Source: a virus. From it: a DNA stretch of 64,000 nt. The notes beneath the pieces are model-generated. The model was not told the origin of the DNA, made no database searches, and was given only the letters and a program-made list of their open reading frames with translations. The stretch is from positions 62,001-126,000 of the IMG/VR virus record IMGVR_UViG_3300035698_013060; one strand, 5' to 3'. Position 1 is the first letter of the stretch; every line of letters starts with the position of its first letter. Position numbers and translations under genes: made by a program. Of the stretch, positions 1-64,000 are shown in pieces.

Positions 1-821
1 GGACTTGCTATGGTGATCTTTGGAGAGTTAACAAGGACATGCATGTCGGCATCGTTGCCGTACTGTTCTTGACCAGTCAGTTCACCCAGAGGCTTCTATC
101 GGCAAAGCATCTACTTCAGACCCGTTCTCCTGACTTGGATTGGGGTGAGAAGTTCTTGATGGCATTTTCTGTTGATAGATCCATCGTCACAGTCCTCCCG
201 GACTTCAATGCCACGTTGGTTTTAGATGACGATGACGTCGAAGACGACGAGAGTACTGGAGAGAAGTACATCACCGGCATGACCTTGACTACCTCGTCGA
301 GGGAACTCAGGATTCCACTCCCAGCCCAACTGTATTTCACTGATGACTTTCAGAAAGCCCTACCAGGTTTCAGGACATCAGAGGGAAAGTTCGAAATCAA
401 ACTCAAGGACTTCGTTGATGAGGTCATCTTCTCAGTGTTCATCCAGAACGAGGAGATCACTCAGTCTCTCAATCAGATCAAGGCGTTGATCGAAAACAAG
501 GATCATCTTGGGGCCGAAACGATTGATGAGATGGTAAGCATGATGTTCGGTCTGCTCAGTGGCAACGGTATCTTGTTGGACATGATTCACATCGAGTGCA
601 TCATGCGGAACTTGATACGGGATCCGGAAGACATCTCCGAAAGGCCGGACTTCCATACGGAATCACCGGACTACGTCATCTTAAGGCTGGCTGACTCCAT
701 CCTTCACGGGAAGAGTGTCACCGTCGGTCTTTCGTTCGAAAATCTCAAACAGCAGCTTAACTCAGCCAGGACGTTCCGTAAGGAAGGTTCCTCATTGATA
801 GACTGCTTCTTCGAAAGGTAG
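1..821 (+). CDS. RNA polymerase beta' C-terminal segment, 5' end outside window
   Basis: The frame is open to the left edge, so this is the 3' part of a gene that begins upstream; an ATG at 39 is internal. The first residues read CYGDLWRVNKDMHVGIVAVL and continue to SQFTQRLLSAKH. This matches the pattern CxxCYG...VGVIAAQSIGEPGTQ...RTFH of bacterial beta' around trigger helix 1, although the central QSIGEPG residues are replaced. About 240 further residues would form the rest of beta'. An acidic run (residues about 64-70 counted from position 39) lies in an insertion. A second protein in the window (57479-58693) ends with the same region, so the two may belong to different polymerases or be duplicated ends. 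The beta' assignment is good; which polymerase it serves is unknown. Confidence 0.65.
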   Translation, partial: TCYGDLWRVNKDMHVGIVAVLFLTSQFTQRLLSAKHLLQTRSPDLDWGEKFLMAFSVDRSIVTVLPDFNATLVLDDDDVEDDESTGEKYITGMTLTTSSRELRIPLPAQLYFTDDFQKALPGFRTSEGKFEIKLKDFVDEVIFSVFIQNEEITQSLNQIKALIENKDHLGAETIDEMVSMMFGLLSGNGILLDMIHIECIMRNLIRDPEDISERPDFHTESPDYVILRLADSILHGKSVTVGLSFENLKQQLNSARTFRKEGSSLIDCFFER

Positions 822-827
822 GGAAAC

Positions 828-1256
828 ATGGCGACGGAAGCGAAAAGAGAGTGGATGTCCGAAGCTCTGAAATACATGTGGGACAAACTGCTGGGAGTCG
901 TCAGCGGGAATCTTCTCGAAGATGACGTTCTTGCCGTTATGCTTAAGATAGAGGAAACGATCCTCTATAACGGGTACTCTGTTAAGTACGGAAGGGCTAG
1001 AGACAAGGCTCCACACCAGATCATCAAGATCTATGAGACCCCAAAGGGATCCAAACAGTTTGCAGTGTTTACGATGCTGTTGGGTGGCGAATCCTCCAAA
1101 AAGATCATCGACGACAACAACCAGGAACGCCTTATGCTAGGTGAGATCTGGGATGATAGTCGAGGTAAGAAACGGAAGATTGGTCCTGGTAAAAAGGGTC
1201 ATCGGAGAGAGGAGAATGATAAGAATGCAAGTAATGATAAACCTCCTTCAGTCTGA
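828..1256 (+). CDS. Hypothetical protein, 142 aa
   Basis: I do not recognise this protein. It starts with ATG seven bases after the preceding stop, with GGGA as a weak ribosome site. The N-terminal 100 residues look globular (WMSEALKYMWDKLL, then GYSVKYGRARDKAP) and the tail is very basic and low in complexity. Its pattern of a helix, then GYSV, then a KGxxQF segment is faintly echoed in the next gene (GYSVDF, KGECQF), so the two may be distant paralogues. The 3' end overlaps the next gene by about 30 bases. The pair probably forms one transcription unit with the RNAP gene before it. Confidence 0.6.
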   Translation: MATEAKREWMSEALKYMWDKLLGVVSGNLLEDDVLAVMLKIEETILYNGYSVKYGRARDKAPHQIIKIYETPKGSKQFAVFTMLLGGESSKKIIDDNNQERLMLGEIWDDSRGKKRKIGPGKKGHRREENDKNASNDKPPSV

Positions 1257-2043
1257 AGAGACAGTGCTTAAAGAGACCTGGAATTCAATTCTGGATCTAT
1301 GTTATCATTGTGTGGCTGGAGATGTTAAAAGGGCTCGTGAAAGAACCCTTGAGGGTTTGGAACTCTATATCGCATCTCTAGGCTACTCCGTTGACTTCGT
1401 CTCTGCGGCAAAGGAACAAGGTCCTAACTACCTTGAGTTAGTACACTGGCCTCTAAAAGGGGAATGTCAGTTCATCAACTATAAGTTCTCAATTTGTAGG
1501 GGTCATCCCAACGACCCTCTCAAACTTATCATCGATGCCAACAACAACGCCAGAAAAGATTTGGTGGAACCTCTGAGAAGCGGAGCCAATAATCACCGCA
1601 AGGTGATTAGAGACAAGGCTGGAAGGCCCTTCAAGCCTCATCTCCCAGACCCGAAGCTGGATACTACATCCAAGGTTGAGGCTGATAGAGTCATAGCCAT
1701 GGAGATGTCTGAGGGAGACCCGATCGAATTCTGTGAGATCTGTCCTTCATTGGAAGGGTGTATCGTCAGAGTTGAGAAGTGCGACTTGAAACCTGAGAAA
1801 GTTGGAGTCGTGTATTGGGTGCAAGGTCAGAATGTCCATACCAAGAACAAGGGGACAACCATCGAGTTCAGGGTATGGGGAAAGACTCTCGACAAATCTG
1901 GGACCATCATTCGTATTCCAGACAAGAGCCAAAGTACAAGGAAAGAGAAAGATAAAGTCTCTACCTTTCCGTGCACCAACATCAAAGTGATCGCTGACAG
2001 TTTGATCCGTTATCGCGGACAACTGGAAAAAGGAGGTAAGTAG
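1225..2043 (+). CDS. Hypothetical protein, 272 aa
   Basis: I do not recognise this protein. The reading frame is open from 1141, but the ATG at 1225 (MQVMINLLQSEET) is preferred because GGAGAGAGGAG lies just upstream. It overlaps the previous gene and ends by sharing a base with the next start (TAGTG). The sequence holds a helical N-terminus, a possible repeat of the preceding protein's GYSV/KGxxQF pattern, and a C-terminal half rich in beta-type sequence with CEICPSLEGC. No catalytic motif is apparent. Confidence 0.6.
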   Translation: MQVMINLLQSEETVLKETWNSILDLCYHCVAGDVKRARERTLEGLELYIASLGYSVDFVSAAKEQGPNYLELVHWPLKGECQFINYKFSICRGHPNDPLKLIIDANNNARKDLVEPLRSGANNHRKVIRDKAGRPFKPHLPDPKLDTTSKVEADRVIAMEMSEGDPIEFCEICPSLEGCIVRVEKCDLKPEKVGVVYWVQGQNVHTKNKGTTIEFRVWGKTLDKSGTIIRIPDKSQSTRKEKDKVSTFPCTNIKVIADSLIRYRGQLEKGGK

Positions 2044-2651
2044 TGAGAGGACAGAGATCAGAAGAAATCAAGCACTTGTTCAACATGGCTGTCGTCGCCA
2101 TGAGGGACCCGAAGAAGTCTGGTGAACAACTCCGTCAGATCGCGTCCGGCCTGGAAAGGCTGGCATATATGGAAGGGTTCATGCCTGATCCAGTTCTCGA
2201 CGACGACGGTAAAGTGATCGCCATTCGAGCGATGGTATCGCTGTTTCATCCGCAGAAGGCGGATCCGGAGTTTATGTTCGATCCGGACAACGCAGAACGG
2301 TTGGAAGAGCTCAAGAAAAAGCGGGTGAAAGATCTTCGCAAGAAGAAGCGTGCGGAGGGAAAAGAACCCAAACCTAAGAAAGAGCAATACCACCGAAGCA
2401 AAGACCCGGACAAGTTGAACGCTCTGAAGGACCAGGCACTGGCGATGGATTCAGAGTTAGCCCTGGAGAACTTCAAGCATTCTTTCAATGCCGGAGTCTG
2501 TGAAGTGATGGATGGTCGTAAGACTCTTCGTATCGTGGTTTCTGGATTGATCCGAGATGCGAGGACTAGAAAGCTCCGAGTTACCGGGGTTTATACGGAC
2601 GGTGGCGTCGGAGGTGCCGCTCGTTACTTGGAGAAGTGTACGTTCGTGTGA
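2043..2651 (+). CDS. Hypothetical protein, 202 aa
   Basis: The GTG start overlaps the preceding TAG stop by one base and sits behind a strong ribosome site (AAGGAGG), so translational coupling is likely. Residues about 85-120 are a highly charged lysine/glutamate stretch flanked by more ordered regions; the C-terminus (KLRVTGVYTDGGVGG) looks like beta strands. The protein is unrecognised. It is the last gene before a strong terminator, closing the first small operon. Confidence 0.65.
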   Translation: MRGQRSEEIKHLFNMAVVAMRDPKKSGEQLRQIASGLERLAYMEGFMPDPVLDDDGKVIAIRAMVSLFHPQKADPEFMFDPDNAERLEELKKKRVKDLRKKKRAEGKEPKPKKEQYHRSKDPDKLNALKDQALAMDSELALENFKHSFNAGVCEVMDGRKTLRIVVSGLIRDARTRKLRVTGVYTDGGVGGAARYLEKCTFV

Positions 2652-2675
2652 TCTTTATCGGTCCGTGAGACAACA

Positions 2676-2707
2676 GACGGAAGGGGCTTTTAAGCCCCTC
2701 CGTCTTT
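2676..2707 (+). terminator. Rho-independent terminator
   Basis: GACGG-A-AGGGGC, loop TTTTAA, GCCCCT-CCGTC makes an 11-bp stem with one bulged A, followed by a T-rich run (TTTCTTCCT). It lies 25 bases after the 202-aa gene. Confidence 0.85.
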
Positions 2708-2772
2708 CTTCCTCGTAATTTGTGCTTTCTAGAAACATACAATGGATTAGCATGAACGAAAGAGGAACCGAC

Positions 2773-3231
2773 ATGAACATATACCAACAGTTTCAGACGT
2801 TCCTCGAGGACTTTAACTCGAACTACCCGAGGAATTCGCCGAGATGCAAGTCTACAGGGTGTAACGAGCTAGAATGGAGAGGTACTGGGTATTGTTACAA
2901 GTGCCTAGATTATACCCTCCAGAAACAGATCCTTGAGAAAATGAAGGCCGTTGAAGCCGCCCTTGGAGGCGAGACACTGGACAAACTCAAGGCCGCACAA
3001 GATGCTTTAGCTGACGGTATTACCGTCAGATCTATAGAGGGGGATTTACCTCATAAAGTCCTTCCACGGAAGATATCTGCTGTTGAGGATGATAGTCCTG
3101 GGTTTGTACCTAGCGACATTGGGAATGCAGACGCAGATGTCAGCCTCAAAGGGAGTTCGACAAGCTCCAACAAGAAAAATGTGGCTAATGCCGCTGCTGC
3201 ACTCAAGAAAGCGAGCGACGGCGGCCCATAG
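2773..3231 (+). CDS. Small zinc-finger-like protein, 152 aa
   Basis: The start chosen is the ATG at 2773 (MNIYQQFQTF), which has AGAGGAA upstream; the frame is open from 2722. Residues about 27-51 hold CKSTGC and CYKC, a C4 arrangement that probably binds zinc. The remainder is helical, then low-complexity Ser/Asn/Ala/Lys. It is placed just upstream of the actin-like gene and likely co-transcribed with it, so an adaptor role is possible but unproven. Confidence 0.6.
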   Translation: MNIYQQFQTFLEDFNSNYPRNSPRCKSTGCNELEWRGTGYCYKCLDYTLQKQILEKMKAVEAALGGETLDKLKAAQDALADGITVRSIEGDLPHKVLPRKISAVEDDSPGFVPSDIGNADADVSLKGSSTSSNKKNVANAAAALKKASDGGP

Positions 3232-3240
3232 GGGACGTCG

Positions 3241-4422
3241 ATGAAACCGTTCCAAACAGCGAGCTTCAGAAGAGACATGACAGTCAACCTGAACCTCGGC
3301 TCTCCGAGGAAAGCGAAAACAGAAAGACCTAAACCGGCATCGCGAAAGCCGATGAATAGAGGACGTAAGTCTATGCCAACTGTAACTAAGACGACACCAA
3401 CCCCGAAAGCAGTTCCCCCTGTGGAGACTACTGCGAAGGTCATGCCTATTGGGCTCGACGTCGGGACTATGAATCTCGTATCCGCCAGAATGATTGGCGA
3501 TGGCGTGGAGACTTCCACCCTTAGGAACGTATTCCTGGAGATCCCGGAGGAATACGCTGGACAAATGGACCTGGAGAAGGTCAGCTATGCCAAGATCGAG
3601 GACAAGCTGTACGTTCTCTCCGAAGAGGCATTCACATTCGCTAACATCTTCAACCAAGAAGCCAAGCGTCCGATGCGAGAGGGTATGATCTCTCCCGAAG
3701 AGTTGGACTCCGCAGACATTCTCGCGGTTATGCTTCGGGAACTGATTGGAAAAGGTGATGGCGAGAAGCCATGTTGCTACTCGATTCCTGCCGACCCGAT
3801 TGATAGCGACGTGAAAGTCGTATATCACCGGGATATCTTCCGCCGCATCATCACGTCACTCGGTTACAAGGCGATTCCTCTCAATGAGGGAGTGGCCATC
3901 GTATACTCTGAATGTGCTGGTGAGGGATTCACGGGTATCGGTATCAGTTTCGGTGGCGGAATGACAAACGTCGGCGTCTCGTTCAAAGGCGTTGAAGTGA
4001 TGTCGTTCTCGTGTGCCCGTGGTGGTGACTGGATCGATAGGAATGCAGCCTCTTCCTTGGGTCAGGTTCCCAACCGTCTTACGATGATCAAAGAACGTGA
4101 AGACTTCGACTTGAATGACTTCTCTCAGGGGAAGCGTAAGGAACGGCGGATGAAAGAAGCCTTGACGTATTACTACAAGGACCTCATCGGCTACACTGTA
4201 CGTCACATCGTCAAAGGTCTGGACGGAATTGACACTGAGTTCCCTGAAGACGTTCCAGTAATCATCTCCGGTGGAACATCCAAGGCGAAGGGCTTTGTCG
4301 AATTGGTAGGCCAAGCTATCGAGGAACATGAGTTCCCCTTCGACATCAAGGGAGTTCGTCACGCTGAGAACCCACTCACAGCCACAGCCGAAGGGTGTTT
4401 GATCAACGCTCTGAAGGAATAG
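3241..4422 (+). CDS. Actin-like ATPase (ParM/Alp-type filament protein)
   Basis: The nucleotide-binding signatures of the actin superfamily appear in order. Phosphate 1 is IGLDVGTMNLVSARM (residues about 70-84). Phosphate 2 is GISFGGGMTNVGVSFKG (about 240). The adenosine motif is ISGGTSKAKGFVELV (about 343-357). Length from the first motif to the end (about 320 aa) equals ParM. The first 65-70 residues are an extra basic, proline-rich tail not usual in ParM; internal ATGs at codons 13, 38 and 45 leave the true start uncertain. Known phage and plasmid actins form filaments that move or segregate DNA, and this one is expected to do the same. The following 181-aa gene is four bases away and is a candidate partner. 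Confidence 0.82.
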   Translation: MKPFQTASFRRDMTVNLNLGSPRKAKTERPKPASRKPMNRGRKSMPTVTKTTPTPKAVPPVETTAKVMPIGLDVGTMNLVSARMIGDGVETSTLRNVFLEIPEEYAGQMDLEKVSYAKIEDKLYVLSEEAFTFANIFNQEAKRPMREGMISPEELDSADILAVMLRELIGKGDGEKPCCYSIPADPIDSDVKVVYHRDIFRRIITSLGYKAIPLNEGVAIVYSECAGEGFTGIGISFGGGMTNVGVSFKGVEVMSFSCARGGDWIDRNAASSLGQVPNRLTMIKEREDFDLNDFSQGKRKERRMKEALTYYYKDLIGYTVRHIVKGLDGIDTEFPEDVPVIISGGTSKAKGFVELVGQAIEEHEFPFDIKGVRHAENPLTATAEGCLINALKE

Positions 4423-4426
4423 AGAT

Positions 4427-4972
4427 ATGTTATTCTACGATACCGACATACTACAAGAGGGTTGGTGGAAGGGCTTTTTAACTCAAATCTCTGGAGATGT
4501 GGACGGAGCTTTCACTCATTTTGGAATCATGCTCTCTGTCAATCCTGATAGGGGTCTCAACAAGACCGTGAAGATCGCGAAGGAGATGATTCCTGAGATT
4601 AAGAAGATCTCCAGTTTCAAGCTTACGGATCAACAAGAGAATATCGCTAGAATATCGATCGAGAAAGACAGCAGCGACAAGAATGCGTTTTTCCTCTTGA
4701 TGAAAACCCGTGATGGAGTGATGCCGTGGGCTCAGGGAAAGAAGTGGAGTAATAAGCCCGTTTATGACAGAAGTAAGGAAGTAGCTGACATGATGGCTAC
4801 TGCCAACAACGGAAAAGAGCTAGCCGCTATTCTGGAGAAAGCTGTTGATAAGGCTGAAAGAATGATGGGGGTCTTCACTAATGAAACTGACCGATATTGT
4901 AAAAGAAGTATCGCTGTCGGACTGGTGGAGATCATGACGCAGATAAGACACCGAATTGCTCTGAGGGAATAG
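4427..4972 (+). CDS. Hypothetical protein downstream of actin-like gene, 181 aa
   Basis: It begins four bases after the actin-like stop in the context GGAATAGAGATATG. The protein (MLFYDTDILQEGWW...) is mostly helical and charged, with no recognised domain. The same 14-base leader and a related N-terminus (MPLFYDREIL) recur at 4963-5006, which suggests a duplication of this gene's start. Its position suggests a filament-associated or adaptor protein, as in two-gene ParM systems, but nothing in the sequence proves this. Confidence 0.65.
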   Translation: MLFYDTDILQEGWWKGFLTQISGDVDGAFTHFGIMLSVNPDRGLNKTVKIAKEMIPEIKKISSFKLTDQQENIARISIEKDSSDKNAFFLLMKTRDGVMPWAQGKKWSNKPVYDRSKEVADMMATANNGKELAAILEKAVDKAERMMGVFTNETDRYCKRSIAVGLVEIMTQIRHRIALRE

Positions 4973-4976
4973 AGAT

Positions 4977-5075
4977 ATGCCTTTGTTTTATGATAGAGAA
5001 ATACTGAATGAATCCCCCTTCTCCGAAGTCGGATATCAGGGATTTACCCTCGATCTTCAAGGACAAGTCAGGTAA
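4977..5075 (+). pseudogene. Short ORF duplicating the start of the 181-aa gene
   Basis: A 32-codon frame begins in the leader GGAATAGAGATATG, identical to that of the gene at 4427, and encodes MPLFYDREILNES, similar to MLFYDTDILQEG. It then runs to a TAA. The larger gene in another frame (5008-5673) overlaps it. It could be a remnant of a duplication, a leader peptide, or the true N-terminus of the next gene separated by a frameshift. Confidence 0.4.
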
Positions 5076-5673
5076 CATCGCTATCGTCGAAGATAAGAAG
5101 GGTTACAAACCCCAGGAAGCTCTTAAGCTTTGGAAGAAGATTTCCACTGTGAAGGGGATGAAGTCTTACCTCAAGGGAGCTAGCGCGAGGAGAGTCTACT
5201 TCAAAAATGAGTGGGATGAGCTCTTGAATCCTGATACTTCACCACATAAAGATGAGCTCTTGGATTCAGTAAAAAGGCTTAAGCTACACTTCATCGAAGA
5301 TATAGGTAGCGATGAACTGTACTTCTCCATGGTAGACGGGAAGATCTATGAGCTATGGTCTGGTGAATACACTCTCTCTGTATGGGAAGAGAACTGGGGT
5401 CGATACGTACATGCAAAGACCGGAGGACTTTTTGGTGAAGCTCCTCCAGAAAAGGAAGAAGGAAACTTCTGGAAGAACGTAAGGAACATTGGCAGATTTG
5501 TTGGCATGGTTCCTTTCGTGTTCACCGGAATACCGTATATTCTTTGGGACAAGTATCGGTGGGAGAAGGAAATGGAAAGAAAGCACGGTAAGGGAGCTTC
5601 TAAGAATATGAAGTATACGATCCCTGACTGGGCAATGAATTTTATGACAGTTGAAGAAGATTGCCAAGAATAG
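5008..5673 (+). CDS. Hypothetical membrane-associated protein, 221 aa
   Basis: The protein is unrecognised. The ATG at 5008 has no clear ribosome site, so translation may instead initiate at 4977 with a frameshift, or be coupled to the short ORF. The body is a mixed alpha/beta domain with many Trp and Tyr. Near residues 165-181 there is a hydrophobic segment (FVGMVPFVFTGIPYILW) that could be a membrane helix, followed by a charged tail. A small hairpin (GACTC...GAGTC, 5674-5694) follows the stop. Confidence 0.6.
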   Translation: MNPPSPKSDIRDLPSIFKDKSGNIAIVEDKKGYKPQEALKLWKKISTVKGMKSYLKGASARRVYFKNEWDELLNPDTSPHKDELLDSVKRLKLHFIEDIGSDELYFSMVDGKIYELWSGEYTLSVWEENWGRYVHAKTGGLFGEAPPEKEEGNFWKNVRNIGRFVGMVPFVFTGIPYILWDKYRWEKEMERKHGKGASKNMKYTIPDWAMNFMTVEEDCQE

Positions 5674-5744
5674 AGACTCTTAAGAATAGGAGTCTGTCTG
5701 AAGTAAAGAGGAAGCCGTCACAAACCGAAAAAGGAAAACGGACA

Positions 5745-6119
5745 ATGACACAGAACCTCTATGACGCGAACTACATAGACAAGATCGAACTCATCAAGGT
5801 CGCACAAAAGTACGACCTCGACGCGAACGCAGTGGCAGAAGCAGACACTCTTGATGCTCTCCTGAAGCAGCAGGAATTGATCCACAAAGCCGCCCGAAAG
5901 AAAGATCCCAACTTCTGCAACTCTGACGCCCTGTTGAAACTGCTGCGTCAGCTGGATGCTGTGAGAGCTGCTGATCTCGAAGTCGCTCTTACTGAATGCG
6001 AGAGCAAAAGAGATTTCAAGCGGTGGAAGCACGATGCTCATGATGAGCTCGAGAAGGCCCAGATCAGGAACAGAGAACTCTATGGGAATGCTGATGGGGA
6101 GACTGATGTCCCACGTTAG
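5745..6119 (+). CDS. Hypothetical helical protein, 124 aa
   Basis: The start chosen is the ATG at 5745 (MTQNLYDANY) behind AAAGGAAAA; the frame extends upstream only through a TTG inside the previous gene. The sequence is almost wholly helical and charged (KVAQKYDLDANAVAEADTLD..., then LLKLLRQLDAVRAADLEVAL), consistent with a helical bundle or coiled coil. No family was recognised. Confidence 0.6.
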   Translation: MTQNLYDANYIDKIELIKVAQKYDLDANAVAEADTLDALLKQQELIHKAARKKDPNFCNSDALLKLLRQLDAVRAADLEVALTECESKRDFKRWKHDAHDELEKAQIRNRELYGNADGETDVPR

Positions 6120-6232
6120 AGGTGAATGAATTTCTACACGGAGAACCGATACATATTATTGAGCAGTCACGGCCTCCTGGATTGTCCAGAAGGAACATCC
6201 GTGATTAGAGAGAGAACGGTAAAGGAAAAGAG

Positions 6233-6637
6233 ATGAGAAATCTTTTCGTCACCGTCCTGATCGCCGTCCTGTTGGTCTTCGCCCTGGCTGCGCTTAGCGG
6301 GTCCGGAGGCGTATCGTCGGAAGAGGGGGTCTTAACAGTCCTTCTCGCTGACGGTCCTCCCCTGGATCCGACGCTGCTGACTGAAGATTATTTACAGGAC
6401 ATTGTAACGAGGGCCGTAGCGCCTGTATACACCGAGTGGGAGTTCCGGTACATCCGGGATACTTCGGTTGTGATCCAAACGGACCAGGATAACAGTCTGT
6501 CGAATTCGCAAAACACTCGGAAAGAAGCTACAACCGCCAACGACGGAAGGCGCCTCATTCTCAAATGTCCGTTCGAAGTGGTTGGCTACACTTCTGAGAT
6601 GAAACAATACCTTTATGGCCCCAAAGCAGGTTGCTGA
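6233..6637 (+). CDS. Exported or membrane-anchored small protein, 134 aa
   Basis: The N-terminus MRNLFVTVLIAVLLVFALAA is a typical signal peptide or signal anchor (hydrophobic residues about 4-21), followed by a polar domain that would lie outside the cytoplasm. The ribosome site is AAAGGAAAAGAG. The protein ends KAGC. The mature domain has no recognisable motif. Envelope-directed roles such as spanin or superinfection exclusion are possible but not supported by anything specific. Confidence 0.65.
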   Translation: MRNLFVTVLIAVLLVFALAALSGSGGVSSEEGVLTVLLADGPPLDPTLLTEDYLQDIVTRAVAPVYTEWEFRYIRDTSVVIQTDQDNSLSNSQNTRKEATTANDGRRLILKCPFEVVGYTSEMKQYLYGPKAGC

Positions 6638-6735
6638 ACTCGTCGAAGCCTAGTATTTACTTATACGTGCTCGACAAGGAATCTTCCTCCCGAGATGATG
6701 TGTGGGACCGAACGGGACCATAATCGAAGGTTGAT

Positions 6736-6772
6736 AAACGGGCTACCCCTCCGGGGGTAGCCCGTTTCTTTT
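6736..6772 (+). terminator. Strong bidirectional terminator
   Basis: A perfect 14-bp stem AAACGGGCTACCCC with a TCCG loop, flanked by A-rich and T-rich ends, closes the operon that includes the actin-like gene. Confidence 0.92.
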
Positions 6773-6814
6773 CACAGAAGTAACGACAATACCGAGAAAG
6801 ATAAAGAGGAAAAC

Positions 6815-7204
6815 ATGAGTAAGAAAAAAATCTGCGGAGAGGTAGTACTCGCCATCGGTATCGATGCTACCGGAATACGTATTTGTACCCAAGAACACAA
6901 TACGGATCACATTCACGACGATCCAAAATCAGCCGCCATCACTAGGGTTGCGAGACCGAACGAGAGGTTTATCGTCCTCAGTGACGGTGCTATCATTCTG
7001 GATCGAGCTTCAACGTTGAAGATCGAGTATGGGAATTGGGGTGAAGTCCCTGGGTGTCCTGTCGAAGACTGGGCTACCGAAGTCTCTAACGGTGACACAC
7101 GTCAGAGTTATTGGGAATGGGTCGTTGCCAGGGAGGAGGAAAATGAAGATTTCGAGAATGGCTACTTGAGCTTTGGGTCGCACTTTCAAGAAAATACCGA
7201 CTAA
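6815..7204 (+). CDS. Hypothetical protein, 129 aa
   Basis: This is the first gene after a strong terminator, with AGAGGAAAAC before its ATG. The N-terminal part looks like beta strands (CGEVVLAIGIDATGIRICTQ), and the middle resembles a small regulatory or binding domain. It is unrecognised. Its 3' end overlaps the next gene by 32 bases. Confidence 0.65.
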   Translation: MSKKKICGEVVLAIGIDATGIRICTQEHNTDHIHDDPKSAAITRVARPNERFIVLSDGAIILDRASTLKIEYGNWGEVPGCPVEDWATEVSNGDTRQSYWEWVVAREEENEDFENGYLSFGSHFQENTD

Positions 7205-7490
7205 CCCGACTCCATGTGACAAATGTACTTACTACAGAGAAATCTGGGATCCTCAACCAGGAATAGATTGGAACAGGTGTACTCACCCTGACAGAAAGAA
7301 TTCTGATGGAGACTATCCACAGGCTCGTGAGAAATGTGAGTCCTTCAGTCCATTTATTCAGATCAAAATCCCAAAGGTAAATACCGAGGAATTTTATCAT
7401 GGCTTATGTCGAGCCGCACGAATCACCAAACGACTGGTGTCACGTCTGTGGAAAAAGGTCAGATCAACACGCCACGATCACATATCCTGA
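7173..7490 (+). CDS. Cysteine-rich small protein, 105 aa
   Basis: The frame opens with a TTG at 7173 inside the previous gene; no ATG is available upstream of the conserved-looking part. The segment PTPCDKCTYYREIWD...NRCTHPDRK...CESFSP has a CxxC...C...C spacing typical of small metal-binding or disulfide modules in phages. The basic C-terminus overlaps the next gene by 92 bases in another frame, so its exact end function is unclear. Confidence 0.5.
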   Translation: MGRTFKKIPTNPTPCDKCTYYREIWDPQPGIDWNRCTHPDRKNSDGDYPQAREKCESFSPFIQIKIPKVNTEEFYHGLCRAARITKRLVSRLWKKVRSTRHDHIS

Positions 7491-7638
7491 CGACGCAGAG
7501 CATGCGGATGAAGGAGAGCATTGGCGTGTAAGACCTGGACCTGGAATCAACAAACTGAGGATCTGTGCCCAGTGCGCGAAGGTGGTGGCTAAAGTAGCCT
7601 CCAACCCTGATGGTCCTAAATCACGAAAGAGACTCTAG
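7399..7638 (+). CDS. Small zinc-binding protein, 79 aa
   Basis: The ATG at 7399 is preceded by GAGGAA. The protein has CHVCG near residue 14 and CAQC near residue 57, the two halves of a C4 zinc site separated by an acidic loop. It overlaps the previous gene by 92 bases, unusually much for this genome, so one of the two may be mis-called in its start. Confidence 0.55.
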   Translation: MAYVEPHESPNDWCHVCGKRSDQHATITYPDDAEHADEGEHWRVRPGPGINKLRICAQCAKVVAKVASNPDGPKSRKRL

Positions 7639-7639
7639 T

Positions 7640-8146
7640 ATGCCACGAGTGCATCACGTAAAAGCCGCCAAAGACTATCTCCAAGAGGGGATTAAAAAAG
7701 GCGAAATGTATTTCTGGGCTAAGCCTGGACGTCGGGGTCGGAAGATCCGATACAAAAACCGTCCCAGGCCGTCCCAGTTGACTGGTAGTGCGTTCCTCAC
7801 CGATGCCTATGGGCTCCGGGAGGAGATGGAAGACGCCAGCCCGGGAACCCGCGAGGATCTTCAATCAATGGCCGAGGATTGGAAGACACGAGCAGAAGAG
7901 CTCCGGGACCAATGTCAAGAGTCTCTCGACAATATGCCAGAACACTTGCAAGATACCAGCGAGACCGGTCAGATTCTCACTGAAAGAATCGACAATCTCG
8001 ATAACTTCGCCAACGAAATCGACGGCATCGACTTTGAGACAGTGGATGATGTTGAAGACGATGACGATGAGGGTAAAACTCGGGAAGAGACTGACGAGGA
8101 TGCCGTAAATCGTCTCACAGAAGAGATGCCTGATCTAGAAGTGTAA
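7640..8146 (+). CDS. Hypothetical protein, 168 aa
   Basis: The ATG at 7640 directly follows the preceding TAG (TAGTATG). The N-terminus is basic (MPRVHHVKAAKDYLQEGIKKGEMYFWAKPGRRGRKI), followed by a helical middle with a possible coiled coil and an acidic tail. Similar N-terminal patterns (KAxKDYxxxGIKKGxxYYxW) are, from memory, common in conserved phage hypotheticals. No activity can be assigned. Confidence 0.65.
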   Translation: MPRVHHVKAAKDYLQEGIKKGEMYFWAKPGRRGRKIRYKNRPRPSQLTGSAFLTDAYGLREEMEDASPGTREDLQSMAEDWKTRAEELRDQCQESLDNMPEHLQDTSETGQILTERIDNLDNFANEIDGIDFETVDDVEDDDDEGKTREETDEDAVNRLTEEMPDLEV

Positions 8147-8178
8147 GAACAAGGACAGATGTCCTAGAGAAGAAACAG

Positions 8179-8559
8179 GTGGAAGCGGAGTTTCTAATCA
8201 AGAAGAAGGTAGACGAGCAGTTTCTAAGGGACATCGCTATCACCGCCATCGAAGGTGGTACCGGGTACTGGGCTTCTGTCAGTGAGTACAGAGCTGATGT
8301 AGCGGCTAACGAAATCATTGTCGTTATTCATTTTTATGAGGGAGAAGATGACGGCGACGATCAGCAGACCAGAAAGCTCACCCTCATGGATATCGCAGAA
8401 GGAATCAAAAGAGTTCTCAACCCGGAGTTCAGGGTTGGCGACCAGATCAAAGGGTGTTTAATCCAAAGTATCTGCAGTAATGATGCTGGGATGGCTGATG
8501 CTGATGTGGCTGATGTGATCGTACAAGCGGCGCTATTCGGAGAAATCGTCTACGGATAA
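8179..8559 (+). CDS. Conserved-type phage hypothetical, 126 aa
   Basis: The GTG start at 8179 follows AGAAGAAAC. Residues about 20-45 contain GGTGYWASVSEY, a pattern I associate with small conserved phage proteins of unknown role. The C-terminal part (DADVADVIVQAALFGEIVYG) fits the same kind of fold. It is probably soluble and cytoplasmic. It is separated by about 50 bases from the next gene. Confidence 0.6.
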   Translation: MEAEFLIKKKVDEQFLRDIAITAIEGGTGYWASVSEYRADVAANEIIVVIHFYEGEDDGDDQQTRKLTLMDIAEGIKRVLNPEFRVGDQIKGCLIQSICSNDAGMADADVADVIVQAALFGEIVYG

Positions 8560-8609
8560 CCCTAAACTACAACGGCCTTATATTCAGGTCTTTAAAAGGT
8601 GAGAACTAA

Positions 8610-9176
8610 ATGACAACAATACAATTAGCGGGCCTCTTAAAGGCCAGAACAGCCATGTCTGAGGCGATGACTCACCTGGACGCAGAACTAGCAATGGTCA
8701 TGGAAAAATCGACGGAACCCAAGACAGGCCCAGTCAAAAAAGAGGCCGACTTCAAAGGGGAGAACATCCCTAAGGAGTTGGCCCAGGTTTGTGTCGAGTT
8801 CGTGAACCTCCATTGGAGTGACCACGCATACTTCTCCTTGAAAAACACGGATGATAACAGACTTACATTCGAGGCCAACAGATTCTACTTCGAGATGGGA
8901 CTCAGTCTTCCAATCTTTCACGGGGACGGAGAATACTTCGTCGTTAATCCTGGAGAAAGGCTCAGTCTGGACGTACCTACCTTACTGAAGATTCAGGAAG
9001 GAGTCGTCAGAGATAATGACGATCCTTCTGATACATGGTCTTCTCTACGAGGTATCTCGGAATTGGACAGACTCTTCTCCGTTATCAATGGGTTTGACTG
9101 GCAATGGTGGCCCAAGCTACTAGAACTAGTGAATGAGAATGATCCCGTGAAGTACACGGAGATAGATTATGGATGA
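8610..9176 (+). CDS. Hypothetical protein, 188 aa
   Basis: The ATG at 8610 follows AAAGGTGAG. The N-terminal 45 residues are helical (LLKARTAMSEAMTHLDAELAMVMEK), then a mixed domain rich in Phe, Trp and Asp. It is unrecognised. It overlaps the next gene by eight bases, so the two are probably coupled. Confidence 0.6.
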   Translation: MTTIQLAGLLKARTAMSEAMTHLDAELAMVMEKSTEPKTGPVKKEADFKGENIPKELAQVCVEFVNLHWSDHAYFSLKNTDDNRLTFEANRFYFEMGLSLPIFHGDGEYFVVNPGERLSLDVPTLLKIQEGVVRDNDDPSDTWSSLRGISELDRLFSVINGFDWQWWPKLLELVNENDPVKYTEIDYG

Positions 9177-9441
9177 GTGTCAAGATCCCAGATGTACCTC
9201 TCTAATGATCAGATGCGGATCTCTTGGTCCTAAGCATGGTCTATGCTGGAATTGTAGACTCCGATACATGACCAGTGACGAGAAGCTTACGGAACTGAAA
9301 GGTCACTTCGCTCATCTGAGAAACAAGGGGAGGTACGGATACGAGATTCGTAAACACCAACTAGCACTAGATGCGGTACGTCGAGAGATTTGCCGAAGAA
9401 GTGATAGTGAAGCTGAGAGGGAATTCGAAGCATGTCGATGA
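9169..9441 (+). CDS. Small zinc-finger protein, 90 aa
   Basis: MDECQDPRCTSLMIRCGSLG...GLCWNCRLRYM gives a CxxxxC...CxxC pattern over the first 30 residues, followed by a helical domain with a conserved-looking RKHQLALDAVRREICRR. This C4 finger plus helix layout matches that at 2773, suggesting a recurring small-protein type in this phage. It overlaps its neighbours at both ends by 8-10 bases. Confidence 0.6.
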   Translation: MDECQDPRCTSLMIRCGSLGPKHGLCWNCRLRYMTSDEKLTELKGHFAHLRNKGRYGYEIRKHQLALDAVRREICRRSDSEAEREFEACR

Positions 9442-9638
9442 TAATATTAGGTGAGAAGGACGGGGAACTAGACATGGTCAACGCTGACAACGTTGTGAGC
9501 GTTAAGACTGAGGTCAAGTCAATAACCTTGAACTTGACGGATGGAGACTCGATAAAGATCGAGTTCGACGAGATTGATGAATATAAGAAGGCCGTCAACT
9601 TCATTCGGAATAAGGTCTGGAATTCGATAAAACTGTAG
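9432..9638 (+). CDS. Hypothetical small protein, 68 aa
   Basis: The ATG at 9432 overlaps the preceding stop by ten bases. The protein is short, acidic and beta-rich (NVVSVKTEVKSITLNLTDGDSIKIEF), with a terminal helix. It is placed immediately before the helicase gene and probably co-transcribed. No function can be assigned. Confidence 0.6.
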   Translation: MSMIILGEKDGELDMVNADNVVSVKTEVKSITLNLTDGDSIKIEFDEIDEYKKAVNFIRNKVWNSIKL

Positions 9639-9650
9639 GAGAAATACCTG

Positions 9651-11084
9651 ATGAGAGAGATAGTCGTGCACAACACGCTCATCACGGTGAGCGAGTATGA
9701 GGAAACACCTCGGATAGAGAGGACTCTTTCTGCCTGGGATGAGTCTCGGCACGAAGTCTCCTTTCAAGCGTTTCGGGTAGTATCCATGCCAGATGGTTCA
9801 ACTACTATGGTCGTCCCTCGGTGTTATCCTACTAAGTGGCTCATGGAAGCCTTTCCAGACCACAGGTTGATCCATGCCAAGAGAGACTTGGCAAGTCCCA
9901 GGCGGGTTGACATGAATTGTCTCTGTGACCCGAGAGATGACGCCCAAAGAGAGGCGCTAGAATGGTTGGATGGTAGAGAAGCTTTCTCTCAACATGTCTT
10001 GGAACTTCGTACGGGTATGGGTAAGACGTACATCGCTTTGAAGTACGCCTGTGACTACGGGTACGCAACCCTAGTTGTAGTCCATAACACAAACGTCTTA
10101 GAGCAGTGGCTCTCGCGCATAACAGAGCTGACGGACGTGGATCGTGAAGAGATCGGAGTAGTTCAGGGGTTTAAGAGCTTGGACAAGTGCGCCAGCGACC
10201 CGAACCTCAAGTTCTACGTGGCAATCCATAAGACTCTAGCTAGTGCTATTGAGCGCGACCCGAAGAGTCTAATGGAGTTCTGTAAGAAGACCGACGTTGG
10301 GATGAAGATCATCGACGAGGCTCACATTGAAATGTACGACACTTGTCGAGTGGATCTTCACTCAGACGTTCCTGTCAATCTGTACCTCACCGCTACGGCG
10401 GAGAGGACTAACTGGCGGGAGAACAAGTTGTACGGCTTTATGCTCCCTGTGTATTACGCATGGGGTGGTGGGTCTGCCAAGGTCAGTGAAGAAGACAAGT
10501 ACCACCAAGTCTACTCAGTAAGGTACGAAACCAAGACACTCCAGTCGACTCAGGTGGGAATGCATAACAAGCATGGCTTCAACTTACCTAAATGGGCTGA
10601 GAATAGCCTTGGTCATCTGGATGTAATATTCCCGATGCTTATCAAGTATATTGGAAAGTTCAATGAGGACGGCAGGATCCACTGCATTGTCTTGAAGACT
10701 CTGTCACAATGCTCTGCATTCAGGGCAGGACTCATAGCCAGCGGAATTGTGGATTGTGACATCGGGATGTTCAGTAGTCTAGGTCCTAAGAAGAAGGAAG
10801 AAAGACGGCAGGAATTGTACAAACGGTTCGTGATAACGACGGAAAAGTCCTTAGGGACAGCCATCGATACGGACATTGACGTAATGTACAACTTCATTCC
10901 AATATCTTCCAGACCGGTGATCCTACAGCTTCTGGGTAGACTCCGGAACAACAGGGCCGCTATCTTCGTGGACTTCACTGATTCTTCCATAGAGGCATGC
11001 GTTGAAATGATGAAGCGCAGACGGCAGTACCTAAGGAAGGTGGCCGTCCGTTACGTCGAATGGAAGCACAAACACCAGTCGTGA
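9651..11084 (+). CDS. SF2 DNA/RNA helicase, UvsW-like
   Basis: This is an ATP-dependent helicase of superfamily 2. Motif I is ELRTGMGKTYIALK (residues about 118-131), motif II is IIDEAH (about 221-226), motif III is YLTATAERT (about 244-252), and the C-terminal RecA domain ends in QLLGRLRNNRAAIFVD, equivalent to motif VI. Length 477 aa is close to T4 UvsW, which resolves recombination and replication intermediates, and the same role is likely here. The start at 9651 has TAGGAG ten bases upstream. An N-terminal region of about 85 residues precedes the helicase core and may be a DNA-binding accessory domain. Confidence 0.85.
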   Translation: MREIVVHNTLITVSEYEETPRIERTLSAWDESRHEVSFQAFRVVSMPDGSTTMVVPRCYPTKWLMEAFPDHRLIHAKRDLASPRRVDMNCLCDPRDDAQREALEWLDGREAFSQHVLELRTGMGKTYIALKYACDYGYATLVVVHNTNVLEQWLSRITELTDVDREEIGVVQGFKSLDKCASDPNLKFYVAIHKTLASAIERDPKSLMEFCKKTDVGMKIIDEAHIEMYDTCRVDLHSDVPVNLYLTATAERTNWRENKLYGFMLPVYYAWGGGSAKVSEEDKYHQVYSVRYETKTLQSTQVGMHNKHGFNLPKWAENSLGHLDVIFPMLIKYIGKFNEDGRIHCIVLKTLSQCSAFRAGLIASGIVDCDIGMFSSLGPKKKEERRQELYKRFVITTEKSLGTAIDTDIDVMYNFIPISSRPVILQLLGRLRNNRAAIFVDFTDSSIEACVEMMKRRRQYLRKVAVRYVEWKHKHQS

Positions 11085-11144
11085 ACTAACAAACCATCGG
11101 CAATCTGCCGGTCGTATAGATATTAACGAGAAGGAGGGGCGCTG

Positions 11145-11963
11145 ATGCTCGAAGAAGGCAGCGTTCTCCCGCCTGAGATGCGGGAAGTCGAAAAACGCCT
11201 GCTCTATGTCAATAATTCCCTTCGAGTCTCTGCCGTCGTAAAGCTATTCAACAGCGATCGACGTAAGAAGGAGACTCCAGCTCTCAAGGTAAGGCATTGG
11301 GGTAAGAGAGGATCGTACTCGTTGGATGTATCAACTAGGGACTTCTTAGTATTCAAATACATAGCTAAGGAGTTCAAGTACAACCAGGATATCTACTTTG
11401 CCCCGCTGGATATCCCGTATTTGGCTGACATACTGGACAGAGCATGTGAATGGTTCCAGCTTAATTCTGTGGCGTTCCAGAGGCATCATGACCGGATATC
11501 CGTCAATAAGAAGAGTTACCTTAAGAGCATGCAATCTGCCATGGGTAAATCCTTCGTCCTCAAACCGGCCGTCAACGAGACGGATGATGGGGATGTAGCA
11601 GTCGTGAGGTTCTGGTTTGGAGAAGGAGACTATGCTGAGTTGAAGTCCGGAGAGATGTGGTCATTAGCTCAATATGTCAGAAGGATTGACATAGCGGCCA
11701 TAAGTGTCGGACTCTTAGCTTTAGCAACTTCATGTCACGGCCCACAGAGGGCTGGACCTGAAATCGACCCCGATATGAACCTCAGAATAACGGAGACCGA
11801 CGTACTAACCATGTCTCTGGAGGAGCTGATTGAATTCTGTAACGGCTCCGAATCCAGCGTGGACTTTGAGATCGATGACGTCGAGAATTTCGGTGAAGAA
11901 GACAAGGACTACCTCCGAAAGCAGATAATCGAGAGGCTAAGGAAGGAGAGAACGGATGCCTAA
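11145..11963 (+). CDS. Hypothetical protein, 272 aa
   Basis: A strong ribosome site (AAGGAGGGG) precedes the ATG at 11145. The protein is alpha/beta with no recognised motif and an acidic C-terminal 60 residues. A His pair (FQRHHDRI, about residue 110) and CHGPQ (about 203) are the only eye-catching features. Its stop overlaps the next start by eight bases. Its position after the helicase suggests DNA metabolism, but that is only by association. Confidence 0.6.
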   Translation: MLEEGSVLPPEMREVEKRLLYVNNSLRVSAVVKLFNSDRRKKETPALKVRHWGKRGSYSLDVSTRDFLVFKYIAKEFKYNQDIYFAPLDIPYLADILDRACEWFQLNSVAFQRHHDRISVNKKSYLKSMQSAMGKSFVLKPAVNETDDGDVAVVRFWFGEGDYAELKSGEMWSLAQYVRRIDIAAISVGLLALATSCHGPQRAGPEIDPDMNLRITETDVLTMSLEELIEFCNGSESSVDFEIDDVENFGEEDKDYLRKQIIERLRKERTDA

Positions 11964-12480
11964 AATAGCATACGAGATCGAAGGCGTTGACTATGAGGTC
12001 GGCGAGACCTACGGAGTTGACGGTGGTGATCACATCTTCCGTGGACTCTTGTCGGATACCGATGTACCCTCCCCGGGTCTCTGGTTTGACGAGTCGACAG
12101 AAGAGTTCATTATCATCCCAGAGAGCATTCTGAGTGAGGCGATGCGCGTCTTATCGGAAGTGGGAGATGACCCGGAAAACAGAGGTCGGCATAAGAAAAT
12201 GGAACCAGCCGGTCACAGTGAAGAAGACGATGTAGGTTCCAAGTCTCTTCCAAGTGGAATCCTTCGCTACAGGATCCATGATGAGGATGACGTGATGGTC
12301 AGAAAGTTGAAGAAGGCCATCAACGACAGGAATATCACGCTTCAGGACGTTGGGGATTACAACCTGACTTATGGGCTCAAGAAACGGCACAGTATCAAGC
12401 TGTCGTCGTTGGAACGTTGGGCAAGGGTCATGAGACTGAAGGTGAGATTTGACCTTGTTTCGGTCGATGGAGAAGACTGA
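11956..12480 (+). CDS. Hypothetical protein, 174 aa
   Basis: It starts with ATG inside the end of the previous gene. The N-terminal half is beta-rich and acidic. The C-terminal 80 residues (VRKLKKAINDRNITLQDVGDYNLTYGLKKRHSIKLSSLERWARVM) resemble the helix-turn-helix layout of Cro/C1-type repressors: a short helix, a turn, a recognition helix and LERWARVM as the last helix. A transcriptional-regulator role is a reasonable guess. It is co-transcribed with the helicase cluster. Confidence 0.55.
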   Translation: MPKIAYEIEGVDYEVGETYGVDGGDHIFRGLLSDTDVPSPGLWFDESTEEFIIIPESILSEAMRVLSEVGDDPENRGRHKKMEPAGHSEEDDVGSKSLPSGILRYRIHDEDDVMVRKLKKAINDRNITLQDVGDYNLTYGLKKRHSIKLSSLERWARVMRLKVRFDLVSVDGED

Positions 12481-12483
12481 TCT

Positions 12484-12606
12484 ATGGGTAAAATTCAAGT
12501 CGAAGCATCTATTGAGACCGAGAGAATAGAGAAGATCCCACGTATGCGGCGTAGGACCTTCATAAAAAGCAAGCGGTGTAAAAGTCGTAAGAGGTCTAGA
12601 AAGTAA
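12484..12606 (+). CDS. Tiny basic protein, 40 aa
   Basis: A 40-codon ATG frame begins three bases after the preceding stop. Its C-terminal half is nearly all Lys and Arg (RMRRRTFIKSKRCKSRKRSRK), which would bind nucleic acid non-specifically. It ends just before a terminator, so it is the last gene of the plus-strand block. It was found by direct reading because it is short. Confidence 0.5.
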   Translation: MGKIQVEASIETERIEKIPRMRRRTFIKSKRCKSRKRSRK

Positions 12607-12624
12607 GTCTCTCGGCAGTATTCA

Positions 12625-12650
12625 TCCCCCTACCCAATTGGGTAGGGGGA
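12625..12650. terminator. Bidirectional terminator between convergent operons
   Basis: TCCCCCTACCC, loop AATT, GGGTAGGGGGA is a perfect 11-bp stem lying between the last plus-strand gene and the end of the first minus-strand gene. Confidence 0.85.
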
Positions 12651-12678
12651 TTGAACATCGAGATTCTTCTTCAGGATT

Positions 12679-13272
12679 CTACTGGAGAGCAGCTTCGACG
12701 GTCTCGATCATCTCAATTTTCGTGGATCTCATGTCGAGTTCGATGGGAGGTTCCATTTCGGCGGCGTAGGCGACGAGTTCTTTCTTCGTCATGGCTTCGA
12801 TGAGGCTGAGGTCAACTTCCTCTTCATCGACTTCCTCTTCATCGACTTCCTCTTCGTCAACTTCCTCTTCGTCAACTTCCTCTTCGTCAACTTCCTCTTC
12901 GTCAACTTCCTCTTCGTCAACTTCCTCTTCGTCAACTTCCTCTTCGTCAACTTCCTCGAGTTTCGGAGTCTCGAGAATGGCTTCATCTTCCTTGGGCTCC
13001 GGAATGATTTCTTCCGCAGGTTCTATGCCACCAGGGACATCGTCCACGGCCCCGGGATTGGGAGCATCCGGAATCGAAGCTTCCACCTTCTTCGGTGTGG
13101 ATGGTCTTGGGGCCTTCCTGGTCTCTTTGATGATCACCTTGTATCCCATACTCTTCAACTTGTCGGCAACCGACTTCGGTACCGAGATGTTGCTCAGGAT
13201 AGGTCCCCTACGGTTGATGAAGGGGATAACCCCGGAGTGGTTTACCGTGATAAGAACTTTTGGATCTGCCAT
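12679..13272 (-). CDS. HeH/SAP-like domain protein with acidic tandem-repeat linker, 197 aa
   Basis: The N-terminal 55 residues look like a compact beta-rich module (VLITVNHSGVIPFINRRG). The middle is an extended, Pro/Glu-rich acidic linker that includes ten tandem EEEVD-type pentapeptides (residues about 105-154), encoded by a 15-bp DNA repeat. The last 40 residues (LIEAMTKKELVAYAAEMEPP...TKIEMIETVEAAL) match the helix-extended-loop-helix pattern of HeH/SAP domains, which bind nucleic acid or other proteins. The ribosome site is AAGGAG. It is probably a virion-associated or DNA-associated protein; the repeat length is likely to vary between relatives. Confidence 0.6.
   Translation of the reverse strand: MADPKVLITVNHSGVIPFINRRGPILSNISVPKSVADKLKSMGYKVIIKETRKAPRPSTPKKVEASIPDAPNPGAVDDVPGGIEPAEEIIPEPKEDEAILETPKLEEVDEEEVDEEEVDEEEVDEEEVDEEEVDEEEVDEEEVDEEEVDEEEVDLSLIEAMTKKELVAYAAEMEPPIELDMRSTKIEMIETVEAALQ
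12811..12960. repeat. 15-bp tandem repeat, 10 units, in frame
   Basis: Ten head-to-tail units of gtcaacttcctcttc occur. Units 2 and 3 carry the variant atcgacttcctcttc, the last unit ends in gag, and six successive units (12856-12945) are identical. The period keeps frame and codes EEEVD on the minus strand. Confidence 0.95.
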
Positions 13273-13301
13273 TCTTCCATTCTCCTTGGGTTTCTGGGCT
13301 C

Positions 13302-13475
13302 CTACAGGAAGAGGCGCCCTTCTACTTTTTGTCTCTTCACTTCTGTTTCAGTGGCTTCAGCCCTTTCGAGATGCCGGTCTTCGAAGTCCTGTTCATCTAC
13401 CGAGTGGCGAACCATCTCTTTGGTAGCTACAGCATCCTCATCGGCCTCAATTTCCTTCTTGATGTCGTTTATCAC
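13302..13475 (-). CDS. Small charged protein, 57 aa
   Basis: This frame fills the gap between two larger genes. The GTG start at 13475 has AAGGAGAG eight bases upstream. The product (VINDIKKEIEADEDAVATKE...) is highly charged and predicted to be one long helix. It was found by reading the minus strand directly. No function is assigned. Confidence 0.5.
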   Translation of the reverse strand: MINDIKKEIEADEDAVATKEMVRHSVDEQDFEDRHLERAEATETEVKRQKVEGRLFL

Positions 13476-13493
13476 GTCATCTCTCCTTGTTTT

Positions 13494-14060
13494 TCAGATG
13501 CTGATGAACACCGTCTTACCACGCTCTTTGAGCTTGATCGTGGCACTGCTTCTTGCATCGTACTCTCCACCAATCCTAAGGAAACCGGTTCTCTCAGTTG
13601 GGGTTTTGTAGTAGATGTAAATCGACAGAAGTTCTAGCTTCTTTGGTTGATCCTTTGGGAAACGAATCTTCCCATCCTTACCGACTTTTCCTCTATGGTT
13701 CCAAACGAAAGCCGTCCAAGCCTTTATAGGTCGTCCAACTGAAATGTAAGGATGAAGAGTAAAAGCCACTGTCCCTTTGAAGTCTGGATTCTCTACCCGG
13801 ATTTCAGAGGCTAGTCCTCTAGCAATCTTACCTGCTTCAGAGGAGTGCATCTCACTCTCGCCGACAACATAGCTCCTTGGAGGGATTATCCGCGACCCAG
13901 GTATAATCTTTCCATCTATAGTTGTCAGATTCCTCAGGATGTCCTTTTGGCCTCTGATTTTCACCGACCCATTCTTGAGCTTGGAGACAAAGACTTCACT
14001 TACACTTTTCATTCCAGAAAGGAAGTCTTCATGTAGGAGCCCGTCGTAAAACACTGTCAT
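13494..14060 (-). CDS. Probable virion structural protein, 188 aa
   Basis: Its ATG overlaps the stop of the preceding 417-aa gene (ATGA), indicating translational coupling. The sequence is beta-rich with a tight alternation of charged and hydrophobic residues (GTVAFTLHPYISVGRPIKAWTAFVWNHRGK), typical of tail, neck or baseplate proteins such as tail-completion proteins. No family was recognised with certainty. Confidence 0.55.
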   Translation of the reverse strand: MTVFYDGLLHEDFLSGMKSVSEVFVSKLKNGSVKIRGQKDILRNLTTIDGKIIPGSRIIPPRSYVVGESEMHSSEAGKIARGLASEIRVENPDFKGTVAFTLHPYISVGRPIKAWTAFVWNHRGKVGKDGKIRFPKDQPKKLELLSIYIYYKTPTERTGFLRIGGEYDARSSATIKLKERGKTVFISI

Positions 14061-15310
14061 GGCGACGTTACCCCCAGTATACTCTCCTCAATCGCCTTAA
14101 GGACGATGAGAGCACATGGAATGAGCATAAAGCTCCTAAGGTCCAGCATGATCTCAATGTCAGGTACCATGTCGAGAAGAGCGTTATGGTCGATGACTTC
14201 AGACTCAGTGTCGAGTCTGTCAGCCAAGTAGGTAATGATAAAGTTCTCCAATTCTCTTCCTGTTCCCGGGAACAGAGTGAGAGATTGAGCCTGTGCCAGG
14301 AAACCAGGATCACCCACGGCTATCTGAAACGCATCGGTCGGAACAGTCACACATGGATGCATGGCTTCGTAGTAATCACCTGGAAAAGCGAAGAAGATCG
14401 ACGTTACTTCACTGGACCTATAAGCTACGAGAGCTTCCGACGTGATGCTCATCAACGTCTCGGGGTGCCTGATCGCGTAATAGAATGTTTGCTTTTCTAC
14501 AGCGAGCATAGACACGTACGCCTCTCTCCGTGGAGAGAGTAAGACTGATGTATTATCGTAGAAACTAGTCTGAAACTCCAGAGCTTGCGTGATTTCCATC
14601 GAATGATGGGCCATATAGTTGACGATCTTCCCAGGGAGCGAACCATCGTAGTGTAGAAACGATGAGGTAGATCTATCATAGAAGTAGGTCCCGTACAAGT
14701 CAGACATCTGTTCCCTGAAGCTCCGGCATCTCCTGAGAGATTGGGCTAGGGTACTCTTTAGAATTGGAGTTCTGTTGTTCTCGTAGTCTGTGACACTAAA
14801 TTCAAGCTCATCATCCTTCTGCTCTTCCACCTGCGCTAAAGTCTCCGAAGAGAGCCTTATAGTCAGCTGATTGAAGCGCTTGGAATTCATGATGGACTTG
14901 GAGACTGATGTCACCTGGAACATGGCAACCACGATGGTCCCAGCATCATCGTATTCGATGGCAATGAAATCATCAGGGAACGGCGTTATCGTTCCAGGAA
15001 GAATCAAAGCCGGTGAGGATACTTCAGCCTCTGGGCCGAACGTTCCTGCACTGAGATCCAACGTCAGTTGTTCCAGTCCGTAGATCGGGAAACTGTCGAT
15101 CCTATTAAAGCGAACAGGGCTTTCGTCGCCTGCTACCTGGTATACAACGTCAAGGTGAGCATCCTGACTAGAAGCTGATACCTTCTTATTGTAGTACGCT
15201 AGGTAGCTTGGGGCTGACGACAGCATGTCGCTGTAGTCTTCCAAAGCGTTTGTCAGATTCTCTTGGATCTGATGCTGAATGATCCCTTGATCGTCAAGTA
15301 TTCTGGCCAT
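14057..15310 (-). CDS. Probable virion structural protein, 417 aa
   Basis: This is a long beta-rich protein with few charged clusters, starting MARILDDQGIIQHQIQENLTNALEDYSDML. It overlaps the upstream cold-shock gene by 17 bases and the downstream 188-aa gene by four. Size, composition and arrangement suggest a baseplate or neck component. No recognised domain is visible, and the helical C-terminus (LDLRSFMLIPCALIVLKAIEESI) is hydrophobic. Confidence 0.55.
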   Translation of the reverse strand: MARILDDQGIIQHQIQENLTNALEDYSDMLSSAPSYLAYYNKKVSASSQDAHLDVVYQVAGDESPVRFNRIDSFPIYGLEQLTLDLSAGTFGPEAEVSSPALILPGTITPFPDDFIAIEYDDAGTIVVAMFQVTSVSKSIMNSKRFNQLTIRLSSETLAQVEEQKDDELEFSVTDYENNRTPILKSTLAQSLRRCRSFREQMSDLYGTYFYDRSTSSFLHYDGSLPGKIVNYMAHHSMEITQALEFQTSFYDNTSVLLSPRREAYVSMLAVEKQTFYYAIRHPETLMSITSEALVAYRSSEVTSIFFAFPGDYYEAMHPCVTVPTDAFQIAVGDPGFLAQAQSLTLFPGTGRELENFIITYLADRLDTESEVIDHNALLDMVPDIEIMLDLRSFMLIPCALIVLKAIEESILGVTSP

Positions 15311-15581
15311 CTTGCCCTCCGCTCCGTCTCTTGAGCTGACGGATTTGCTTTGCTATTGGGCCCTTGTCGCTGGTGTCCGGGACGAAACTAACCCTGTCTT
15401 TGGGATAGACTACCCGGAAGCCCTCCATGTCGATATTGGTATAATGTATGAACAGGTCAGGGGCACCATTGTCTTGTTTGATATAACCTATACCGTGGTT
15501 GAACCACTTAACAATGCCCGTCAGCCTGTCAGGTCCGTCTTCTGCCGTCTCTAGCGCCGGTGCGCTTGGCTCTGTATCCAT
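15294..15581 (-). CDS. Cold-shock domain protein, 95 aa
   Basis: Residues about 21-85 match the cold-shock fold: LTGIVKWFNHGIGYIKQD corresponds to RNP1 (KGYGFI in CspA), followed by DLFIHYTNI for RNP2, then VSFVPDTSDKGPIAKQI. Such small beta-barrels bind single-stranded RNA or DNA and act as RNA chaperones. The N-terminal 18 residues are extra. It is the first gene of a structural operon, which is unusual for such a protein. The RNA-binding aromatic residues W and F are kept, while the second RNP1 aromatic is I. Confidence 0.8.
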   Translation of the reverse strand: MDTEPSAPALETAEDGPDRLTGIVKWFNHGIGYIKQDNGAPDLFIHYTNIDMEGFRVVYPKDRVSFVPDTSDKGPIAKQIRQLKRRSGGQDGQNT

Positions 15582-15666
15582 GCTAAAAGCCTCCCAGCTT
15601 GATGTTGTTTGCGGGGAGTCCCATGACTCTTGTCAATAGCATGTTCCGAAGGAGACATAGAGACAG

Positions 15667-15996
15667 TCAACCGACCTCGTCCAGGCTCTCCTCTATCGCC
15701 GCTGGTGAGGCGTACCTACCTATCCTCAGGTTGTGGATTTTCCGGAGCTTGGCCCGGAACTCCTTCTTGACGGTCATAGGCTTTCGCTTGCCTCTAGCTT
15801 GATCGATCTCCTGGAGAGCCTTAATGTAGAGGCCCTCAAGCCTGTAGAACGCCAAGCAATCGCGCAACGCGCCAGCGTATCTTCTCTTGTACTTTTCACC
15901 CTCTTCTTTCTTCCTAGAGATGAAGTAAGACGTAAGGATACCCGTGAGAGCAAACACTCCCGTCAATACGGGTGGGATCCAAACTTTCATTTCCAT
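15667..15996 (-). CDS. Membrane-anchored small protein, 109 aa
   Basis: One N-terminal membrane helix (residues about 6-25, WIPPVLTGVFALTGILTSYF) is followed by a basic helical cytoplasmic or periplasmic domain. The layout resembles the inner-membrane component of two-protein spanins, but the partner lipoprotein is not seen, so that identity is not claimed. Confidence 0.55.
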   Translation of the reverse strand: MEMKVWIPPVLTGVFALTGILTSYFISRKKEEGEKYKRRYAGALRDCLAFYRLEGLYIKALQEIDQARGKRKPMTVKKEFRAKLRKIHNLRIGRYASPAAIEESLDEVG

Positions 15997-16113
15997 TTTT
16001 CTATGCTCCTCTATTCTAAGATCAATCTTCTGTTATCCTTAGAAAAAAGGACCTCATGGTCCTCTCCTGAATACGCTTCGATCCACAAATTTCGTATTTC
16101 GTGTGTCGTCTCT

Positions 16114-16527
16114 TCAGCGTCGGATATCAAATCCGACAGCTATGATAGCTTTGAAGGCCTCTTCCTCACCGCCAAACTTCCACTCAGCAGCATACCCCAA
16201 ATGCATTCTTGAGAACTCTACAGATCCGTTTGCTAGGACATAGTAACGATGAATGCCGCCGTTACCATAGATCTCAGCAATGATATCCCTGGTTTTCACC
16301 AGTTCCATCAGGTTTTCCTTGCGATACTTTTCGTCCCTTACACAGTCCAATTCCATACGGAGTTTCAACAGGCGTCCTTCAGCCCATTCAAACGAGAGAG
16401 TATCAGGTCTCTCTTCGTTGTATCCAGGTCCATACATCGGATAATCCCGATCATACGACCCTTTTCCTTCAATCGCGTCATACGCAACGCGAACCTTGTC
16501 CACACTATCAACCATCAAGTTTATCAT
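16114..16527 (-). CDS. Hypothetical protein, 137 aa
   Basis: The ATG at 16527 is preceded by GGGAGAGGAT. The N-terminal region includes a Gly/Tyr-rich stretch (DYPMYGPGYNEERPD), and the C-terminal half is alpha/beta. It is unrecognised. It stands alone between a terminator on its right and the membrane-protein gene on its left. Confidence 0.55.
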   Translation of the reverse strand: MINLMVDSVDKVRVAYDAIEGKGSYDRDYPMYGPGYNEERPDTLSFEWAEGRLLKLRMELDCVRDEKYRKENLMELVKTRDIIAEIYGNGGIHRYYVLANGSVEFSRMHLGYAAEWKFGGEEEAFKAIIAVGFDIRR

Positions 16528-16650
16528 ATCCTCTCCCTCTCAATCTCTCCTTCAACATGATAGGTGTAGAGTAACCTAAGCTCAATGAAAATCATGGAGC
16601 TTACGAATGTAATATGTATCAAAGAAAGAGGTATTTACGGGAAGAAAAGT

Positions 16651-16688
16651 AAAACTCCCTTACCCGGAAGATCCAGGTAAGGGGTTTC
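16651..16688 (-). terminator. Rho-independent terminator
   Basis: Read on the minus strand, CCCTTACC ... GGTAAGGG (8 bp, 11-base loop) is followed by AGTTTTACTTTT. It terminates the minus-strand operon that ends with the 60-aa zinc protein. Confidence 0.75.
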
Positions 16689-16707
16689 TATCTTTACATG
16701 TACGATG

Positions 16708-16890
16708 CTACATAGTCATATCGCACAAGGGACATCCTTCAAAGTTTGCACAATCAGAGCAAAGTAATGCCCCACACTCTCTACACAACTTCTTGTTGTT
16801 GGACATCACATCAGCCCCACATCCCTCACACTCTCCTATGAATATGAGCCGTTTCTTCTTTATGATTATCTTCTTTCTCTCTTCGTCCAT
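16708..16890 (-). CDS. Small double zinc-finger protein, 60 aa
   Basis: The start chosen is the ATG at 16890 (MDEERKKIIIKKKRL) with GGAGGA seven bases upstream, although the frame is open further. It has CEGCGADVMSNNKKLCREC followed by CSDCANFEGCPLC: eight cysteines in four pairs, enough for two C4 zinc ribbons. It probably works as an adaptor or nucleic-acid-binding protein. It is the last gene of the pyrE operon. Confidence 0.65.
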   Translation of the reverse strand: MDEERKKIIIKKKRLIFIGECEGCGADVMSNNKKLCRECGALLCSDCANFEGCPLCDMTM

Positions 16891-16891
16891 C

Positions 16892-17317
16892 TCACATCCT
16901 CCAGTATGAATACTTCTCTCTATCATTGTCGAACCTGACCTCCAGGTCCTTTCTATACTTTTTGAGTACCATCCCAACTAGAGCGGTGTGACATACAAAT
17001 GTTCCATGTTCATCGACCTGTTCTCTAGCCTTTCCGAATCGAGAATTACACCAACAGCATAGAGCAACGTCAACGTCTTTTCGAAGACCTCCGTACCAAT
17101 CTGTCACGACTTCTCTACGTTTCTCAAGACCCTCGAAATAGGTCCTGTAATAACCTTCAGGAGAGTTGAAAGATCTCAGCATGATAGCTTCCCCGTTGGT
17201 GTCGAACGGGGCTAAGAATTTCAACTGAGTCATTTCCATCGTGTCTGGAAGCCTTCTAGCTACGGACATAGGGGTAAACCCCTCCGGAACAGTCCAGAAG
17301 GAACACAAGATGATCAC
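16892..17317 (-). CDS. DUF488-like protein, about 141 aa
   Basis: A GTG at 17317 is preferred since GAGGAGG lies just upstream; the frame can be extended to 17341. The C-terminal motif DVALCCWCNSRFGKAREQVDEHGTFVCHTALVG resembles the VALLCxxxxxxxCHR signature of DUF488 family proteins, with an extra Cys-rich insertion. The biochemical role of the family is unknown. It follows pyrE by about 40 bases. Confidence 0.5.
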   Translation of the reverse strand: MIILCSFWTVPEGFTPMSVARRLPDTMEMTQLKFLAPFDTNGEAIMLRSFNSPEGYYRTYFEGLEKRREVVTDWYGGLRKDVDVALCCWCNSRFGKAREQVDEHGTFVCHTALVGMVLKKYRKDLEVRFDNDREKYSYWRM

Positions 17318-17356
17318 GGCTTCCTCCTCAATGCCACACACAGACTCTTCTTACGT

Positions 17357-17989
17357 TCACCAGCCCATATAGTCAGTGACTCTGTTGTACTGTTCTTCAG
17401 TCACCATGTCCTGTTCTTTGTAGAACTTCATGACCTCGTCGAGTCGTAGTAGAGCTCTTGCGGCGTATTGCTTGCGACCAAGGGCTTCAAGTCCACCTTG
17501 ACACCTATCGAGGATGACCATCACCCTCTTGACCTTAAGCCCGGCAGCTTCAAGTACCTCAATGGCCTCGAGCTTGGAACTACATGTAGTGATAAGGTCG
17601 TCGACTAGGAAGACAAAATCTCCCTTTCTGTAGGATCCGTCAACGGAAGCCCCAGAACCATGAGTTTTCTTGTCAATCCTTGGCATAATGGCCCCATATC
17701 CAGTATTGATTGAGAGGGCTGTAGCCAACGGTATCCCGGCGATAGGAATTCCAGCGACCCATAGATTTCCTTCATCGGAATTCAACTCGTTAACGAGTTT
17801 TATGAAATCCCACTTCATGATCATAGCGATGTCTTTCAGATCATCCGGGTGGGATTGAAGTACCCTCAGGTCGACGTAGATCGGAGACAAAGGAGCATCC
17901 GGCTCCTTTTCATGGAGCTTCAGTTTGAACTCCCCAAATTTAATACATCCGATTTCAAACAGTGCTCTTGCAATATCTGCGTGTTTCAT
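17357..17989 (-). CDS. pyrE: Orotate phosphoribosyltransferase
   Basis: This enzyme would join orotate to PRPP to give orotidine monophosphate, the fifth step of pyrimidine synthesis. The PRPP loop FVFLVDDLITTCSSKLEAIE (residues about 124-143) is the classic type I phosphoribosyltransferase signature. AGIPIAGIPLATALSINTGYG (about 80-100) and PRIDKKTHGSG (flexible loop) fit the family. Length 210 aa is normal. The ATG at 17989 is 12 bases downstream of the preceding stop. Phage pyrE genes are uncommon but known; here it complements ribonucleotide reductase and the PurC-PurE enzyme elsewhere in the window. Confidence 0.85.
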   Translation of the reverse strand: MKHADIARALFEIGCIKFGEFKLKLHEKEPDAPLSPIYVDLRVLQSHPDDLKDIAMIMKWDFIKLVNELNSDEGNLWVAGIPIAGIPLATALSINTGYGAIMPRIDKKTHGSGASVDGSYRKGDFVFLVDDLITTCSSKLEAIEVLEAAGLKVKRVMVILDRCQGGLEALGRKQYAARALLRLDEVMKFYKEQDMVTEEQYNRVTDYMGW

Positions 17990-18001
17990 GATTTTCCTTC
18001 G

Positions 18002-18265
18002 TTAGAGTCCGGCCCTGCGCAGATCTTCGCTGCATAGGTACGGTTTTTCTTTCTCTATCTGTCCGGCGGCAAAGGCGATCTGCGCCGCCTCCGCCCTTCC
18101 GATGAACTGTCCTTGACTGTCTATAAATCCCTGCTCGCACCTGACTGGAGTCTTGTGTCCACGAGCTGCGAAACGACCGATGATGATCCCGTGATCTCTC
18201 CCAGTAATCACCACCGGCTTTTCACCACATGTACACTGTATGGCTGCTACGCGTACCTCTCTCAT
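18002..18265 (-). CDS. Conserved phage protein, 87 aa
   Basis: The pattern CEQGFIDSQGQFIGRAEAAQIAFAAGQIEKEKPYLCSEDLR matches a family of small phage and bacterial proteins with consensus xQGFxxxxGxFVxRxEAxxIAxxAGQ...LYSEDL, as I recall it. The role is unknown; residues 21-32 (ITGRDHGIIIGR) are part of the same family. It overlaps the previous gene by four bases and precedes pyrE. Confidence 0.65.
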   Translation of the reverse strand: MREVRVAAIQCTCGEKPVVITGRDHGIIIGRFAARGHKTPVRCEQGFIDSQGQFIGRAEAAQIAFAAGQIEKEKPYLCSEDLRRAGL

Positions 18266-19284
18266 TTGTTGTCTTTCTTCAGACCTCCGTCATAAAACAG
18301 AGTACCTCCATCTTTGACATAAGGTATGTCTTCGACTTTAGTTGGAAACCCTTTTTCAGCTTCAGCTGCTTCACGGTCAGCTTTACACTTAGCAGAATGA
18401 CAGCTTGAATGCCAGAGTCCCTTCTTGGAGTTCCACCAGTGCTTTCCCTTGTACGGGGCGTTCCAACCACCAATCGCTGAAACAGAGCCAGAAAGCCGTT
18501 TACCACAACCTTCACATTTGTCGAACATCCACCGACGAAGGAGTTGGAGCATAGGGATTTGGATTTTCCAATGCCTCAAATGCCACCGAGGATGTTTGTA
18601 CCATGGGCGGTGTTCTGTTCGATAGACCCACCATAGACATTTAGCACCCGAAACGAATTTCTTCTTCAATTCCAAGACCTGTTTGGGAGTTGGAACTACG
18701 GACTCCTCAGCAACGATAGTCTCGAAACGTTTCCTGGCCTTATTGATATCTCCTAATGGAGGAGTACCATCAGCTGGGAAGATTGCTGGATTGCTACCAT
18801 CACCGAATTCGTTACCACCATAGGCTCTATGCAAGTACCTATCTTCAGCTCCTCCGTCAAAGCTGCTCTTGCAACTATCGATCGGATTTGAGGCAAAGTG
18901 CATGATCCATAGAAGATCTTTCGGTGTGAGTTCCTTCTTTCCGATACCCTCGTTGAAGCCAATTTGCCAAGCCATTCTGGTCATCAGCTGAAGGGCGACA
19001 CTCTCTGGGGGAAATCTCATTACACCCGTGTACTCGTCCCACACCTCGTTCCATGCGAACTCAGCAATCTTCTCTACCTCACTATACTCTTCTTCAGAGG
19101 GTCTGACAAAACTCCAGCCGCAGCTGTCATCACCACCTGGACCCTTCTGGGGGTCTTCGTGCCAAATGACCCATATCGTTGGACCGGCTTTCCACCGAGG
19201 GTTGTATATGCTACCGCCAGGGAACCGACTAGCCCTGAACCAGGGTAGCCTGAACTCGAACGCTAGTGTACTCGGATCGTGCAT
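18262..19284 (-). CDS. Hypothetical protein with C-terminal zinc site, 340 aa
   Basis: The ATG at 19284 has GAGGAGG upstream. The first 200 residues are Trp-rich with no recognised motif. The C-terminal 80 residues hold CEGCGKRLSG and CHSAKCKAD, a likely treble-clef or HNH-type zinc site without an obvious catalytic His-Asn pair. It is the first gene of the pyrE operon and lies right after a long inverted repeat. Confidence 0.55.
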   Translation of the reverse strand: MHDPSTLAFEFRLPWFRASRFPGGSIYNPRWKAGPTIWVIWHEDPQKGPGGDDSCGWSFVRPSEEEYSEVEKIAEFAWNEVWDEYTGVMRFPPESVALQLMTRMAWQIGFNEGIGKKELTPKDLLWIMHFASNPIDSCKSSFDGGAEDRYLHRAYGGNEFGDGSNPAIFPADGTPPLGDINKARKRFETIVAEESVVPTPKQVLELKKKFVSGAKCLWWVYRTEHRPWYKHPRWHLRHWKIQIPMLQLLRRWMFDKCEGCGKRLSGSVSAIGGWNAPYKGKHWWNSKKGLWHSSCHSAKCKADREAAEAEKGFPTKVEDIPYVKDGGTLFYDGGLKKDNK

Positions 19285-19326
19285 GTCTCCTCCTCATATT
19301 GGCTATTTACAAGTACGCCAACAAAC

Positions 19327-19387
19327 ACCTCGTACCCCTATGAGTCAGCATTTCATTACTGATCTACATGTGATAGGAGTACGAGGT
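19327..19387 (-). promoter_or_regulatory. Long hairpin between two minus-strand genes
   Basis: ACCTCGTAC-CCCTAT (19327-19341) pairs with ATAGGAGTACGAGGT (19373-19387). The single mismatch becomes a U-G pair if transcribed from the minus strand. The loop is 31 bases with a weaker inner pairing. It lies downstream of 19401-19721 and upstream of 18262-19284, so it may terminate, attenuate or stabilise transcript. Confidence 0.6.
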
Positions 19388-19400
19388 ATTGTGACGGAAC

Positions 19401-19721
19401 CTATTTCGAACTGTCCTGAGTGTCGGCTTCAGGAACATCGACCTCATGAGCATCGAAATCATCAGGACCGATGGCCTCAGAATCATTGTCTTCTTTTTCG
19501 ACGTTTCCGAGGGATCCGACTTCCATGTACTCGTCGTACTGGACCTCAGAGATTTCATGGTAGGAGATCAACGTGATCTCTTCCTGAGGCCGGGACTTGC
19601 GACACTGAATGGCCCAGAGAATCGGATCGCCAGTGACGAAGCCATTCTCAATGTGGGGACCGCGAGCTTTGCCGTCAACCTGAACGCGGAAGTAACTGAC
19701 GAAGTAACGTTTCTCGGGCAT
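19401..19721 (-). CDS. Hypothetical protein, 106 aa
   Basis: The ATG at 19721 follows AGGAGAATGAGAC. The N-terminal 60 residues (KRYFVSYFRVQVDGKARGPHIENGFVTGDPILWAIQ) form a small beta-rich domain, and the C-terminus is very acidic. It is unrecognised and stands alone between a terminator and a hairpin. Confidence 0.55.
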   Translation of the reverse strand: MPEKRYFVSYFRVQVDGKARGPHIENGFVTGDPILWAIQCRKSRPQEEITLISYHEISEVQYDEYMEVGSLGNVEKEDNDSEAIGPDDFDAHEVDVPEADTQDSSK

Positions 19722-19806
19722 GTCTCATTCTCCTATTTGGTGCTGGATCTTTTTGTGTATACTCACGTTTTCTGGACTCTGGTTCCTGATTCGATGTTTC
19801 CGAACC

Positions 19807-19850
19807 TAAAAAAGGTAGGTAGGCCCGTCCCCCTTTAAGGGGGGACGGGC
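19807..19850 (-). terminator. Strong terminator
   Basis: A perfect 11-bp stem (GCCCGTCCCCC/GGGGGACGGGC) on the minus strand is followed by a T-rich run that includes six T's. It closes the operon containing the 300-aa and 147-aa genes. Confidence 0.88.
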
Positions 19851-19873
19851 TCTACCCGGGGCGGAATCTCACG

Positions 19874-20776
19874 TCAGAGGTCGATTTCGATCCAATGGAT
19901 CTTCATACCTTCACGACGATCGTTTACAACGACACAGATCAGCTTGTTGTCCTTACGTTTCTCGGAAGGGTACTTCAGATACTTGGGATTGTATCCTTTG
20001 CCCCTCAAACCTTTCAGCGGGTTGTTAATCTCACTTGGTTTGCCCCTGGACCTGTCGCGCTTGTACCAGGGCTTTCCAGAGAATCCCTCGTAGAGATGCT
20101 GTAAGACTTTACAGACACTCTCGAGTTCCGGGAACCTGTCAGGGTAGAAGTTTCCACCGACGTGTGCTACCAGTCCAAACGAGAAGGCCGTAGCCCTCAT
20201 TGTCAGTTCGCAGTCGTTGATCCCAGATAGGAAACTCCGTACCTGCTCACTGTCCAGACCTGAGACTGGTTCGCTTGGGGGAACTGGGATATCGCAGAGA
20301 GTGAGGATAGCGTGAAACGCCTGGGTCTTATCGAGTACCCTTTCCGTCATCTCTATCGGTCTCTCCCTAGCCCTCATCTTTCGGTAGCCTGCCTGTGTGC
20401 CGGAGTAGCCTGAGGCGACAACCCTTTCGTTAGGGTCCTCTAATACCTCAATTTCCCCGATAGCAGTCGGGAACTTAGGCCATGAACGCCAGGGTCCGTC
20501 AAAAGCGACGTCCCCAAGGGTGACAGTTGCTCCATCACCCCTGCTCTTGTCCTTACTACTGACTTTCTTCACCCTTCCCCGGAGAGTTACACTCCGGGTG
20601 CTGATCTCAACGAGCGAGCCCTTTCGGAGGAACGGAGAGTCACACATCACAGTTCCCTTGTCGGGTACTGCTATGTACTCCTCGTCGTCCACCCTCAGTT
20701 GCGTCGTGGCTAAGTAGTCGATCTGCCACCCAGCCCTCGGGACCCAGAAGCGGGCCGCTTTGCTTGTCGTCTTCAT
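19874..20776 (-). CDS. Hypothetical protein, 300 aa
   Basis: The N-terminal 110 residues are beta-rich (GSLVEISTRSVTLRGRVKKVSSKD) and could be an OB- or SH3-like barrel. A helical middle and a basic C-terminal 70 residues follow (KPWYKRDRSRGKPSEINNPLKGLRGKGYNPKYLKY). The basic tail suggests nucleic-acid binding. The ribosome site is AAGGGCGGAAG. It follows the coiled-coil gene by about 30 bases. No family was recognised. Confidence 0.55.
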   Translation of the reverse strand: MKTTSKAARFWVPRAGWQIDYLATTQLRVDDEEYIAVPDKGTVMCDSPFLRKGSLVEISTRSVTLRGRVKKVSSKDKSRGDGATVTLGDVAFDGPWRSWPKFPTAIGEIEVLEDPNERVVASGYSGTQAGYRKMRARERPIEMTERVLDKTQAFHAILTLCDIPVPPSEPVSGLDSEQVRSFLSGINDCELTMRATAFSFGLVAHVGGNFYPDRFPELESVCKVLQHLYEGFSGKPWYKRDRSRGKPSEINNPLKGLRGKGYNPKYLKYPSEKRKDNKLICVVVNDRREGMKIHWIEIDL

Positions 20777-20807
20777 TCTTCCGCCCTTTGTCCTTATCGA
20801 TTCTTCC

Positions 20808-21251
20808 TCACTTGTCCTTGAGTTTCTCTACTTGGTTCTTGGCTTTGGTCAACTGACCTTTGAGAGAGCTGATCTTCTTCTTGGCGACCTTGAGCTCTTC
20901 CTCAAAGCTTCCGGCATGCGTTTCAGCCTGACTTTTGGCGAGGCTGGCAAGCGACAGTTCTTCCTGAAGCTTGATGTTCGTGTCGTTGATGGCTTCGACC
21001 TTCTTCTCGAGCTTCTTCAGGCTAGCCCGGATCTTGTCGGCCGCTTCCTGAGTCAACATTCCCTCGAGAAATCCACACAAGGACAGGACAATGCTCCTGG
21101 CCCTGGACAGAAACACATTCGTGGCTTGATCAGCGGGACGGCGACCAGTACGCTTGCGCGTTGCGAACTTGCCTCCATCGTTGCTGCACGTGAGACCGTT
21201 GAAGGATTCTTCGGCCAACTTCTGAAATTCTCCGATCTGCGACTTGTCCAT
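20808..21251 (-). CDS. Coiled-coil protein, 147 aa
   Basis: The last 85 residues (QEAADKIRASLKKLEKKVEAINDTNIKLQEELSLASLAKSQAETHAGSFEEELKVAKK...) show a continuous heptad pattern, so an extended coiled coil is expected. The N-terminal 60 residues include one Cys-containing segment. It could be a structural, scaffolding or DNA-organising protein. The start has GGAGGAGAAG upstream. Confidence 0.65.
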   Translation of the reverse strand: MDKSQIGEFQKLAEESFNGLTCSNDGGKFATRKRTGRRPADQATNVFLSRARSIVLSLCGFLEGMLTQEAADKIRASLKKLEKKVEAINDTNIKLQEELSLASLAKSQAETHAGSFEEELKVAKKKISSLKGQLTKAKNQVEKLKDK

Positions 21252-21324
21252 TCTTCTCCTCCTGGGTTATATAGGGGATCCTTTCCCCGACTCTGCTCTA
21301 ATATATGATGGAAAATTGGGTTAG

Positions 21325-21360
21325 AGGACCCCATCGGCCTAAGCCGATGAGGCACCTCAG
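21325..21360 (-). terminator. Probable terminator
   Basis: CATCGGC, loop CTAA, GCCGATG is a 7-bp stem 18 bases past the stop of the fibre gene on the minus strand. The U-run is weak. Confidence 0.55.
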
Positions 21361-21377
21361 GTAGCAGAGCTGTTTTG

Positions 21378-22385
21378 TTAGACAGTGGTGCCAGTGGCAT
21401 CTACCCAGTTGGTTCCATCGAACCAAATCGGCTGACCGAGAGTGGTATCGAAGTAGTATTCGTAGTCAGCAGGACTTCCAGGTCTTGAACCTGTGACGCC
21501 GCCTTGGATCAACTGCTTACCATCAATGGCAGTCTGAAGGCCGGTGACATTGGCGATGGTATGAACGTGAGAAGTCGCAGCCTTACCATCAATGGCAGTC
21601 TGAAGGCCGGTGACATTGGCGATGGTATGAACATGGCTTGTAGCCGCTTTACCATCGATCGCTGTCTGAAGACCGGTGACATCTGCGATAGCATGTGCAT
21701 CTGCAGCTTGATGAGCGCTGATAGCACTGGCTGGAGCATCACCTTGAGCGACACTACCTGCACCTGTACCGACGTCTCTTACAGCTGAATCACCGAGACC
21801 TGTGATAGCTGCAGCTGCGTGAATATGACCAGTCGCGGCCTTGCCATCAAGAGCTGTCTGAAGACCGGTGACATCTGCGATAGCATGGGCGTCAGCAGCT
21901 TGATGAGCGCTAATAGCACTCGCTGCCGTGCCAGTCGGATCATAGACTCCTGAATGATCATGAACGATCGGAGCCTTACCATCGATTTGTGCTTGAAGTC
22001 CGGTAACATCCGAAACGATATGAGCGTGAACAGTCTGAGCCTTCCCGTCCAGCGACGTCTGAAGACCTGTCACATCAGAGATGATATGTGCATGGATCAA
22101 CGGAGATTTGGCGTCCAGAAGTCCTTGCAACCCTGATACGCCACCGACGGTGTGTCCATGTCCGGTATCGGTTTTCCCGTCGAGAATTCCTTGCAAACCG
22201 TCGACATTCCCCACGGTATGCGTGTGAACTGTCGGGGCCTTCTCATCAAGGGCGACTTGCAAAGACGATACGTCGTTGATGACATGTCCGTGAGCACCGA
22301 GTCCGGCCTGTTGCTTGTCGTTAACCCTCAGATTTAAGAGGGCCAGATGACTGATTGGTACTACTTGTTCTGTTGGAGAGGCCAT
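21378..22385 (-). CDS. Tail-fibre protein with His-X-His repeats, 335 aa
   Basis: About ten repeats of a 22-residue unit with consensus DGKA-x-x-x-H-x-H-x-I-x-x-VTGLQTALDG run from residue 30 to 290. In T4 gp37, evenly spaced HxH motifs bind iron along the fibre needle, and the same role is likely here. The C-terminus (DYEYYFDTTLGQPIWFDGTNWVD) is a tip module also present four times in the 674-aa fibre at 35847. It would assemble as a trimer at the virion tail and bind the host surface. Two neighbouring units are nearly identical at DNA level, implying recent duplication. Confidence 0.8.
   Translation of the reverse strand: MASPTEQVVPISHLALLNLRVNDKQQAGLGAHGHVINDVSSLQVALDEKAPTVHTHTVGNVDGLQGILDGKTDTGHGHTVGGVSGLQGLLDAKSPLIHAHIISDVTGLQTSLDGKAQTVHAHIVSDVTGLQAQIDGKAPIVHDHSGVYDPTGTAASAISAHQAADAHAIADVTGLQTALDGKAATGHIHAAAAITGLGDSAVRDVGTGAGSVAQGDAPASAISAHQAADAHAIADVTGLQTAIDGKAATSHVHTIANVTGLQTAIDGKAATSHVHTIANVTGLQTAIDGKQLIQGGVTGSRPGSPADYEYYFDTTLGQPIWFDGTNWVDATGTTV
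21516..21660. repeat. 66-bp direct repeat in fibre gene
   Basis: The segment starting cttaccatcaatggcagtct at 21516 recurs at 21582 almost without change and again, diverged, near 21648. The period of 66 bases equals one 22-residue fibre unit. Confidence 0.85.
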
Positions 22386-22465
22386 TTTTAGATCTCCTGA
22401 TTTAATTTTGAGTTCCTGAGTCTCAATTAATAATCTGTTTAAAACCCTAGAATCTCCATTCGTTC

Positions 22466-24124
22466 TTAACTCTCCTTTTCAAAAACAAGGCATCCGCAAT
22501 CATAGATCCTGTAAAATCCATTAGCCTTCATATTTTCACCTTCTGAAATAGATGAATCAAAGCTTTCAAGCGTATTTGATAAAAGATGCTTTTGATATTT
22601 AAGTCTAGATTCTCTTCTCTTCATTATTCCAACATATGAGTACGAAGGTGTTGACTTTCTCAGTAGCTTGAATCCTAAAGCCTCGTACATTCTACCATTC
22701 CCCCAACGAAGATCACAGTAGCTCACGATCCTTTTAGGAGATTTCCATCTCTCGAAAGAGGCTAGCAGCTTTCCAGCTCCACCCATTACTCTGTGTCCTG
22801 GAAGGGTAGCATATCTTAGCATCTCAGACCCACCGCCGCCGAATCTAGCTTTCCCGAAGGACATGACTGCTACTAGTTCATCTTCCAGAAAAAGTCCAAG
22901 ATTATTAGAAGAGGCTACATCTCCTTGAGTGTGGTTTGCCGTCATGAAGTCTCTTCTTTCTTTGGCGCTAATTTGGAAGACTTCACAGTCTCTAGCTGCT
23001 ACCTTCCAATCGTCATTTCCAAGCAGACTTCGTATCCTGGAACAACAGGCGTTTCTTCTATCTCTCCATTCATCCTCAAAAATATGGATTAGTCTAACCC
23101 CAGTGGCTTGACAAGCTTCGGTCTTTTCTAAGAGATGTCCAGAATCTCTAAACTCATCACTATGCCACCTGAGTCCGTCGAATTCGAAACCTATGGACAA
23201 TGAAGGAACAAAGACATCTATCTCTTTCCCTGAAAGGACTGAGCGGTCACCTTGGACTGGAGGAGATGTATCAATATTTTTGCAACACTCTGACACAAAA
23301 GTCAAAAGTTCGTCTTCGCCTCTAGATATCTGGACTCCACACCTAGGACAACCCTTACCTTGGAGATGATTGACAGGAGTCTGTTCAAATGAACCATGCT
23401 TCGTGCATACTATAGTTACGTTCGAATGACACCCTGAGTAATGACATTTCGAATAATCATACTTAGTTCCATGGACTTCAACTGAACGGTGTATGAACGA
23501 AGTGGCCGCTGCAATCGACTTACTTTTTCCTCTTTTCATCTTTGCACAAACAGGACATCCAGTTCCTTGGTTCATGTGAAGATTAGGGGTTTGATCAAAA
23601 GGACCATGGTTAGGACATACTATAACGACCTTCTTATTGGTACTTACTATTTCTGAGTTTGAGTAGTCATATTTCTTACCATGTTTTATCTTAGACTTCC
23701 TAACGAATTCTTTCTTAGTGAGTCTAGCTCTCCCTACACATGTAGAGCAACCTTTCCCAGCTATATGGTCTGCTGGACGTTGTTCAAAATCTCCATGCTT
23801 TGGACATACTATGACAACAGGTGTACAGTTATTAATGTACAAAACTTTTGAGTAGTCATACTTATTTCCATGCTTTTTTCTAGCTTTATGAGAAAACTCT
23901 TCCACACTGAACTTTTTTCGATTGGAACAAATCGGACAGCCGTGACCTCTTTCATAGTGCCGATACGGATGCTGTTCGAAATCTCCGTGCTTTGGACATG
24001 TTATAATAACCTTATTTTTCTGCCCAGTATACTTTGTCTTATCATAGTTGTACTTATTTCCATGCATTTTTCTTGATCTATGAACGAATTCCTCAGTAGT
24101 AAGTCTAGTGTATCTCATTTTCAA
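22466..24124 (-). CDS. Homing endonuclease-like protein with four zinc-type repeats, 552 aa
   Basis: Four copies of a 60-65 residue repeat (E-F-x-x-[RK]-x-HG-x-KYDYS ... VIxCPKHGxFEQxPxxH ... GCPxC) fill residues 1-255; such repeats bind DNA in mobile endonucleases. Next comes a Vsr/EDxHD-type nuclease region (KEIDVFVPSLSIGFEFDGLRWHSD ... RLIHIFEDEW, about 280-350). The C-terminal part (FMTANHTQGDVASSNNLGLF...YCDLRWGNGRMYEALGF) is also found in some phage homing nucleases. It is more AT-rich by eye than its neighbours and is wedged between a fibre gene and RNAP beta, consistent with a recent insertion. It would cut DNA lacking the insertion. Confidence 0.78.
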   Translation of the reverse strand: MKMRYTRLTTEEFVHRSRKMHGNKYNYDKTKYTGQKNKVIITCPKHGDFEQHPYRHYERGHGCPICSNRKKFSVEEFSHKARKKHGNKYDYSKVLYINNCTPVVIVCPKHGDFEQRPADHIAGKGCSTCVGRARLTKKEFVRKSKIKHGKKYDYSNSEIVSTNKKVVIVCPNHGPFDQTPNLHMNQGTGCPVCAKMKRGKSKSIAAATSFIHRSVEVHGTKYDYSKCHYSGCHSNVTIVCTKHGSFEQTPVNHLQGKGCPRCGVQISRGEDELLTFVSECCKNIDTSPPVQGDRSVLSGKEIDVFVPSLSIGFEFDGLRWHSDEFRDSGHLLEKTEACQATGVRLIHIFEDEWRDRRNACCSRIRSLLGNDDWKVAARDCEVFQISAKERRDFMTANHTQGDVASSNNLGLFLEDELVAVMSFGKARFGGGGSEMLRYATLPGHRVMGGAGKLLASFERWKSPKRIVSYCDLRWGNGRMYEALGFKLLRKSTPSYSYVGIMKRRESRLKYQKHLLSNTLESFDSSISEGENMKANGFYRIYDCGCLVFEKES

Positions 24125-24174
24125 CTCCTTTTAGTGAATTCTTATTTTGATTAATTGTTAATTCTCGTTATTAA

Positions 24175-24198
24175 CAGGTCATCCCGAAGAATGACCTG
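24175..24198 (-). terminator. Terminator after RNAP beta
   Basis: CAGGTCAT/ATGACCTG (8 bp) encloses a TCTTCGGG loop (minus strand) 17 bases past the beta stop. Confidence 0.7.
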
Positions 24199-24214
24199 CT
24201 AAGTTAACTTTGAC

Positions 24215-27200
24215 TTAAGAATTCCAGAGTTCCTTGACTTCTCTTTTCAGCTCAACGAGAACCTTATTACAGTACAAGTTAGCGAAGAGATCTACCGTCA
24301 TTCGGCTAATGATTGAAAGCGGAGAGACTACCATATCGATTGGTTCGTCCCCCTGTTCAGACATCGGAGAAACGGAGTCATCAATCACCTCAGAAATGAC
24401 TCCCTTCAAAGCAACCTGAGCCGAAACCTTATCACCGGTGGTACACTCATCCAAATGAGAGATGAAGAAGATGACCATTACACCATCAAAGTCTTTACCA
24501 AAGAGCTTCGGATACATGGTCTGCGTCGTCTTACCAACCTGAATAATGTCCTCAGTCTTGGTCTTCTCTACGATTCCGGCACGACGTTCATTGGCGACAA
24601 CGTATTCATCGATCATCTTCTTTACGGATGGGCCGAACTCTTCCAGAGGTCTATTGTAGAATACTCTGACATCGACAACTTTACCCGTGTACTTGGCCTG
24701 AATAACATTCCGCCCTAACTCCAAAATCTCCTGTCCAAACTCCGAACCCAGACGCTTGAGAACCTCATTGATCTCTGCTTCATCAAAGCTGGACTCGAAG
24801 ATCAAGAGGGGATCAGAGGCCTTGACCTCATCACCTATCTTGGAGAGCTTGGAGATGTTAGAGTTCGGCCCAAGAGCCACAGCCCTCTCAGTCACGACAT
24901 TGAATCCAAGAGCCTTCGACAGATCCCGGGTTGCTACGATGCTATCCTCGAAAGTGTTAGCATCACACATGACTGCTACCTTCGTCAAATAACCATTAGC
25001 ATACTCTGTGGACTTAGCTCCTCCAGAGAAGGGAGATCCAGGTTTGAAGAATGTCTCATCATACGCAAGTATCTTACCTGCTTTGAACTTTGTTCCTACC
25101 TTGAGACCTTGTGGAGTCAAATGAGACTCGATGAAGAACCCAGACTTGACATTCTTAACCAACCTAGGCTTGATATCAATGACACCTTTAGTACCGTCTT
25201 TGTACTTCAGGATGATAACCATATTCTTCAGATCGATCTTGTCTACTTGACCCTCCTGTTTGGCCTTGAAGGCAAAGTCGTCACCGATAACATGGGCCAC
25301 TGCCTTGTGAACCCCGGAACCGATCAGCGGCTTGGAGGTCCTGACTGACGGAGTAACGTGCTTCTGCTGAGTGACGGTCATACCGATTCTTTGGAAGTCA
25401 GCATGAGATACTGTGAACGGATTGAGCAACTCAATCAAACTCAACAGCTCTGAGGGACTCTTGTCATCACTCGAAGGCTCGATGAAACCCCTAACGTCTT
25501 CGACGTCAGCGTTGTATGACAACGATCTCACGACCCCAGCCTTGGAGTCAATCGGTGTAAAGATCCCGAAGGTCCCCTTCATCGTCTCACTGTAAGTACG
25601 GTACTCATCAGTGAAAGCTTCCTCAACGTTGATTCCACCCATGCCTTTAAAGGTCACCTTATCCAGAGCCTCGGACTCTACCAGCGGTGAAAGAAGGGAG
25701 ATGGTCTCTACGTTCTGACTCGCCATGATCTTCTTGACGGGACCATCACGTTTGACTTGCATCTTCCTCGGAGCTCCTGAAGCAGATCGTTCGATCTTAA
25801 GGCTTCTGAAGGCTTCCGCCAAGGTCTGATAGAGAGCTTGGTTGATCATCTCCAAGGACCTGATCCGATAGTTCCTGACATCACTGGCTGGAATGAACTG
25901 GTTGTCAGCAAGGAGAGTATTGCAGTGCAAGAGGAGACCGGTGAAATCGTCAGCCAATCCCATACGACGAAGGACATCAGCCGTGATCGGGTCAATCAGT
26001 CTCTGCCAGAAGTTCTGGAAGTTCTTAGAGACACCCCGGTTGTTGTATTCCTCGTCGAAGTAGTCAATATACGGGAGACCTTCAGCAGCCATCGCGTCTA
26101 GACGATATTCTTCCGTTGGCATGTTAGCCACACCGTTCATGATGAGATCGTCTTTGAAATGACGGCGTTCGTAGTAGAGCCATCCATCCTTGAATCGGAT
26201 GACACCCTTACGGAACTTCTCTTCAGTACTCAGATTAGTTCGCTTGGGATGGAACTCATACTTGATCCCATAGCGATCCATCATCTCCTCAAGGCCTTCC
26301 TTGAACGATAGCATCACGCCAACCGGAATAGTCTTGCCTACCATCCTAACGACAGTATACATGTACTTAGTTCCGGAGGTGGTCGAGGATAATTCAGAAG
26401 CGTTTTCTTCTCCTGTCTCATCTACCTTACTGGCAAGAAGCTCTGTCACGTCCAAGAATCCTGGATCGACAGTTTTGCCACTTGAAAGATCATGGAGCAT
26501 CAGAGAATCCTTCTCCTTAAAGAAGAACGCTCCTTTACCCTGGCGGGCAACAACTGTAGCTTCAGGCTTCTCACTAAGGAACGTACCGTACGCTTTACCG
26601 AACTCAGAGCTCAACTCTTCTTCCAACCTCTGAAGAGAGAAATTGATAGTACAGTCTGCTACCTTAATAGTAGAGAAATTCTTGGACAGCTCATCAAAGG
26701 CGAATGAGGTCTGGTAATCTCCATTGGCTTTACTCATGTTACCAGTGGAAATCTCGATACCTTGTCTCTTACGCCCCAAGAAGAACTTACGGAGACTCTC
26801 AACCTGCGTAGAGGCTTTCTGACCTTTACGGTTGACGAATGCCTTGTTGTACAGCGTAGTGATCTGAACTTCGTCGAAACGCTTCTTGACAACAGGTAGG
26901 GCTATGAATTGCTTTGCGATAAACTTCTTGGAGCCATTGAGGAACATGTATCCCTCATCAGTCACCTTTGGAACATCGACGCGGATGGTATGGGTCTTCC
27001 CACCTTTACGTCCTTCACGATAGACAACCCGGATGGTAGTCTTTCGATTGAAGGTATCAGAGCTGTCTTCCATCTGCATGTCTTCGACGAAGAGAGGAAG
27101 ATCTGGGTCATCGTTGAAAGCCCTGATGACCTCCACAGTATCCCTGAGCATTGCTTTCTTCTTGTACGAACTGGAAAGCGTCCGCGCCTTACACGTGCGT

Positions 27201-28372
27201 ATTTCAGGAAAGCCGATAGATGGGTCGGCTATCTCAAACGGATCCAACGAGGTATCGGAACTTGACAACACGTCACTCATCTTCACCGCCCCGGCCTCAG
27301 TCTGGATCTCGATAGTCTCCTGCTTGACAGCCATGTCAGCCACTCGTTTAGCAGCGGCTCTCTTCTCTCTGATTTCCTTCTTAGCAGTAGAAAGTTCGGC
27401 TGAGAATTGTTCATCCTTTAGGAGAATGTCGAGCGCGGCAGACACAGCGGTTTCCAGGTCAACAGCTGGGACAGCTTTCAGAACCGCGACTTCGATACGC
27501 TCCGACATCTGGGATGTCAGATGTCTACTGTTATCGTCCGGGACGTACCCGACGGCAGACATGATTTTTCGGGTTACCTCTGCTCTAACATCTTCCTCAG
27601 GTACCTCTTCGTTAGTACCAGAAGGACCAGTTCCTTCTTCCTCGGCAGCTCCATCTGTAACCATTGAGGATTCTTCGTCAGTCAACTCTTCCTTGCGCTG
27701 AAGTTTCTCAATGACTGCTAGAATCTTACCCAATCTATGTCTTTGCTTTGGATCGAATGACAGAACGACAGCGTAATTAGATTCAGCACTGAAGACCATC
27801 GGGACAAACCCATGTCCATCAGACAATTTCTTCAGAATGATAGCCTTGTCGATCAGCTTGAGGATATCAACTGTTGATCCTTCATCTCCGTTCAGAAGAA
27901 GTAGTTTGGTCGTATAGCTCTCAGCTTCTCCTGCCTTATCGTCGATGAAAGACAAAAGAGCATCAATCTTCCGGTTTGGATGAAGCTTAGCACCGAGAAT
28001 CCTAGACAGTTCTCCATGGACAGCATGTATCATGCTCTCCTTGTTGTACCTATCCATCTGTGTTCGAGTAACTCGAACCTTGCCCATGGGAAGCCTTTTA
28101 GCTTCCTTGTAATAGGCTTGCTGGTTCTGGAGTCTCTTGGACCCATCTCGGCCAGGAAGTGGAAGCTTAGAGCTTCTCGACATGTATGCAGCTCTGACAT
28201 TGGTTGACACATATCTTAACGGCTTAGCAGCATAGAAAGAGGCCGCTGCTGAATCGCTCGGCGACAACAGAAGGCAATATACGCTCCGGAATCTGTCTTT
28301 CCCGGAGGTGAGTCTAGCCACTTGGGCCCCTCTATAGACCACCAAGGGTCTCATTTTCTCCAGCTTTATCAT
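24215..28372 (-). CDS. DNA-directed RNA polymerase beta subunit (phage-encoded)
   Basis: This is a single-chain beta subunit of about 1385 aa. The clearest match to bacterial RpoB is near the C-terminus (residues about 1310-1375): TGDKVSAQVALKGVISEV then PIDMVVSPLSIISRM, equal to GDKxAGRHGNKGVVS and PVDIVLNPLGVPSRM. The upstream IKPRLVKNVKSGFFIESHLTPQG and EDSIVATRDLSKALGF regions also fit. It stops soon after, without the last clamp segment usual in RpoB. An acidic, Ser-rich insertion (about 240-270) is unique. The ATG at 28372 (MIKLEKMRPL) behind GAGAGGAC is preferred; an in-frame TTG extends to 28426. Many jumbo phages split beta into two genes; here it is one. It should work with the beta' pieces at 47638 and 57479. 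Confidence 0.9.
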   Translation of the reverse strand: MIKLEKMRPLVVYRGAQVARLTSGKDRFRSVYCLLLSPSDSAAASFYAAKPLRYVSTNVRAAYMSRSSKLPLPGRDGSKRLQNQQAYYKEAKRLPMGKVRVTRTQMDRYNKESMIHAVHGELSRILGAKLHPNRKIDALLSFIDDKAGEAESYTTKLLLLNGDEGSTVDILKLIDKAIILKKLSDGHGFVPMVFSAESNYAVVLSFDPKQRHRLGKILAVIEKLQRKEELTDEESSMVTDGAAEEEGTGPSGTNEEVPEEDVRAEVTRKIMSAVGYVPDDNSRHLTSQMSERIEVAVLKAVPAVDLETAVSAALDILLKDEQFSAELSTAKKEIREKRAAAKRVADMAVKQETIEIQTEAGAVKMSDVLSSSDTSLDPFEIADPSIGFPEIRTCKARTLSSSYKKKAMLRDTVEVIRAFNDDPDLPLFVEDMQMEDSSDTFNRKTTIRVVYREGRKGGKTHTIRVDVPKVTDEGYMFLNGSKKFIAKQFIALPVVKKRFDEVQITTLYNKAFVNRKGQKASTQVESLRKFFLGRKRQGIEISTGNMSKANGDYQTSFAFDELSKNFSTIKVADCTINFSLQRLEEELSSEFGKAYGTFLSEKPEATVVARQGKGAFFFKEKDSLMLHDLSSGKTVDPGFLDVTELLASKVDETGEENASELSSTTSGTKYMYTVVRMVGKTIPVGVMLSFKEGLEEMMDRYGIKYEFHPKRTNLSTEEKFRKGVIRFKDGWLYYERRHFKDDLIMNGVANMPTEEYRLDAMAAEGLPYIDYFDEEYNNRGVSKNFQNFWQRLIDPITADVLRRMGLADDFTGLLLHCNTLLADNQFIPASDVRNYRIRSLEMINQALYQTLAEAFRSLKIERSASGAPRKMQVKRDGPVKKIMASQNVETISLLSPLVESEALDKVTFKGMGGINVEEAFTDEYRTYSETMKGTFGIFTPIDSKAGVVRSLSYNADVEDVRGFIEPSSDDKSPSELLSLIELLNPFTVSHADFQRIGMTVTQQKHVTPSVRTSKPLIGSGVHKAVAHVIGDDFAFKAKQEGQVDKIDLKNMVIILKYKDGTKGVIDIKPRLVKNVKSGFFIESHLTPQGLKVGTKFKAGKILAYDETFFKPGSPFSGGAKSTEYANGYLTKVAVMCDANTFEDSIVATRDLSKALGFNVVTERAVALGPNSNISKLSKIGDEVKASDPLLIFESSFDEAEINEVLKRLGSEFGQEILELGRNVIQAKYTGKVVDVRVFYNRPLEEFGPSVKKMIDEYVVANERRAGIVEKTKTEDIIQVGKTTQTMYPKLFGKDFDGVMVIFFISHLDECTTGDKVSAQVALKGVISEVIDDSVSPMSEQGDEPIDMVVSPLSIISRMTVDLFANLYCNKVLVELKREVKELWNS

Positions 28373-28426
28373 CTGTGCTGTCCTCTCGCGATTACGTTTC
28401 GTATGTATTGATTTTTTTGAAGTCAA

Positions 28427-28706
28427 TTCTCTGTTCTGCGCAGCCCATAGGGGCCACTTCCCCCCGTAATCGTCTGCCTAAGCCGAAGCGTAGGTGGCCT
28501 TGTTGAGCCCATTGGAACCTTGCTTGGAGGGAACGATTGAGTGCCACCGAACATCTCATTTGAAATTCTACGGCACAGATATCGCGCTAAACAGGTACCT
28601 GGAATGTTTCCGGGGCGGCGCGGAAGTATCCGCGTTAGTCCAAGCTCGGAATGGCAAGTAACCGCTCCGGTAAAACAACCCCGATCACCGAAGAGGAGTT
28701 AAGAAA
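28427..28706. other. Divergent intergenic region with paired segments
   Basis: There is no coding frame. It lies between divergent RNAP beta and fibre genes, so it must hold promoters for at least one side. Visible pairing includes CGCGGA-AGTA-TCCGCG (28619-28634), GGTGGC...GCCACC around 28493-28548 and the palindrome CAGGTACCTG (28591-28600). It may be a structured 5' leader of the fibre operon. Confidence 0.5.
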
Positions 28707-29480
28707 ATGGATTCGAAATTCGTAACAAGAAGAATTGGTGGAACTGAACAGGATCTCGACCTCAGATACGCGACAGCCGTTGGCGTAGAAGGTGCAGACG
28801 AAGTTGATGTCATAGCTCCGGCCGCTGAAGCCGCTGAAGCCAGTGCCGCAAAAGCTGGTAGTGCTCTCGCCACGACGGTAACACAAGCAGCAGCAGGTAA
28901 CACTCATGCCGACATCTTATCCGGTAATCCCCACGTCGTTACTAAAACTAACGTCGGTCTGGGCAGTGTCACAGACGTTGATCACGCTGGCGCTCTGAGT
29001 ACTCATGCTGGTTTGACCAATCCTCATGGTGCTGAACCAGTGGGAGCCGCTGCTGCAGCAGTCACAGCGCATGAGAGTGATGCTACCAACAGCCATCTTA
29101 GCGCAGCGGAGAAAACCGGTCTCGTTGAAGGAAATGAGACTACCCTTCATAGTCATGCAGCTGGTGCTTCTGGAGCTGTTGAGGTCTTTGAAGTTGTGGT
29201 ATCATCGCTTGCAGGCGACAGCTGGACTCTTCCTGCTGGATGGTCAGCAGCTAAGCTTGGTGCTTCTGTCCTGGATATTACCCACAATCGCGCGAAACAA
29301 GCTGTGCTCATGCAGGTCGTCGACGATCTCGTGTCCAGTGGCTATAAGAAGACATGGCCTGGTGGCGACCCGAGTGGTCCTATTATGTACGTTGCTGATG
29401 TCAATGACACAGATGTCAGAATTGCGGGTCTCGCTGTACTAGCGGATTCTTTCAAGATCCAATTCGTATTCCCACTCTAG
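28707..29480 (+). CDS. Tail-fibre-type protein, 257 aa
   Basis: The ATG has AGGAGTTAAG upstream. The N-terminal part contains VTKTNVGLGSVTDVDHAG and ALSTHAGLTNPHGA...THSH-type segments typical of long tail-fibre shafts. The last 85 residues (EVVVSSLAGDSWTLPAGWSAAKLGASVLDITHNRAKQAV...IQFVFPL) form a beta-sandwich-like tip. It is the first gene of the plus-strand fibre cluster. Confidence 0.75.
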   Translation: MDSKFVTRRIGGTEQDLDLRYATAVGVEGADEVDVIAPAAEAAEASAAKAGSALATTVTQAAAGNTHADILSGNPHVVTKTNVGLGSVTDVDHAGALSTHAGLTNPHGAEPVGAAAAAVTAHESDATNSHLSAAEKTGLVEGNETTLHSHAAGASGAVEVFEVVVSSLAGDSWTLPAGWSAAKLGASVLDITHNRAKQAVLMQVVDDLVSSGYKKTWPGGDPSGPIMYVADVNDTDVRIAGLAVLADSFKIQFVFPL

Positions 29481-29534
29481 TCTTGGTCTAGTTTCAAGGA
29501 GTTTCAAGACACAAACCCACAGAGGGACTGAAAA

Positions 29535-30155
29535 ATGATTAAAGCTGGAATTAACGTTAAGACAAGTTTCGCTGAAGCTTTCGTTGACCCGAACTTCACG
29601 AATATCTTGCTCGAGGTAAGATATCCTTCGACACAAAATGCTACTGCCAATCCTCCTGAAGCTGGGGATCTATTCTGTGATCCCGGAGCTATCTACGATC
29701 GAATTTACGCGATCGTTGGAACACCTGTCAGGGATGGAGTGACAAACGATTTCCTGTGCAGTTGTACTCTCGTCAATGAGACTCCAACGTCTCTAGGCCA
29801 GAAACCTGTGATCTCCAGTGGAGGAGCTATCACAACCCCGAACAGAAACGGTTTCGCTACCCATTTTGATGATAATGTCGTCTCTGTGACGGCTGCACTG
29901 AAGGCTTCAGGGTACAATACGGACTATAAGGGTGCTGAGGATCCGTCCATGCCGGTCGGAGCTGACCTGTCTTCCGTAGCTGGAGAGTTGGAGACCGCCA
30001 GAGGCACTCATGCCAATCTCAACGATGCCGTCGTTGATAAAGTCAGTAAGACGGTTATCACTGAACAACAGATTCTCAGCGACCTCAGGTGTATGAAGGA
30101 CGGGGGTAAAGTCACGGCACCGTCTGTCGATACTCGTCCTCATGACGACGTCTAG
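29535..30155 (+). CDS. Hypothetical fibre-cluster protein, 206 aa
   Basis: The protein has a beta-rich N-terminal half (NVKTSFAEAFVDPNFTNILLEVRYPS) and a Gly/Ser-rich C-terminus that includes HANLNDAVVDKVSKTVITEQQILSD. The latter resembles a short coiled region followed by a flexible end. By position and composition it is a virion fibre or fibre-attachment protein. No family was recognised. Confidence 0.6.
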   Translation: MIKAGINVKTSFAEAFVDPNFTNILLEVRYPSTQNATANPPEAGDLFCDPGAIYDRIYAIVGTPVRDGVTNDFLCSCTLVNETPTSLGQKPVISSGGAITTPNRNGFATHFDDNVVSVTAALKASGYNTDYKGAEDPSMPVGADLSSVAGELETARGTHANLNDAVVDKVSKTVITEQQILSDLRCMKDGGKVTAPSVDTRPHDDV

Positions 30156-30236
30156 TCTGTAGAGCCTTCACACGAAACTAAAGTTACTGGCAGTCTTTCT
30201 ATCTGTCGGGATTGAGCGAATCAGGAGACACACGAT

Positions 30237-32789
30237 ATGGCTACCAAGTATCTCGTCCAGGGCGTGGACCTGGCTACCTTTCTCCCGGGAGATAGCGACT
30301 TCACCGATGTCCTCATCGAAGACGGTGGCACCAGTGCCACTAAAGTCTGGTCTGCAAGCAAAGCAAACACGGAGTTCTCGACCGTCAATGGTCAGATCGT
30401 CGACCTAGTATCCAGCGTAACGGCGCTGGAGAGTGGATACCAGCGTTTCCGTAAGGTCATCAACATTGTCAATCGGGATGTTGTTCCTCCGACCGAGGTC
30501 GAGGGTGACAGATACATCTTGGATGACAACTCATCTACACCGCATGCCAACTGGGATGGTGGTAACAGTTGGGACGTTATGGAATTTCTGGGTGGAAAAT
30601 GGAACGTCATGCTCGTTGACGCCAACGACCCAGTTATCAACGAACAGGATTCAGCGGTCGATCCCGAGACTTATGACGGTGGCGGCGGAGCAGGAGAGCT
30701 TGAGCTCGTTGATCGGGCTCGGTACAAGCTGACCGGAACTCCCCATGCCAACTGGGATGGTGCAACCGAGGGTGACATCGTTATGTGGGACCTTACTGGT
30801 ACCACATGGGAAGTCTTGACCCCGGCTATCGAAGGTATGATCTGCTACGTTGATGATCAAGACAAAGACGCCGTCTACATTGACGACCCGTCTGTCACCT
30901 GGGAAATCCGCACCGCTGGTGCAGGAGCTACAGCGTGGGGTGACATCAGTGGTACTCTCTCAGCTCAAACTGATCTGAATACTGCTCTTGGTCTCAAGGC
31001 CAATGCTGCCGATCTCGGTGGAGCCGCTCTGCTGGACGTCGGAACTGGTGCTGGCAGTGTGGCTGCTGGCGACGACGCTCGCCTCTCCGATGCCAGAACT
31101 CCTATCACTCATGCAATGTCGGCTCATACAGATGAGGGTGATGCTGCTACCAAGAATGTTGGCACCGGTGCTGGTGATGTGGCTGCTGGTACTGCTCCCG
31201 CTGCAGCAGTCACAGCGCATAAGGCCGCTGATGCTCATCCGACATCCGAAATCACTGGGTTGGTTACAGCTCTTGGTCTTAAGGCCGCCACTGTTGATGT
31301 CCTGGCTAAGACGAATACGACTTCGTTCACGCCGACTGGGGACTACCAGCCTGCGACGATGAAATATGTGGACGACATTGCAGCAGCAACGATCGAACCT
31401 GATTCTTACGTTGTAGAAGGACTCTCCACATCATACGACTGTGTAGCTGTAGCATCTTTCAAAGAGAACCCGTGTTTTCTGTTAACTATAAATCCATGGA
31501 GTGGAGACGTTTCAGACATTGTCGGTATCTACTACACGAACGGACAATGGATATTCGGTCCAACCACTTCACCAAATTTCTTTGCGTTAGGATCTGCACC
31601 AAGCCCTTTCAGTATGGTGGAGTACGGAGACAGTCTTTACGTATGCAACGATTTCGAGATTGTCAGAGTGAATCGTGATGGAACCAGGACAAACCTGTGG
31701 CAAACTACGAATACAACAGATGACTTCATTGCAGATAACGGTCTTTTCGTTCACAGGGGCATGTTGATGTGTCCTAGAACCATAAATGGTAGCTCTTCAG
31801 CACATGTCAATATCTACGAGGTAGATTCCGAGACTGGTGACATGACTTTCTACTTCGGAACTCCGAGTGATGTCAGTACTCCAGGAAGTCCGTTCTACGT
31901 TACAAATGCGACTGAATGGAAAGGCAGAGAAGTCTTTACTGGATATGTCGATGTTACTGGGGAAAGTGACGGATTCGTGATGAGAGATCAAGGTGGGAAT
32001 GTTTCCTACGTTCCTCTTGATGATCCCGATCCGTTTTATCCTGGAGCTTTCAGGCATGCCCTTGATGCTGTTGTGGTAAACGGAGAGATCTACTTTCTGA
32101 TTAACACTCGTTTCGCCACTACTCCACTTCTTGCCGTTGTGAAGTACAACGAAGAAACCAACGAAACCGAACAAGTCTGTCACGGCGGAGACATACTGAA
32201 GTCTGATAACCTCGGTACAGGAGATAGTGTTTTCTTTGCTACTGATGATGCCATTTATGTTGGCTCAAGCAAAGAAGCTAAGATTCGTGGTCTTGCTTCT
32301 AGCGAAGAAACCGCATGGACCATAAACGGTGTATCGCAGACTGCAAATCTCTTCAAGATTGACATGTTGTCGAGGAAAATCACTCCTGTCGACCGGATCG
32401 TGAATGATGTCTACGCTGACGTTATTTCCATCTTCGGTAGGAACGCTATCGCATTCTGCGAGAACATTCCAGCTAGTAACGAGATGGGAATCATCTCAAT
32501 CGGAATATCAAAGCTCCTTGACAATCTTCCAAGGACTGAAGGACACTTGGTTACGTTGGCTGAAGTTGCTGCTGGATTCTTCAATTTGGCTTGTATTCCG
32601 GAGAATTTTGCCAATGTCCGGGTGAATGTCATCGGCGGGTCGGAGCAGAAGAACGCAGCTTGGGGTCTCTCTAACCCTGACTTCGACGTTATAGGAAGGA
32701 CGATCCACATCAACGGCGCTGGTGGAGCTACTGGACTCAGCGAGGACATCATTACCGGCGACGAGTTGATCATCAGCTACGAAGCGTAA
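30237..32789 (+). CDS. Large tail-fibre/receptor-binding protein, 850 aa
   Basis: Residues 1-250 are a long beta-rich shaft that twice repeats LTGTPHANWDG-like units (PHANWDGG and PHANWDGA). Residues 255-390 carry GAALLDVGTGAGSVAAGDDARLSDARTPITH, NVGTGAGDVAAGTAPAAAV and the FTPTGDYQPATMKYVDD box common in tail fibres. Residues 395-760 resemble a beta-propeller of repeated GDSLYVCNDFEIVRV/GEIYFLINTRF blades. The last 85 residues are a beta-sandwich with a GGATGLSEDIITGDELIISYE end. It would be displayed on the tail to contact the host surface. It is followed by a strong terminator. Confidence 0.78.
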   Translation: MATKYLVQGVDLATFLPGDSDFTDVLIEDGGTSATKVWSASKANTEFSTVNGQIVDLVSSVTALESGYQRFRKVINIVNRDVVPPTEVEGDRYILDDNSSTPHANWDGGNSWDVMEFLGGKWNVMLVDANDPVINEQDSAVDPETYDGGGGAGELELVDRARYKLTGTPHANWDGATEGDIVMWDLTGTTWEVLTPAIEGMICYVDDQDKDAVYIDDPSVTWEIRTAGAGATAWGDISGTLSAQTDLNTALGLKANAADLGGAALLDVGTGAGSVAAGDDARLSDARTPITHAMSAHTDEGDAATKNVGTGAGDVAAGTAPAAAVTAHKAADAHPTSEITGLVTALGLKAATVDVLAKTNTTSFTPTGDYQPATMKYVDDIAAATIEPDSYVVEGLSTSYDCVAVASFKENPCFLLTINPWSGDVSDIVGIYYTNGQWIFGPTTSPNFFALGSAPSPFSMVEYGDSLYVCNDFEIVRVNRDGTRTNLWQTTNTTDDFIADNGLFVHRGMLMCPRTINGSSSAHVNIYEVDSETGDMTFYFGTPSDVSTPGSPFYVTNATEWKGREVFTGYVDVTGESDGFVMRDQGGNVSYVPLDDPDPFYPGAFRHALDAVVVNGEIYFLINTRFATTPLLAVVKYNEETNETEQVCHGGDILKSDNLGTGDSVFFATDDAIYVGSSKEAKIRGLASSEETAWTINGVSQTANLFKIDMLSRKITPVDRIVNDVYADVISIFGRNAIAFCENIPASNEMGIISIGISKLLDNLPRTEGHLVTLAEVAAGFFNLACIPENFANVRVNVIGGSEQKNAAWGLSNPDFDVIGRTIHINGAGGATGLSEDIITGDELIISYEA

Positions 32790-32811
32790 ACCAAAAGAAG
32801 AATGAACCTGG

Positions 32812-32854
32812 ACGGGGCAACCGGAACCCCCGGTTGTCCCGTTCCAATTTTTTT
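32812..32854 (+). terminator. Strong terminator
   Basis: ACGGGGCAACCGG/CCGGTTGTCCCGT (13 bp, one G-U) with a five-base loop is followed by AATTTTTTT, just after the 850-aa fibre gene. Confidence 0.9.
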
Positions 32855-32878
32855 GAAGATAAATCAGGAGGAAAGACC

Positions 32879-34057
32879 ATGAGTCTTATTAACCCTAAGA
32901 ATATTAATTCTGGAGAAAGAGGTATCAATTCTCAAGAAATCAGAATAGATACAGAAGGTCAAGGATTCTTCAAATATGATATTCTTGAGAAAATGCTCGC
33001 TGCTGCATATTTTTGTAGCTCGATGATCGATAGTGCTGGAAAAACGTGGGCTTGGGGAAGGCATGATAGTGGAGAAGTTGGTAATGGTTCCACTGCCTAC
33101 ACTTCCATACACTCACCTGTTGAAGTGTTCGGCAACCACAGATTCAAAGGAGTTTTTGGAGATGGAACCTCCAGACATCGATATGCCATCGATGAGAACG
33201 ATAGACTTTGGGCATGGGGTGATGGTGCCAATTATGCTTTAGGACAAGTTGGCGATTTCAGTGACAAATGGTATCCTCACTCAGTAAGAGGAAACTATCA
33301 GTGGGCTAACGTTAACTCCTGTCAGGGGTATATCTCTGGGATCCTTCTAAATGGTGCCGCCTATGGGTGGGGTGGAAAAATGGCACTTGGAATAGGGGAG
33401 GCTACTGGAGTACAAGAAGAGCCTATCATCATTGGCCCTGCAGCTACTTTCATCAAATCAGCTACCGTATACGCCGCTACGATTCTTCTTGGAGATGATG
33501 GAACTCTTTATGCTACAGGTAACAACGAAAACGGGAAGTTGGGGATCGGTTCTGCAGCAGACAATAATACTGGATGGACTCAAGTATCAGGGGGTCATAC
33601 ATGGGTTGACATACGACCTGGCTACTACCATTTCATAGGACTTGATGACCAAGGACAGGCTTGGGGATGGGGATTGGGAAGTTCTGGACAACTCGGATCG
33701 GGAAATCTGAATAACTCTTCAGTTCCGGTTTCCGTGACAGGAAATCACTCATTTGTTCAAATCGCATGTGGTACCGATCATGCTGTAGGTCTAAAAGAGA
33801 ACGGTGAGTGCTGGGCTTGGGGTGATTCTTATCGTGGGAAACTTGGTGATGGAGTTTCAACCACAGACAAACCTGATCCCGTACTAGTACATGGAGATCA
33901 CAAGTTTGCGGTTGTCTCATGTGGTGGTAACCACACTCTCGCTTTTGACAGGAATGGTAGACTCTGGGGTTGGGGTGAGAATGCCGTTTATGGAGCTTTA
34001 GGTGACGGGACAACCGTGGATAGATCAATTCCGACCCTAATTCGAGGCTATGCATAA
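32879..34057 (+). CDS. RCC1-repeat beta-propeller protein 1, 392 aa
   Basis: The ATG at 32879 has AGGAGGAAAG upstream. From about residue 45 to the end, repeats of the RCC1 type occur (AWGxxxxGxLGxGxxxxxxxPxxVxGxHxFxxVxxGxxHxxAL): AWGRHDSGEVGNGS, GWGLGSSGQLGSG, AWGDSYRGKLGDGV, GWGENAVYGALGDG. In eukaryotes such propellers bind proteins or act as exchange factors. In a phage fibre cluster they most plausibly act as adhesin heads, as inferred from position. It is one of three divergent copies in the window. Confidence 0.82.
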   Translation: MSLINPKNINSGERGINSQEIRIDTEGQGFFKYDILEKMLAAAYFCSSMIDSAGKTWAWGRHDSGEVGNGSTAYTSIHSPVEVFGNHRFKGVFGDGTSRHRYAIDENDRLWAWGDGANYALGQVGDFSDKWYPHSVRGNYQWANVNSCQGYISGILLNGAAYGWGGKMALGIGEATGVQEEPIIIGPAATFIKSATVYAATILLGDDGTLYATGNNENGKLGIGSAADNNTGWTQVSGGHTWVDIRPGYYHFIGLDDQGQAWGWGLGSSGQLGSGNLNNSSVPVSVTGNHSFVQIACGTDHAVGLKENGECWAWGDSYRGKLGDGVSTTDKPDPVLVHGDHKFAVVSCGGNHTLAFDRNGRLWGWGENAVYGALGDGTTVDRSIPTLIRGYA

Positions 34058-34109
34058 TCCTTGATATGAACAACCAATCGCCACTAACCCCACACATAGG
34101 AGTTAAGTC

Positions 34110-35765
34110 ATGAAAAAGGCGATAGTCACGGCATGTTACGGTAAGGATTACGAGGCAATGGGTGCGGTCACGTTACCTCTAATCAGGAGATACGCGAAGT
34201 CTGTAGGTGCAGAGTTCATCCAGATCTCAGAGAGGAAATTCCCTGAAAACCCAGCGTTTTTTGAGAAGTTCCAGTTGTTTGACATTCTGACCAAGTTCGA
34301 CCGAGTCATATGGATGGACTCGGACATCCTTGTCAGGGATGATTGCCCCGACCTGTTCGGCCTAGTGCCGAGAGAGCAGGTCGGGGCCTTCGACGAAGGG
34401 GCCTTCATACCGGATAGAGTCATGGTGATGAGACAGGCTTTTCAGTTCTACGGGTTCAAGCCTCCAAAAGACTGGAAAGGAAGCTACTACAATACTGGAA
34501 TACTCGTTGCTTCCAGGATGCATAGATTCCTCTTCGATCCGAGAGATGTCAAACTTGGGTTCGAATGTGACCAGGGTGAACAGACTCTCATCAACTGTCG
34601 GGCCTTGGAACGTAAGTTCAAGTTCACGGGACTAGACTACAGGTTGAACCGGATGTCTTGTATGGACAAGTTCGTCGGTCTTCCAAGACACGACGCGCAC
34701 ATCATTCATTACGCAGGAGCTCCGAATAAGGAGACTGCTACTGGCTTGATGCTGGGAGACCTTAAGAAATGGAATGAAGACAGCCCTGATTACTCGTACG
34801 ACAGACACGTATTTCTCCAGGTTCCTGGAGGTCTTGGGGATCAGATTTCCGTAGAACCAGTGGTCAGAGAACTGATTCGACAGTACAGCGTAGATTCGCA
34901 AATCGACGTCACTACTCACTGGCCGGAGATTTTCAGGCATGTTGTCTCTGAGAAGGTTAGGGTCCATAGAGCTGGAGAGTTCAGGGGAGAGCCTGATACC
35001 CCGTACTATCAGATGAAGACCTTGACGAGTCCAGATGAGGGAGATGGTTCATGGCAGTTTATGTCCCATACTCTGACTCATCCGATAGACTTTGCTTCTC
35101 TCATGACAATGCATGGGACTATCAAAGATGAGGACAAACAGATCAAGCTTCAGGTGGACAACGAGGATATACTCAGGCTTGAAGAAACAGCCTTTGAGGA
35201 TATTCACAACAGGGTCCTCGTACATCCAGGTAAAGGATGGACTACAAAGACCTTCAGTACAGACTGGTGGTCGTCAGTCGTAGACGAGCTTCTCAACAAC
35301 GGATCAGAAGTCGCTCTCATCGGCAACTATCTCAACGACAAACAGGGATTGGTTCTCGATGCTGACTATGAAGTCCCGGACGGAGTCCTTGATCTGAGAA
35401 ACATGCTTGACCTCAGAACGCTCTTCGCTGCGTGTTCATTGGCAGCCGGTCTCTTGTCTAATGATTCAGCTCCGATTCATATCGCAGGAGCTTTCAAAGG
35501 TTGGATCTTCCTGGTAGCAACATGCAAAGCACCTCACCTGTTACTTCCATTCAGGTATGGATCTCAAGAATACAGAACGACCGTCTTCCACGGTGAACGG
35601 AAGATGTGGGAAGACTTCGATACTAGGCCGTGCGTTGCCTCCAAGAAGACCATAGACGTCTTCCCTGAAGGATATACAATGGACGACTATATCCCGTCTC
35701 CGGAGGATGTCGCCATAGGCGTCTCCGGAACTATCGAAGACATGTTGGACGCATTATCGGAGTGA
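34110..35765 (+). CDS. Two-domain glycosyltransferase (GT8-like plus GT9-like), 551 aa
   Basis: The N-terminal 230 residues resemble GT8-type transferases: MKKAIVTACYGKDYEAMG, then FDRVIWMDSDILVRDD, which has the DxD metal/sugar-nucleotide motif (about 70-74). Residues about 235-551 resemble GT9 heptosyltransferases: VFLQVPGGLGDQISVEPVVREL, then RVLVHPGKGWTTKTFSTDWW, then LLSNDSAPIHIAGAF. The fusion may glycosylate virion fibres or modify host envelope sugars. It lies between an RCC1 gene and a fibre gene, so modification of the adjacent adhesins is attractive. No signal peptide is seen, so it acts in the cytoplasm. Confidence 0.8.
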   Translation: MKKAIVTACYGKDYEAMGAVTLPLIRRYAKSVGAEFIQISERKFPENPAFFEKFQLFDILTKFDRVIWMDSDILVRDDCPDLFGLVPREQVGAFDEGAFIPDRVMVMRQAFQFYGFKPPKDWKGSYYNTGILVASRMHRFLFDPRDVKLGFECDQGEQTLINCRALERKFKFTGLDYRLNRMSCMDKFVGLPRHDAHIIHYAGAPNKETATGLMLGDLKKWNEDSPDYSYDRHVFLQVPGGLGDQISVEPVVRELIRQYSVDSQIDVTTHWPEIFRHVVSEKVRVHRAGEFRGEPDTPYYQMKTLTSPDEGDGSWQFMSHTLTHPIDFASLMTMHGTIKDEDKQIKLQVDNEDILRLEETAFEDIHNRVLVHPGKGWTTKTFSTDWWSSVVDELLNNGSEVALIGNYLNDKQGLVLDADYEVPDGVLDLRNMLDLRTLFAACSLAAGLLSNDSAPIHIAGAFKGWIFLVATCKAPHLLLPFRYGSQEYRTTVFHGERKMWEDFDTRPCVASKKTIDVFPEGYTMDDYIPSPEDVAIGVSGTIEDMLDALSE

Positions 35766-35846
35766 ACAACATTCCATTAAGAATAAAGAGGCAGGTCGGT
35801 ATCGGACTGGACCGGCCGTGACAGTAACCACGTTAGGAGCCCAGCC

Positions 35847-37871
35847 ATGTTCCTCGGAAATTGGATAACCTCGTCAGGGACGACTGCCGAGAGGCCGGAT
35901 CCTCCCCCGTTCATAGGGTACTTTTTCTTCGACGTTGATGTCGGAGGCCCCGTGTGGTGGAATGGAATAGCCTGGACGTCAGATATACCCGGTATCAGCT
36001 CCGGTGACGTCTATGGACCAACGGCTGAAAGGCCAACAACTCCATTCGACGGGCAGTACTACTTCGACACTGATCTGAATGCACCGATCTGGTGGAACAG
36101 TACCGATTGGGTCCAAGCCCCTACGCTCTCTGGTTTGGTGTTTGGACCGACTGCCAACAGGCCGATAACTCCAACTGACGGGCAGTACTACTTCGATACC
36201 AGCCTCATGCGGCCGATCTGGTACAACGGTTCGAGTTGGAGTCTTGGTGATTGGATCGATCCATCTCTCTTGAGAGGAACAACTGCTGAACGCCCAGTCG
36301 ATGCTTTCCCGGGTCAGTACTTCTTTGATATCGTCATTGGACGGCCTGTCTGGTGGAGTGGTTCGGCTTGGGAAGAAGAGGTACACACTCACGCGATCAC
36401 GGATGTGACCAACCTTCAGAGCGTTCTAAACGCCAAAGCTGCGCTGGTCCATACTCATGATATCTCTGACACAACGAGTCTCCAAGGGGAACTGGACGGT
36501 AAGAGTGATACAGGGCATGATCATATCGGGACGTATGCTGATGTATCTCACTCGCACCTGATCTCCGATGTCACTAACCTTCAGACCATCCTGAATGGGA
36601 AGACGAATACCGGTCATGGCCATGTTATCTCAGATACCACGGGCCTACAGACCGCTCTGAACGGAAAATCTGATACAGGACATACTCACGCCGTTGCAGA
36701 CGTGACTGGTCTTCAGACAGAACTCGACGGCAAGGCCCTATCAGGCCACGACCATGATACCACATACAGTCAGATCGGTCATGGACACACCATCTCTGAT
36801 GTCACCAACCTCCAAACCTCTCTCGACGGTAAGTCAGATACAGGCCACGACCATTCCGGGACGTACTCCCCGGTTGGTCACGGCCATACCATCTCCGACA
36901 TTACAAGCCTTCAGAGTTCCTTGGATGATAAGAGCGACGATGGCCACGGTCACGTCATCTCTGATACCACAGGGCTACAGACAGCACTGGACGGCAAGAC
37001 AGACACCGGTCATGATCACGGCATCGGAGACGTCACGGGCCTACAGACCGCCCTCGACGGTAAGAGCAACGACGGACATGACCATGCCGGGGATTACAGC
37101 CCCCTAGCCCATGATCATGATTCAGACTACGCAGCACTGATTCATTCTCACGACGGAGCATATGCCCCTGTCGGGCACGGCCATGCTATCGTAGATGTGA
37201 CTGGTCTTCAGACATCTCTTGACGGGAAGTCTGATACGGATCATACCCATGCTGGAACGTATGCACCGATAGTACATACCCATGTCATCTCAGATACAAC
37301 GGGCCTCCAGACGGCTCTTGATGGGAAAGCGGCAACGACTCATAGTCACGCTATCAGTGACGTGACAAGCCTTCAAACGACACTGGACGGGAAAGCTCTT
37401 AAGACGAACGTCCTGGAGCTTAACAATACGACTCCGTTCACTCCGGATACTGACTACGAACCGGCCACTAAGAAGTATGTGGATGACAACGGTGGCTGCA
37501 GTAGTACGCCGAAAAATAGACCACTACATCTCGTCATGAGGACGTCGCTTCTCTCCACAACAGACCTCTTCAAACAAGCCAATGGATTCACCTACATCTA
37601 TCACGGAGACGACTTCGTCCTATCGGCGGTTTACCTGGTTCAGATCGTTGTTGATACTGGTCCGACTGAAGCCAACGTGATGATGAAGGTAAATGGGGTA
37701 GATGCTTTTGCTTCCGCAGTCGTGATAGACGATCTGCCTGATACTGAGACAGCGACGGTCCTATCCGGTACTCCGACACTTACAGAAGGGGACTCTGTGA
37801 CGTTCGTCGTCACTCAGGGGACCAATGCTGACGCCTCCGGGCTGGTAGCTGTCCTAGTCGGGAGCCTCTAA
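35847..37871 (+). CDS. Long tail-fibre protein with His-X-His array, 674 aa
   Basis: Residues 1-175 hold four modules of TAERPxxxxxGQYYFDTxxxxPIWWNGxxW, each about 44 residues. Residues 178-520 are an array of 22-residue HxH units (ISDVTGLQTALDGKSDTGHDH and variants), some with an extra xGTYSPxGHGH insert. Then FTPDTDYEPATKKYVDDNGG leads to a 120-residue beta-sandwich tip. The same modules occur in the minus-strand fibre at 21378. HxH spacing fits metal-stabilised trimeric needles as in T4 gp37. The ribosome site is AGGAGC. It would be the main long fibre of this cluster. Confidence 0.82.
   Translation: MFLGNWITSSGTTAERPDPPPFIGYFFFDVDVGGPVWWNGIAWTSDIPGISSGDVYGPTAERPTTPFDGQYYFDTDLNAPIWWNSTDWVQAPTLSGLVFGPTANRPITPTDGQYYFDTSLMRPIWYNGSSWSLGDWIDPSLLRGTTAERPVDAFPGQYFFDIVIGRPVWWSGSAWEEEVHTHAITDVTNLQSVLNAKAALVHTHDISDTTSLQGELDGKSDTGHDHIGTYADVSHSHLISDVTNLQTILNGKTNTGHGHVISDTTGLQTALNGKSDTGHTHAVADVTGLQTELDGKALSGHDHDTTYSQIGHGHTISDVTNLQTSLDGKSDTGHDHSGTYSPVGHGHTISDITSLQSSLDDKSDDGHGHVISDTTGLQTALDGKTDTGHDHGIGDVTGLQTALDGKSNDGHDHAGDYSPLAHDHDSDYAALIHSHDGAYAPVGHGHAIVDVTGLQTSLDGKSDTDHTHAGTYAPIVHTHVISDTTGLQTALDGKAATTHSHAISDVTSLQTTLDGKALKTNVLELNNTTPFTPDTDYEPATKKYVDDNGGCSSTPKNRPLHLVMRTSLLSTTDLFKQANGFTYIYHGDDFVLSAVYLVQIVVDTGPTEANVMMKVNGVDAFASAVVIDDLPDTETATVLSGTPTLTEGDSVTFVVTQGTNADASGLVAVLVGSL
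36370..37405. repeat. Degenerate 66-bp repeat array coding HxH fibre units
   Basis: At least twelve units of about 66 bases coding x-HxH-x-ISDxTxLQTxLDGK lie in tandem, with several 33-base inserts coding GTYSPVGHGH-type segments. DNA copies are diverged but alignable. Confidence 0.85.
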
Positions 37872-37873
37872 TC

Positions 37874-38632
37874 ATGATGCCACAAGTAGTTCCATCTGGT
37901 TCCGGAGGTCCGGACGGTATACCGGACCCTGAGAGCCCTCCTCCGGATGTCGGAGATTAGATATGGCTTGATATCTCTAAACCTGGATCCATTAGTCCGT
38001 ATCCTGCCGTGAATAACCTGTATGACCTCAGTGGTCACGGGTACGACATGAGAAGGATCGGGAATTTCTTTACAGCTCCCGCTGCTTCTAATGGTGGATT
38101 CGGTGGTAGAGAGACCATTAAGTTTGACGGGTCCAAAGATGGTCTCAGAAACAGCGGATCTACTCCGAATGCTCCAGGACCTTGGTCGATGGTAATCGTA
38201 TACCAGAGCGTAGGGACTCCTACAGCTGGTGATTGCCTTTTCGCATCTGATAACACTGGTGGTAACGACACATTCAATCTTTTTCATACGGCGGCCGGTG
38301 GTCCTCTCGAGATCCACTACAAGAGCTCTAACGGAACACTTGGCACCATTCAAGCTGAGTCCGCAGGTGGGAATACATCCCCTTCGATAATCACCCTCAA
38401 TTCCGACGGTGTGGATTATATGGAGACTTTCCACAATGGGGTCTTCGTAGCATCGGCCAACGTCGCCTCTGGTTTCATAGGATGGATAAAGGCCTACAGA
38501 CTTGGGATCGATGATGCTGGAGATGGACCGAAGAACATGTATTTCGCAGAGCTGAGACTGTACAACGCGGTATTGACTAATGCTCAAAGGTCATACTACG
38601 AGAACTACCTCATGTGGAAGTGGGGCATATAG
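37874..38632 (+). pseudogene. LamG-like adhesin gene interrupted by in-frame TAG at 37958
   Basis: An ATG at 37874 opens a 28-codon Pro/Gly-rich frame (MMPQVVPSGSGGPDG...) that reaches TAG at 37958-37960. The same frame then continues without a stop as IWLDISKPGSISPYPAVNNL to 38632, a concanavalin/LamG-type domain common in phage adhesins (WLD...DLSGHGYDM...IKFDG...). Without the TAG it would be one 252-residue protein. Either the gene is inactivated, the TAG is read through, or the LamG part starts at the GTG at 38006 or ATG at 38009. TAG is an ordinary stop for many genes here, so genome-wide recoding is unlikely. Confidence 0.65.
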
Positions 38633-38647
38633 CCCGAGGAGATTGAT

Positions 38648-39265
38648 ATGCCAGGACTCAGAAAGATAATTGTTAACGCCGAGGGCGACTATAGGCTCCA
38701 ATGCTTATGTGACATTGGTCCTTCCAGATTCGTCGGAGCAGGTCGGACATTTCTAGCCCAGGAGAATCTCCAAGGGCTGGTGAATGCTCACATCATCATG
38801 TATATCCCTCAAGCGGAGATTGTACCATTCGTCCCTGAGGTGATGTCCAAAGAGGAAGCAGCTCTCGAAAGGATAAGACAGGTAGACAGCAAGACTTCCC
38901 ATCTGATAACTGACAATGGGTTTGTCTTCACTTGTCACGGTCAGGATCCGCAAAACTTCTCTCTCACGATCCCTGATCAGTCCACCTGGAATGGAATGTC
39001 CATCGCTTCAATAGCTGGGATCATTCCATACCCGATTACGGTTTCGACGATTGATGACTTCCCCTTCCTTCTCTACGATCAGACTGATGTATTGACATTC
39101 TACGGAACCGGAGCTACGACGATAAACACCAGGCTTGTCTCTGGTAGAGGGATTAAGAATGAAGTCCATCGTCTAGAGAGTGATCCTGCCAGTACGTGGG
39201 AAGACATCAGAGACGTTCCTGATAACAGAACTATTGACAACCTGTTTCCTGACTTTACCCCTTAA
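38648..39265 (+). CDS. Hypothetical fibre-cluster protein, 205 aa
   Basis: The ATG has GAGGAGATTG upstream. The N-terminal 60 residues are beta-rich (GLRKIIVNAEGDYRLQCLCDIG), then a helical stretch (VMSKEEAALERIRQVDSKTSHL) that may be a linker, then a beta-rich C-terminus. By position it is an adhesin or fibre accessory. No known domain was identified. Confidence 0.6.
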   Translation: MPGLRKIIVNAEGDYRLQCLCDIGPSRFVGAGRTFLAQENLQGLVNAHIIMYIPQAEIVPFVPEVMSKEEAALERIRQVDSKTSHLITDNGFVFTCHGQDPQNFSLTIPDQSTWNGMSIASIAGIIPYPITVSTIDDFPFLLYDQTDVLTFYGTGATTINTRLVSGRGIKNEVHRLESDPASTWEDIRDVPDNRTIDNLFPDFTP

Positions 39266-39325
39266 AGAGGGGAGAGTGGAAACTACTGTGCCCTTAACAA
39301 CTCACTAACATCGGAGAGAACTCAG

Positions 39326-39793
39326 ATGAACATTCAGTATGCAAAGCTTTGCTCGCTTGTCCTCCAAGACATCAACCATGGCATCCCGATCATGCCCTTC
39401 GACATCAGTGTCGGTGGGACCGGTCGGACAAACATGATGTATCACTTTACTCCTGATGTGGAGTTGGTGACTTTCGGAGACAATTTCGGTGTGGTAGTGC
39501 AGGACAGCCAAGACCAAGACAGTCGGAAGATCTGTGCATTCGTCTGTTCGGACGAAGTTATCACTGCCAGCCCTGAGATCCTCGATGATGTCGTCGAGAT
39601 GGGCCTAGCTGCTTGGGGTGGAAAACTCCTGGCTCCCCACGAAGCACGGACCCTGGCCCTGAAGCTTCAACCGGCAAGACAGATCGAATTGCCTGATCCT
39701 GAGAATCCCGAAAACATCCTGACGTACGATCTCGGCGAGATTACTCTCGACGGTGATGACGTCTTGACCCGGACGAGAACCCTCGTCGAGTAA
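39326..39793 (+). CDS. Hypothetical fibre-cluster protein, 155 aa
   Basis: The protein is unrecognised. It has a beta-rich N-terminal domain (DVELVTFGDNFGVVVQDSQDQDSRKICAFV) and a helical segment (LLAPHEARTLALKLQPARQIELPDPENPE) that may be a fibre-chaperone-like helix. It sits between the 205-aa protein and the second RCC1 gene and is probably part of the same transcript. Confidence 0.55.
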   Translation: MNIQYAKLCSLVLQDINHGIPIMPFDISVGGTGRTNMMYHFTPDVELVTFGDNFGVVVQDSQDQDSRKICAFVCSDEVITASPEILDDVVEMGLAAWGGKLLAPHEARTLALKLQPARQIELPDPENPENILTYDLGEITLDGDDVLTRTRTLVE

Positions 39794-39838
39794 TGAGAAG
39801 GTTGAAATAGGTAGGACCTTTTCATAGGAGACTTACGA

Positions 39839-41209
39839 ATGAGCAAACTAGACGTATCTAAGATTGATGCTGAAGGCTTTCCGAACAAAACTGGTATCAG
39901 ACTGAGACCCGATGGTCTCGGAGGTCACCATTGGGATCATTGGTTTCCAATCGGGGGGATCTTTGCTCCAATCAAACTCTCTTATGAAGGTATATTTGCC
40001 TTTGACGTGAGAGATAAGTCTTTGTGGGCTTGGGGAAACAATACAGACGGGAAATGTGGAATCGGGTCAGCTACACTGGCTATACTCTCTCCTACCAGAG
40101 TAGCGGGAGAACACAGGTTCAGGATGATCGGCTGTACCGAGCAGAATAATGAAAATCATGCTGTGGCTCTTCGAGAAGATGGTACTGCATGGTCTTGGGG
40201 TAGTGGTGTTGCTGGTAGACTGGGAGTAGGAAGTATTGTTTCGTACAACTCTCCAGTTTCTGTACACGGAAATCATACTTTCGTGAAAGTCGTAGCTAGA
40301 GACGGGGGATGTACTGGTCTTCGAAAAGATGGTACTGTCTGGTCTTGGGGTAGTGGTGCTGATGGAGTGCTAGGTGATGATACGATTATCGATAAACTAA
40401 CGCCAGTATCTGTCGTTGGAGGACATTCATTCGTCGATATTGAAGTCCACGCTCGACGCATTCTTGCCATTAAAGAAGATGGCACTGTATGGTCTTGGGG
40501 AAACAATGATAATGGGACGCTTGGACTCGGTGATATAGTACACCGATCATCTCCTGTGATGATTGTAGGTCATGTCTTCACCAGAATCGGAACTAGCAAT
40601 GCCTGGGGTGATTTCGTTGACTCTTCTTATGGTTTCAAGGAGGATGATTCTCTTTGGATGTGGGGAAACGGGACATATGGAGTATTAGGAAATGGATCTA
40701 TAAGCGATAAGTTTGTGCCCACTTCCGTTAGTGGCGGACACAATTTTGTCGATATCCAGGTCTATGACCATGTTATAGCTCTTCGAGAAGATGGTACTGC
40801 ATGGTCTTGGGGTCACAACCTAAATGGAGAAATTGGTAACAATACTTCTCCTACAGATCTCAATGTACCAACCTCTGTCAACGGAGGGCATATTTTCGTT
40901 AAAGTCGCCAGGCTTCACAGTTCCTCGTACGGCATAGACGAGAATGGACAAGTGTGGTCGTGGGGATTTAACACATTCGGAGAACTTGGAGACGGAACTA
41001 CAATAGGTAAATTGGTGCCGGTGTCTGTAACAGGAAATCATTCCTTTGTAGACATCATTGGAGCAAACGAGGCCACGATAGCAGCCAGAAAGGACGATGG
41101 TTCTCTCTGGATGTGGGGATCTCATGGCGATGGGCAATGTGGCGATGGTACAGCTATCACTGACGCTAAACCCGATCCTGTCATGGTACTCCATAATTTC
41201 GGTTGGTAA
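39839..41209 (+). CDS. RCC1-repeat beta-propeller protein 2, 456 aa
   Basis: The ATG follows AGGAGACTTACGA. About seven RCC1 blades occupy residues 55-450: AWGNNTDGKCGIG, SWGSGVAGRLGVG, SWGSGADGVLGDD, SWGNNDNGTLGLG, MWGNGTYGVLGNG, SWGHNLNGEIGNN and SWGFNTFGELGDG. The boxes LREDGTAWSWG and LRKDGTVWSWG are repeated at DNA level. The N-terminal 50 residues (MSKLDVSKIDAEGFPNKTG) differ from the other two copies apart from a shared MSKL start with the third. It is likely a surface-binding head; length fits one full seven-blade propeller. Confidence 0.85.
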   Translation: MSKLDVSKIDAEGFPNKTGIRLRPDGLGGHHWDHWFPIGGIFAPIKLSYEGIFAFDVRDKSLWAWGNNTDGKCGIGSATLAILSPTRVAGEHRFRMIGCTEQNNENHAVALREDGTAWSWGSGVAGRLGVGSIVSYNSPVSVHGNHTFVKVVARDGGCTGLRKDGTVWSWGSGADGVLGDDTIIDKLTPVSVVGGHSFVDIEVHARRILAIKEDGTVWSWGNNDNGTLGLGDIVHRSSPVMIVGHVFTRIGTSNAWGDFVDSSYGFKEDDSLWMWGNGTYGVLGNGSISDKFVPTSVSGGHNFVDIQVYDHVIALREDGTAWSWGHNLNGEIGNNTSPTDLNVPTSVNGGHIFVKVARLHSSSYGIDENGQVWSWGFNTFGELGDGTTIGKLVPVSVTGNHSFVDIIGANEATIAARKDDGSLWMWGSHGDGQCGDGTAITDAKPDPVMVLHNFGW

Positions 41210-41229
41210 TCGACCTCTCAGCAGTACGA

Positions 41230-41268
41230 CCCCTGCCCTACAAGGGCAGGGGCTCTTCTGCTGTTTTC
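41230..41268 (+). terminator. Terminator
   Basis: CCCCTGCCC/GGGCAGGGG (9 bp, 5-base loop) followed by CTCTTCTGCTGTTTTCTT, downstream of RCC1 protein 2. Confidence 0.82.
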
Positions 41269-41419
41269 TTCGTAAAACGTGTATCCGTCAGTCCTTGCGT
41301 CCGAGGACCGATATAACAATAAATTGGACCTATATTAGCAATGCAGTGACTTCCCATTCAATGAATGGGATTTTCACTACAGAGCCTAGACAGACGGGAA
41401 CGCATCGAGGAGAGAACGC

Positions 41420-43672
41420 ATGGCGACAGACAACCAGCTTCTGGCCGACTTCGTGGTGGCCTCTAAGTATTCGAACTACATTGCGGAGAAGAAAAGGAGA
41501 GAAATCTACGAAGAGTCGACGCTGAGAGTAACTGAGATGCACAGAGCTCGATTCGATGGCGTAGGCGTCGATGAACACATTGATACGGCTGAGAAGATGA
41601 TGCTTGACAGGGAGATCCTGGGTTCCCAACGCGCACTCCAATTTGGTGGGGACGCGATCCTGAAGAAGAATGCCCGTATGTACAACTGTACAGGGAGTTA
41701 TTGTGATCGGGCCAAGTTCTTCCAAGAAGTAACTTGGGTTCTCCTATGTGGATGTGGAGCCGGATTCTCAGTCCAAAGACACCACATCGCTAAGCTCCCA
41801 GCCATCGCACGTCCCAAAGGTGAAGAGGTGACGTATGTCATCCCCGATACCATTGAAGGCTGGGCTGACTCTGTTGGTATCCTGATGTCTAGCTACTTTG
41901 TCACAGATCACCCCTTTCCAGAGTTCGCAGGGAAATGGGTCAACTTCGACTTCAGTCTTATCAGGCCTCTCGGAGCTCCGTTGTCTTACGGTGGTAAAGC
42001 TCCTGGACCTGATCCGTTGAAGAAGTCTTTGGAGAAGATGCGGAATCTCCTCCAACGTATTACCTGTGAAGAAGGGGAGACCAGACTTAATCCAATCGAC
42101 GCCTACGACCTTACCATGTACGCATCGGATGCAGTGGTTGCGGGTGGGGTCAGACGCAGTGCCTGTCTGTGTGCCTTCAGCGCGGATGATGAAGCAATGG
42201 CCCGAGCCAAGACTGGGCGTTGGAACCAAGAGAATCCGCAGAGAGGCCGTTCCAACAACTCAGCAGTCCTTTTGAGGGATGGTACAGACTATTCTAACTT
42301 CTTTACTCTCATAGAGCACATCAAAGAGTGGGGTGAGCCTGGGTTCTTATGGGTGGACGATCTGGATCAATTGTTCAATCCGTGTGTAGAGATAGGTCTC
42401 TGGCCGAAACATCCTGTGACAGGAGAGACTGGCTGGGCTTTCTGTAACCTGACTGAGATCAATGTAGCGACCTGTAGTACTCCTCAAGAGTTCTACGACA
42501 GGTGCCACGGTGCCACCATCCTCGGGACGCTCCAGGCAGCCTATACGGATTTCGGTTATCTTGGACAAGTTACTAAGGACATCGTTGAATTTGAATCTCT
42601 TATCGGGGTTTCGATGACAGGAATGATGCAGAACCCGGACATCGCACTGGACCCAGAGGTACAGCGGAATGGGGCTAAGATTGTCCTTGATACGAACGAG
42701 AAACTGGCTGCCAAGATTGGTATCAAGCCGTGTGCTCGTGGTACATGTATCAAGCCAGCCGGTTCAACAAGCTGTGTGTTCAGAGTTATCAGCCCTGGTA
42801 TTCACTACAACCATGCTCACAGGTACTTCCGGACAGTCCAGACCAACAAGACTGAGCCTACTGGAACCTACTTCAAGGAGCTCAACCCTCTCGCCGTGGA
42901 AGAAAGCGTCTGGAACGTCAACAAGACGGACTGGGCCATGACTTTCCGTATCGAGACAGGTGGTAAGGGCATCGTGAAGAGAGACATGAATGCCATGAAA
43001 CTCTTGGATGCTGTGAAACTGACTCAAGAGAACTGGGTTGGTGCAGGGAAGGTAGAAGAAAGATGTGCCATGCCATTCCTAACTCACAACGTCTCCAATA
43101 CGGTTGACGTTGCGGATGGAGAGTGGGAAGAAGTGGTTAAGTTTATCTACGTGAATCGTCACCGTTTCACCGGAGTTACTCTACTATCTGACGGTGGGGA
43201 CTTGGACTTTCCACAAGCTCCGTTCTGTGAAGTCCTTACGTCTGATGAAGTCGTCGAGCACTACGGCGTCGGAGCCATCATGTCCAGCGGTCTAATCGTT
43301 GATGGGATGCACGCGTTCGACGATGACTTGTGGGCAGCTTGCGGCTGCGCTCTTGGGAAGGGAGAAGACCTGGAGAAGAAGCTTGATATCGGTCTTCCGA
43401 GGCGAGTGGCAGAGGCTTGGGAAGCAGTCAGAGAATCTAGAAGAGACTGGGTCCGAAGAGCTATACAGTTCGCCGATAGGTACTTCGACGGAAATACCAT
43501 CAAGATGACCCGGTGTCTCAAGCGCGTTCATAACTGTAAGCGATGGGAAGATCTCGGTAGAGAGATGGTTCCAGTTGATTACACTCAGATGAGAGAAGAA
43601 GAGGACAATACTACTAAGTCCGAGACTATCGCCTGTGGTGGTAAGGACGGATCGTGTCGCATTGCTATTTAA
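41420..43672 (+). CDS. nrdJ: Adenosylcobalamin-type (class II) ribonucleotide reductase, 750 aa
   Basis: Length and motifs fit monomeric class II ribonucleoside-triphosphate reductase (Lactobacillus leichmannii type). FCNLTEINVATC (about residues 340-351) is the finger loop with the radical cysteine. MYNCTGSYCD (near 90) supplies one of the redox cysteines, CIKPAGSTSCV (about 443-453) the phosphate region, and two C-terminal cysteines (C739 and C746) shuttle electrons. The enzyme converts ribonucleotides to deoxyribonucleotides, using coenzyme B12 and no oxygen. The start has GAGGAG upstream. It begins a new transcription unit after a 210-base gap. The phage would need host B12. Confidence 0.85.
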   Translation: MATDNQLLADFVVASKYSNYIAEKKRREIYEESTLRVTEMHRARFDGVGVDEHIDTAEKMMLDREILGSQRALQFGGDAILKKNARMYNCTGSYCDRAKFFQEVTWVLLCGCGAGFSVQRHHIAKLPAIARPKGEEVTYVIPDTIEGWADSVGILMSSYFVTDHPFPEFAGKWVNFDFSLIRPLGAPLSYGGKAPGPDPLKKSLEKMRNLLQRITCEEGETRLNPIDAYDLTMYASDAVVAGGVRRSACLCAFSADDEAMARAKTGRWNQENPQRGRSNNSAVLLRDGTDYSNFFTLIEHIKEWGEPGFLWVDDLDQLFNPCVEIGLWPKHPVTGETGWAFCNLTEINVATCSTPQEFYDRCHGATILGTLQAAYTDFGYLGQVTKDIVEFESLIGVSMTGMMQNPDIALDPEVQRNGAKIVLDTNEKLAAKIGIKPCARGTCIKPAGSTSCVFRVISPGIHYNHAHRYFRTVQTNKTEPTGTYFKELNPLAVEESVWNVNKTDWAMTFRIETGGKGIVKRDMNAMKLLDAVKLTQENWVGAGKVEERCAMPFLTHNVSNTVDVADGEWEEVVKFIYVNRHRFTGVTLLSDGGDLDFPQAPFCEVLTSDEVVEHYGVGAIMSSGLIVDGMHAFDDDLWAACGCALGKGEDLEKKLDIGLPRRVAEAWEAVRESRRDWVRRAIQFADRYFDGNTIKMTRCLKRVHNCKRWEDLGREMVPVDYTQMREEEDNTTKSETIACGGKDGSCRIAI

Positions 43673-43678
43673 AGGAGA

Positions 43679-43876
43679 ATGACCGTGGAAGACAATGACG
43701 GTAAGTGTTGTGGCGAGGACATGGAACCTATCGGTATGACGTTCGGTAACGGCTTCAAATGCCGGGTATGTGGACGTGAAGAGCCGGAGGTGGCTAGTTG
43801 GAAGATGGCAGGGAACTATGAAGAGCTGCTGACTACGGAGTTCAATCCCGGAGACAAGTCCAAGCGTAAACGATAG
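43679..43876 (+). CDS. Small zinc-ribbon protein, 65 aa
   Basis: It starts six bases after the reductase stop behind AAAGGAG. CCGEDMEPIGMTFGNGFKCRVCG gives a CC...CxxC zinc ribbon, followed by a basic tail (KSKRKR). It could be a thiol or metal partner of the reductase, but only the adjacency supports this. Confidence 0.6.
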   Translation: MTVEDNDGKCCGEDMEPIGMTFGNGFKCRVCGREEPEVASWKMAGNYEELLTTEFNPGDKSKRKR

Positions 43877-43890
43877 GCCTTGGTAAGTGA

Positions 43891-43937
43891 TAAAAAACCC
43901 CCTACCTTTACAGGTAGGGGGCTCTAATTTCATTTTC
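43891..43937. terminator. Bidirectional terminator
   Basis: CCCCCTACCT/AGGTAGGGGG (10 bp, TTAC loop) with an A-rich left and T-rich right flank separates convergent genes. Confidence 0.9.
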
Positions 43938-43944
43938 TTTCTTC

Positions 43945-45180
43945 TTAGACCTTTACAGGAAAGGTCTTCACTACTTGTACTGGTACGTTGGAATTCAGAT
44001 CAAACCCGTTTCCAAGTCCACCTGCTGTTCCCATACCCCAGCTCCAGACTTCTCCATTGGTTTTGGCTGCACAACAAGTTACAGCTCCAGCCTTGATTTG
44101 CACAAAACTGTGATTTCCAAGAACGGAAACTGGAGAATTAGTGCTACCCGTGCCAATGGTTACACCATTACCAAGCTGTCCATACAAGTTTGATCCCCAA
44201 CACCAGGTGGATCCATCATCTTTCAATCCAATCCCGAAATTGTATCCTAAATCAGCTTGGACAAAAAGGTGAATGTCAACATGATTCATCAGTGTTGGAA
44301 CCGTTCGGGACAGGTTGTCACCAAGTCCGAGAACACCGTTAATGTTGTATCCCCATCCCCAAAACTCACCATTCTCTTTAATGGCTACAACCGCATCATT
44401 ACCATTTCCGCCATTAATCGTTACAAAAGAGTGTCCTCCTGAAACGATCATAGGAGTCATAACTTTGGCATCAGTTATTCCTAATCCGAGGTTTTGATTT
44501 TCATTTGATCCCCAGGCCCAACAAGATCCATCTTCCTTCAGCCCATATGATGTACAGGTACCAATAGCTATATCTACAAAAATATGGCCACCTATGACGG
44601 AAGTAGGAGTGTACTTATCGTTCTCTTCGAATACGCTATAGTTGTTTTGACCGAGCTGTCCATATCCATTACGGCCCCAGCACCAACAATGCCCGTTTGT
44701 ATCCAACGCCATGGCATTAGTTAACCCAGCAACGGCTTTCGCAAAGATATGTCCTCCATGAACAGAAATTGGCGTCATCTCTTGGCTTTTTCCTGGGTAC
44801 GAGTTATCGCCAAGTATTCCTGAACCGTTATAACCCCAAATCCATAGTTCTCCATTCTCTTTGATTCCCATATTTTTGTAGTGTCCTCCATACACTCCTG
44901 CGAATGTGTGATTACCAAAGACAGATACAGGAGAATTGTAATTCGTTCCCATGTTATTCTGTCCAAGCTGTCCATACAAGTTTGATCCCCAACACCAAGC
45001 TTTTCCATCACCATCCAATACTACGTTGCTGTATCCACAAGATCCTTTTCCAATAGGACCCCACTGGTCCCTCCGATGCGTAGCATCCATCAAAGAGGTA
45101 AGTTTCCCCCCTCCAGGAATCAGAACTCTAGAAACATCTGCAAGTTCTGTTTTGAAATTGTCAATCTGTAGCTTGCTCAT
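43945..45180 (-). CDS. RCC1-repeat beta-propeller protein 3, 411 aa
   Basis: The ATG at 45180 overlaps the upstream stop (ATGA) and has AGAGGAG upstream; an upstream extension to 45288 lacks a ribosome site. RCC1 blades include CWGSNLYGQLGQN, IWGYNGSGILGDN, CWGRNGYGQLGQN, AWGSNENQNLGLG, GWGYNINGVLGLG, CWGSNLYGQLGNG and SWGMGTAGGLGNG. The N-terminus MSKLQIDNFKTELADVSR is a distinct attachment segment. It is coupled to a 591-aa structural protein, which strongly supports a virion location. By eye it is more AT-rich than its neighbours. Confidence 0.85.
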   Translation of the reverse strand: MSKLQIDNFKTELADVSRVLIPGGGKLTSLMDATHRRDQWGPIGKGSCGYSNVVLDGDGKAWCWGSNLYGQLGQNNMGTNYNSPVSVFGNHTFAGVYGGHYKNMGIKENGELWIWGYNGSGILGDNSYPGKSQEMTPISVHGGHIFAKAVAGLTNAMALDTNGHCWCWGRNGYGQLGQNNYSVFEENDKYTPTSVIGGHIFVDIAIGTCTSYGLKEDGSCWAWGSNENQNLGLGITDAKVMTPMIVSGGHSFVTINGGNGNDAVVAIKENGEFWGWGYNINGVLGLGDNLSRTVPTLMNHVDIHLFVQADLGYNFGIGLKDDGSTWCWGSNLYGQLGNGVTIGTGSTNSPVSVLGNHSFVQIKAGAVTCCAAKTNGEVWSWGMGTAGGLGNGFDLNSNVPVQVVKTFPVKV

Positions 45181-46952
45181 ACTTCTACTCCTCTTACGTT
45201 CTTGAATTGCTTCAGGTCGGCATACAGAGCCACATAGTGTGTTGTGTTGAAAAATGGATTCTGGACTGTAAGAATCTTCTCTTCCCAATCCATCGACAAC
45301 TTGGATTGATCTAGGTAATCAGCACCCTTCTGTATGACTCTGATCCCGAAGAAGACATCGTTGTCAGTTCCAGCTGCAATATTGGAATCGATGACATTCT
45401 CTACGAGTCCAAGATGGCCCCTGAGATGGACTAGGTCCTCGGTCAAGGTCGTCAAGACGGTGCCGAACCTCGGAACTACTGAGACTTCTGCCAACCACAA
45501 CTTACAGGCCTGTTGGACCGTCGGTTTAATGGTGATGGAACAGATGTCGTTCGGGATAGGAATTCCCAGCTCAAAGGTCTGATACTTACTGGGCCAGGTG
45601 AATCTGAATCTTGAGAGGAACTGTTCCGCCTCATAGTTCCCGAAGATCACGTCGAACTCCATCCTCTCGATGTCACATGCCGCCCGGATCACGACCTTGT
45701 GACGTCTACGTCTGCGATCGAAGTTGATGTCGTTAGATTGAAATTCGAAGACTCCATCAGTAGATTCTATCAACTGAACGCTCTCACCTTCTACGTCGAC
45801 AAAGGTAGTTTCCTCTGCGAATACCGTATTCAGAGCTCCTATCCCACCATTCCATCCATCAACTAGAACCAGTCCGGGACCGTTGTCTATGAAAGTACTA
45901 CCCTTGATAGGCCAAGGATTCTTCTCATCTCCATAGACTGGGACGGACTGATCGGTGGAAGCTGGAGCTTCAGTCACGAAACCCTTGAAGAAGACCAACT
46001 GTTTCCCATCCTCAAGCTCCGATTTCGGAGAGATGGCCAATCTCGTGACAGCAACCGAAGGTGTGAGAGACTCTCTCAGGACGTCTTCTATGACTTCTCC
46101 ATAGCTCGGATCGAAGTCTCTGGTCTCAACAGCAAAGTTGGTCGGAGTATGGAACTGGACTTGACCTGAGAAGGTAATCTCTCCCCGGCTCTTGGACTGG
46201 TCCTGTTCTTGTAGTTCTCCGGAAGGAAGTGAATCGAACTTGAGCAGCAGGTTGGAAGTATAGTTGAAGATGTAGAATGGTCTTGCCTTAGAAGGATCCA
46301 CGATCTCGTTTATGGCCTGGCGAGAACTACCCCGTAAGACTTCCAAGAAGGAGGCCCTATCGGTCTCATCTTCCAGATCCATGTCATATTCACCTGCCAG
46401 CGCGTAGACGATAATGTTCGGTATGACAGCTGACATGGGGTGACGGTTCATATAGAAGAACTCGTTGAAAATTACTCCATGCTTCAACCATGACATCGCA
46501 TCCCACATCGACATTTCACCATCTGTTCGAATGGCGACCTCAAAGTTCAACCTATGGAACTTCGGAAGAGTGAAGGCATACCTGTCGTACTTCTCATCAA
46601 AGAAGATATGAGGATAACTCCCAGCCATCTCGTTAAGATGACCGTGATTCATCGCTATGTGCTTCCACTTGTTCTCAGTGGGGTTCTCAGAAATAGTCTC
46701 TTCCATCGTGTAGATGGGCTTGATGGACAAAGCCGGAGTCTTCCTGATGAATTCATCAGAGACCTTATCGGTAGTCTGCCTTTCCTCCAAGTGCCTCTGT
46801 TCTCTGACAGAGATACTTTCCGACCCGATCACTACGTCCTTGAAGTACCCGTGAGGAAATTTCCGGATGAAGAAGTCAGACAACACCCTCGCGGTCTGCG
46901 AGAGAACGTAGCTGATGTTGCCTGTGGCAGTGAATATCTTAGTTGAATTCAT
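45177..46952 (-). CDS. Virion structural protein, 591 aa
   Basis: The ATG at 46952 (MNSTKIFTATGNISYVL) is preferred to the upstream frame start, because that part crosses a terminator. The protein is beta-rich with long alternating segments. Its C-terminal 180 residues (RFRFTWPSKYQTFELGIPIPNDI...KLWLAEVSVVP) look like a carbohydrate-binding-type or adaptor beta-sandwich. It is coupled to RCC1 protein 3, so it may anchor that propeller to the virion. Confidence 0.65.
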   Translation of the reverse strand: MNSTKIFTATGNISYVLSQTARVLSDFFIRKFPHGYFKDVVIGSESISVREQRHLEERQTTDKVSDEFIRKTPALSIKPIYTMEETISENPTENKWKHIAMNHGHLNEMAGSYPHIFFDEKYDRYAFTLPKFHRLNFEVAIRTDGEMSMWDAMSWLKHGVIFNEFFYMNRHPMSAVIPNIIVYALAGEYDMDLEDETDRASFLEVLRGSSRQAINEIVDPSKARPFYIFNYTSNLLLKFDSLPSGELQEQDQSKSRGEITFSGQVQFHTPTNFAVETRDFDPSYGEVIEDVLRESLTPSVAVTRLAISPKSELEDGKQLVFFKGFVTEAPASTDQSVPVYGDEKNPWPIKGSTFIDNGPGLVLVDGWNGGIGALNTVFAEETTFVDVEGESVQLIESTDGVFEFQSNDINFDRRRRRHKVVIRAACDIERMEFDVIFGNYEAEQFLSRFRFTWPSKYQTFELGIPIPNDICSITIKPTVQQACKLWLAEVSVVPRFGTVLTTLTEDLVHLRGHLGLVENVIDSNIAAGTDNDVFFGIRVIQKGADYLDQSKLSMDWEEKILTVQNPFFNTTHYVALYADLKQFKNVRGVEV

Positions 46953-47005
46953 TCCAGTTTCCCTGACTTTGGTTATGGGGTCCTCAGTATTGTATGTTCC
47001 CAGAA

Positions 47006-47046
47006 GAAAAAATAGAAGGGAGGGCTTCACGCCCTCCCCCTATTTC
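47006..47046 (-). terminator. Terminator
   Basis: GGGAGGGC/GCCCTCCC (8 bp, 5-base loop) followed on the minus strand by TTCTATTTTTTC, downstream of the 147-aa gene. Confidence 0.85.
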
Positions 47047-47065
47047 ATTCCTACAGGAAGTAGTG

Positions 47066-47509
47066 TCAGCCTTCCTCACTATTCTTGGATCCATCCGGAT
47101 TGAACCATTCGAACCTGGCTACGTCGTAGTCTGGTTCACCTTCTTTACAGGTTCCGAAGTCAATGTTTCCAGCCAGTGTTAGAGCCTTTTCTCTGGCATC
47201 TTCTATGTCTTTGCATCCCTTGATGCTCAACACGGTCTCTCTCGCTGAAGTCCTTCGGACGGTCACATCGATATCCTTGAGAATTTCGTCACATGATTTT
47301 GGGAATCTGTCTTGGGCCATCTCAGTTGCCACCGCAGAATCGATAGCACTCTTATCCTCGAAACCCACGAGAGAAGCCGTCATCTTCTGTTCTGCGATGA
47401 TCTTTGTCTGTTCAGTATGACCATCAATAGCCTTCGACAAATTGTCCATCGACTGAGTCAGTCGATATAACCGGCCTCTGTCGTCGTCGCTCAGTCTTAA
47501 CAACTCCAT
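47066..47509 (-). CDS. Hypothetical helical protein, 147 aa
   Basis: The ATG has AAGGAAG upstream. The N-terminal 45 residues (LRLSDDDRGRLYRLTQSMDNLSKAIDGHTEQTK) are helical, and the middle is a small alpha/beta domain with IDVTVRRTSARETVLSIKGCKDIEDAREKA. The latter resembles a short repeat of BON- or KH-like type, but the match is weak. It sits just after the tRNA-like gene on the same strand. Confidence 0.5.
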   Translation of the reverse strand: MELLRLSDDDRGRLYRLTQSMDNLSKAIDGHTEQTKIIAEQKMTASLVGFEDKSAIDSAVATEMAQDRFPKSCDEILKDIDVTVRRTSARETVLSIKGCKDIEDAREKALTLAGNIDFGTCKEGEPDYDVARFEWFNPDGSKNSEEG

Positions 47510-47532
47510 CAGTTCTTCCTTTTACTTGTAGT

Positions 47533-47630
47533 TGGTCTCGGGGGCGGGACTCGAACCCGCAACGGCCTCCTCATTTCCGGACTTTATAACCTACCGGCAG
47601 GAACACGTCTACCAATTTTGTTACCCCGAG
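47533..47630 (-). tRNA. tRNA-like gene with expanded anticodon domain; anticodon not assignable
   Basis: A 7-bp acceptor stem (CTCGGGG/CCCCGAG), discriminator A, encoded CCA, a perfect 5-bp T stem (GCGGG/CCCGC) with loop TTCGAGT, and a Leu-like D loop with AATTGGTAGAC are all present. The segment between D and T arms is 42 bases, about ten longer than in ordinary Leu or Ser tRNAs. No 5-bp stem with a 7-base loop can be drawn in it. The best pairing is TCCT-G-CCGG, a 13-base loop (TAGGTTATAAAGT), CCGG-AAATG-AGGA. It is either a degenerate tRNA, a tRNA with a small insertion, or a special tRNA-like RNA. Confidence 0.65.
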
Positions 47631-47637
47631 TTGGTAC

Positions 47638-48993
47638 TTACTTTAGGAACGAATCAAGGCCCATGAAGTAGTCCTTACCGAGTGCCAGCTTCCGGTTGAA
47701 CTTCCCAGTGTCCTGAGACACTACGAGATTCCTCGGTTCCAGCGGAGCAAAGTGATCCTTCAGAGCCATGTCTTTCAACGAAACCGTCGTGATGACGTCA
47801 CCGTCGAAGTCTCCAGCGATGAGTGCTAGGATATGATTCGAGATACTCAATGTCAGGTCGTTGTAGTCCCGCTTGATCCCAGCAATCTTGACCTTCAAGA
47901 TACTACCGAGTTCGATGGTCGGATTCCGGTTCAGAAGGATTGAGAGTCCTCCCTCAGTACGCTCGACCAACTCTTCCAGGATGTCGTACACCCTTTGAGA
48001 GAAACAGGTAGTAGCGTAGAACCAGATTCTTGACGCCTCTTGGTACGATCCTGTTGTCCTGGAGAGAACGTTAATGATCTCGTACTTGAACATCTCCACA
48101 GCTGCCAGATACGGATACAGAACCTCACCCATCTCATACCCTATGGGCAATGGGATGATGACGGTCCTCACTGAGAAGTTGACCCTAGAGCCCAGCAACG
48201 TGGATCGAAGAAACCCGGTCTTACCTGCCAGGACAGAGTTTACCTTCTCATACAGACGGTTCGAAGCGAACTGAATCTCAGCCAGAAGAGGCAGGGTAGA
48301 CAACTCAGTCTTTTCCAAACCCTCCTTAGCTTTGATGGTATTGATGTTGTTGATCATCAGATTGAAGAAGTTATTCTCCTCGGCGAAGGTGAACTGCTTC
48401 TGAATGACGATCGCCGGACGCAGCAGGCAGCTGTAGACAGGATAACGGTCTACCCACACGAGATCCTCATGCTCACAGATGAACTCGTAAGCTTCCCGAC
48501 ATGAGGCTCTCTTCTTGTTCTGCATATGGAAGTGGTCCAGGACTTCACGAAAACGTTCCCGAAGCCTGATCATTCCAAGGTTAGCATAGGTCCCACCAGG
48601 GTTCTGTACGTTACCGTCCAGGTCCAGCTTAGGATCATACCGGACAATCCCTTCGAGTTCCTTACCAACTACCCGTTCGAACTGCTTGTAGAAGAACGGA
48701 TTGATAATGAAGTAAGGTTCCAGTAGAATCCACCCCTGCCTGGAGATCTCACTGGACCGATGCTTGACTTGTTCCCCACAATCAGGGCATGTCTCTCCTG
48801 AGTGGAACCGGCCACTTACGCGTCCACACAGGCAGGAGAAACTCATTCCTCCACTAATCCCCTTCCCGAAAATCTCCTCGGAGAATATACCGTCCGGAGT
48901 GAACTGATTCGTCTTAGAATCCACCGCCACATGGTTGGTAATCACTGCTTCCGCGTCGAAACCCTTGGTAAGGTCTGTTACTCGTAATCTCAT
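47638..48993 (-). CDS. RNA polymerase beta' subunit, N-terminal half
   Basis: A zinc site (C54, C56, C69, C72: CLCGRVSG...CPDCG) is near the start as in bacterial beta'. LAGKTGFLRSTLLGSRVNFSVRTVI (about 260-285) matches GKxGRFRxNLLGKRVDYSGRSVI. RNPTIELGSI matches NRAPTLHRLGI, and AGDFDGD (about 391-397) is the catalytic magnesium motif (NADFDGD). The protein stops shortly after that motif. The rest of beta' is encoded separately (57479-58693 and a C-terminal gene). The ribosome site is AGAGGAGG. A tRNA-like gene follows eight bases after its stop. Confidence 0.92.
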   Translation of the reverse strand: MRLRVTDLTKGFDAEAVITNHVAVDSKTNQFTPDGIFSEEIFGKGISGGMSFSCLCGRVSGRFHSGETCPDCGEQVKHRSSEISRQGWILLEPYFIINPFFYKQFERVVGKELEGIVRYDPKLDLDGNVQNPGGTYANLGMIRLRERFREVLDHFHMQNKKRASCREAYEFICEHEDLVWVDRYPVYSCLLRPAIVIQKQFTFAEENNFFNLMINNINTIKAKEGLEKTELSTLPLLAEIQFASNRLYEKVNSVLAGKTGFLRSTLLGSRVNFSVRTVIIPLPIGYEMGEVLYPYLAAVEMFKYEIINVLSRTTGSYQEASRIWFYATTCFSQRVYDILEELVERTEGGLSILLNRNPTIELGSILKVKIAGIKRDYNDLTLSISNHILALIAGDFDGDVITTVSLKDMALKDHFAPLEPRNLVVSQDTGKFNRKLALGKDYFMGLDSFLK

Positions 48994-49041
48994 TCCGCCT
49001 CCTCTCTGCTTTTGTTCTTCAGATACAGTTTCTATAGTTGA

Positions 49042-49530
49042 TCATCCTATCGCTCTGTTTTTCAAGTATTCGTCCAGGAGAACCTTGAAAGCCATGGCTA
49101 CCGTCATACTCCGACAATCAGCCACGCAATCAAGTCCACTTCTTTTGTCTTCCCGACGGTAGTGACCGTATATAGACCATTTAGTAGCCTTATTCGGTTC
49201 ACAGACCTCTTCGTAAATCTCTACTTGACCTTCCTTGACGAAATGCCCCATGAACATGGGATGTATTTCGAAGGAGTCGAAACAGCTGAAGCGTCCCAAA
49301 CTGGAACCTGACGAACACATTTCTTCATGAAGTTCGACACCTCCACACTCAGGGCAACAGCGACCAGTAGGATTGTACCGCCGACATTCGATTTTGACTT
49401 CTCGAGGACATACGTTCCCATTAAGGACACACTTCTTACTTATCACTTCATCCTTCTCAATTCCCTCAGGATCAAGAGGACACACAACCTCTGGCCTAGC
49501 TCTATGCTCACAGTCCTTGTACCTATTCAT
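49042..49530 (-). CDS. Cysteine-rich zinc protein, 162 aa
   Basis: The first 70 residues contain many Cys (KDCEHRARPEVVCPLD, KKCVLNGNVCPREVKIECRRYN, RCCPECGGVELHEEMC), consistent with two or more zinc ribbons. The C-terminal half is an alpha/beta domain. The start has GAGGAGGACAG upstream. It is directly upstream of the beta' N-terminal gene in the same direction, so a transcription-linked role is conceivable. Confidence 0.6.
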   Translation of the reverse strand: MNRYKDCEHRARPEVVCPLDPEGIEKDEVISKKCVLNGNVCPREVKIECRRYNPTGRCCPECGGVELHEEMCSSGSSLGRFSCFDSFEIHPMFMGHFVKEGQVEIYEEVCEPNKATKWSIYGHYRREDKRSGLDCVADCRSMTVAMAFKVLLDEYLKNRAIG

Positions 49531-49571
49531 TCTCTGTCCTCCTCGAAGTTCGCTGATTACAAACTCGAAGC

Positions 49572-49928
49572 TTATCTATTCAAGAGATAAGCGTACCTAT
49601 CTCTCGGTGCAGTGTCCATATCTGCAAAGATAATTCCAGCTTCCATGAGAAGTCCAGCTCTGAGACATTCCAATGCCGCCATTGCCATAGCGAAGTCCTT
49701 GATATTCACAACAAAGGAATCTTCTCTGATGTCATCCAGTGACTTTCCAATCTCAGCAAGTTCTTCCCGGAAGATTTTAGCATAAGAGCCAGGTCTCTTC
49801 TTGTTAATCTTCACCGATGTCTCGGATAACCATTCTTTGCTGGTGAAAAGGAATGCGTCTGGGACATTCCCATTGTCAAAAATAGATGGTACGTTTCTTC
49901 CTTCTGGCTTATCCGCAAAAATTCCCAT
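49572..49928 (-). CDS. Hypothetical protein, 118 aa
   Basis: The ATG at 49928 (MGIFADKPEGRNVP) is chosen because AAGAGGAGAG lies upstream. The first 40 residues are loop-rich and the rest helical (KIFREELAEIGKSLDDIRE, then MAMAALECLRAGLLMEAG). It is unrecognised. A small palindrome (CGCTTATCTC...GAGATAAGCG type) spans its stop region. Confidence 0.55.
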   Translation of the reverse strand: MGIFADKPEGRNVPSIFDNGNVPDAFLFTSKEWLSETSVKINKKRPGSYAKIFREELAEIGKSLDDIREDSFVVNIKDFAMAMAALECLRAGLLMEAGIIFADMDTAPRDRYAYLLNR

Positions 49929-49962
49929 CGTATCTCTCCTCTTTTCTGGTTGGTCGTTCTCA

Positions 49963-50676
49963 CTAGAAGGGGATATTGTCACTGTGCTCGGGACTAATAT
50001 CTGTTTCATCACCCATTGGGAGGAGACCACTTATCTCGGAGACGAATTCCTCTAAGGTCCTAGAGGGGTTGTATCGTATATCCAATTTGAGGATCTTATT
50101 GATCTCCATTATGTCTTCTTTCCGACGAAGGAGAGCGCATTCAAGCTTCTTTAGCGTATCTCTGTTCATATCCCTGTGGTATTGCTTCACAAACTCCCGG
50201 ACGTTCCCATGAACGGCCGAGATCGGGATGAGAACCTTACCAGAATGAACGAGGTCATGGACAGTCTTGGAGAGCGGTACGACTCCTACCATATCTTTAT
50301 AGTGGAGTCTTATTACTTCATTCGCTATAGTGAATGAGCTAAAGGGTTTTTCGTTTTTCCTGATGAATTGATTAGCGACTGCATCAGTTATCTCATACAA
50401 TGTCAAGGGACTATGATGAATCTCAATCCTGACATCCTGAGATGTAACTTTAGATAAGAAAATATCCTCATCCAGGTCGACTTCATCTCTCAGGTAGGTA
50501 ACATAATCCTTGTATTCCAAACACCGACGAATGATGGACTCCACAGCTTTGACAAAGCGGTCCCACCGTTTCTTGTCTATAGCGTACGAAGGATAAAATT
50601 CAACTAAGCCGTAGCTGTCGCCATCGACCCCGTCAACTTCTCTTTCTATCTCTCTATCGTTTTTGCTCTTGGGCAT
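49963..50676 (-). CDS. Paralogous unknown protein A with conserved His motifs, 237 aa
   Basis: The ATG at 50676 (MPKSKNDREI) has CCGGAGAG upstream. It shares with the protein at 52147-52866 the segments VxIEIHHxPLTL, TxAxEVxxxHxxxxVGxxPLSxTxHDLVHSGKV and GNVxxFxxxY. The four or five conserved histidines (IHH, H, HDLVHSGK) could form a metal site. It lies just upstream of a large apparently non-coding RNA region. I recognise the type only as a recurrent unknown of large phages; no function is known to me. Confidence 0.65.
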   Translation of the reverse strand: MPKSKNDREIEREVDGVDGDSYGLVEFYPSYAIDKKRWDRFVKAVESIIRRCLEYKDYVTYLRDEVDLDEDIFLSKVTSQDVRIEIHHSPLTLYEITDAVANQFIRKNEKPFSSFTIANEVIRLHYKDMVGVVPLSKTVHDLVHSGKVLIPISAVHGNVREFVKQYHRDMNRDTLKKLECALLRRKEDIMEINKILKLDIRYNPSRTLEEFVSEISGLLPMGDETDISPEHSDNIPF

Positions 50677-50714
50677 AGTTCTCTCCGGAATTGTGATTAT
50701 GAAGAAGAAATGAA

Positions 50715-51304
50715 AGTCCTGTGAAGGACTATCATTCTCGCGTTGTTCTGTACTACATCGATACACGTACAGAACGGTGGCTACGCAGCTGGAGGCCTAT
50801 TGAGGGCTTAATGACTGCGCGGTTTCCTAGCCATGGCGTGGTGAAGGTTTTATGGTCTCTCACCAAACCTGATAGGACTCCCCTTCCGCCAAATCAGAAC
50901 GGTATCTGTAGGGAGACTCAACTGGGTCCATTCGGGCCCGGAGGAGCATGGCTTTTTGACGGGCCACATCGCGATGATAGATATATTCACCCGTCGCGCG
51001 TTCGAGTGCCCTTCTATCCTCAGGGAGGACTTTGCGAAGCAGGTCCCATGACCTTTTTCCTTGTAGAGGTGGATTCGTATCCACTTGCTGCTTCGACGGC
51101 CTGTCAGGTGGCAATCGGCGGATGCACTTTCCCTCCGCAGGAGCTCCTCTTACCTCGGAGCATGGTTGGGAAGGGGTTGAACTGGAGGCTGTGGACTAGT
51201 CTCACCGATGATTCCAAGCATCTTCGAGGAGGGGTTGAGGTCAGTGTCCAACCGACCTATCCTCCTGAATCGAATAGGGACCAAGGAGTCTCATAGCGAG
51301 ACTC
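50715..51304 (+). ncRNA. Candidate large structured non-coding RNA (about 590 nt)
   Basis: No frame here has a convincing start or protein-like composition. Hairpins readable by eye are: AGTCCT-GTGA-AGGACT (50715-50730, GNRA loop); a 9-bp stem GTTCTGTAC/GTACAGAAC (50745-50775); AGGTTT/AAACCT (50845-50870); GGGTCC-ATTC-GGGCCC (50924-50939, one U-G); GACGGG/CCCGTC (50958-50995); AGGTC-CCAT-GACCT (51041-51054); AGGTGGAT-TCGT-ATCCACTT (51067-51086, one G-U); GCGGA/TCCGC (51118-51138); GCTCC/GGAGC (51143-51161); a nested AGGAGG...GGTTG/CAACC...CCTCCT (51227-51266); and GAGTCTC/GAGACTC (51286-51304). The GNRA loop and G-U pairs favour the plus strand. Ends are approximate, since CTGGAG (50789) can also pair with CTCCAG (51310). 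Confidence 0.7.
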
Positions 51305-51413
51305 AGATTCTCCAGTTCGTCTTAGTAATATGATATAGAAAAGGCATTAGTTACGTCTGGTATCTCAAGACTCCATAGTAAGCCATACACGCATGCTCAC
51401 TCCATTTCAAATA

Positions 51414-51860
51414 CTACTTCTCGCGGGCAACGCCCTTCATCTTCTCGAAGGTACGCAGACCACCCATACCAAGCATCGCTAGGACCAGCTGCATGAGTTG
51501 TCCCACCTGGATCTTTGGTAGCTCAGCGAGGGCCAGATTCTCAGGCTTGAAGAATACTACCATCCACTCAGCCATAGGTGCTCCGAGGAAAGACCAGAAG
51601 ATTCCCATGCCACAAACCCAACCGATAAATGGTCTCCAACCTGCAACGAAGATCGACTTGTGAGCGGCTTCAACCTTGTTGACATCGAGCTGGGCTTTAC
51701 TGATGTCCATCAAGGCCATACCGAAATCGTTCTCGAAGTCAGCTTGCTTCTCCTCAAGGAGTTGCTGAGCTTTCTCTCGTGCGTGTTTATCCGGGATAAG
51801 TCTGTCGAGTGTACTCTCCAGGATTCTCATTGCTGGTGCTGCTAAAACACTCCAGATCAT
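51414..51860 (-). CDS. Holin (3TM superfamily-like), 148 aa
   Basis: The middle has the signature KSIFVAGWRPFIGWVCGMGIFW (residues about 67-88), typical of Holin_3TM proteins, followed by a second hydrophobic stretch (PMAEWMVVFF) and a third (LMQLVLAMLGMGGLRTFEKM). The N-terminal 60 residues form a helical, charged region. It would form membrane lesions that release endolysin at the end of infection. The ribosome site is CGAGGAGAAC. No endolysin is seen next to it. Confidence 0.8.
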   Translation of the reverse strand: MIWSVLAAPAMRILESTLDRLIPDKHAREKAQQLLEEKQADFENDFGMALMDISKAQLDVNKVEAAHKSIFVAGWRPFIGWVCGMGIFWSFLGAPMAEWMVVFFKPENLALAELPKIQVGQLMQLVLAMLGMGGLRTFEKMKGVAREK

Positions 51861-52146
51861 GATCGTTCTCCTCGGTTTTTGTTTCTATCTCGGATCGTAG
51901 AAAAAGTTGGGGCTAGGAGGACGTTAGTCCCCTTCGCCCCATGTGCGCCTCCGACACTCGCAGAAGCCCGGTGGAAGCCAATCCGGGCTTCCTTCTGGTC
52001 ATCACTTGTCAGACATGTCCACTTTCGTGGTATGGTCCTCCTTGTGTTGCCCGGTCGAGTGTTACAACCCCTAGCATGGGGCCGTGTTTGCCAACCGGAA
52101 TCATGAAAATCAATTATGTACCTTATAATATGGGCACGAACAGCGT
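51861..52146. other. Intergenic region with several hairpins
   Basis: There is no gene. It contains a terminator-like hairpin (GGGGC...GCCCC then AACTTTTT on the minus strand, 51902-51939), a 9-bp hairpin GAAGCCCGG/CCGGGCTTC (51963-51991) and a nested pair CCGGT/ACCGG enclosing CCCC/GGGG (52051-52098). It lies between two minus-strand genes and probably holds the holin promoter or a small RNA. Confidence 0.5.
51902..51939 (-). terminator. Probable terminator
   Basis: On the minus strand GGGGC...GCCCC, with an inner GGAC/GTCC helix, is followed by AACTTTTT. It lies downstream of 52147-52866 and about 40 bases upstream of the holin start. Confidence 0.6.
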
Positions 52147-52866
52147 TTATCCGCGTCCGGTGTCCTTACTCTCCCTAGAAATGGCTTCCGTTAGAGCTGC
52201 TATCACATCGTCCAACGTCAATGGCTCTCCGTCTACTCTAACCTCAGGGGTTGAAAACTCAAGAGTTCCTTCAGGAACCAATTCTCCTCGTTTAGAAAGC
52301 TCTATTGCTAATAGAATCTTGGAGAGGGTCTCTTCATCGATTCCTCCAACGTACGCCCTAAGAAAACCCCCTACGTTTCCGTAGATCTGAGACATACTGA
52401 CAGTTACTTTCCCAGAATGTACTAGATCGTGGATGGTTTCTGACAGTGGTAGAATTCCAACTAGTCCCATAAAGTGAGCAGCCAGGACTTCATGAGCTAC
52501 TGTCATTGTCGTTATGGTATCCCCTTGGGACAGCATATGGTCAGCAACGATCTCGATAATATCGTGAAGTGTCAAAGGACAATGATGGATTTCGATATCT
52601 ACTTTATCTTCTCCTATGATGTTTCCTAGAAAGGAACAGTTGTTTAGGTCTAGATCAATCTTACAACCGGAAATAAAGAGCTTGTATTCGATGCTAGATC
52701 GAATCATGCCTTTGACACTGTTCACAAATCTAAGCCAGTCTTTTCCGCTCAGTTCCTTGCTGAAGAAGGATTGGACGTAGAATCCACCCTCAGAGTGAAG
52801 CTCTGGACCATCTGCTGTCTCAACTGACGTTATGTTATGTAAACCATCGTGATCACTACTGTCCAT
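52147..52866 (-). CDS. Paralogous unknown protein B with conserved His motifs, 239 aa
   Basis: This is the paralogue of the protein at 49963-50676. Shared blocks are WxRFVxxVxxxIRxxxEYK, IEIHHCPLTLHDI, AHEVLAAHFMGLVGILPLSETIHDLVHSGKV and YGNVGGF. Outside these the N- and C-termini differ. The ATG has CAGGAGG upstream. The two copies flank the putative large RNA and the holin gene, in the same orientation. Conserved histidines suggest a metal-dependent or nucleic-acid-binding protein. No function is known to me. Confidence 0.65.
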   Translation of the reverse strand: MDSSDHDGLHNITSVETADGPELHSEGGFYVQSFFSKELSGKDWLRFVNSVKGMIRSSIEYKLFISGCKIDLDLNNCSFLGNIIGEDKVDIEIHHCPLTLHDIIEIVADHMLSQGDTITTMTVAHEVLAAHFMGLVGILPLSETIHDLVHSGKVTVSMSQIYGNVGGFLRAYVGGIDEETLSKILLAIELSKRGELVPEGTLEFSTPEVRVDGEPLTLDDVIAALTEAISRESKDTGRG

Positions 52867-52927
52867 TAAATCCTCCTGAATCTAATTCTAGCTTCCGCAA
52901 TATTCATGTTCCAGTAGCGAAGTAGGG

Positions 52928-52953
52928 GACCGTTCCCTAGAAAGGGAACGGTC
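52928..52953 (-). terminator. Palindrome, possible terminator
   Basis: GACCGTTCCC, loop TAGAAA, GGGAACGGTC is a perfect 10-bp stem in the gap after the 206-aa gene on the minus strand. No clear U-run follows. Confidence 0.55.
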
Positions 52954-52984
52954 ACCATGAAGTTCTCGAAAAACAGTGATGAAA

Positions 52985-53605
52985 CTAGAGAGTATTGATG
53001 AATGTACCACGGGCGTACGCTGTCTGCTGACGCTGAAGATTGATAGACTCCTGTTCTCTAGCAGCGAAGTTGTCTTCAAAGACCGCAATCAACTTATCGA
53101 GCTCAGCTCTCACCACAGGATTTTTGGCCTTCGTTCTGAGCCGCTGAAGTTCCGGAATGAGTGTCCTACCCTTGACGATCAGACTCGTAGTGATGTTGTC
53201 GGCTTTATCATTGAGGATTCCAGCCTGAACAGCGTAAATCAGACCGACGATCACTCCAACGATGAAGATGACGAAACCTACTGAGGCTCCAGTTCCTGCT
53301 GTCAAAAGAAGTCCAATGAGCCCGATTCCTGTTCCCAGAAGGGAGATGAGAGTTTTTTCACCAGCTTCATCTTTCAAGCGACGACGCTTGGAGATAAGTC
53401 TGCTAACTTCTGCTGACCATTCACCGATACTCTTTGTGATGGAGTCCTCTTTGCCTTCTGTCAGGAAACTCTCGTCTCCTCTGAGTCCAGCCTTGGCCAT
53501 CTCGAAAGCTTCTTCTCCGAGCAGAGAGACCAAGTCTTCTCGGCTCTCTTCCAGTACTAAGAGCAACGATTCATCCAAACCATCTTGATCTTGGTAAAAA
53601 AGCAT
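52985..53605 (-). CDS. Membrane protein with a two-helix hairpin, 206 aa
   Basis: Residues about 84-132 contain two hydrophobic segments (LISLLGTGIGLIGLLLTAG and VGFVIFIVGVIVGLIYAVQAG) forming a membrane hairpin. The flanking regions are charged helices, with a terminal coiled-coil-like stretch. Its role is unknown; a membrane pore, lysis regulator or superinfection exclusion factor are possibilities. It is transcribed divergently from the large structural gene to its right. Confidence 0.65.
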   Translation of the reverse strand: MLFYQDQDGLDESLLLVLEESREDLVSLLGEEAFEMAKAGLRGDESFLTEGKEDSITKSIGEWSAEVSRLISKRRRLKDEAGEKTLISLLGTGIGLIGLLLTAGTGASVGFVIFIVGVIVGLIYAVQAGILNDKADNITTSLIVKGRTLIPELQRLRTKAKNPVVRAELDKLIAVFEDNFAAREQESINLQRQQTAYARGTFINTL

Positions 53606-53722
53606 TACAGTGTCCTCGGTTGTATTATACTGTCACCGTGAAATCGCTAATTTGTTGTTCCCACGGGCTGGAACAAGGCATTGTAGACTTGAGCTTAAAT
53701 CACGAAAAGCTGGAATGGACGC

Positions 53723-56581
53723 ATGATACAGAACTTTCCAGACCTCCCGAAAAGTTCGGCTGATGAGATATCAGCGCTCCTGGAGTTTTGTCGGAGCCTG
53801 GTATTTAAAGACTCGGCTAAAGCCGAGACGGCCGAGACTTTGTTGTCCTCTAAGGCAGCATATAATCTCATTAGTGCTGAGTTAGGATTTACCCCGTTCG
53901 ATGAGTCTAGTGACCCCACTGGAGAAATGGCGCAGAATGAGATCGATGATTACGTAGAGACTAACGAGTACTACGTTACCTACTTGGAAAACCTTGGTCT
54001 AAGAGAGTCTGGTACTCTAGAAACATCAGACCAGTATAAGATGGTGGTAGCTGTAGTTAAGGCTAGAACTGCTGACGACCATGAGATAATCTTCTATCCC
54101 GAGAGCTTCGACCGGAAGCTCCGGGGTTTGTTTCTCGATTTCTTCAACACTAGTCTACACTATTACAATTCTGTTCTTCATAATGAGGGACTGGGTAAGT
54201 ACGAGCGGTACTGGAATTACGTCAACTTTGTCGTCAGTATCATGACTCTCGAGCGAATGATCACGGCCCGCATGGACTTAGCGTTTGATATCGACGCATT
54301 CGACGAACGGTCCATACGAAACATGTTTGCATCCTATGGTCTAGATTTCTTCGAGATCGTCCCGGACAAGTACCGGCGGCGCATCTTAAAGAACATCAAC
54401 TATCTTCTGGAACACAAGGGTACGACACAGGCACTTGTCAATGTCATGCAGATTTTCGGGTTTGACGACATCAAGCTTTTCAAGTACTACTTGGTCAAGG
54501 ATTTTGCCCGAGAGGGTGATGGTTCGATCAGTATGCCTCCAAACTCGTACCTCCAATTTGCTCAGGTAGAACATGATGAGGAGAACCTTGAAGCTGCTTT
54601 CTTGAGTTCGACGACTAAATGGGAAACGTTTGATTCAGTGACCGGCTCTGATCCTTACTGGCATGCTACTGAGGAAGAGATTGCAGTCCATGACTTCACA
54701 TACCTCAATACCAAGTACCTCGGAATCGACGTCAGTATTGATATGTTGAAGAGTACTCTGAACCACTCTTATTTCTACAACTACTTGTACCAGTTCAAGA
54801 AGGCTGGCGACTTGGCCATTCCTGGGAACTACAAGATGACGGTCCAGAGTTCCAAGATCAGTGGAGAACCTATTCACATCTTGGATATGATGATAGCACT
54901 CCACGCCCTTACCATGGAGATCATGGGGTGGGAAGATGTAATCGTCAAGGACTACTACCAAGTGGCGTACACATTTGCAAACGCCCATAGGAACAAGCCT
55001 ACCTTTCAAGAAGATGATCAAGCAGCTTGGGACGTTGATCTCCCAGCTTCTTCTGAAGGAGAAAAAGCTGCAGCCTTTATGGGCAATATCGAGAATCTCC
55101 TCGGGGTCGATTGGGATGATGTTGACATAGCTACCCTCAGAGATGACGTTAGGACATATCTCGAGTCCCTACCGGACAGAGGAGATCTGACTCCAGGAGA
55201 AAATTCCAACTACGACTCAGCTGACCTGGATGGTAAAGAGACGACTCCATACGACTTCGTCAGGACATACCAGGACAACCTGAAGTATGCCGCCAAGCTC
55301 AGGCAGTTGATGATAGACGAGACTAATAAGTCTCGCTATGAAGTCCTGAAGGACATCTACAACTACAAGTTCATTGCTCAATTCAATACTGAGCTCTTCA
55401 GTGGCTACGATACCTATGCTGAGTACTTGGCAGCTGAGAGCCCAGGACTCTATGCATTCATCAGTGGTAAGGATTCGAACGACGCCTTGTATGACATCAT
55501 CACCTTGATCGACAACTTCATTGACGACGCTGACGTCATCGTGGAAACATTTGCTGGAGACACTGGACTGATCGACGGAGAGATGAGTGTTACCAACAAC
55601 ATGGAGTTGTTTAACCTGACTCGGACTTTCATCAAGATGATGGTGGATACTTTCAAGGCATATACCACTCAGTTGAGAGAGTTCTCTGTCTACTACGTTC
55701 ACAGGGATCCATTTGATGATAGGATTCATCTTTTTGATGAGCTCACCCTCGGTCTCCATGGAGGCTTCTACGGGACAGATACTGCAAGGATCTCGGACGA
55801 TGGTATCGGTACAGCAGGAGGACAAGTACATCCGAGGTTCTTGGTATCGGTAGAGTATTCTGATGAGATAGGGATGTACGATAACTACCTTGTGGAACAA
55901 GGTATCAGCGAACCTCCTATTGACTACATGATCCTGGATGATAACGACGACGATCTAGAGGTTTCAGTCAGGACCAGTTACGCTCTTCCGCTTGATATGA
56001 GTGATGAGAGCGATTTCGTCATTCAGTTAGGAGACCTAAGACTAGATCCTTCCACAGGTCAACCTGTTATAGGTTCAACGTGGTATGGATCCATCAGAGC
56101 CTTAGACTCCATGGCCCTTATTTCCATTTTGAAGGTCAAGGACTACACTATCAGAGACGAGCTTCTTGACTGGGCTGAATTCGGTAATATGCCAGGAGAG
56201 GGAGATGCCGTCGGTCTAGGAGATTCATTGTATCCTTCCATCAGGCTCGTCGTCGCTCCCGGAAATCACATAGACGAACAACCCATTAGCGTCGTAGACG
56301 ATGAGCCGGGGTTTGAGCCTTTCCTTCTCAGTAGGCTATCCCCTGGAGACGGCTTCAAGTGGATGGACGGAGACCCACAGACGGACACGCTCGATCTGAC
56401 TTTCTGGGACTCTGTCCTTACGATGATCGAACAGACACCTGGACATGCGTGGTCCGGAGACCCAAATGACTACTTGACCAATCTTTCATTTCACGAGGCC
56501 AGTGACTTTCATTCCAGGTTAGTCAGGACTACTGAGGTGGCCAGGACGAGAGATGCAATAGAAATGACAGTTGTGTCGTAA
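53723..56581 (+). CDS. Large structural protein, baseplate-type, 952 aa
   Basis: This is a long, acidic, Tyr/Asp-rich protein. RRILKNINYLLEHKGTTQALVNVMQIFGF followed by IKLFKYYLVKD (residues about 215-260) resembles a block in large baseplate or tail proteins of myophages (HKGT...FGF...KYY). The rest has no recognised domain. The 119-base gap to the divergent gene should hold its promoter, and the next gene follows after 36 bases. It is probably an early-assembled baseplate wedge or tail component. Confidence 0.65.
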   Translation: MIQNFPDLPKSSADEISALLEFCRSLVFKDSAKAETAETLLSSKAAYNLISAELGFTPFDESSDPTGEMAQNEIDDYVETNEYYVTYLENLGLRESGTLETSDQYKMVVAVVKARTADDHEIIFYPESFDRKLRGLFLDFFNTSLHYYNSVLHNEGLGKYERYWNYVNFVVSIMTLERMITARMDLAFDIDAFDERSIRNMFASYGLDFFEIVPDKYRRRILKNINYLLEHKGTTQALVNVMQIFGFDDIKLFKYYLVKDFAREGDGSISMPPNSYLQFAQVEHDEENLEAAFLSSTTKWETFDSVTGSDPYWHATEEEIAVHDFTYLNTKYLGIDVSIDMLKSTLNHSYFYNYLYQFKKAGDLAIPGNYKMTVQSSKISGEPIHILDMMIALHALTMEIMGWEDVIVKDYYQVAYTFANAHRNKPTFQEDDQAAWDVDLPASSEGEKAAAFMGNIENLLGVDWDDVDIATLRDDVRTYLESLPDRGDLTPGENSNYDSADLDGKETTPYDFVRTYQDNLKYAAKLRQLMIDETNKSRYEVLKDIYNYKFIAQFNTELFSGYDTYAEYLAAESPGLYAFISGKDSNDALYDIITLIDNFIDDADVIVETFAGDTGLIDGEMSVTNNMELFNLTRTFIKMMVDTFKAYTTQLREFSVYYVHRDPFDDRIHLFDELTLGLHGGFYGTDTARISDDGIGTAGGQVHPRFLVSVEYSDEIGMYDNYLVEQGISEPPIDYMILDDNDDDLEVSVRTSYALPLDMSDESDFVIQLGDLRLDPSTGQPVIGSTWYGSIRALDSMALISILKVKDYTIRDELLDWAEFGNMPGEGDAVGLGDSLYPSIRLVVAPGNHIDEQPISVVDDEPGFEPFLLSRLSPGDGFKWMDGDPQTDTLDLTFWDSVLTMIEQTPGHAWSGDPNDYLTNLSFHEASDFHSRLVRTTEVARTRDAIEMTVVS

Positions 56582-56617
56582 CCCGGACACGAGAACAACT
56601 TGAGGAAGAAAGAACCC

Positions 56618-57388
56618 ATGGATACCGAAAGCAAAACTCTCAGATTCGACGAGCGTTCCATCCAGAACATGGTCCGGGACGAGATAGATGCCGCTGCCAA
56701 GCAACCTCTACTGAGAGGTATGGCCGTCTTTAAAGACGGACGTGGCAATGTGTTGATGATCAAGAAGAACCTCATTGTCCATCGAGGAAGGACATACGTT
56801 CTTGAGAGTCTCTTCAAAGAAAACAGTATTTCTGGCCTTGGTCTCACGGGTGAGAGTACTACACCATTTGTTGCTGACGAGATTGACCGCTCTATCTTCT
56901 TGTTCGGTATTGGTACGGGAGGGGTTACTGGTCCGGACCCGTTCGCACCAGACCCACCGCAACCTGAGAACGATGAGCTTGCTACTATCGTTCCTTTCAG
57001 AACGGTTCCTACAGGAACAGGTTTGAGTTCACTGGAAGATACTCATTACTACGGGATGAACTTGTTCAACACCGCTCCGGGCACTCCTGAAGGCGGCGAA
57101 GACAAATACTGGCTCAAGCGGCTCAATCTTGCGACTTCATTCATTCCGGAGTGGGACATCACTCTCGGTTCGCACATGATCTCGATGAAGATGACACTCG
57201 ATATCAACCAGAATGACGCCCGTAGTCAGGGTGTTAATGAGCTGGCTTTGTACATGGCGAACAAGGTAGCTGGCGGCACTCCTGATCCGGACTTTGCCGA
57301 AGTCGAGATGTTCTCACGCATCACGTTCGCCACGGAGATGCTGTCAGGGACCAAAGAGATTACCATCGAATACTACATCTTCGCCTAA
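56618..57388 (+). CDS. Virion structural protein, 256 aa
   Basis: The ATG at 56618 (MDTESKTLRF) has GAGGAAGAAAG upstream; the frame opens at a TTG at 56600. The sequence is beta-rich with FGIGTGGVTGPDPFAPDPPQ and a C-terminus typical of tail or baseplate beta proteins (LDINQNDARSQGVNELALYM...ITFATEMLSG). It follows the 952-aa gene and ends just before a terminator. Confidence 0.6.
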   Translation: MDTESKTLRFDERSIQNMVRDEIDAAAKQPLLRGMAVFKDGRGNVLMIKKNLIVHRGRTYVLESLFKENSISGLGLTGESTTPFVADEIDRSIFLFGIGTGGVTGPDPFAPDPPQPENDELATIVPFRTVPTGTGLSSLEDTHYYGMNLFNTAPGTPEGGEDKYWLKRLNLATSFIPEWDITLGSHMISMKMTLDINQNDARSQGVNELALYMANKVAGGTPDPDFAEVEMFSRITFATEMLSGTKEITIEYYIFA

Positions 57389-57422
57389 AGGCGTCGAATC
57401 GGCCGTAGATATGACGGTTCCA

Positions 57423-57460
57423 GGCCGGTCGGGGTCCGCCCCGACTGGCCGACCTTTTCC
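57423..57460 (+). terminator. Strong terminator
   Basis: GGCCGGTCGGGG/CCCCGACTGGCC (12 bp, one G-U) with loop TCCG, then GACCTTTTCCC. Confidence 0.85.
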
Positions 57461-57478
57461 CTAAAACAGGAGGGTCAC

Positions 57479-58693
57479 ATGCTTGATAAGAATAAGAAAA
57501 TCAAAAGGGAAATGCCGAAGGAAGCTGTTGACGCCCTCATGGCGATGTCTCCTTCAGACATTACTCTTACTTACATACGGAGAACTTTCGCCAGGACGAA
57601 TGACGGTCCTCCGTTGGCATCGTTTCAAGACCGGATAACCGTTCCCAAGGGGAAAATCGGAAACGATAGTCCAATCAGGACTAACGCTGGTAGGTATGTC
57701 TTCAATCTGATGGTATTCGAGAAACTAAGAGACCTGGTTCCGTTTGCCAACGAACCATTGAATAGCAAAGTTATCAAAAGGATAGTCGGAAGGGTCACTG
57801 ACCTTCTCCTAGAGGAAAAGATCGACGAGGATATTTACGTCGATTTCATTAACAGAATCAGTTGGTTGGGATACTCTACGGTTACATTCACGGCTCCTGG
57901 TTTTAATATGGAAGACCTCAAGATCCCACCAAAGACCAAGAAGCTCAAGGCGGAGCTGTTAGAGAAGCACAAGGACGCTATTGACCGCGCCGACGTTGAG
58001 GTTGTCTCTATGATAGAGAAAAGACTCATTGCTTCCGCCAGAGAAGAGATGGCGGGATCTTCCATCATGGACTTCTTCGAATCTGGAGCGAGAGGTAGTT
58101 TTGACAACAACTACAAGAACATGGTTCTCATGAGAGGATTGGCTCCCAAGCCTGAAGATCCGAGCAAGTTCGATGTCAGTCTCGGTAATCTGGTTGATGG
58201 ATCTCCACCAGAAGACCAGCACATCGGAGCCAATATCCTGATCAAGGGTGCGGGTGGAAGGGCTATTGAGACCCGTATCAGTGGGTACATTTCCAAGCAG
58301 TTGACCGCCGCATTTCAGGGTGTGTCCCTTGGACCAGACGGTAGCGACTGCCGGACACCAAGAACTCTGTCGGTCAAGCTGACAAAAGAGAACATCAGCA
58401 TGTTCCGGTTCCGGTACGTAATTGATCGGGGAAAACTCGTACTAATAACGAGCGAGAATTCTGAAAAGTATTTAGGGCAGGTCGTTAGGATGCGCTCTCC
58501 TCTGTACTGCGCGGCTCCTGAGATCTGTGAGAAGTGCTTCGGTCGACTCCCTTATATCATCGGTATCAAGAACATAGGGCTAACGTTCAACGGAGTTGGT
58601 GAGAAGTTGAAGGTCCTCTCAATGAAGGCTTTCCATGATACGACAGTACAAGTCGGGAAGATCGACCTAGAAGCGGCTATCTCAAAGGCATAA
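57479..58693 (+). CDS. RNA polymerase beta' subunit, middle segment
   Basis: DFFESGARGSFDNNYKNMVL (about residue 198-217) matches SGARGSKDQIRQLAGMRG, and RISGYISKQLTAAFQGVSLG then DCRTPRT (about 262-290) matches the SGYLTRRLVDV...DCGT block near the bridge helix. ICEKCFGRL (about 346-354) is CxxCYG. GLTFNGVGEKLKVLSMKAFH (about 362-381) aligns with AAQSIGEPGTQLTMRTFH of trigger helix 1. The protein ends 19 residues later, so the remaining C-terminal part must be another gene. It starts behind AGGAGGG after a strong terminator and is on the strand opposite to the other subunits. Confidence 0.9.
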   Translation: MLDKNKKIKREMPKEAVDALMAMSPSDITLTYIRRTFARTNDGPPLASFQDRITVPKGKIGNDSPIRTNAGRYVFNLMVFEKLRDLVPFANEPLNSKVIKRIVGRVTDLLLEEKIDEDIYVDFINRISWLGYSTVTFTAPGFNMEDLKIPPKTKKLKAELLEKHKDAIDRADVEVVSMIEKRLIASAREEMAGSSIMDFFESGARGSFDNNYKNMVLMRGLAPKPEDPSKFDVSLGNLVDGSPPEDQHIGANILIKGAGGRAIETRISGYISKQLTAAFQGVSLGPDGSDCRTPRTLSVKLTKENISMFRFRYVIDRGKLVLITSENSEKYLGQVVRMRSPLYCAAPEICEKCFGRLPYIIGIKNIGLTFNGVGEKLKVLSMKAFHDTTVQVGKIDLEAAISKA

Positions 58694-58751
58694 CATTCAA
58701 TCAGGGAAAACGAGCAGACCAAGCACCAATGAAAAACAGGAGCATAGAAAA

Positions 58752-59069
58752 ATGGCTGCACGAAACATGAAGTTGAAGCTGTACACTGACGTCAACGGGA
58801 TGTGGCGCATACGGATCAAAGCCGGTAACGGTAAGGTTCTTGCGCGGACGCCGAGAGGTTACGACAAGAGGGAAAAGCTGGTCGAGAACATGAATTTTGT
58901 TCTTTCCAAGCAGTTCGACGTAGAACCCTACCTTGACGCTGCTGGAGAGTATCGCTGGCGCTTTAAGAATGCCGAAGGTGAGATCATCCTTATATCCTCT
59001 GAAGGCTATACCGACAAAGGACACTGCCAACGGATGTCTGACCAGGTTCTAGACGCTGAAAGAGCCTAA
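58752..59069 (+). CDS. YegP-like (DUF1508) protein, 105 aa
   Basis: Two tandem copies of a short beta-beta-alpha unit occur: LKLYTDVNGMWRIRIKAGNGKVLART and VEPYLDAAGEYRWRFKNAEGEIILISSEGYTDKGHCQRM. This is the YegP/DUF1508 pattern (FxLYxDxxGxWRFRxxAxNGxxIAxSxGYxxK). Function is unknown in the family. The ATG has AGGAGC upstream. It is the only other gene in the beta' operon. Confidence 0.75.
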   Translation: MAARNMKLKLYTDVNGMWRIRIKAGNGKVLARTPRGYDKREKLVENMNFVLSKQFDVEPYLDAAGEYRWRFKNAEGEIILISSEGYTDKGHCQRMSDQVLDAERA

Positions 59070-59093
59070 TCTCTACGAAAAGAGGGATTTTGA

Positions 59094-59120
59094 AGCCCCT
59101 ACCCAATGGGTAGGGGCCTC
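59094..59120. terminator. Bidirectional terminator
   Basis: GCCCCTACCC/GGGTAGGGGC (10 bp, 3-base loop) separates the YegP-like gene from the convergent minus-strand gene. Confidence 0.75.
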
Positions 59121-59185
59121 ATCTACCGTGAATAATGAAAACGAACTTTCATATTACGGTTGTAACAATCGTGCAATCCCCCTTT

Positions 59186-59689
59186 TTAATTCTCCTCTTT
59201 GACCTTGGCTCTGTTAGCTCTAGCGATCTGTTTGAACCTAGCCTGTCTGTCCATGTCAGCGAACTTGACATCGTTCAATCCAAGGACCTTGACCATGACG
59301 GCAGTATATACTACGTTGGAGGCGAACACAATTATTCCCTCTCTTCCACGGAAATACCTGGAGAGAGTTGCGATGTATATATTCGACATCTCTTCCATAA
59401 GTTCTTGAACGATCTCAATGGACATCTTCTCGATAACGTCATCCCTGAGGAATCCTGTTTTCTTCTGGTCCAACTTGCTCTTTGCCGTATATTGGACCTT
59501 CGTACTAATCTTGACGTCTATCAAGAACATCAGGGTTTCCATGTCTTTACTGAAGTCCAACTTGGGAGGAGGTATCCTAACCTTTGGTACACCCTTACGT
59601 TGAAGGAAGGTCTGAAGAAGTAGAATTCCAGTGATAACGCACCCCCAGAATTCGATCGAACCTGAAAACTGTCTAAGAATCTCAGTCAT
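59186..59689 (-). CDS. Single-pass membrane protein, 167 aa
   Basis: The ATG at 59689 (MTEILRQFSG) has GGAGAGAAAG upstream. One membrane helix lies near the N-terminus (FWGCVITGILLLQTFLQ, about 12-28). The remainder is a soluble basic domain ending in KIARANRAKVKEEN-type residues. It is unrecognised. Divergent from the 58-aa gene to its right. Confidence 0.6.
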   Translation of the reverse strand: MTEILRQFSGSIEFWGCVITGILLLQTFLQRKGVPKVRIPPPKLDFSKDMETLMFLIDVKISTKVQYTAKSKLDQKKTGFLRDDVIEKMSIEIVQELMEEMSNIYIATLSRYFRGREGIIVFASNVVYTAVMVKVLGLNDVKFADMDRQARFKQIARANRAKVKEEN

Positions 59690-59777
59690 ACTTTCTCTCC
59701 CTGTGTGGGTTCTAACTTTCAATTAGAGACTATCAAATTCGATGTTCGGATGAACTGAAAAACCCGGAGACTCTGAA

Positions 59778-59954
59778 ATGAGCAAAGAAGCGTACGACAT
59801 CCCACCGGAAGCTCTGAACGAGCAGGCCGTGAAGGACGGAGGACTTCAAATCCTCCATGAAGATGGGGCTCCTGTCAAACCCCATATCAACAAACCGAGC
59901 GGTTCACGAAGGTTCAGTCGAGACGAACCTGTGAGGAAGAAAAAACAGACTTGA
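59778..59954 (+). CDS. Small protein, 58 aa
   Basis: A 58-codon frame (MSKEAYDIPPEALNEQAVKDG...) lies between a divergent gene and a strong terminator. It ends in a basic tail (RRFSRDEPVRKKKQT). It was read directly because it is short. The position between promoter space and terminator supports a real gene. Confidence 0.6.
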   Translation: MSKEAYDIPPEALNEQAVKDGGLQILHEDGAPVKPHINKPSGSRRFSRDEPVRKKKQT

Positions 59955-59980
59955 CCACAGCCGGCAAAGTGGTCTGGGAC

Positions 59981-60009
59981 GGCGCATACCCTCCACCGGG
60001 GTATGCGCC
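59981..60009. terminator. Bidirectional terminator
   Basis: GGCGCATACCC/GGGTATGCGCC (11 bp, 7-base loop) lies between the 58-aa gene and the end of the convergent PurC-PurE gene. Confidence 0.85.
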
Positions 60010-60020
60010 CTTCTATCACG

Positions 60021-61325
60021 CTACTCGACTACGACGCCTTCGTCGAAGCTCTCAGCAGTGTACCTCCGCACCATGTAGACGTACGGATTGCATTGAGCCA
60101 GGATTCCGTAGGCTGCCGCCATGGCATTACTCGGCTTGAGAACAGTCATGTTTGGCACAGCACTCGGCATCCGAAGGGAACTCCAGATGTCTTGGTGATG
60201 TCCGTCATCCGGAGGACAACTGATCAATGGCCACTCAGTATGAGCAGCTAAGATCGGCCCAAGTCCGTTGCTCATTCCTGCCACAGCGATTATCACGCCG
60301 TTGCGGTAGTCGAACTTCAAACTCTCCAGCTGTCTGAGACAACTGATTGTAGACTTGTGTCCGGAATCAGAGATTCCAAGGGTCTCGATCCAATCGTTGT
60401 TAGCGACTGGGAAGCCTTCGGTATCATCCTTCTCTGAGCCAGTCCAGATGACCACAACGTCCTTCGTAATGCTGAAGTTCTGAAGGACCTCATTCACCAA
60501 CTGGTATTTGTGAGTGACATCTGAGGCTGTCTCCCCTTGGCGGAAGCACTCCTTCGACATCTCATCCCAGTTCGGAGACCGAAGTCTCCAGCTATCACCG
60601 TCAATGACGTCGCCGATCATCAGTGAAGATCCACCTGTTTGCGGATTGGTCCACCAACCAAACTCGATCTTGAAGTCCACCAGTCGCCACCCAAGAGTAG
60701 CCCACACCCCTTCCAATAGGAGGAACGTGCGGCGAGCGGTTTCTTCGATCAACTTCAGGTGCTTTGGATCGACTGCTGCCTTGACAGATCCTACGTGGGA
60801 TTCCTGACTGACAGGCATCTTCGGATCATGAAGTTTCCATGTCTTGTCGCTCTTGATCTGGATCATCGGATCATCACACGGGAGACTCGCAACTTGCGTG
60901 TTGTCGAAGTCACATTCTCCATCAGTAGTCTTCAAGAACAGCTCATACTCGAGCTTCGAGAAGCGGCGAGGGACCTCTCCAGTCGGGGACAGACGAGGGT
61001 TGCGCTTCAAGTAGCTCCCCACTGCATATCGACGAACCACCACCTCCAAGGGAATCATGTCAAGCTTGTAGGCTCTGAATGACCTCGCATCCACACGCTG
61101 GTCGAAGGCGACCGGAATACCAGCTTTCTTCAGGATATCGAACACCTTGCACGTGATGCTCGTAGCGACTTCTCCTTTACCAGACGCTTTTTCCGTCTGA
61201 CTTGGATCGTCATGCTTCGTCATGTCATCCTTGTTTCTGAGGGTGACGAATCCCCTCCCACCGATGTCGATGACCTGCTTCGTCTTTCCCTCCGAAATGA
61301 TTCCAGATTGTTTTTTCTTTGTCAT
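60021..61325 (-). CDS. Bifunctional SAICAR synthetase / AIR carboxylase (PAICS-type PurC-PurE fusion), 434 aa
   Basis: Residues 1-275 are SAICAR synthetase: EGKTKQVIDI, VVRRYAVGSYLKRNP, LVDFKIEFG and GDVIDGDSWRL. Residues about 285-434 are a class II PurE: VVVIWTGSEKDDT, IIAVAGMSNGLGPILAAHTEWPL, ISCPP and QDIWSSLRMPSAV. Order, length (human PAICS 425 aa) and motif wording (VAVAGRSNGLGP, ISCPP, QDVWSSLRLPSG) match the animal-type enzyme, where PurE converts AIR directly to CAIR with CO2, and PurC then joins aspartate. In most bacteria the two are separate. The ATG at 61325 (MTKKKQSGIIS) was chosen. It probably raises purine supply for phage DNA and RNA. Confidence 0.9.
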   Translation of the reverse strand: MTKKKQSGIISEGKTKQVIDIGGRGFVTLRNKDDMTKHDDPSQTEKASGKGEVATSITCKVFDILKKAGIPVAFDQRVDARSFRAYKLDMIPLEVVVRRYAVGSYLKRNPRLSPTGEVPRRFSKLEYELFLKTTDGECDFDNTQVASLPCDDPMIQIKSDKTWKLHDPKMPVSQESHVGSVKAAVDPKHLKLIEETARRTFLLLEGVWATLGWRLVDFKIEFGWWTNPQTGGSSLMIGDVIDGDSWRLRSPNWDEMSKECFRQGETASDVTHKYQLVNEVLQNFSITKDVVVIWTGSEKDDTEGFPVANNDWIETLGISDSGHKSTISCLRQLESLKFDYRNGVIIAVAGMSNGLGPILAAHTEWPLISCPPDDGHHQDIWSSLRMPSAVPNMTVLKPSNAMAAAYGILAQCNPYVYMVRRYTAESFDEGVVVE

Positions 61326-61362
61326 GTTTTCTTTCTCTCTTCCTTCCATTGTTTGTGGAATA

Positions 61363-61806
61363 TCATGTGCTGAATTGCAAGCCCTGGATAGCATTCTGCA
61401 GCGTATTTCCTAGCATCCTCTGGATGATCTCCGGAGCACATTCTATCATGAGCTCCTTCATCCTTTCAGATGCAACGTAACTACATTCACTGCCAGATAA
61501 GGATACTAGACCCCATTGGCCTTGCCACTCAGGACTCATGAAGTACGCCTGCATCTTCTCCGTGATCTCATCAACCAAGAGCTGATGTACTATCGTGTCA
61601 AAGGGAGATTTGACGATCTCACAGTTGTACGGGTGATGATTCTGCTTTCTTTCGTGAGACTTGAAGAAGCTGTCGACAGCTGAATGAACCATCTCCCGCC
61701 ACTTATCCTCTGGAACCATCTCAGCGAACTCCAAGCGGATCTTGTCTTTGATCTGCTCCATGAAGTCATCAGGTGCTTCTTTTGCTATCGCCGTTATCTT
61801 AGCCAC
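61363..61806 (-). CDS. Hypothetical protein, 147 aa
   Basis: The GTG start at 61806 has AAAGGAAG upstream. The sequence is helical and acidic/basic mixed (MEQIKDKIRLEFAEMVPEDKWREMVHSAVDSFFKSHERK), with a Cys in the middle. It is not recognised. It lies 37 bases upstream of the PurC-PurE gene and is probably co-transcribed with it. Confidence 0.55.
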   Translation of the reverse strand: MAKITAIAKEAPDDFMEQIKDKIRLEFAEMVPEDKWREMVHSAVDSFFKSHERKQNHHPYNCEIVKSPFDTIVHQLLVDEITEKMQAYFMSPEWQGQWGLVSLSGSECSYVASERMKELMIECAPEIIQRMLGNTLQNAIQGLQFST

Positions 61807-61825
61807 TGTACTTCCTTTCAGTCTC

Positions 61826-62032
61826 CTACTCCTCAGATCTACTTCTTATCAAGCACTCTTTCGGAAAAGGACACTTCCTTTGTTCGTTATTGTTTCTACA
61901 AGTTTTTGCTGCAGCCTTCCAACACTTTTGAGAACATGCGAATCCAGTGTGTTTACATCTTCTAAGCGAGAGGATGTATCCTCCACCAACTATTTTCTTT
62001 CCACATTCGAGACACACATTTTTCATTTTCAT
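61826..62032 (-). CDS. Small zinc-finger protein, 68 aa
   Basis: CLECGKKIVGGG...RRCKHTGFACSQKCWKAAAKTC...KCPFPKEC has CxxC and other Cys pairs and resembles a TRASH- or FCS-type zinc finger. The start at 62032 or 62026 lacks a clear ribosome site. It may act as a metal or nucleic-acid-binding adaptor. Confidence 0.55.
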   Translation of the reverse strand: MKMKNVCLECGKKIVGGGYILSLRRCKHTGFACSQKCWKAAAKTCRNNNEQRKCPFPKECLIRSRSEE

Positions 62033-62035
62033 CTA

Positions 62036-62069
62036 CTAAAAAGGGTTTAGCTCCTTTCTAGGAGCTGAG
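62036..62069 (-). terminator. Terminator
   Basis: On the minus strand AGCTCC, loop TAGAAA, GGAGCT is followed by AAACCCTTTTTA, just after the 103-aa gene. Confidence 0.7.
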
Positions 62070-62381
62070 TCAATGATCCCATCCGTGATACTTTGCGACA
62101 TCGAGTACCACTTTATGCGGAGCTTTCTGCATTGCATCAAAGGCCTTCTTCGCCTTTCTTCTCAACACATTGGCTTTGGATTTCCATCCTCTCGTTGAGG
62201 AGAAAAGCTGCCAGTGTTCCGGTTTAACTACCGGAAAATCTTTCCCTTCTACAGCCTTCCGCATAAGAGCTTCAAAGAAGTGGTCAGGTTCAGTATCACA
62301 AGCACCCCAGTCTGAGTACTTGGTCTGAGCTTCCTCAAACTCATCAATGATTTGTCTCAGTTTCAATTCTGCACTAGCCAC
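62070..62381 (-). CDS. Hypothetical protein, 103 aa
   Basis: A helical protein (LKLRQIIDEFEEAQTKYSDWG, then VLRRKAKKAFDAMQKAPHKVVLDVAKYHGWDH). It overlaps the upstream gene by eight bases, so translation is coupled. The family is unknown to me. Confidence 0.6.
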   Translation of the reverse strand: MASAELKLRQIIDEFEEAQTKYSDWGACDTEPDHFFEALMRKAVEGKDFPVVKPEHWQLFSSTRGWKSKANVLRRKAKKAFDAMQKAPHKVVLDVAKYHGWDH

Positions 62382-62964
62382 GCTTTTCCTCCTTGGTTAT
62401 CTCATCAAATGGTACTTCTTTCTCAGTAGTCCAGGTCAAGGAGCATATTTCGTTGTCATCGATCCCGATGAATCTGAACCGAACTTGGTTCAGCTCTCCA
62501 TTGGGACCGACTCTCATCCTGACCAAATCCCATGGGCCGAAGATCGTGTCCCATCTCTCTTTCATCTCATCGTACAGGGGACCACAAGGACTGCTGTTCT
62601 GCATTCCTCCGATCATTCCCTTGACAGCCATGAAGTAGGCTCTTCGGATTCCAGTAGCCAGGAAGAACCGGGCATGCCTGAGAGCCGTCTCATCGTCAGG
62701 AAACTTCCCACACAAATCACACTTCTGGATCTCCAAGCCACGAATGTCGCTGTCGAAGATTCCCCATCCAAGACCCTGACATTCTTCACAGTCGTCAGGA
62801 TCTAAGAGCTTAAGTTCAAGAAGCTCCATCCTGTTGTGGATGGAGTTGATCACTTTCTCTCTGTGGGCTGCCGAGTATGTGAATATCTCATGACCACCAG
62901 AAATCCTGAGTGATCCCATGGTGGTAGCGAGGAGAATCTGTAATTCTGCATATGAAACGTGCAT
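62374..62964 (-). CDS. Hypothetical protein with DnaJ-like zinc pair, 196 aa
   Basis: The ATG at 62964 (MHVSYAELQ) is preferred because AGAGGTACTAC lies upstream; the frame also has an ATG at 63003. Residues about 60-90 contain CEECQGLGWGIFDSDIRGLEIQKCDLCGKF, a CxxCxGxG...CxxCGK arrangement like one zinc half-site of DnaJ. The rest is alpha/beta. It may act as an adaptor or thiol-linked protein. Confidence 0.6.
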   Translation of the reverse strand: MHVSYAELQILLATTMGSLRISGGHEIFTYSAAHREKVINSIHNRMELLELKLLDPDDCEECQGLGWGIFDSDIRGLEIQKCDLCGKFPDDETALRHARFFLATGIRRAYFMAVKGMIGGMQNSSPCGPLYDEMKERWDTIFGPWDLVRMRVGPNGELNQVRFRFIGIDDNEICSLTWTTEKEVPFDEITKEEKRG

Positions 62965-62977
62965 GTAGTACCTCTTT

Positions 62978-63385
62978 CTAGATCCGTCCAGTTTCCCAGG
63001 CATGGATTATGCATTCTTTATGTCTTTCGTCCATGGTGTCAACGTCAGAAAAAGGGACCTCCGTTCCATGGTGAACAGCGTCGGCGTTACATACCAGCTT
63101 CTTAGCTAGTGTTTTATCATCCTCTCTTCTTCTTTTAATCTGGAAGTCATTGACCATCTTAGCCACTTTGTTCTTACCAAACTTGGGAAGTTTAGACCAT
63201 TCATTACCAAGAGTACAACGAGCAATCGCAATCTCGATACTGTTTCCAGCACCGAGTTCTTCGTTGTCTTTGTTTCGTCTGACGCGCCACCAGCCACTAA
63301 TGACGGTAGCCCGACAAGTATCAGGATTCCTTCCAACAGCAATAGCTGCTGCTCTAACCATCAATGTGGCTGTGTCTACATTCAT
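62978..63385 (-). CDS. Hypothetical protein, 135 aa
   Basis: The ATG at 63385 follows AGGAGAGTAGT. The N-terminus (MNVDTATLMVRAAAIAVGRNPDTCRATVISGWWRVRRNKDNEELG) is mixed alpha/beta, and the middle is basic and possibly nucleic-acid-binding (KMVNDFQIKRRREDDK). Two His in VHHGTEVPF may form a metal site. It is unrecognised. Confidence 0.6.
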   Translation of the reverse strand: MNVDTATLMVRAAAIAVGRNPDTCRATVISGWWRVRRNKDNEELGAGNSIEIAIARCTLGNEWSKLPKFGKNKVAKMVNDFQIKRRREDDKTLAKKLVCNADAVHHGTEVPFSDVDTMDERHKECIIHAWETGRI

Positions 63386-63419
63386 ACTACTCTCCTAGTC
63401 GAACTCGTCCTTTTGGTTG

Positions 63420-64000
63420 TTACCTCTTACTCAAGTCCACATCCTGTTTGGTCTTCTTACACCAAACACATCTGTTGCCTCGAAGCCACCGATGTTTACC
63501 AGAAGGGTGTTCCTTACATTCTTCAGTTCGGCGTACTGGAGTCGATCTTGGTTCCTTTGGCTTTTTCATACTACAATGAAGTATGATAGATGGAACTTTC
63601 ATTCCATCTAGAGAGACGACGACCACTAGATCTTCACCCTCGATGGAAACAGTCATCTTGTGCAAGATAACCCCTACGCGACTCAAGAAGGTAGAAAGCC
63701 TATTCCTAACCCATTGGGTATACTTGAGATCATGGATCTCTGCAAAGCTTTCCTTCCAGATCTCCTTCATCTTATTTTCCAAGGCTTGTCTGACCTTGGG
63801 AAACTTTGTCCTAAGTTTCAATTTATCCAAGTTGTCAGTGAATTGTGGAGAATCATCAGGAATATCGTCCACCGGATCCAGAAAACTCTGAGCATCTTCG
63901 ATCTTTTCTTTGTCCACTTCTAGAATGGGTGCATGCGTATTACACAAATTCCTTCGGTGCTTGATTCCAACAGCGTCTAGCTGTCTTTCCAGCCATAACA
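63420..64000 (-). CDS. Hypothetical protein, 5' end outside window
   Basis: The frame stays open to the right edge (LWLERQLDAVGIKHRRNLCNTHAP...), so a TTG at 63947 is not the true start. A C-terminal CKEH...CVWC pattern (KHRWLRGNRCVWCKKTKQDVDL) plus CNTH near the window edge suggests one or two zinc sites. The middle is an extended helical domain with MTVSIEGEDLVVVVSLDGMKV, a beta hairpin. Function unknown. Confidence 0.6.
   Translation of the reverse strand, partial: LWLERQLDAVGIKHRRNLCNTHAPILEVDKEKIEDAQSFLDPVDDIPDDSPQFTDNLDKLKLRTKFPKVRQALENKMKEIWKESFAEIHDLKYTQWVRNRLSTFLSRVGVILHKMTVSIEGEDLVVVVSLDGMKVPSIILHCSMKKPKEPRSTPVRRTEECKEHPSGKHRWLRGNRCVWCKKTKQDVDLSKR

Follow-up and report, generated by a model that had tools for sequence, protein, structure and literature searches.

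A candidate large structured non-coding RNA in an orphan intergenic gap of a jumbo phage

The gap and its neighbours

The window analysed here is a stretch of 64,000 nucleotides from a 241 kb virus record, and it contains a gap flanked by a holin gene and one of two phrog_12252 paralogues, both on the minus strand. The features of the locus are given below.

47536-47630, minus strand: tRNA-like gene (Rfam tRNA model, 32.1 bits, E 4e-5 in a 321-base search)
49963-50676, minus strand: phrog_12252 paralogue B (E 1.2e-51)
50677-51413: non-coding gap of 737 nt
50703-51318: best-bounded candidate structured RNA
50715-50730: 6-bp hairpin, with a GUGA loop on the plus strand; on the minus strand it is followed by UUUCAUUUCUUCUUC and is weakly terminator-like
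50721-51296, plus strand: 191-codon open frame, from GTG at 50721 to TAG at 51296, probably spurious
50745-50775: 9-bp hairpin with a 13-nt loop
51179-51318, minus strand: long interrupted hairpin domain, about 49 bp in a 148-nt fold, closed by GAACUGGAG/CUCCAGUUC
51318-51342, minus strand: AT-rich TTTTCTATATCATATTAC-(6N)-G resembling an AR9 early promoter, the G being the first base of the hairpin domain
51414-51860, minus strand: holin, GTA_holin_3TM (PF11351, E 2.3e-19; phrog_3427)
52147-52866, minus strand: phrog_12252 paralogue A (E 1.6e-43)

An initial annotation of this DNA had described a gap of some 650 bases between two minus-strand genes; the flanking genes are as it described them, while the true extent is 737 nt. 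This is the longest wholly orphan gap in the 144 kb of the phage that we examined, and its sequence is present only once in the record. The GC content is 54% over 50715-51304 against a window mean of 48%, which places it in the top 2.7% of 590-nt windows. The start of paralogue B is preceded by GGAGAG, which reads as a Shine-Dalgarno-like sequence.

From sequence comparison we assign the phage to the AR9/PBS1/phiR1-37-like jumbo group, because its RNA polymerase fragment (beta-prime, N-terminal) shares 37% identity with the phiR1-37 counterpart over the full length and because it carries two phrog_12252 paralogues, two copies being likewise present in every one of 20 phage records from this group.

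The tRNA-like gene that had been noticed 3 kb from the gap is real by the Rfam tRNA model, and it is not listed by the ARAGORN or whole-window Rfam runs. Its anticodon/variable region is enlarged.

Coding capacity, homologues and folding of the gap

The initial annotation saw no credible gene here. Our coding tests agree with it, but a 191-codon frame spanning the element on the plus strand had been overlooked. Such a length is rare by chance, since only 14 of 5000 dinucleotide shuffles of the gap contain an open frame of at least 191 codons. This frame, open from the start of the gap to its end, might be a genuine protein gene that was acquired recently and whose codon usage is foreign. We consider this quite improbable. 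A codon model built from 26,139 codons of the phage gives the frame log-odds of -22 bits, and its three-base periodicity (chi2 11.0) is below that of every one of 60 equal-length pieces of called genes (all at least 13.1, median 40). No homologue or family of its product was found by HMM or tblastn searches of Pfam, PHROGs, NCBIfam, PDB, phages, plasmids and the IMG/VR and GTDB scans. A single-sequence AlphaFold model of the product has a pLDDT of 30, which is weak evidence against a protein. None of the other frames in the gap scores like a typical gene. The codon test is to be read with caution, as a test of this kind overlooked genuine membrane proteins of relatives, though the 191-codon frame is not obviously one. 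The off-type codon usage, the weak periodicity and the absence of any homologue among those searches lead us to favour a non-coding gap.

Searches at the RNA and DNA levels gave no relative. It had been suggested that the element recalls the GOLLD and ROOL RNAs and that Rfam should be consulted; there is no match to them at the gathering threshold over the window, and with E values up to 10 the gap matches only an unrelated snoRNA (E 7.2). The covariance models of OLE and other Rfam large RNAs have no match in the gap at these thresholds either. A GOLLD, ROOL, group I intron or tRNA identity was rejected using Rfam and ARAGORN, and membership of the GOLLD/ROOL families is not supported by these sequence searches. 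What the gap shares with ROOL and GOLLD is a similar size class, a phage genome and a tRNA-like gene at 3 kb, these RNAs often being found near tRNA genes (PMC12286853). It differs from them in that Rfam gave no match at the thresholds applied and in that there is one tRNA-like gene instead of an island. Blastn, nhmmer, a scan for the hairpin pattern and a single-sequence covariance model found no DNA homologue across phages, plasmids and the IMG/VR and GTDB scans.

The helices reported initially are present in the sequence. These include the GUGA-capped hairpin (AGTCCT-GTGA-AGGACT), the 9-bp helix formed by GTTCTGTAC/GTACAGAAC, which has a pair probability of at least 0.95 on either strand, and the stems at 50924-50939 and 51067-51086, each with one G-U pair. 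At least eleven local helices had been claimed, and we counted 14 non-overlapping stems of at least 6 bp, against 9.9 (sd 1.8) in shuffles, with 6 of 200 shuffles having as many. The hairpin domain at 51179-51318, which on the minus strand runs past 51304, where the initial annotation had ended the element, ranks 8th of 1826 windows by MFE (z -3.3 on the minus strand and -2.2 on the plus), and its closing helix has a pair probability of 0.99 on the minus strand.

Folding strength was scored against 150 dinucleotide shuffles. The z-scores are -2.5 (plus) and -3.0 (minus) for the whole gap, and -3.2 and -2.7 for 50715-51304. For 50703-51318 they are -3.2 on the plus strand and -4.2 on the minus, the latter somewhat flattered as these bounds were chosen after seeing the folds. 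Fully coding windows of this phage average z -1.0 (sd 1.2, minimum -3.9), so the folding of the gap is suggestive and not proof. It stands above the shuffles but within the tail of the phage's own windows, ranking 10th of 107 on the plus strand and 15th of 107 on the minus, which is not extreme for the genome.

A second alternative is that the gap is a non-functional or DNA-level spacer, i.e. an insertion scar, a decayed gene or a replication or packaging site, with folds that reflect GC content. It would agree with a sequence seen in a single genome, with z-scores that stay within about 2 to 3 sd of those of coding windows and with the frequency of gaps of at least 300 nt in phages of this group. 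We regard it as unlikely, given that the GC content is raised, that iterons or notable repeats were not found in the gap and that the MFE of 50703-51318 is below that of all 150 shuffles on both strands.

Large non-coding RNAs in related phages

We gathered 77 related phage loci with the phrog_12252 profile. None has a sequence resembling the gap. Two large non-coding regions found among these loci are the following.

L133:16823-17345, and L152 and L154:16150-16735: conserved, covarying non-coding RNA of about 500 nt with an intrinsic terminator
L123:4530-5425, minus strand: GC-rich non-coding unit of about 900 nt between terminators

L133 and L152 are two distinct phages, and L154 is identical to L152 in this region. 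The two sequences share about 64% identity over some 500 nt. First, second and third codon positions mismatch at equal rates, and most indels have lengths that are not divisible by three. The consensus fold that RNAalifold computes from both sequences has 80 base pairs, 24 of which are changed on both sides with pairing kept. When the partners are slid by 1-3 columns only 0-3 compensatory pairs remain, and none of 500 shuffles reaches 24. As there are two sequences and the structure was derived from them, these controls are biased in its favour, but five compensated pairs fall in a single helix, the one that encloses an invariant AACGUAUG loop. Rfam yields nothing for the L152 region with E values up to 5, and a pattern scan for further members returned those phages only, plus one coincidence. 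This RNA is probably a new family absent from Rfam, and the presence of at least one large covarying RNA in this phage group is well supported.

The gap of our window lies at the equivalent position. In L152 the order is the RNA, a small membrane-protein gene (minus), phrog_12252 A (minus) and, further on, the homologue of the gene at 53723 (plus), and the window gap is followed likewise; the left neighbours differ. The two also have a similar length and belong to the same phage group. What sets them apart is sequence and structure: the conserved blocks (AACGUAUG loop, AAAAGUAGGAA, AGGAUGGUCAU, GUAGAAACGG) and the helix core are absent from the window gap, alignment scores between the two are at shuffle level, and the covariance model of that RNA (R2) reaches at most 1.6 bits on the window with filters off, which is noise. 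The large RNAs of relatives raise the plausibility of an RNA in the gap, and they are not evidence from the window itself.

The L123 unit has its own terminator and a z-score of -10.8 on the minus strand (14 shuffles); it has no Rfam match and no relative but itself. In the related jumbo phage phiR1-37, RNA-seq revealed an intergenic non-coding RNA, misc_4 (61,640-61,936; PMC4848604). Set beside the gap by description, it is shorter (about 297 nt) and sits elsewhere, between g099 and g100.

Other gaps of relatives were rejected as large RNAs. Those in L111, L114, L121 and L146 looked homologous and non-coding but contain a membrane-protein gene, the one in L150 is a tRNA cluster, and those in L122 and L156 were read as arrays of promoter-terminator units. 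In these arrays (L122:6118-8946 and L156:11080-11996), late-promoter-like sequences (TAACATAATAGTA etc.) and strong terminator-like hairpins are repeated about 100-450 nt apart, and they are possibly clusters of small RNAs.

Strand, transcription signals and the proposed RNA

A plus-strand RNA had been favoured initially. Our data do not bear this preference out, as the two strands have much the same z-score over 50715-51304 and two G-U pairs of the 51179-51318 helix favour the minus strand. Points for the minus strand are the shared direction of both flanking genes, a fold with better bounds and an end that weakly resembles a terminator. Points for the plus strand are its higher G+T content and its agreement with the orientation that the L133/L152 RNA has with respect to the genes beside it.

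Neither end of the gap carries a recurring promoter motif of the phage, and no clear U-tract terminator was found for it. The early-promoter-like sequence at 51331 (minus) is correctly spaced, but its motif has a single occurrence in the complete record and therefore does not represent a recurring promoter of the phage. The AR9 late promoter is AACA-(6N)-TA/G (PMC5312081). The matching motif AACANNNAATY occurs nine times in the window (5.0 expected) and not in the gap; eight of the nine copies are intergenic, seven of these no more than about 105 nt from a called gene. It was seen upstream of genes at 19788, 24149, 28425, 34069, 41315, 53649, 58692 and 59736. The copy at about 24149-24159 precedes a 552-codon frame (22466-24124, minus), which has atypical codon usage and is partly AT-rich (0.37 GC over 23367-24217).

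The gap could also belong to a minus-strand late operon (holin, gap, phrog_12252 B) as a long and structured element, either a 5' leader or an intercistronic spacer, which would tune the neighbour's translation or mRNA stability in cis. It does lie between co-directional genes, the minus-strand fold of 50703-51318 at least equals the plus-strand one, the start of gene B lies 26 nt beyond position 50703, and AR9 5' UTRs reach 491 nt (PMC5312081). We judge this reading rather unlikely, as the gap exceeds every reported AR9 UTR in length, no recurring promoter motif accompanies it and it is absent from relatives with A and B adjacent.

With moderate confidence, we propose that the gap encodes a phage-specific large structured non-coding RNA. 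This proposal is based on an orphan gap with raised GC content, negative coding tests, z-scores of -3 to -4, an excess of stems and the RNAs of relatives. Counted against it are z-scores only about 2 to 2.7 sd beyond those of the phage's coding windows, the fully coding window that reaches z -3.9, the lack of a homologue in our searches, the rarity by chance of the 191-codon frame and the lack of a match to the L133/L152 RNA. The predicted RNA would be about 600 nt long and made late in infection, either as a free transcript or cut from a late operon. It may work through its fold and not through a protein, serving as a scaffold or binding some partner of the cell or the phage, the scaffold role being suggested by analogy with large phage RNAs only. 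We infer its transcription, strand, ends, late timing and action in trans.

We know of no function for ROOL, GOLLD and similar large RNAs of phages. If large structured RNAs are also carried by jumbo phages with RNA polymerases of their own, these phages could offer tractable systems, and AR9, PBS1 and phiR1-37 are relatives with laboratory hosts whose equivalent loci could be checked for RNAs. Of the two, the covarying L133/L152 RNA is a firmer lead than the gap. We also speculate, with little confidence, that AR9-like jumbo phages keep a slot beside the membrane-protein/phrog_12252 cassette for a large structured late RNA, the sequence of which would change too quickly for homologues to be recognised. 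The gap, the L133/L152 RNA and perhaps, at another position, the L123 unit would then be independent or diverged occupants and would form a new class of jumbo-phage large RNAs.

Elsewhere in the window, this single phage encodes two RCC1-repeat-like proteins (phrog_4219), at 39839-41209 on the plus strand and 43945-45288 on the minus strand.
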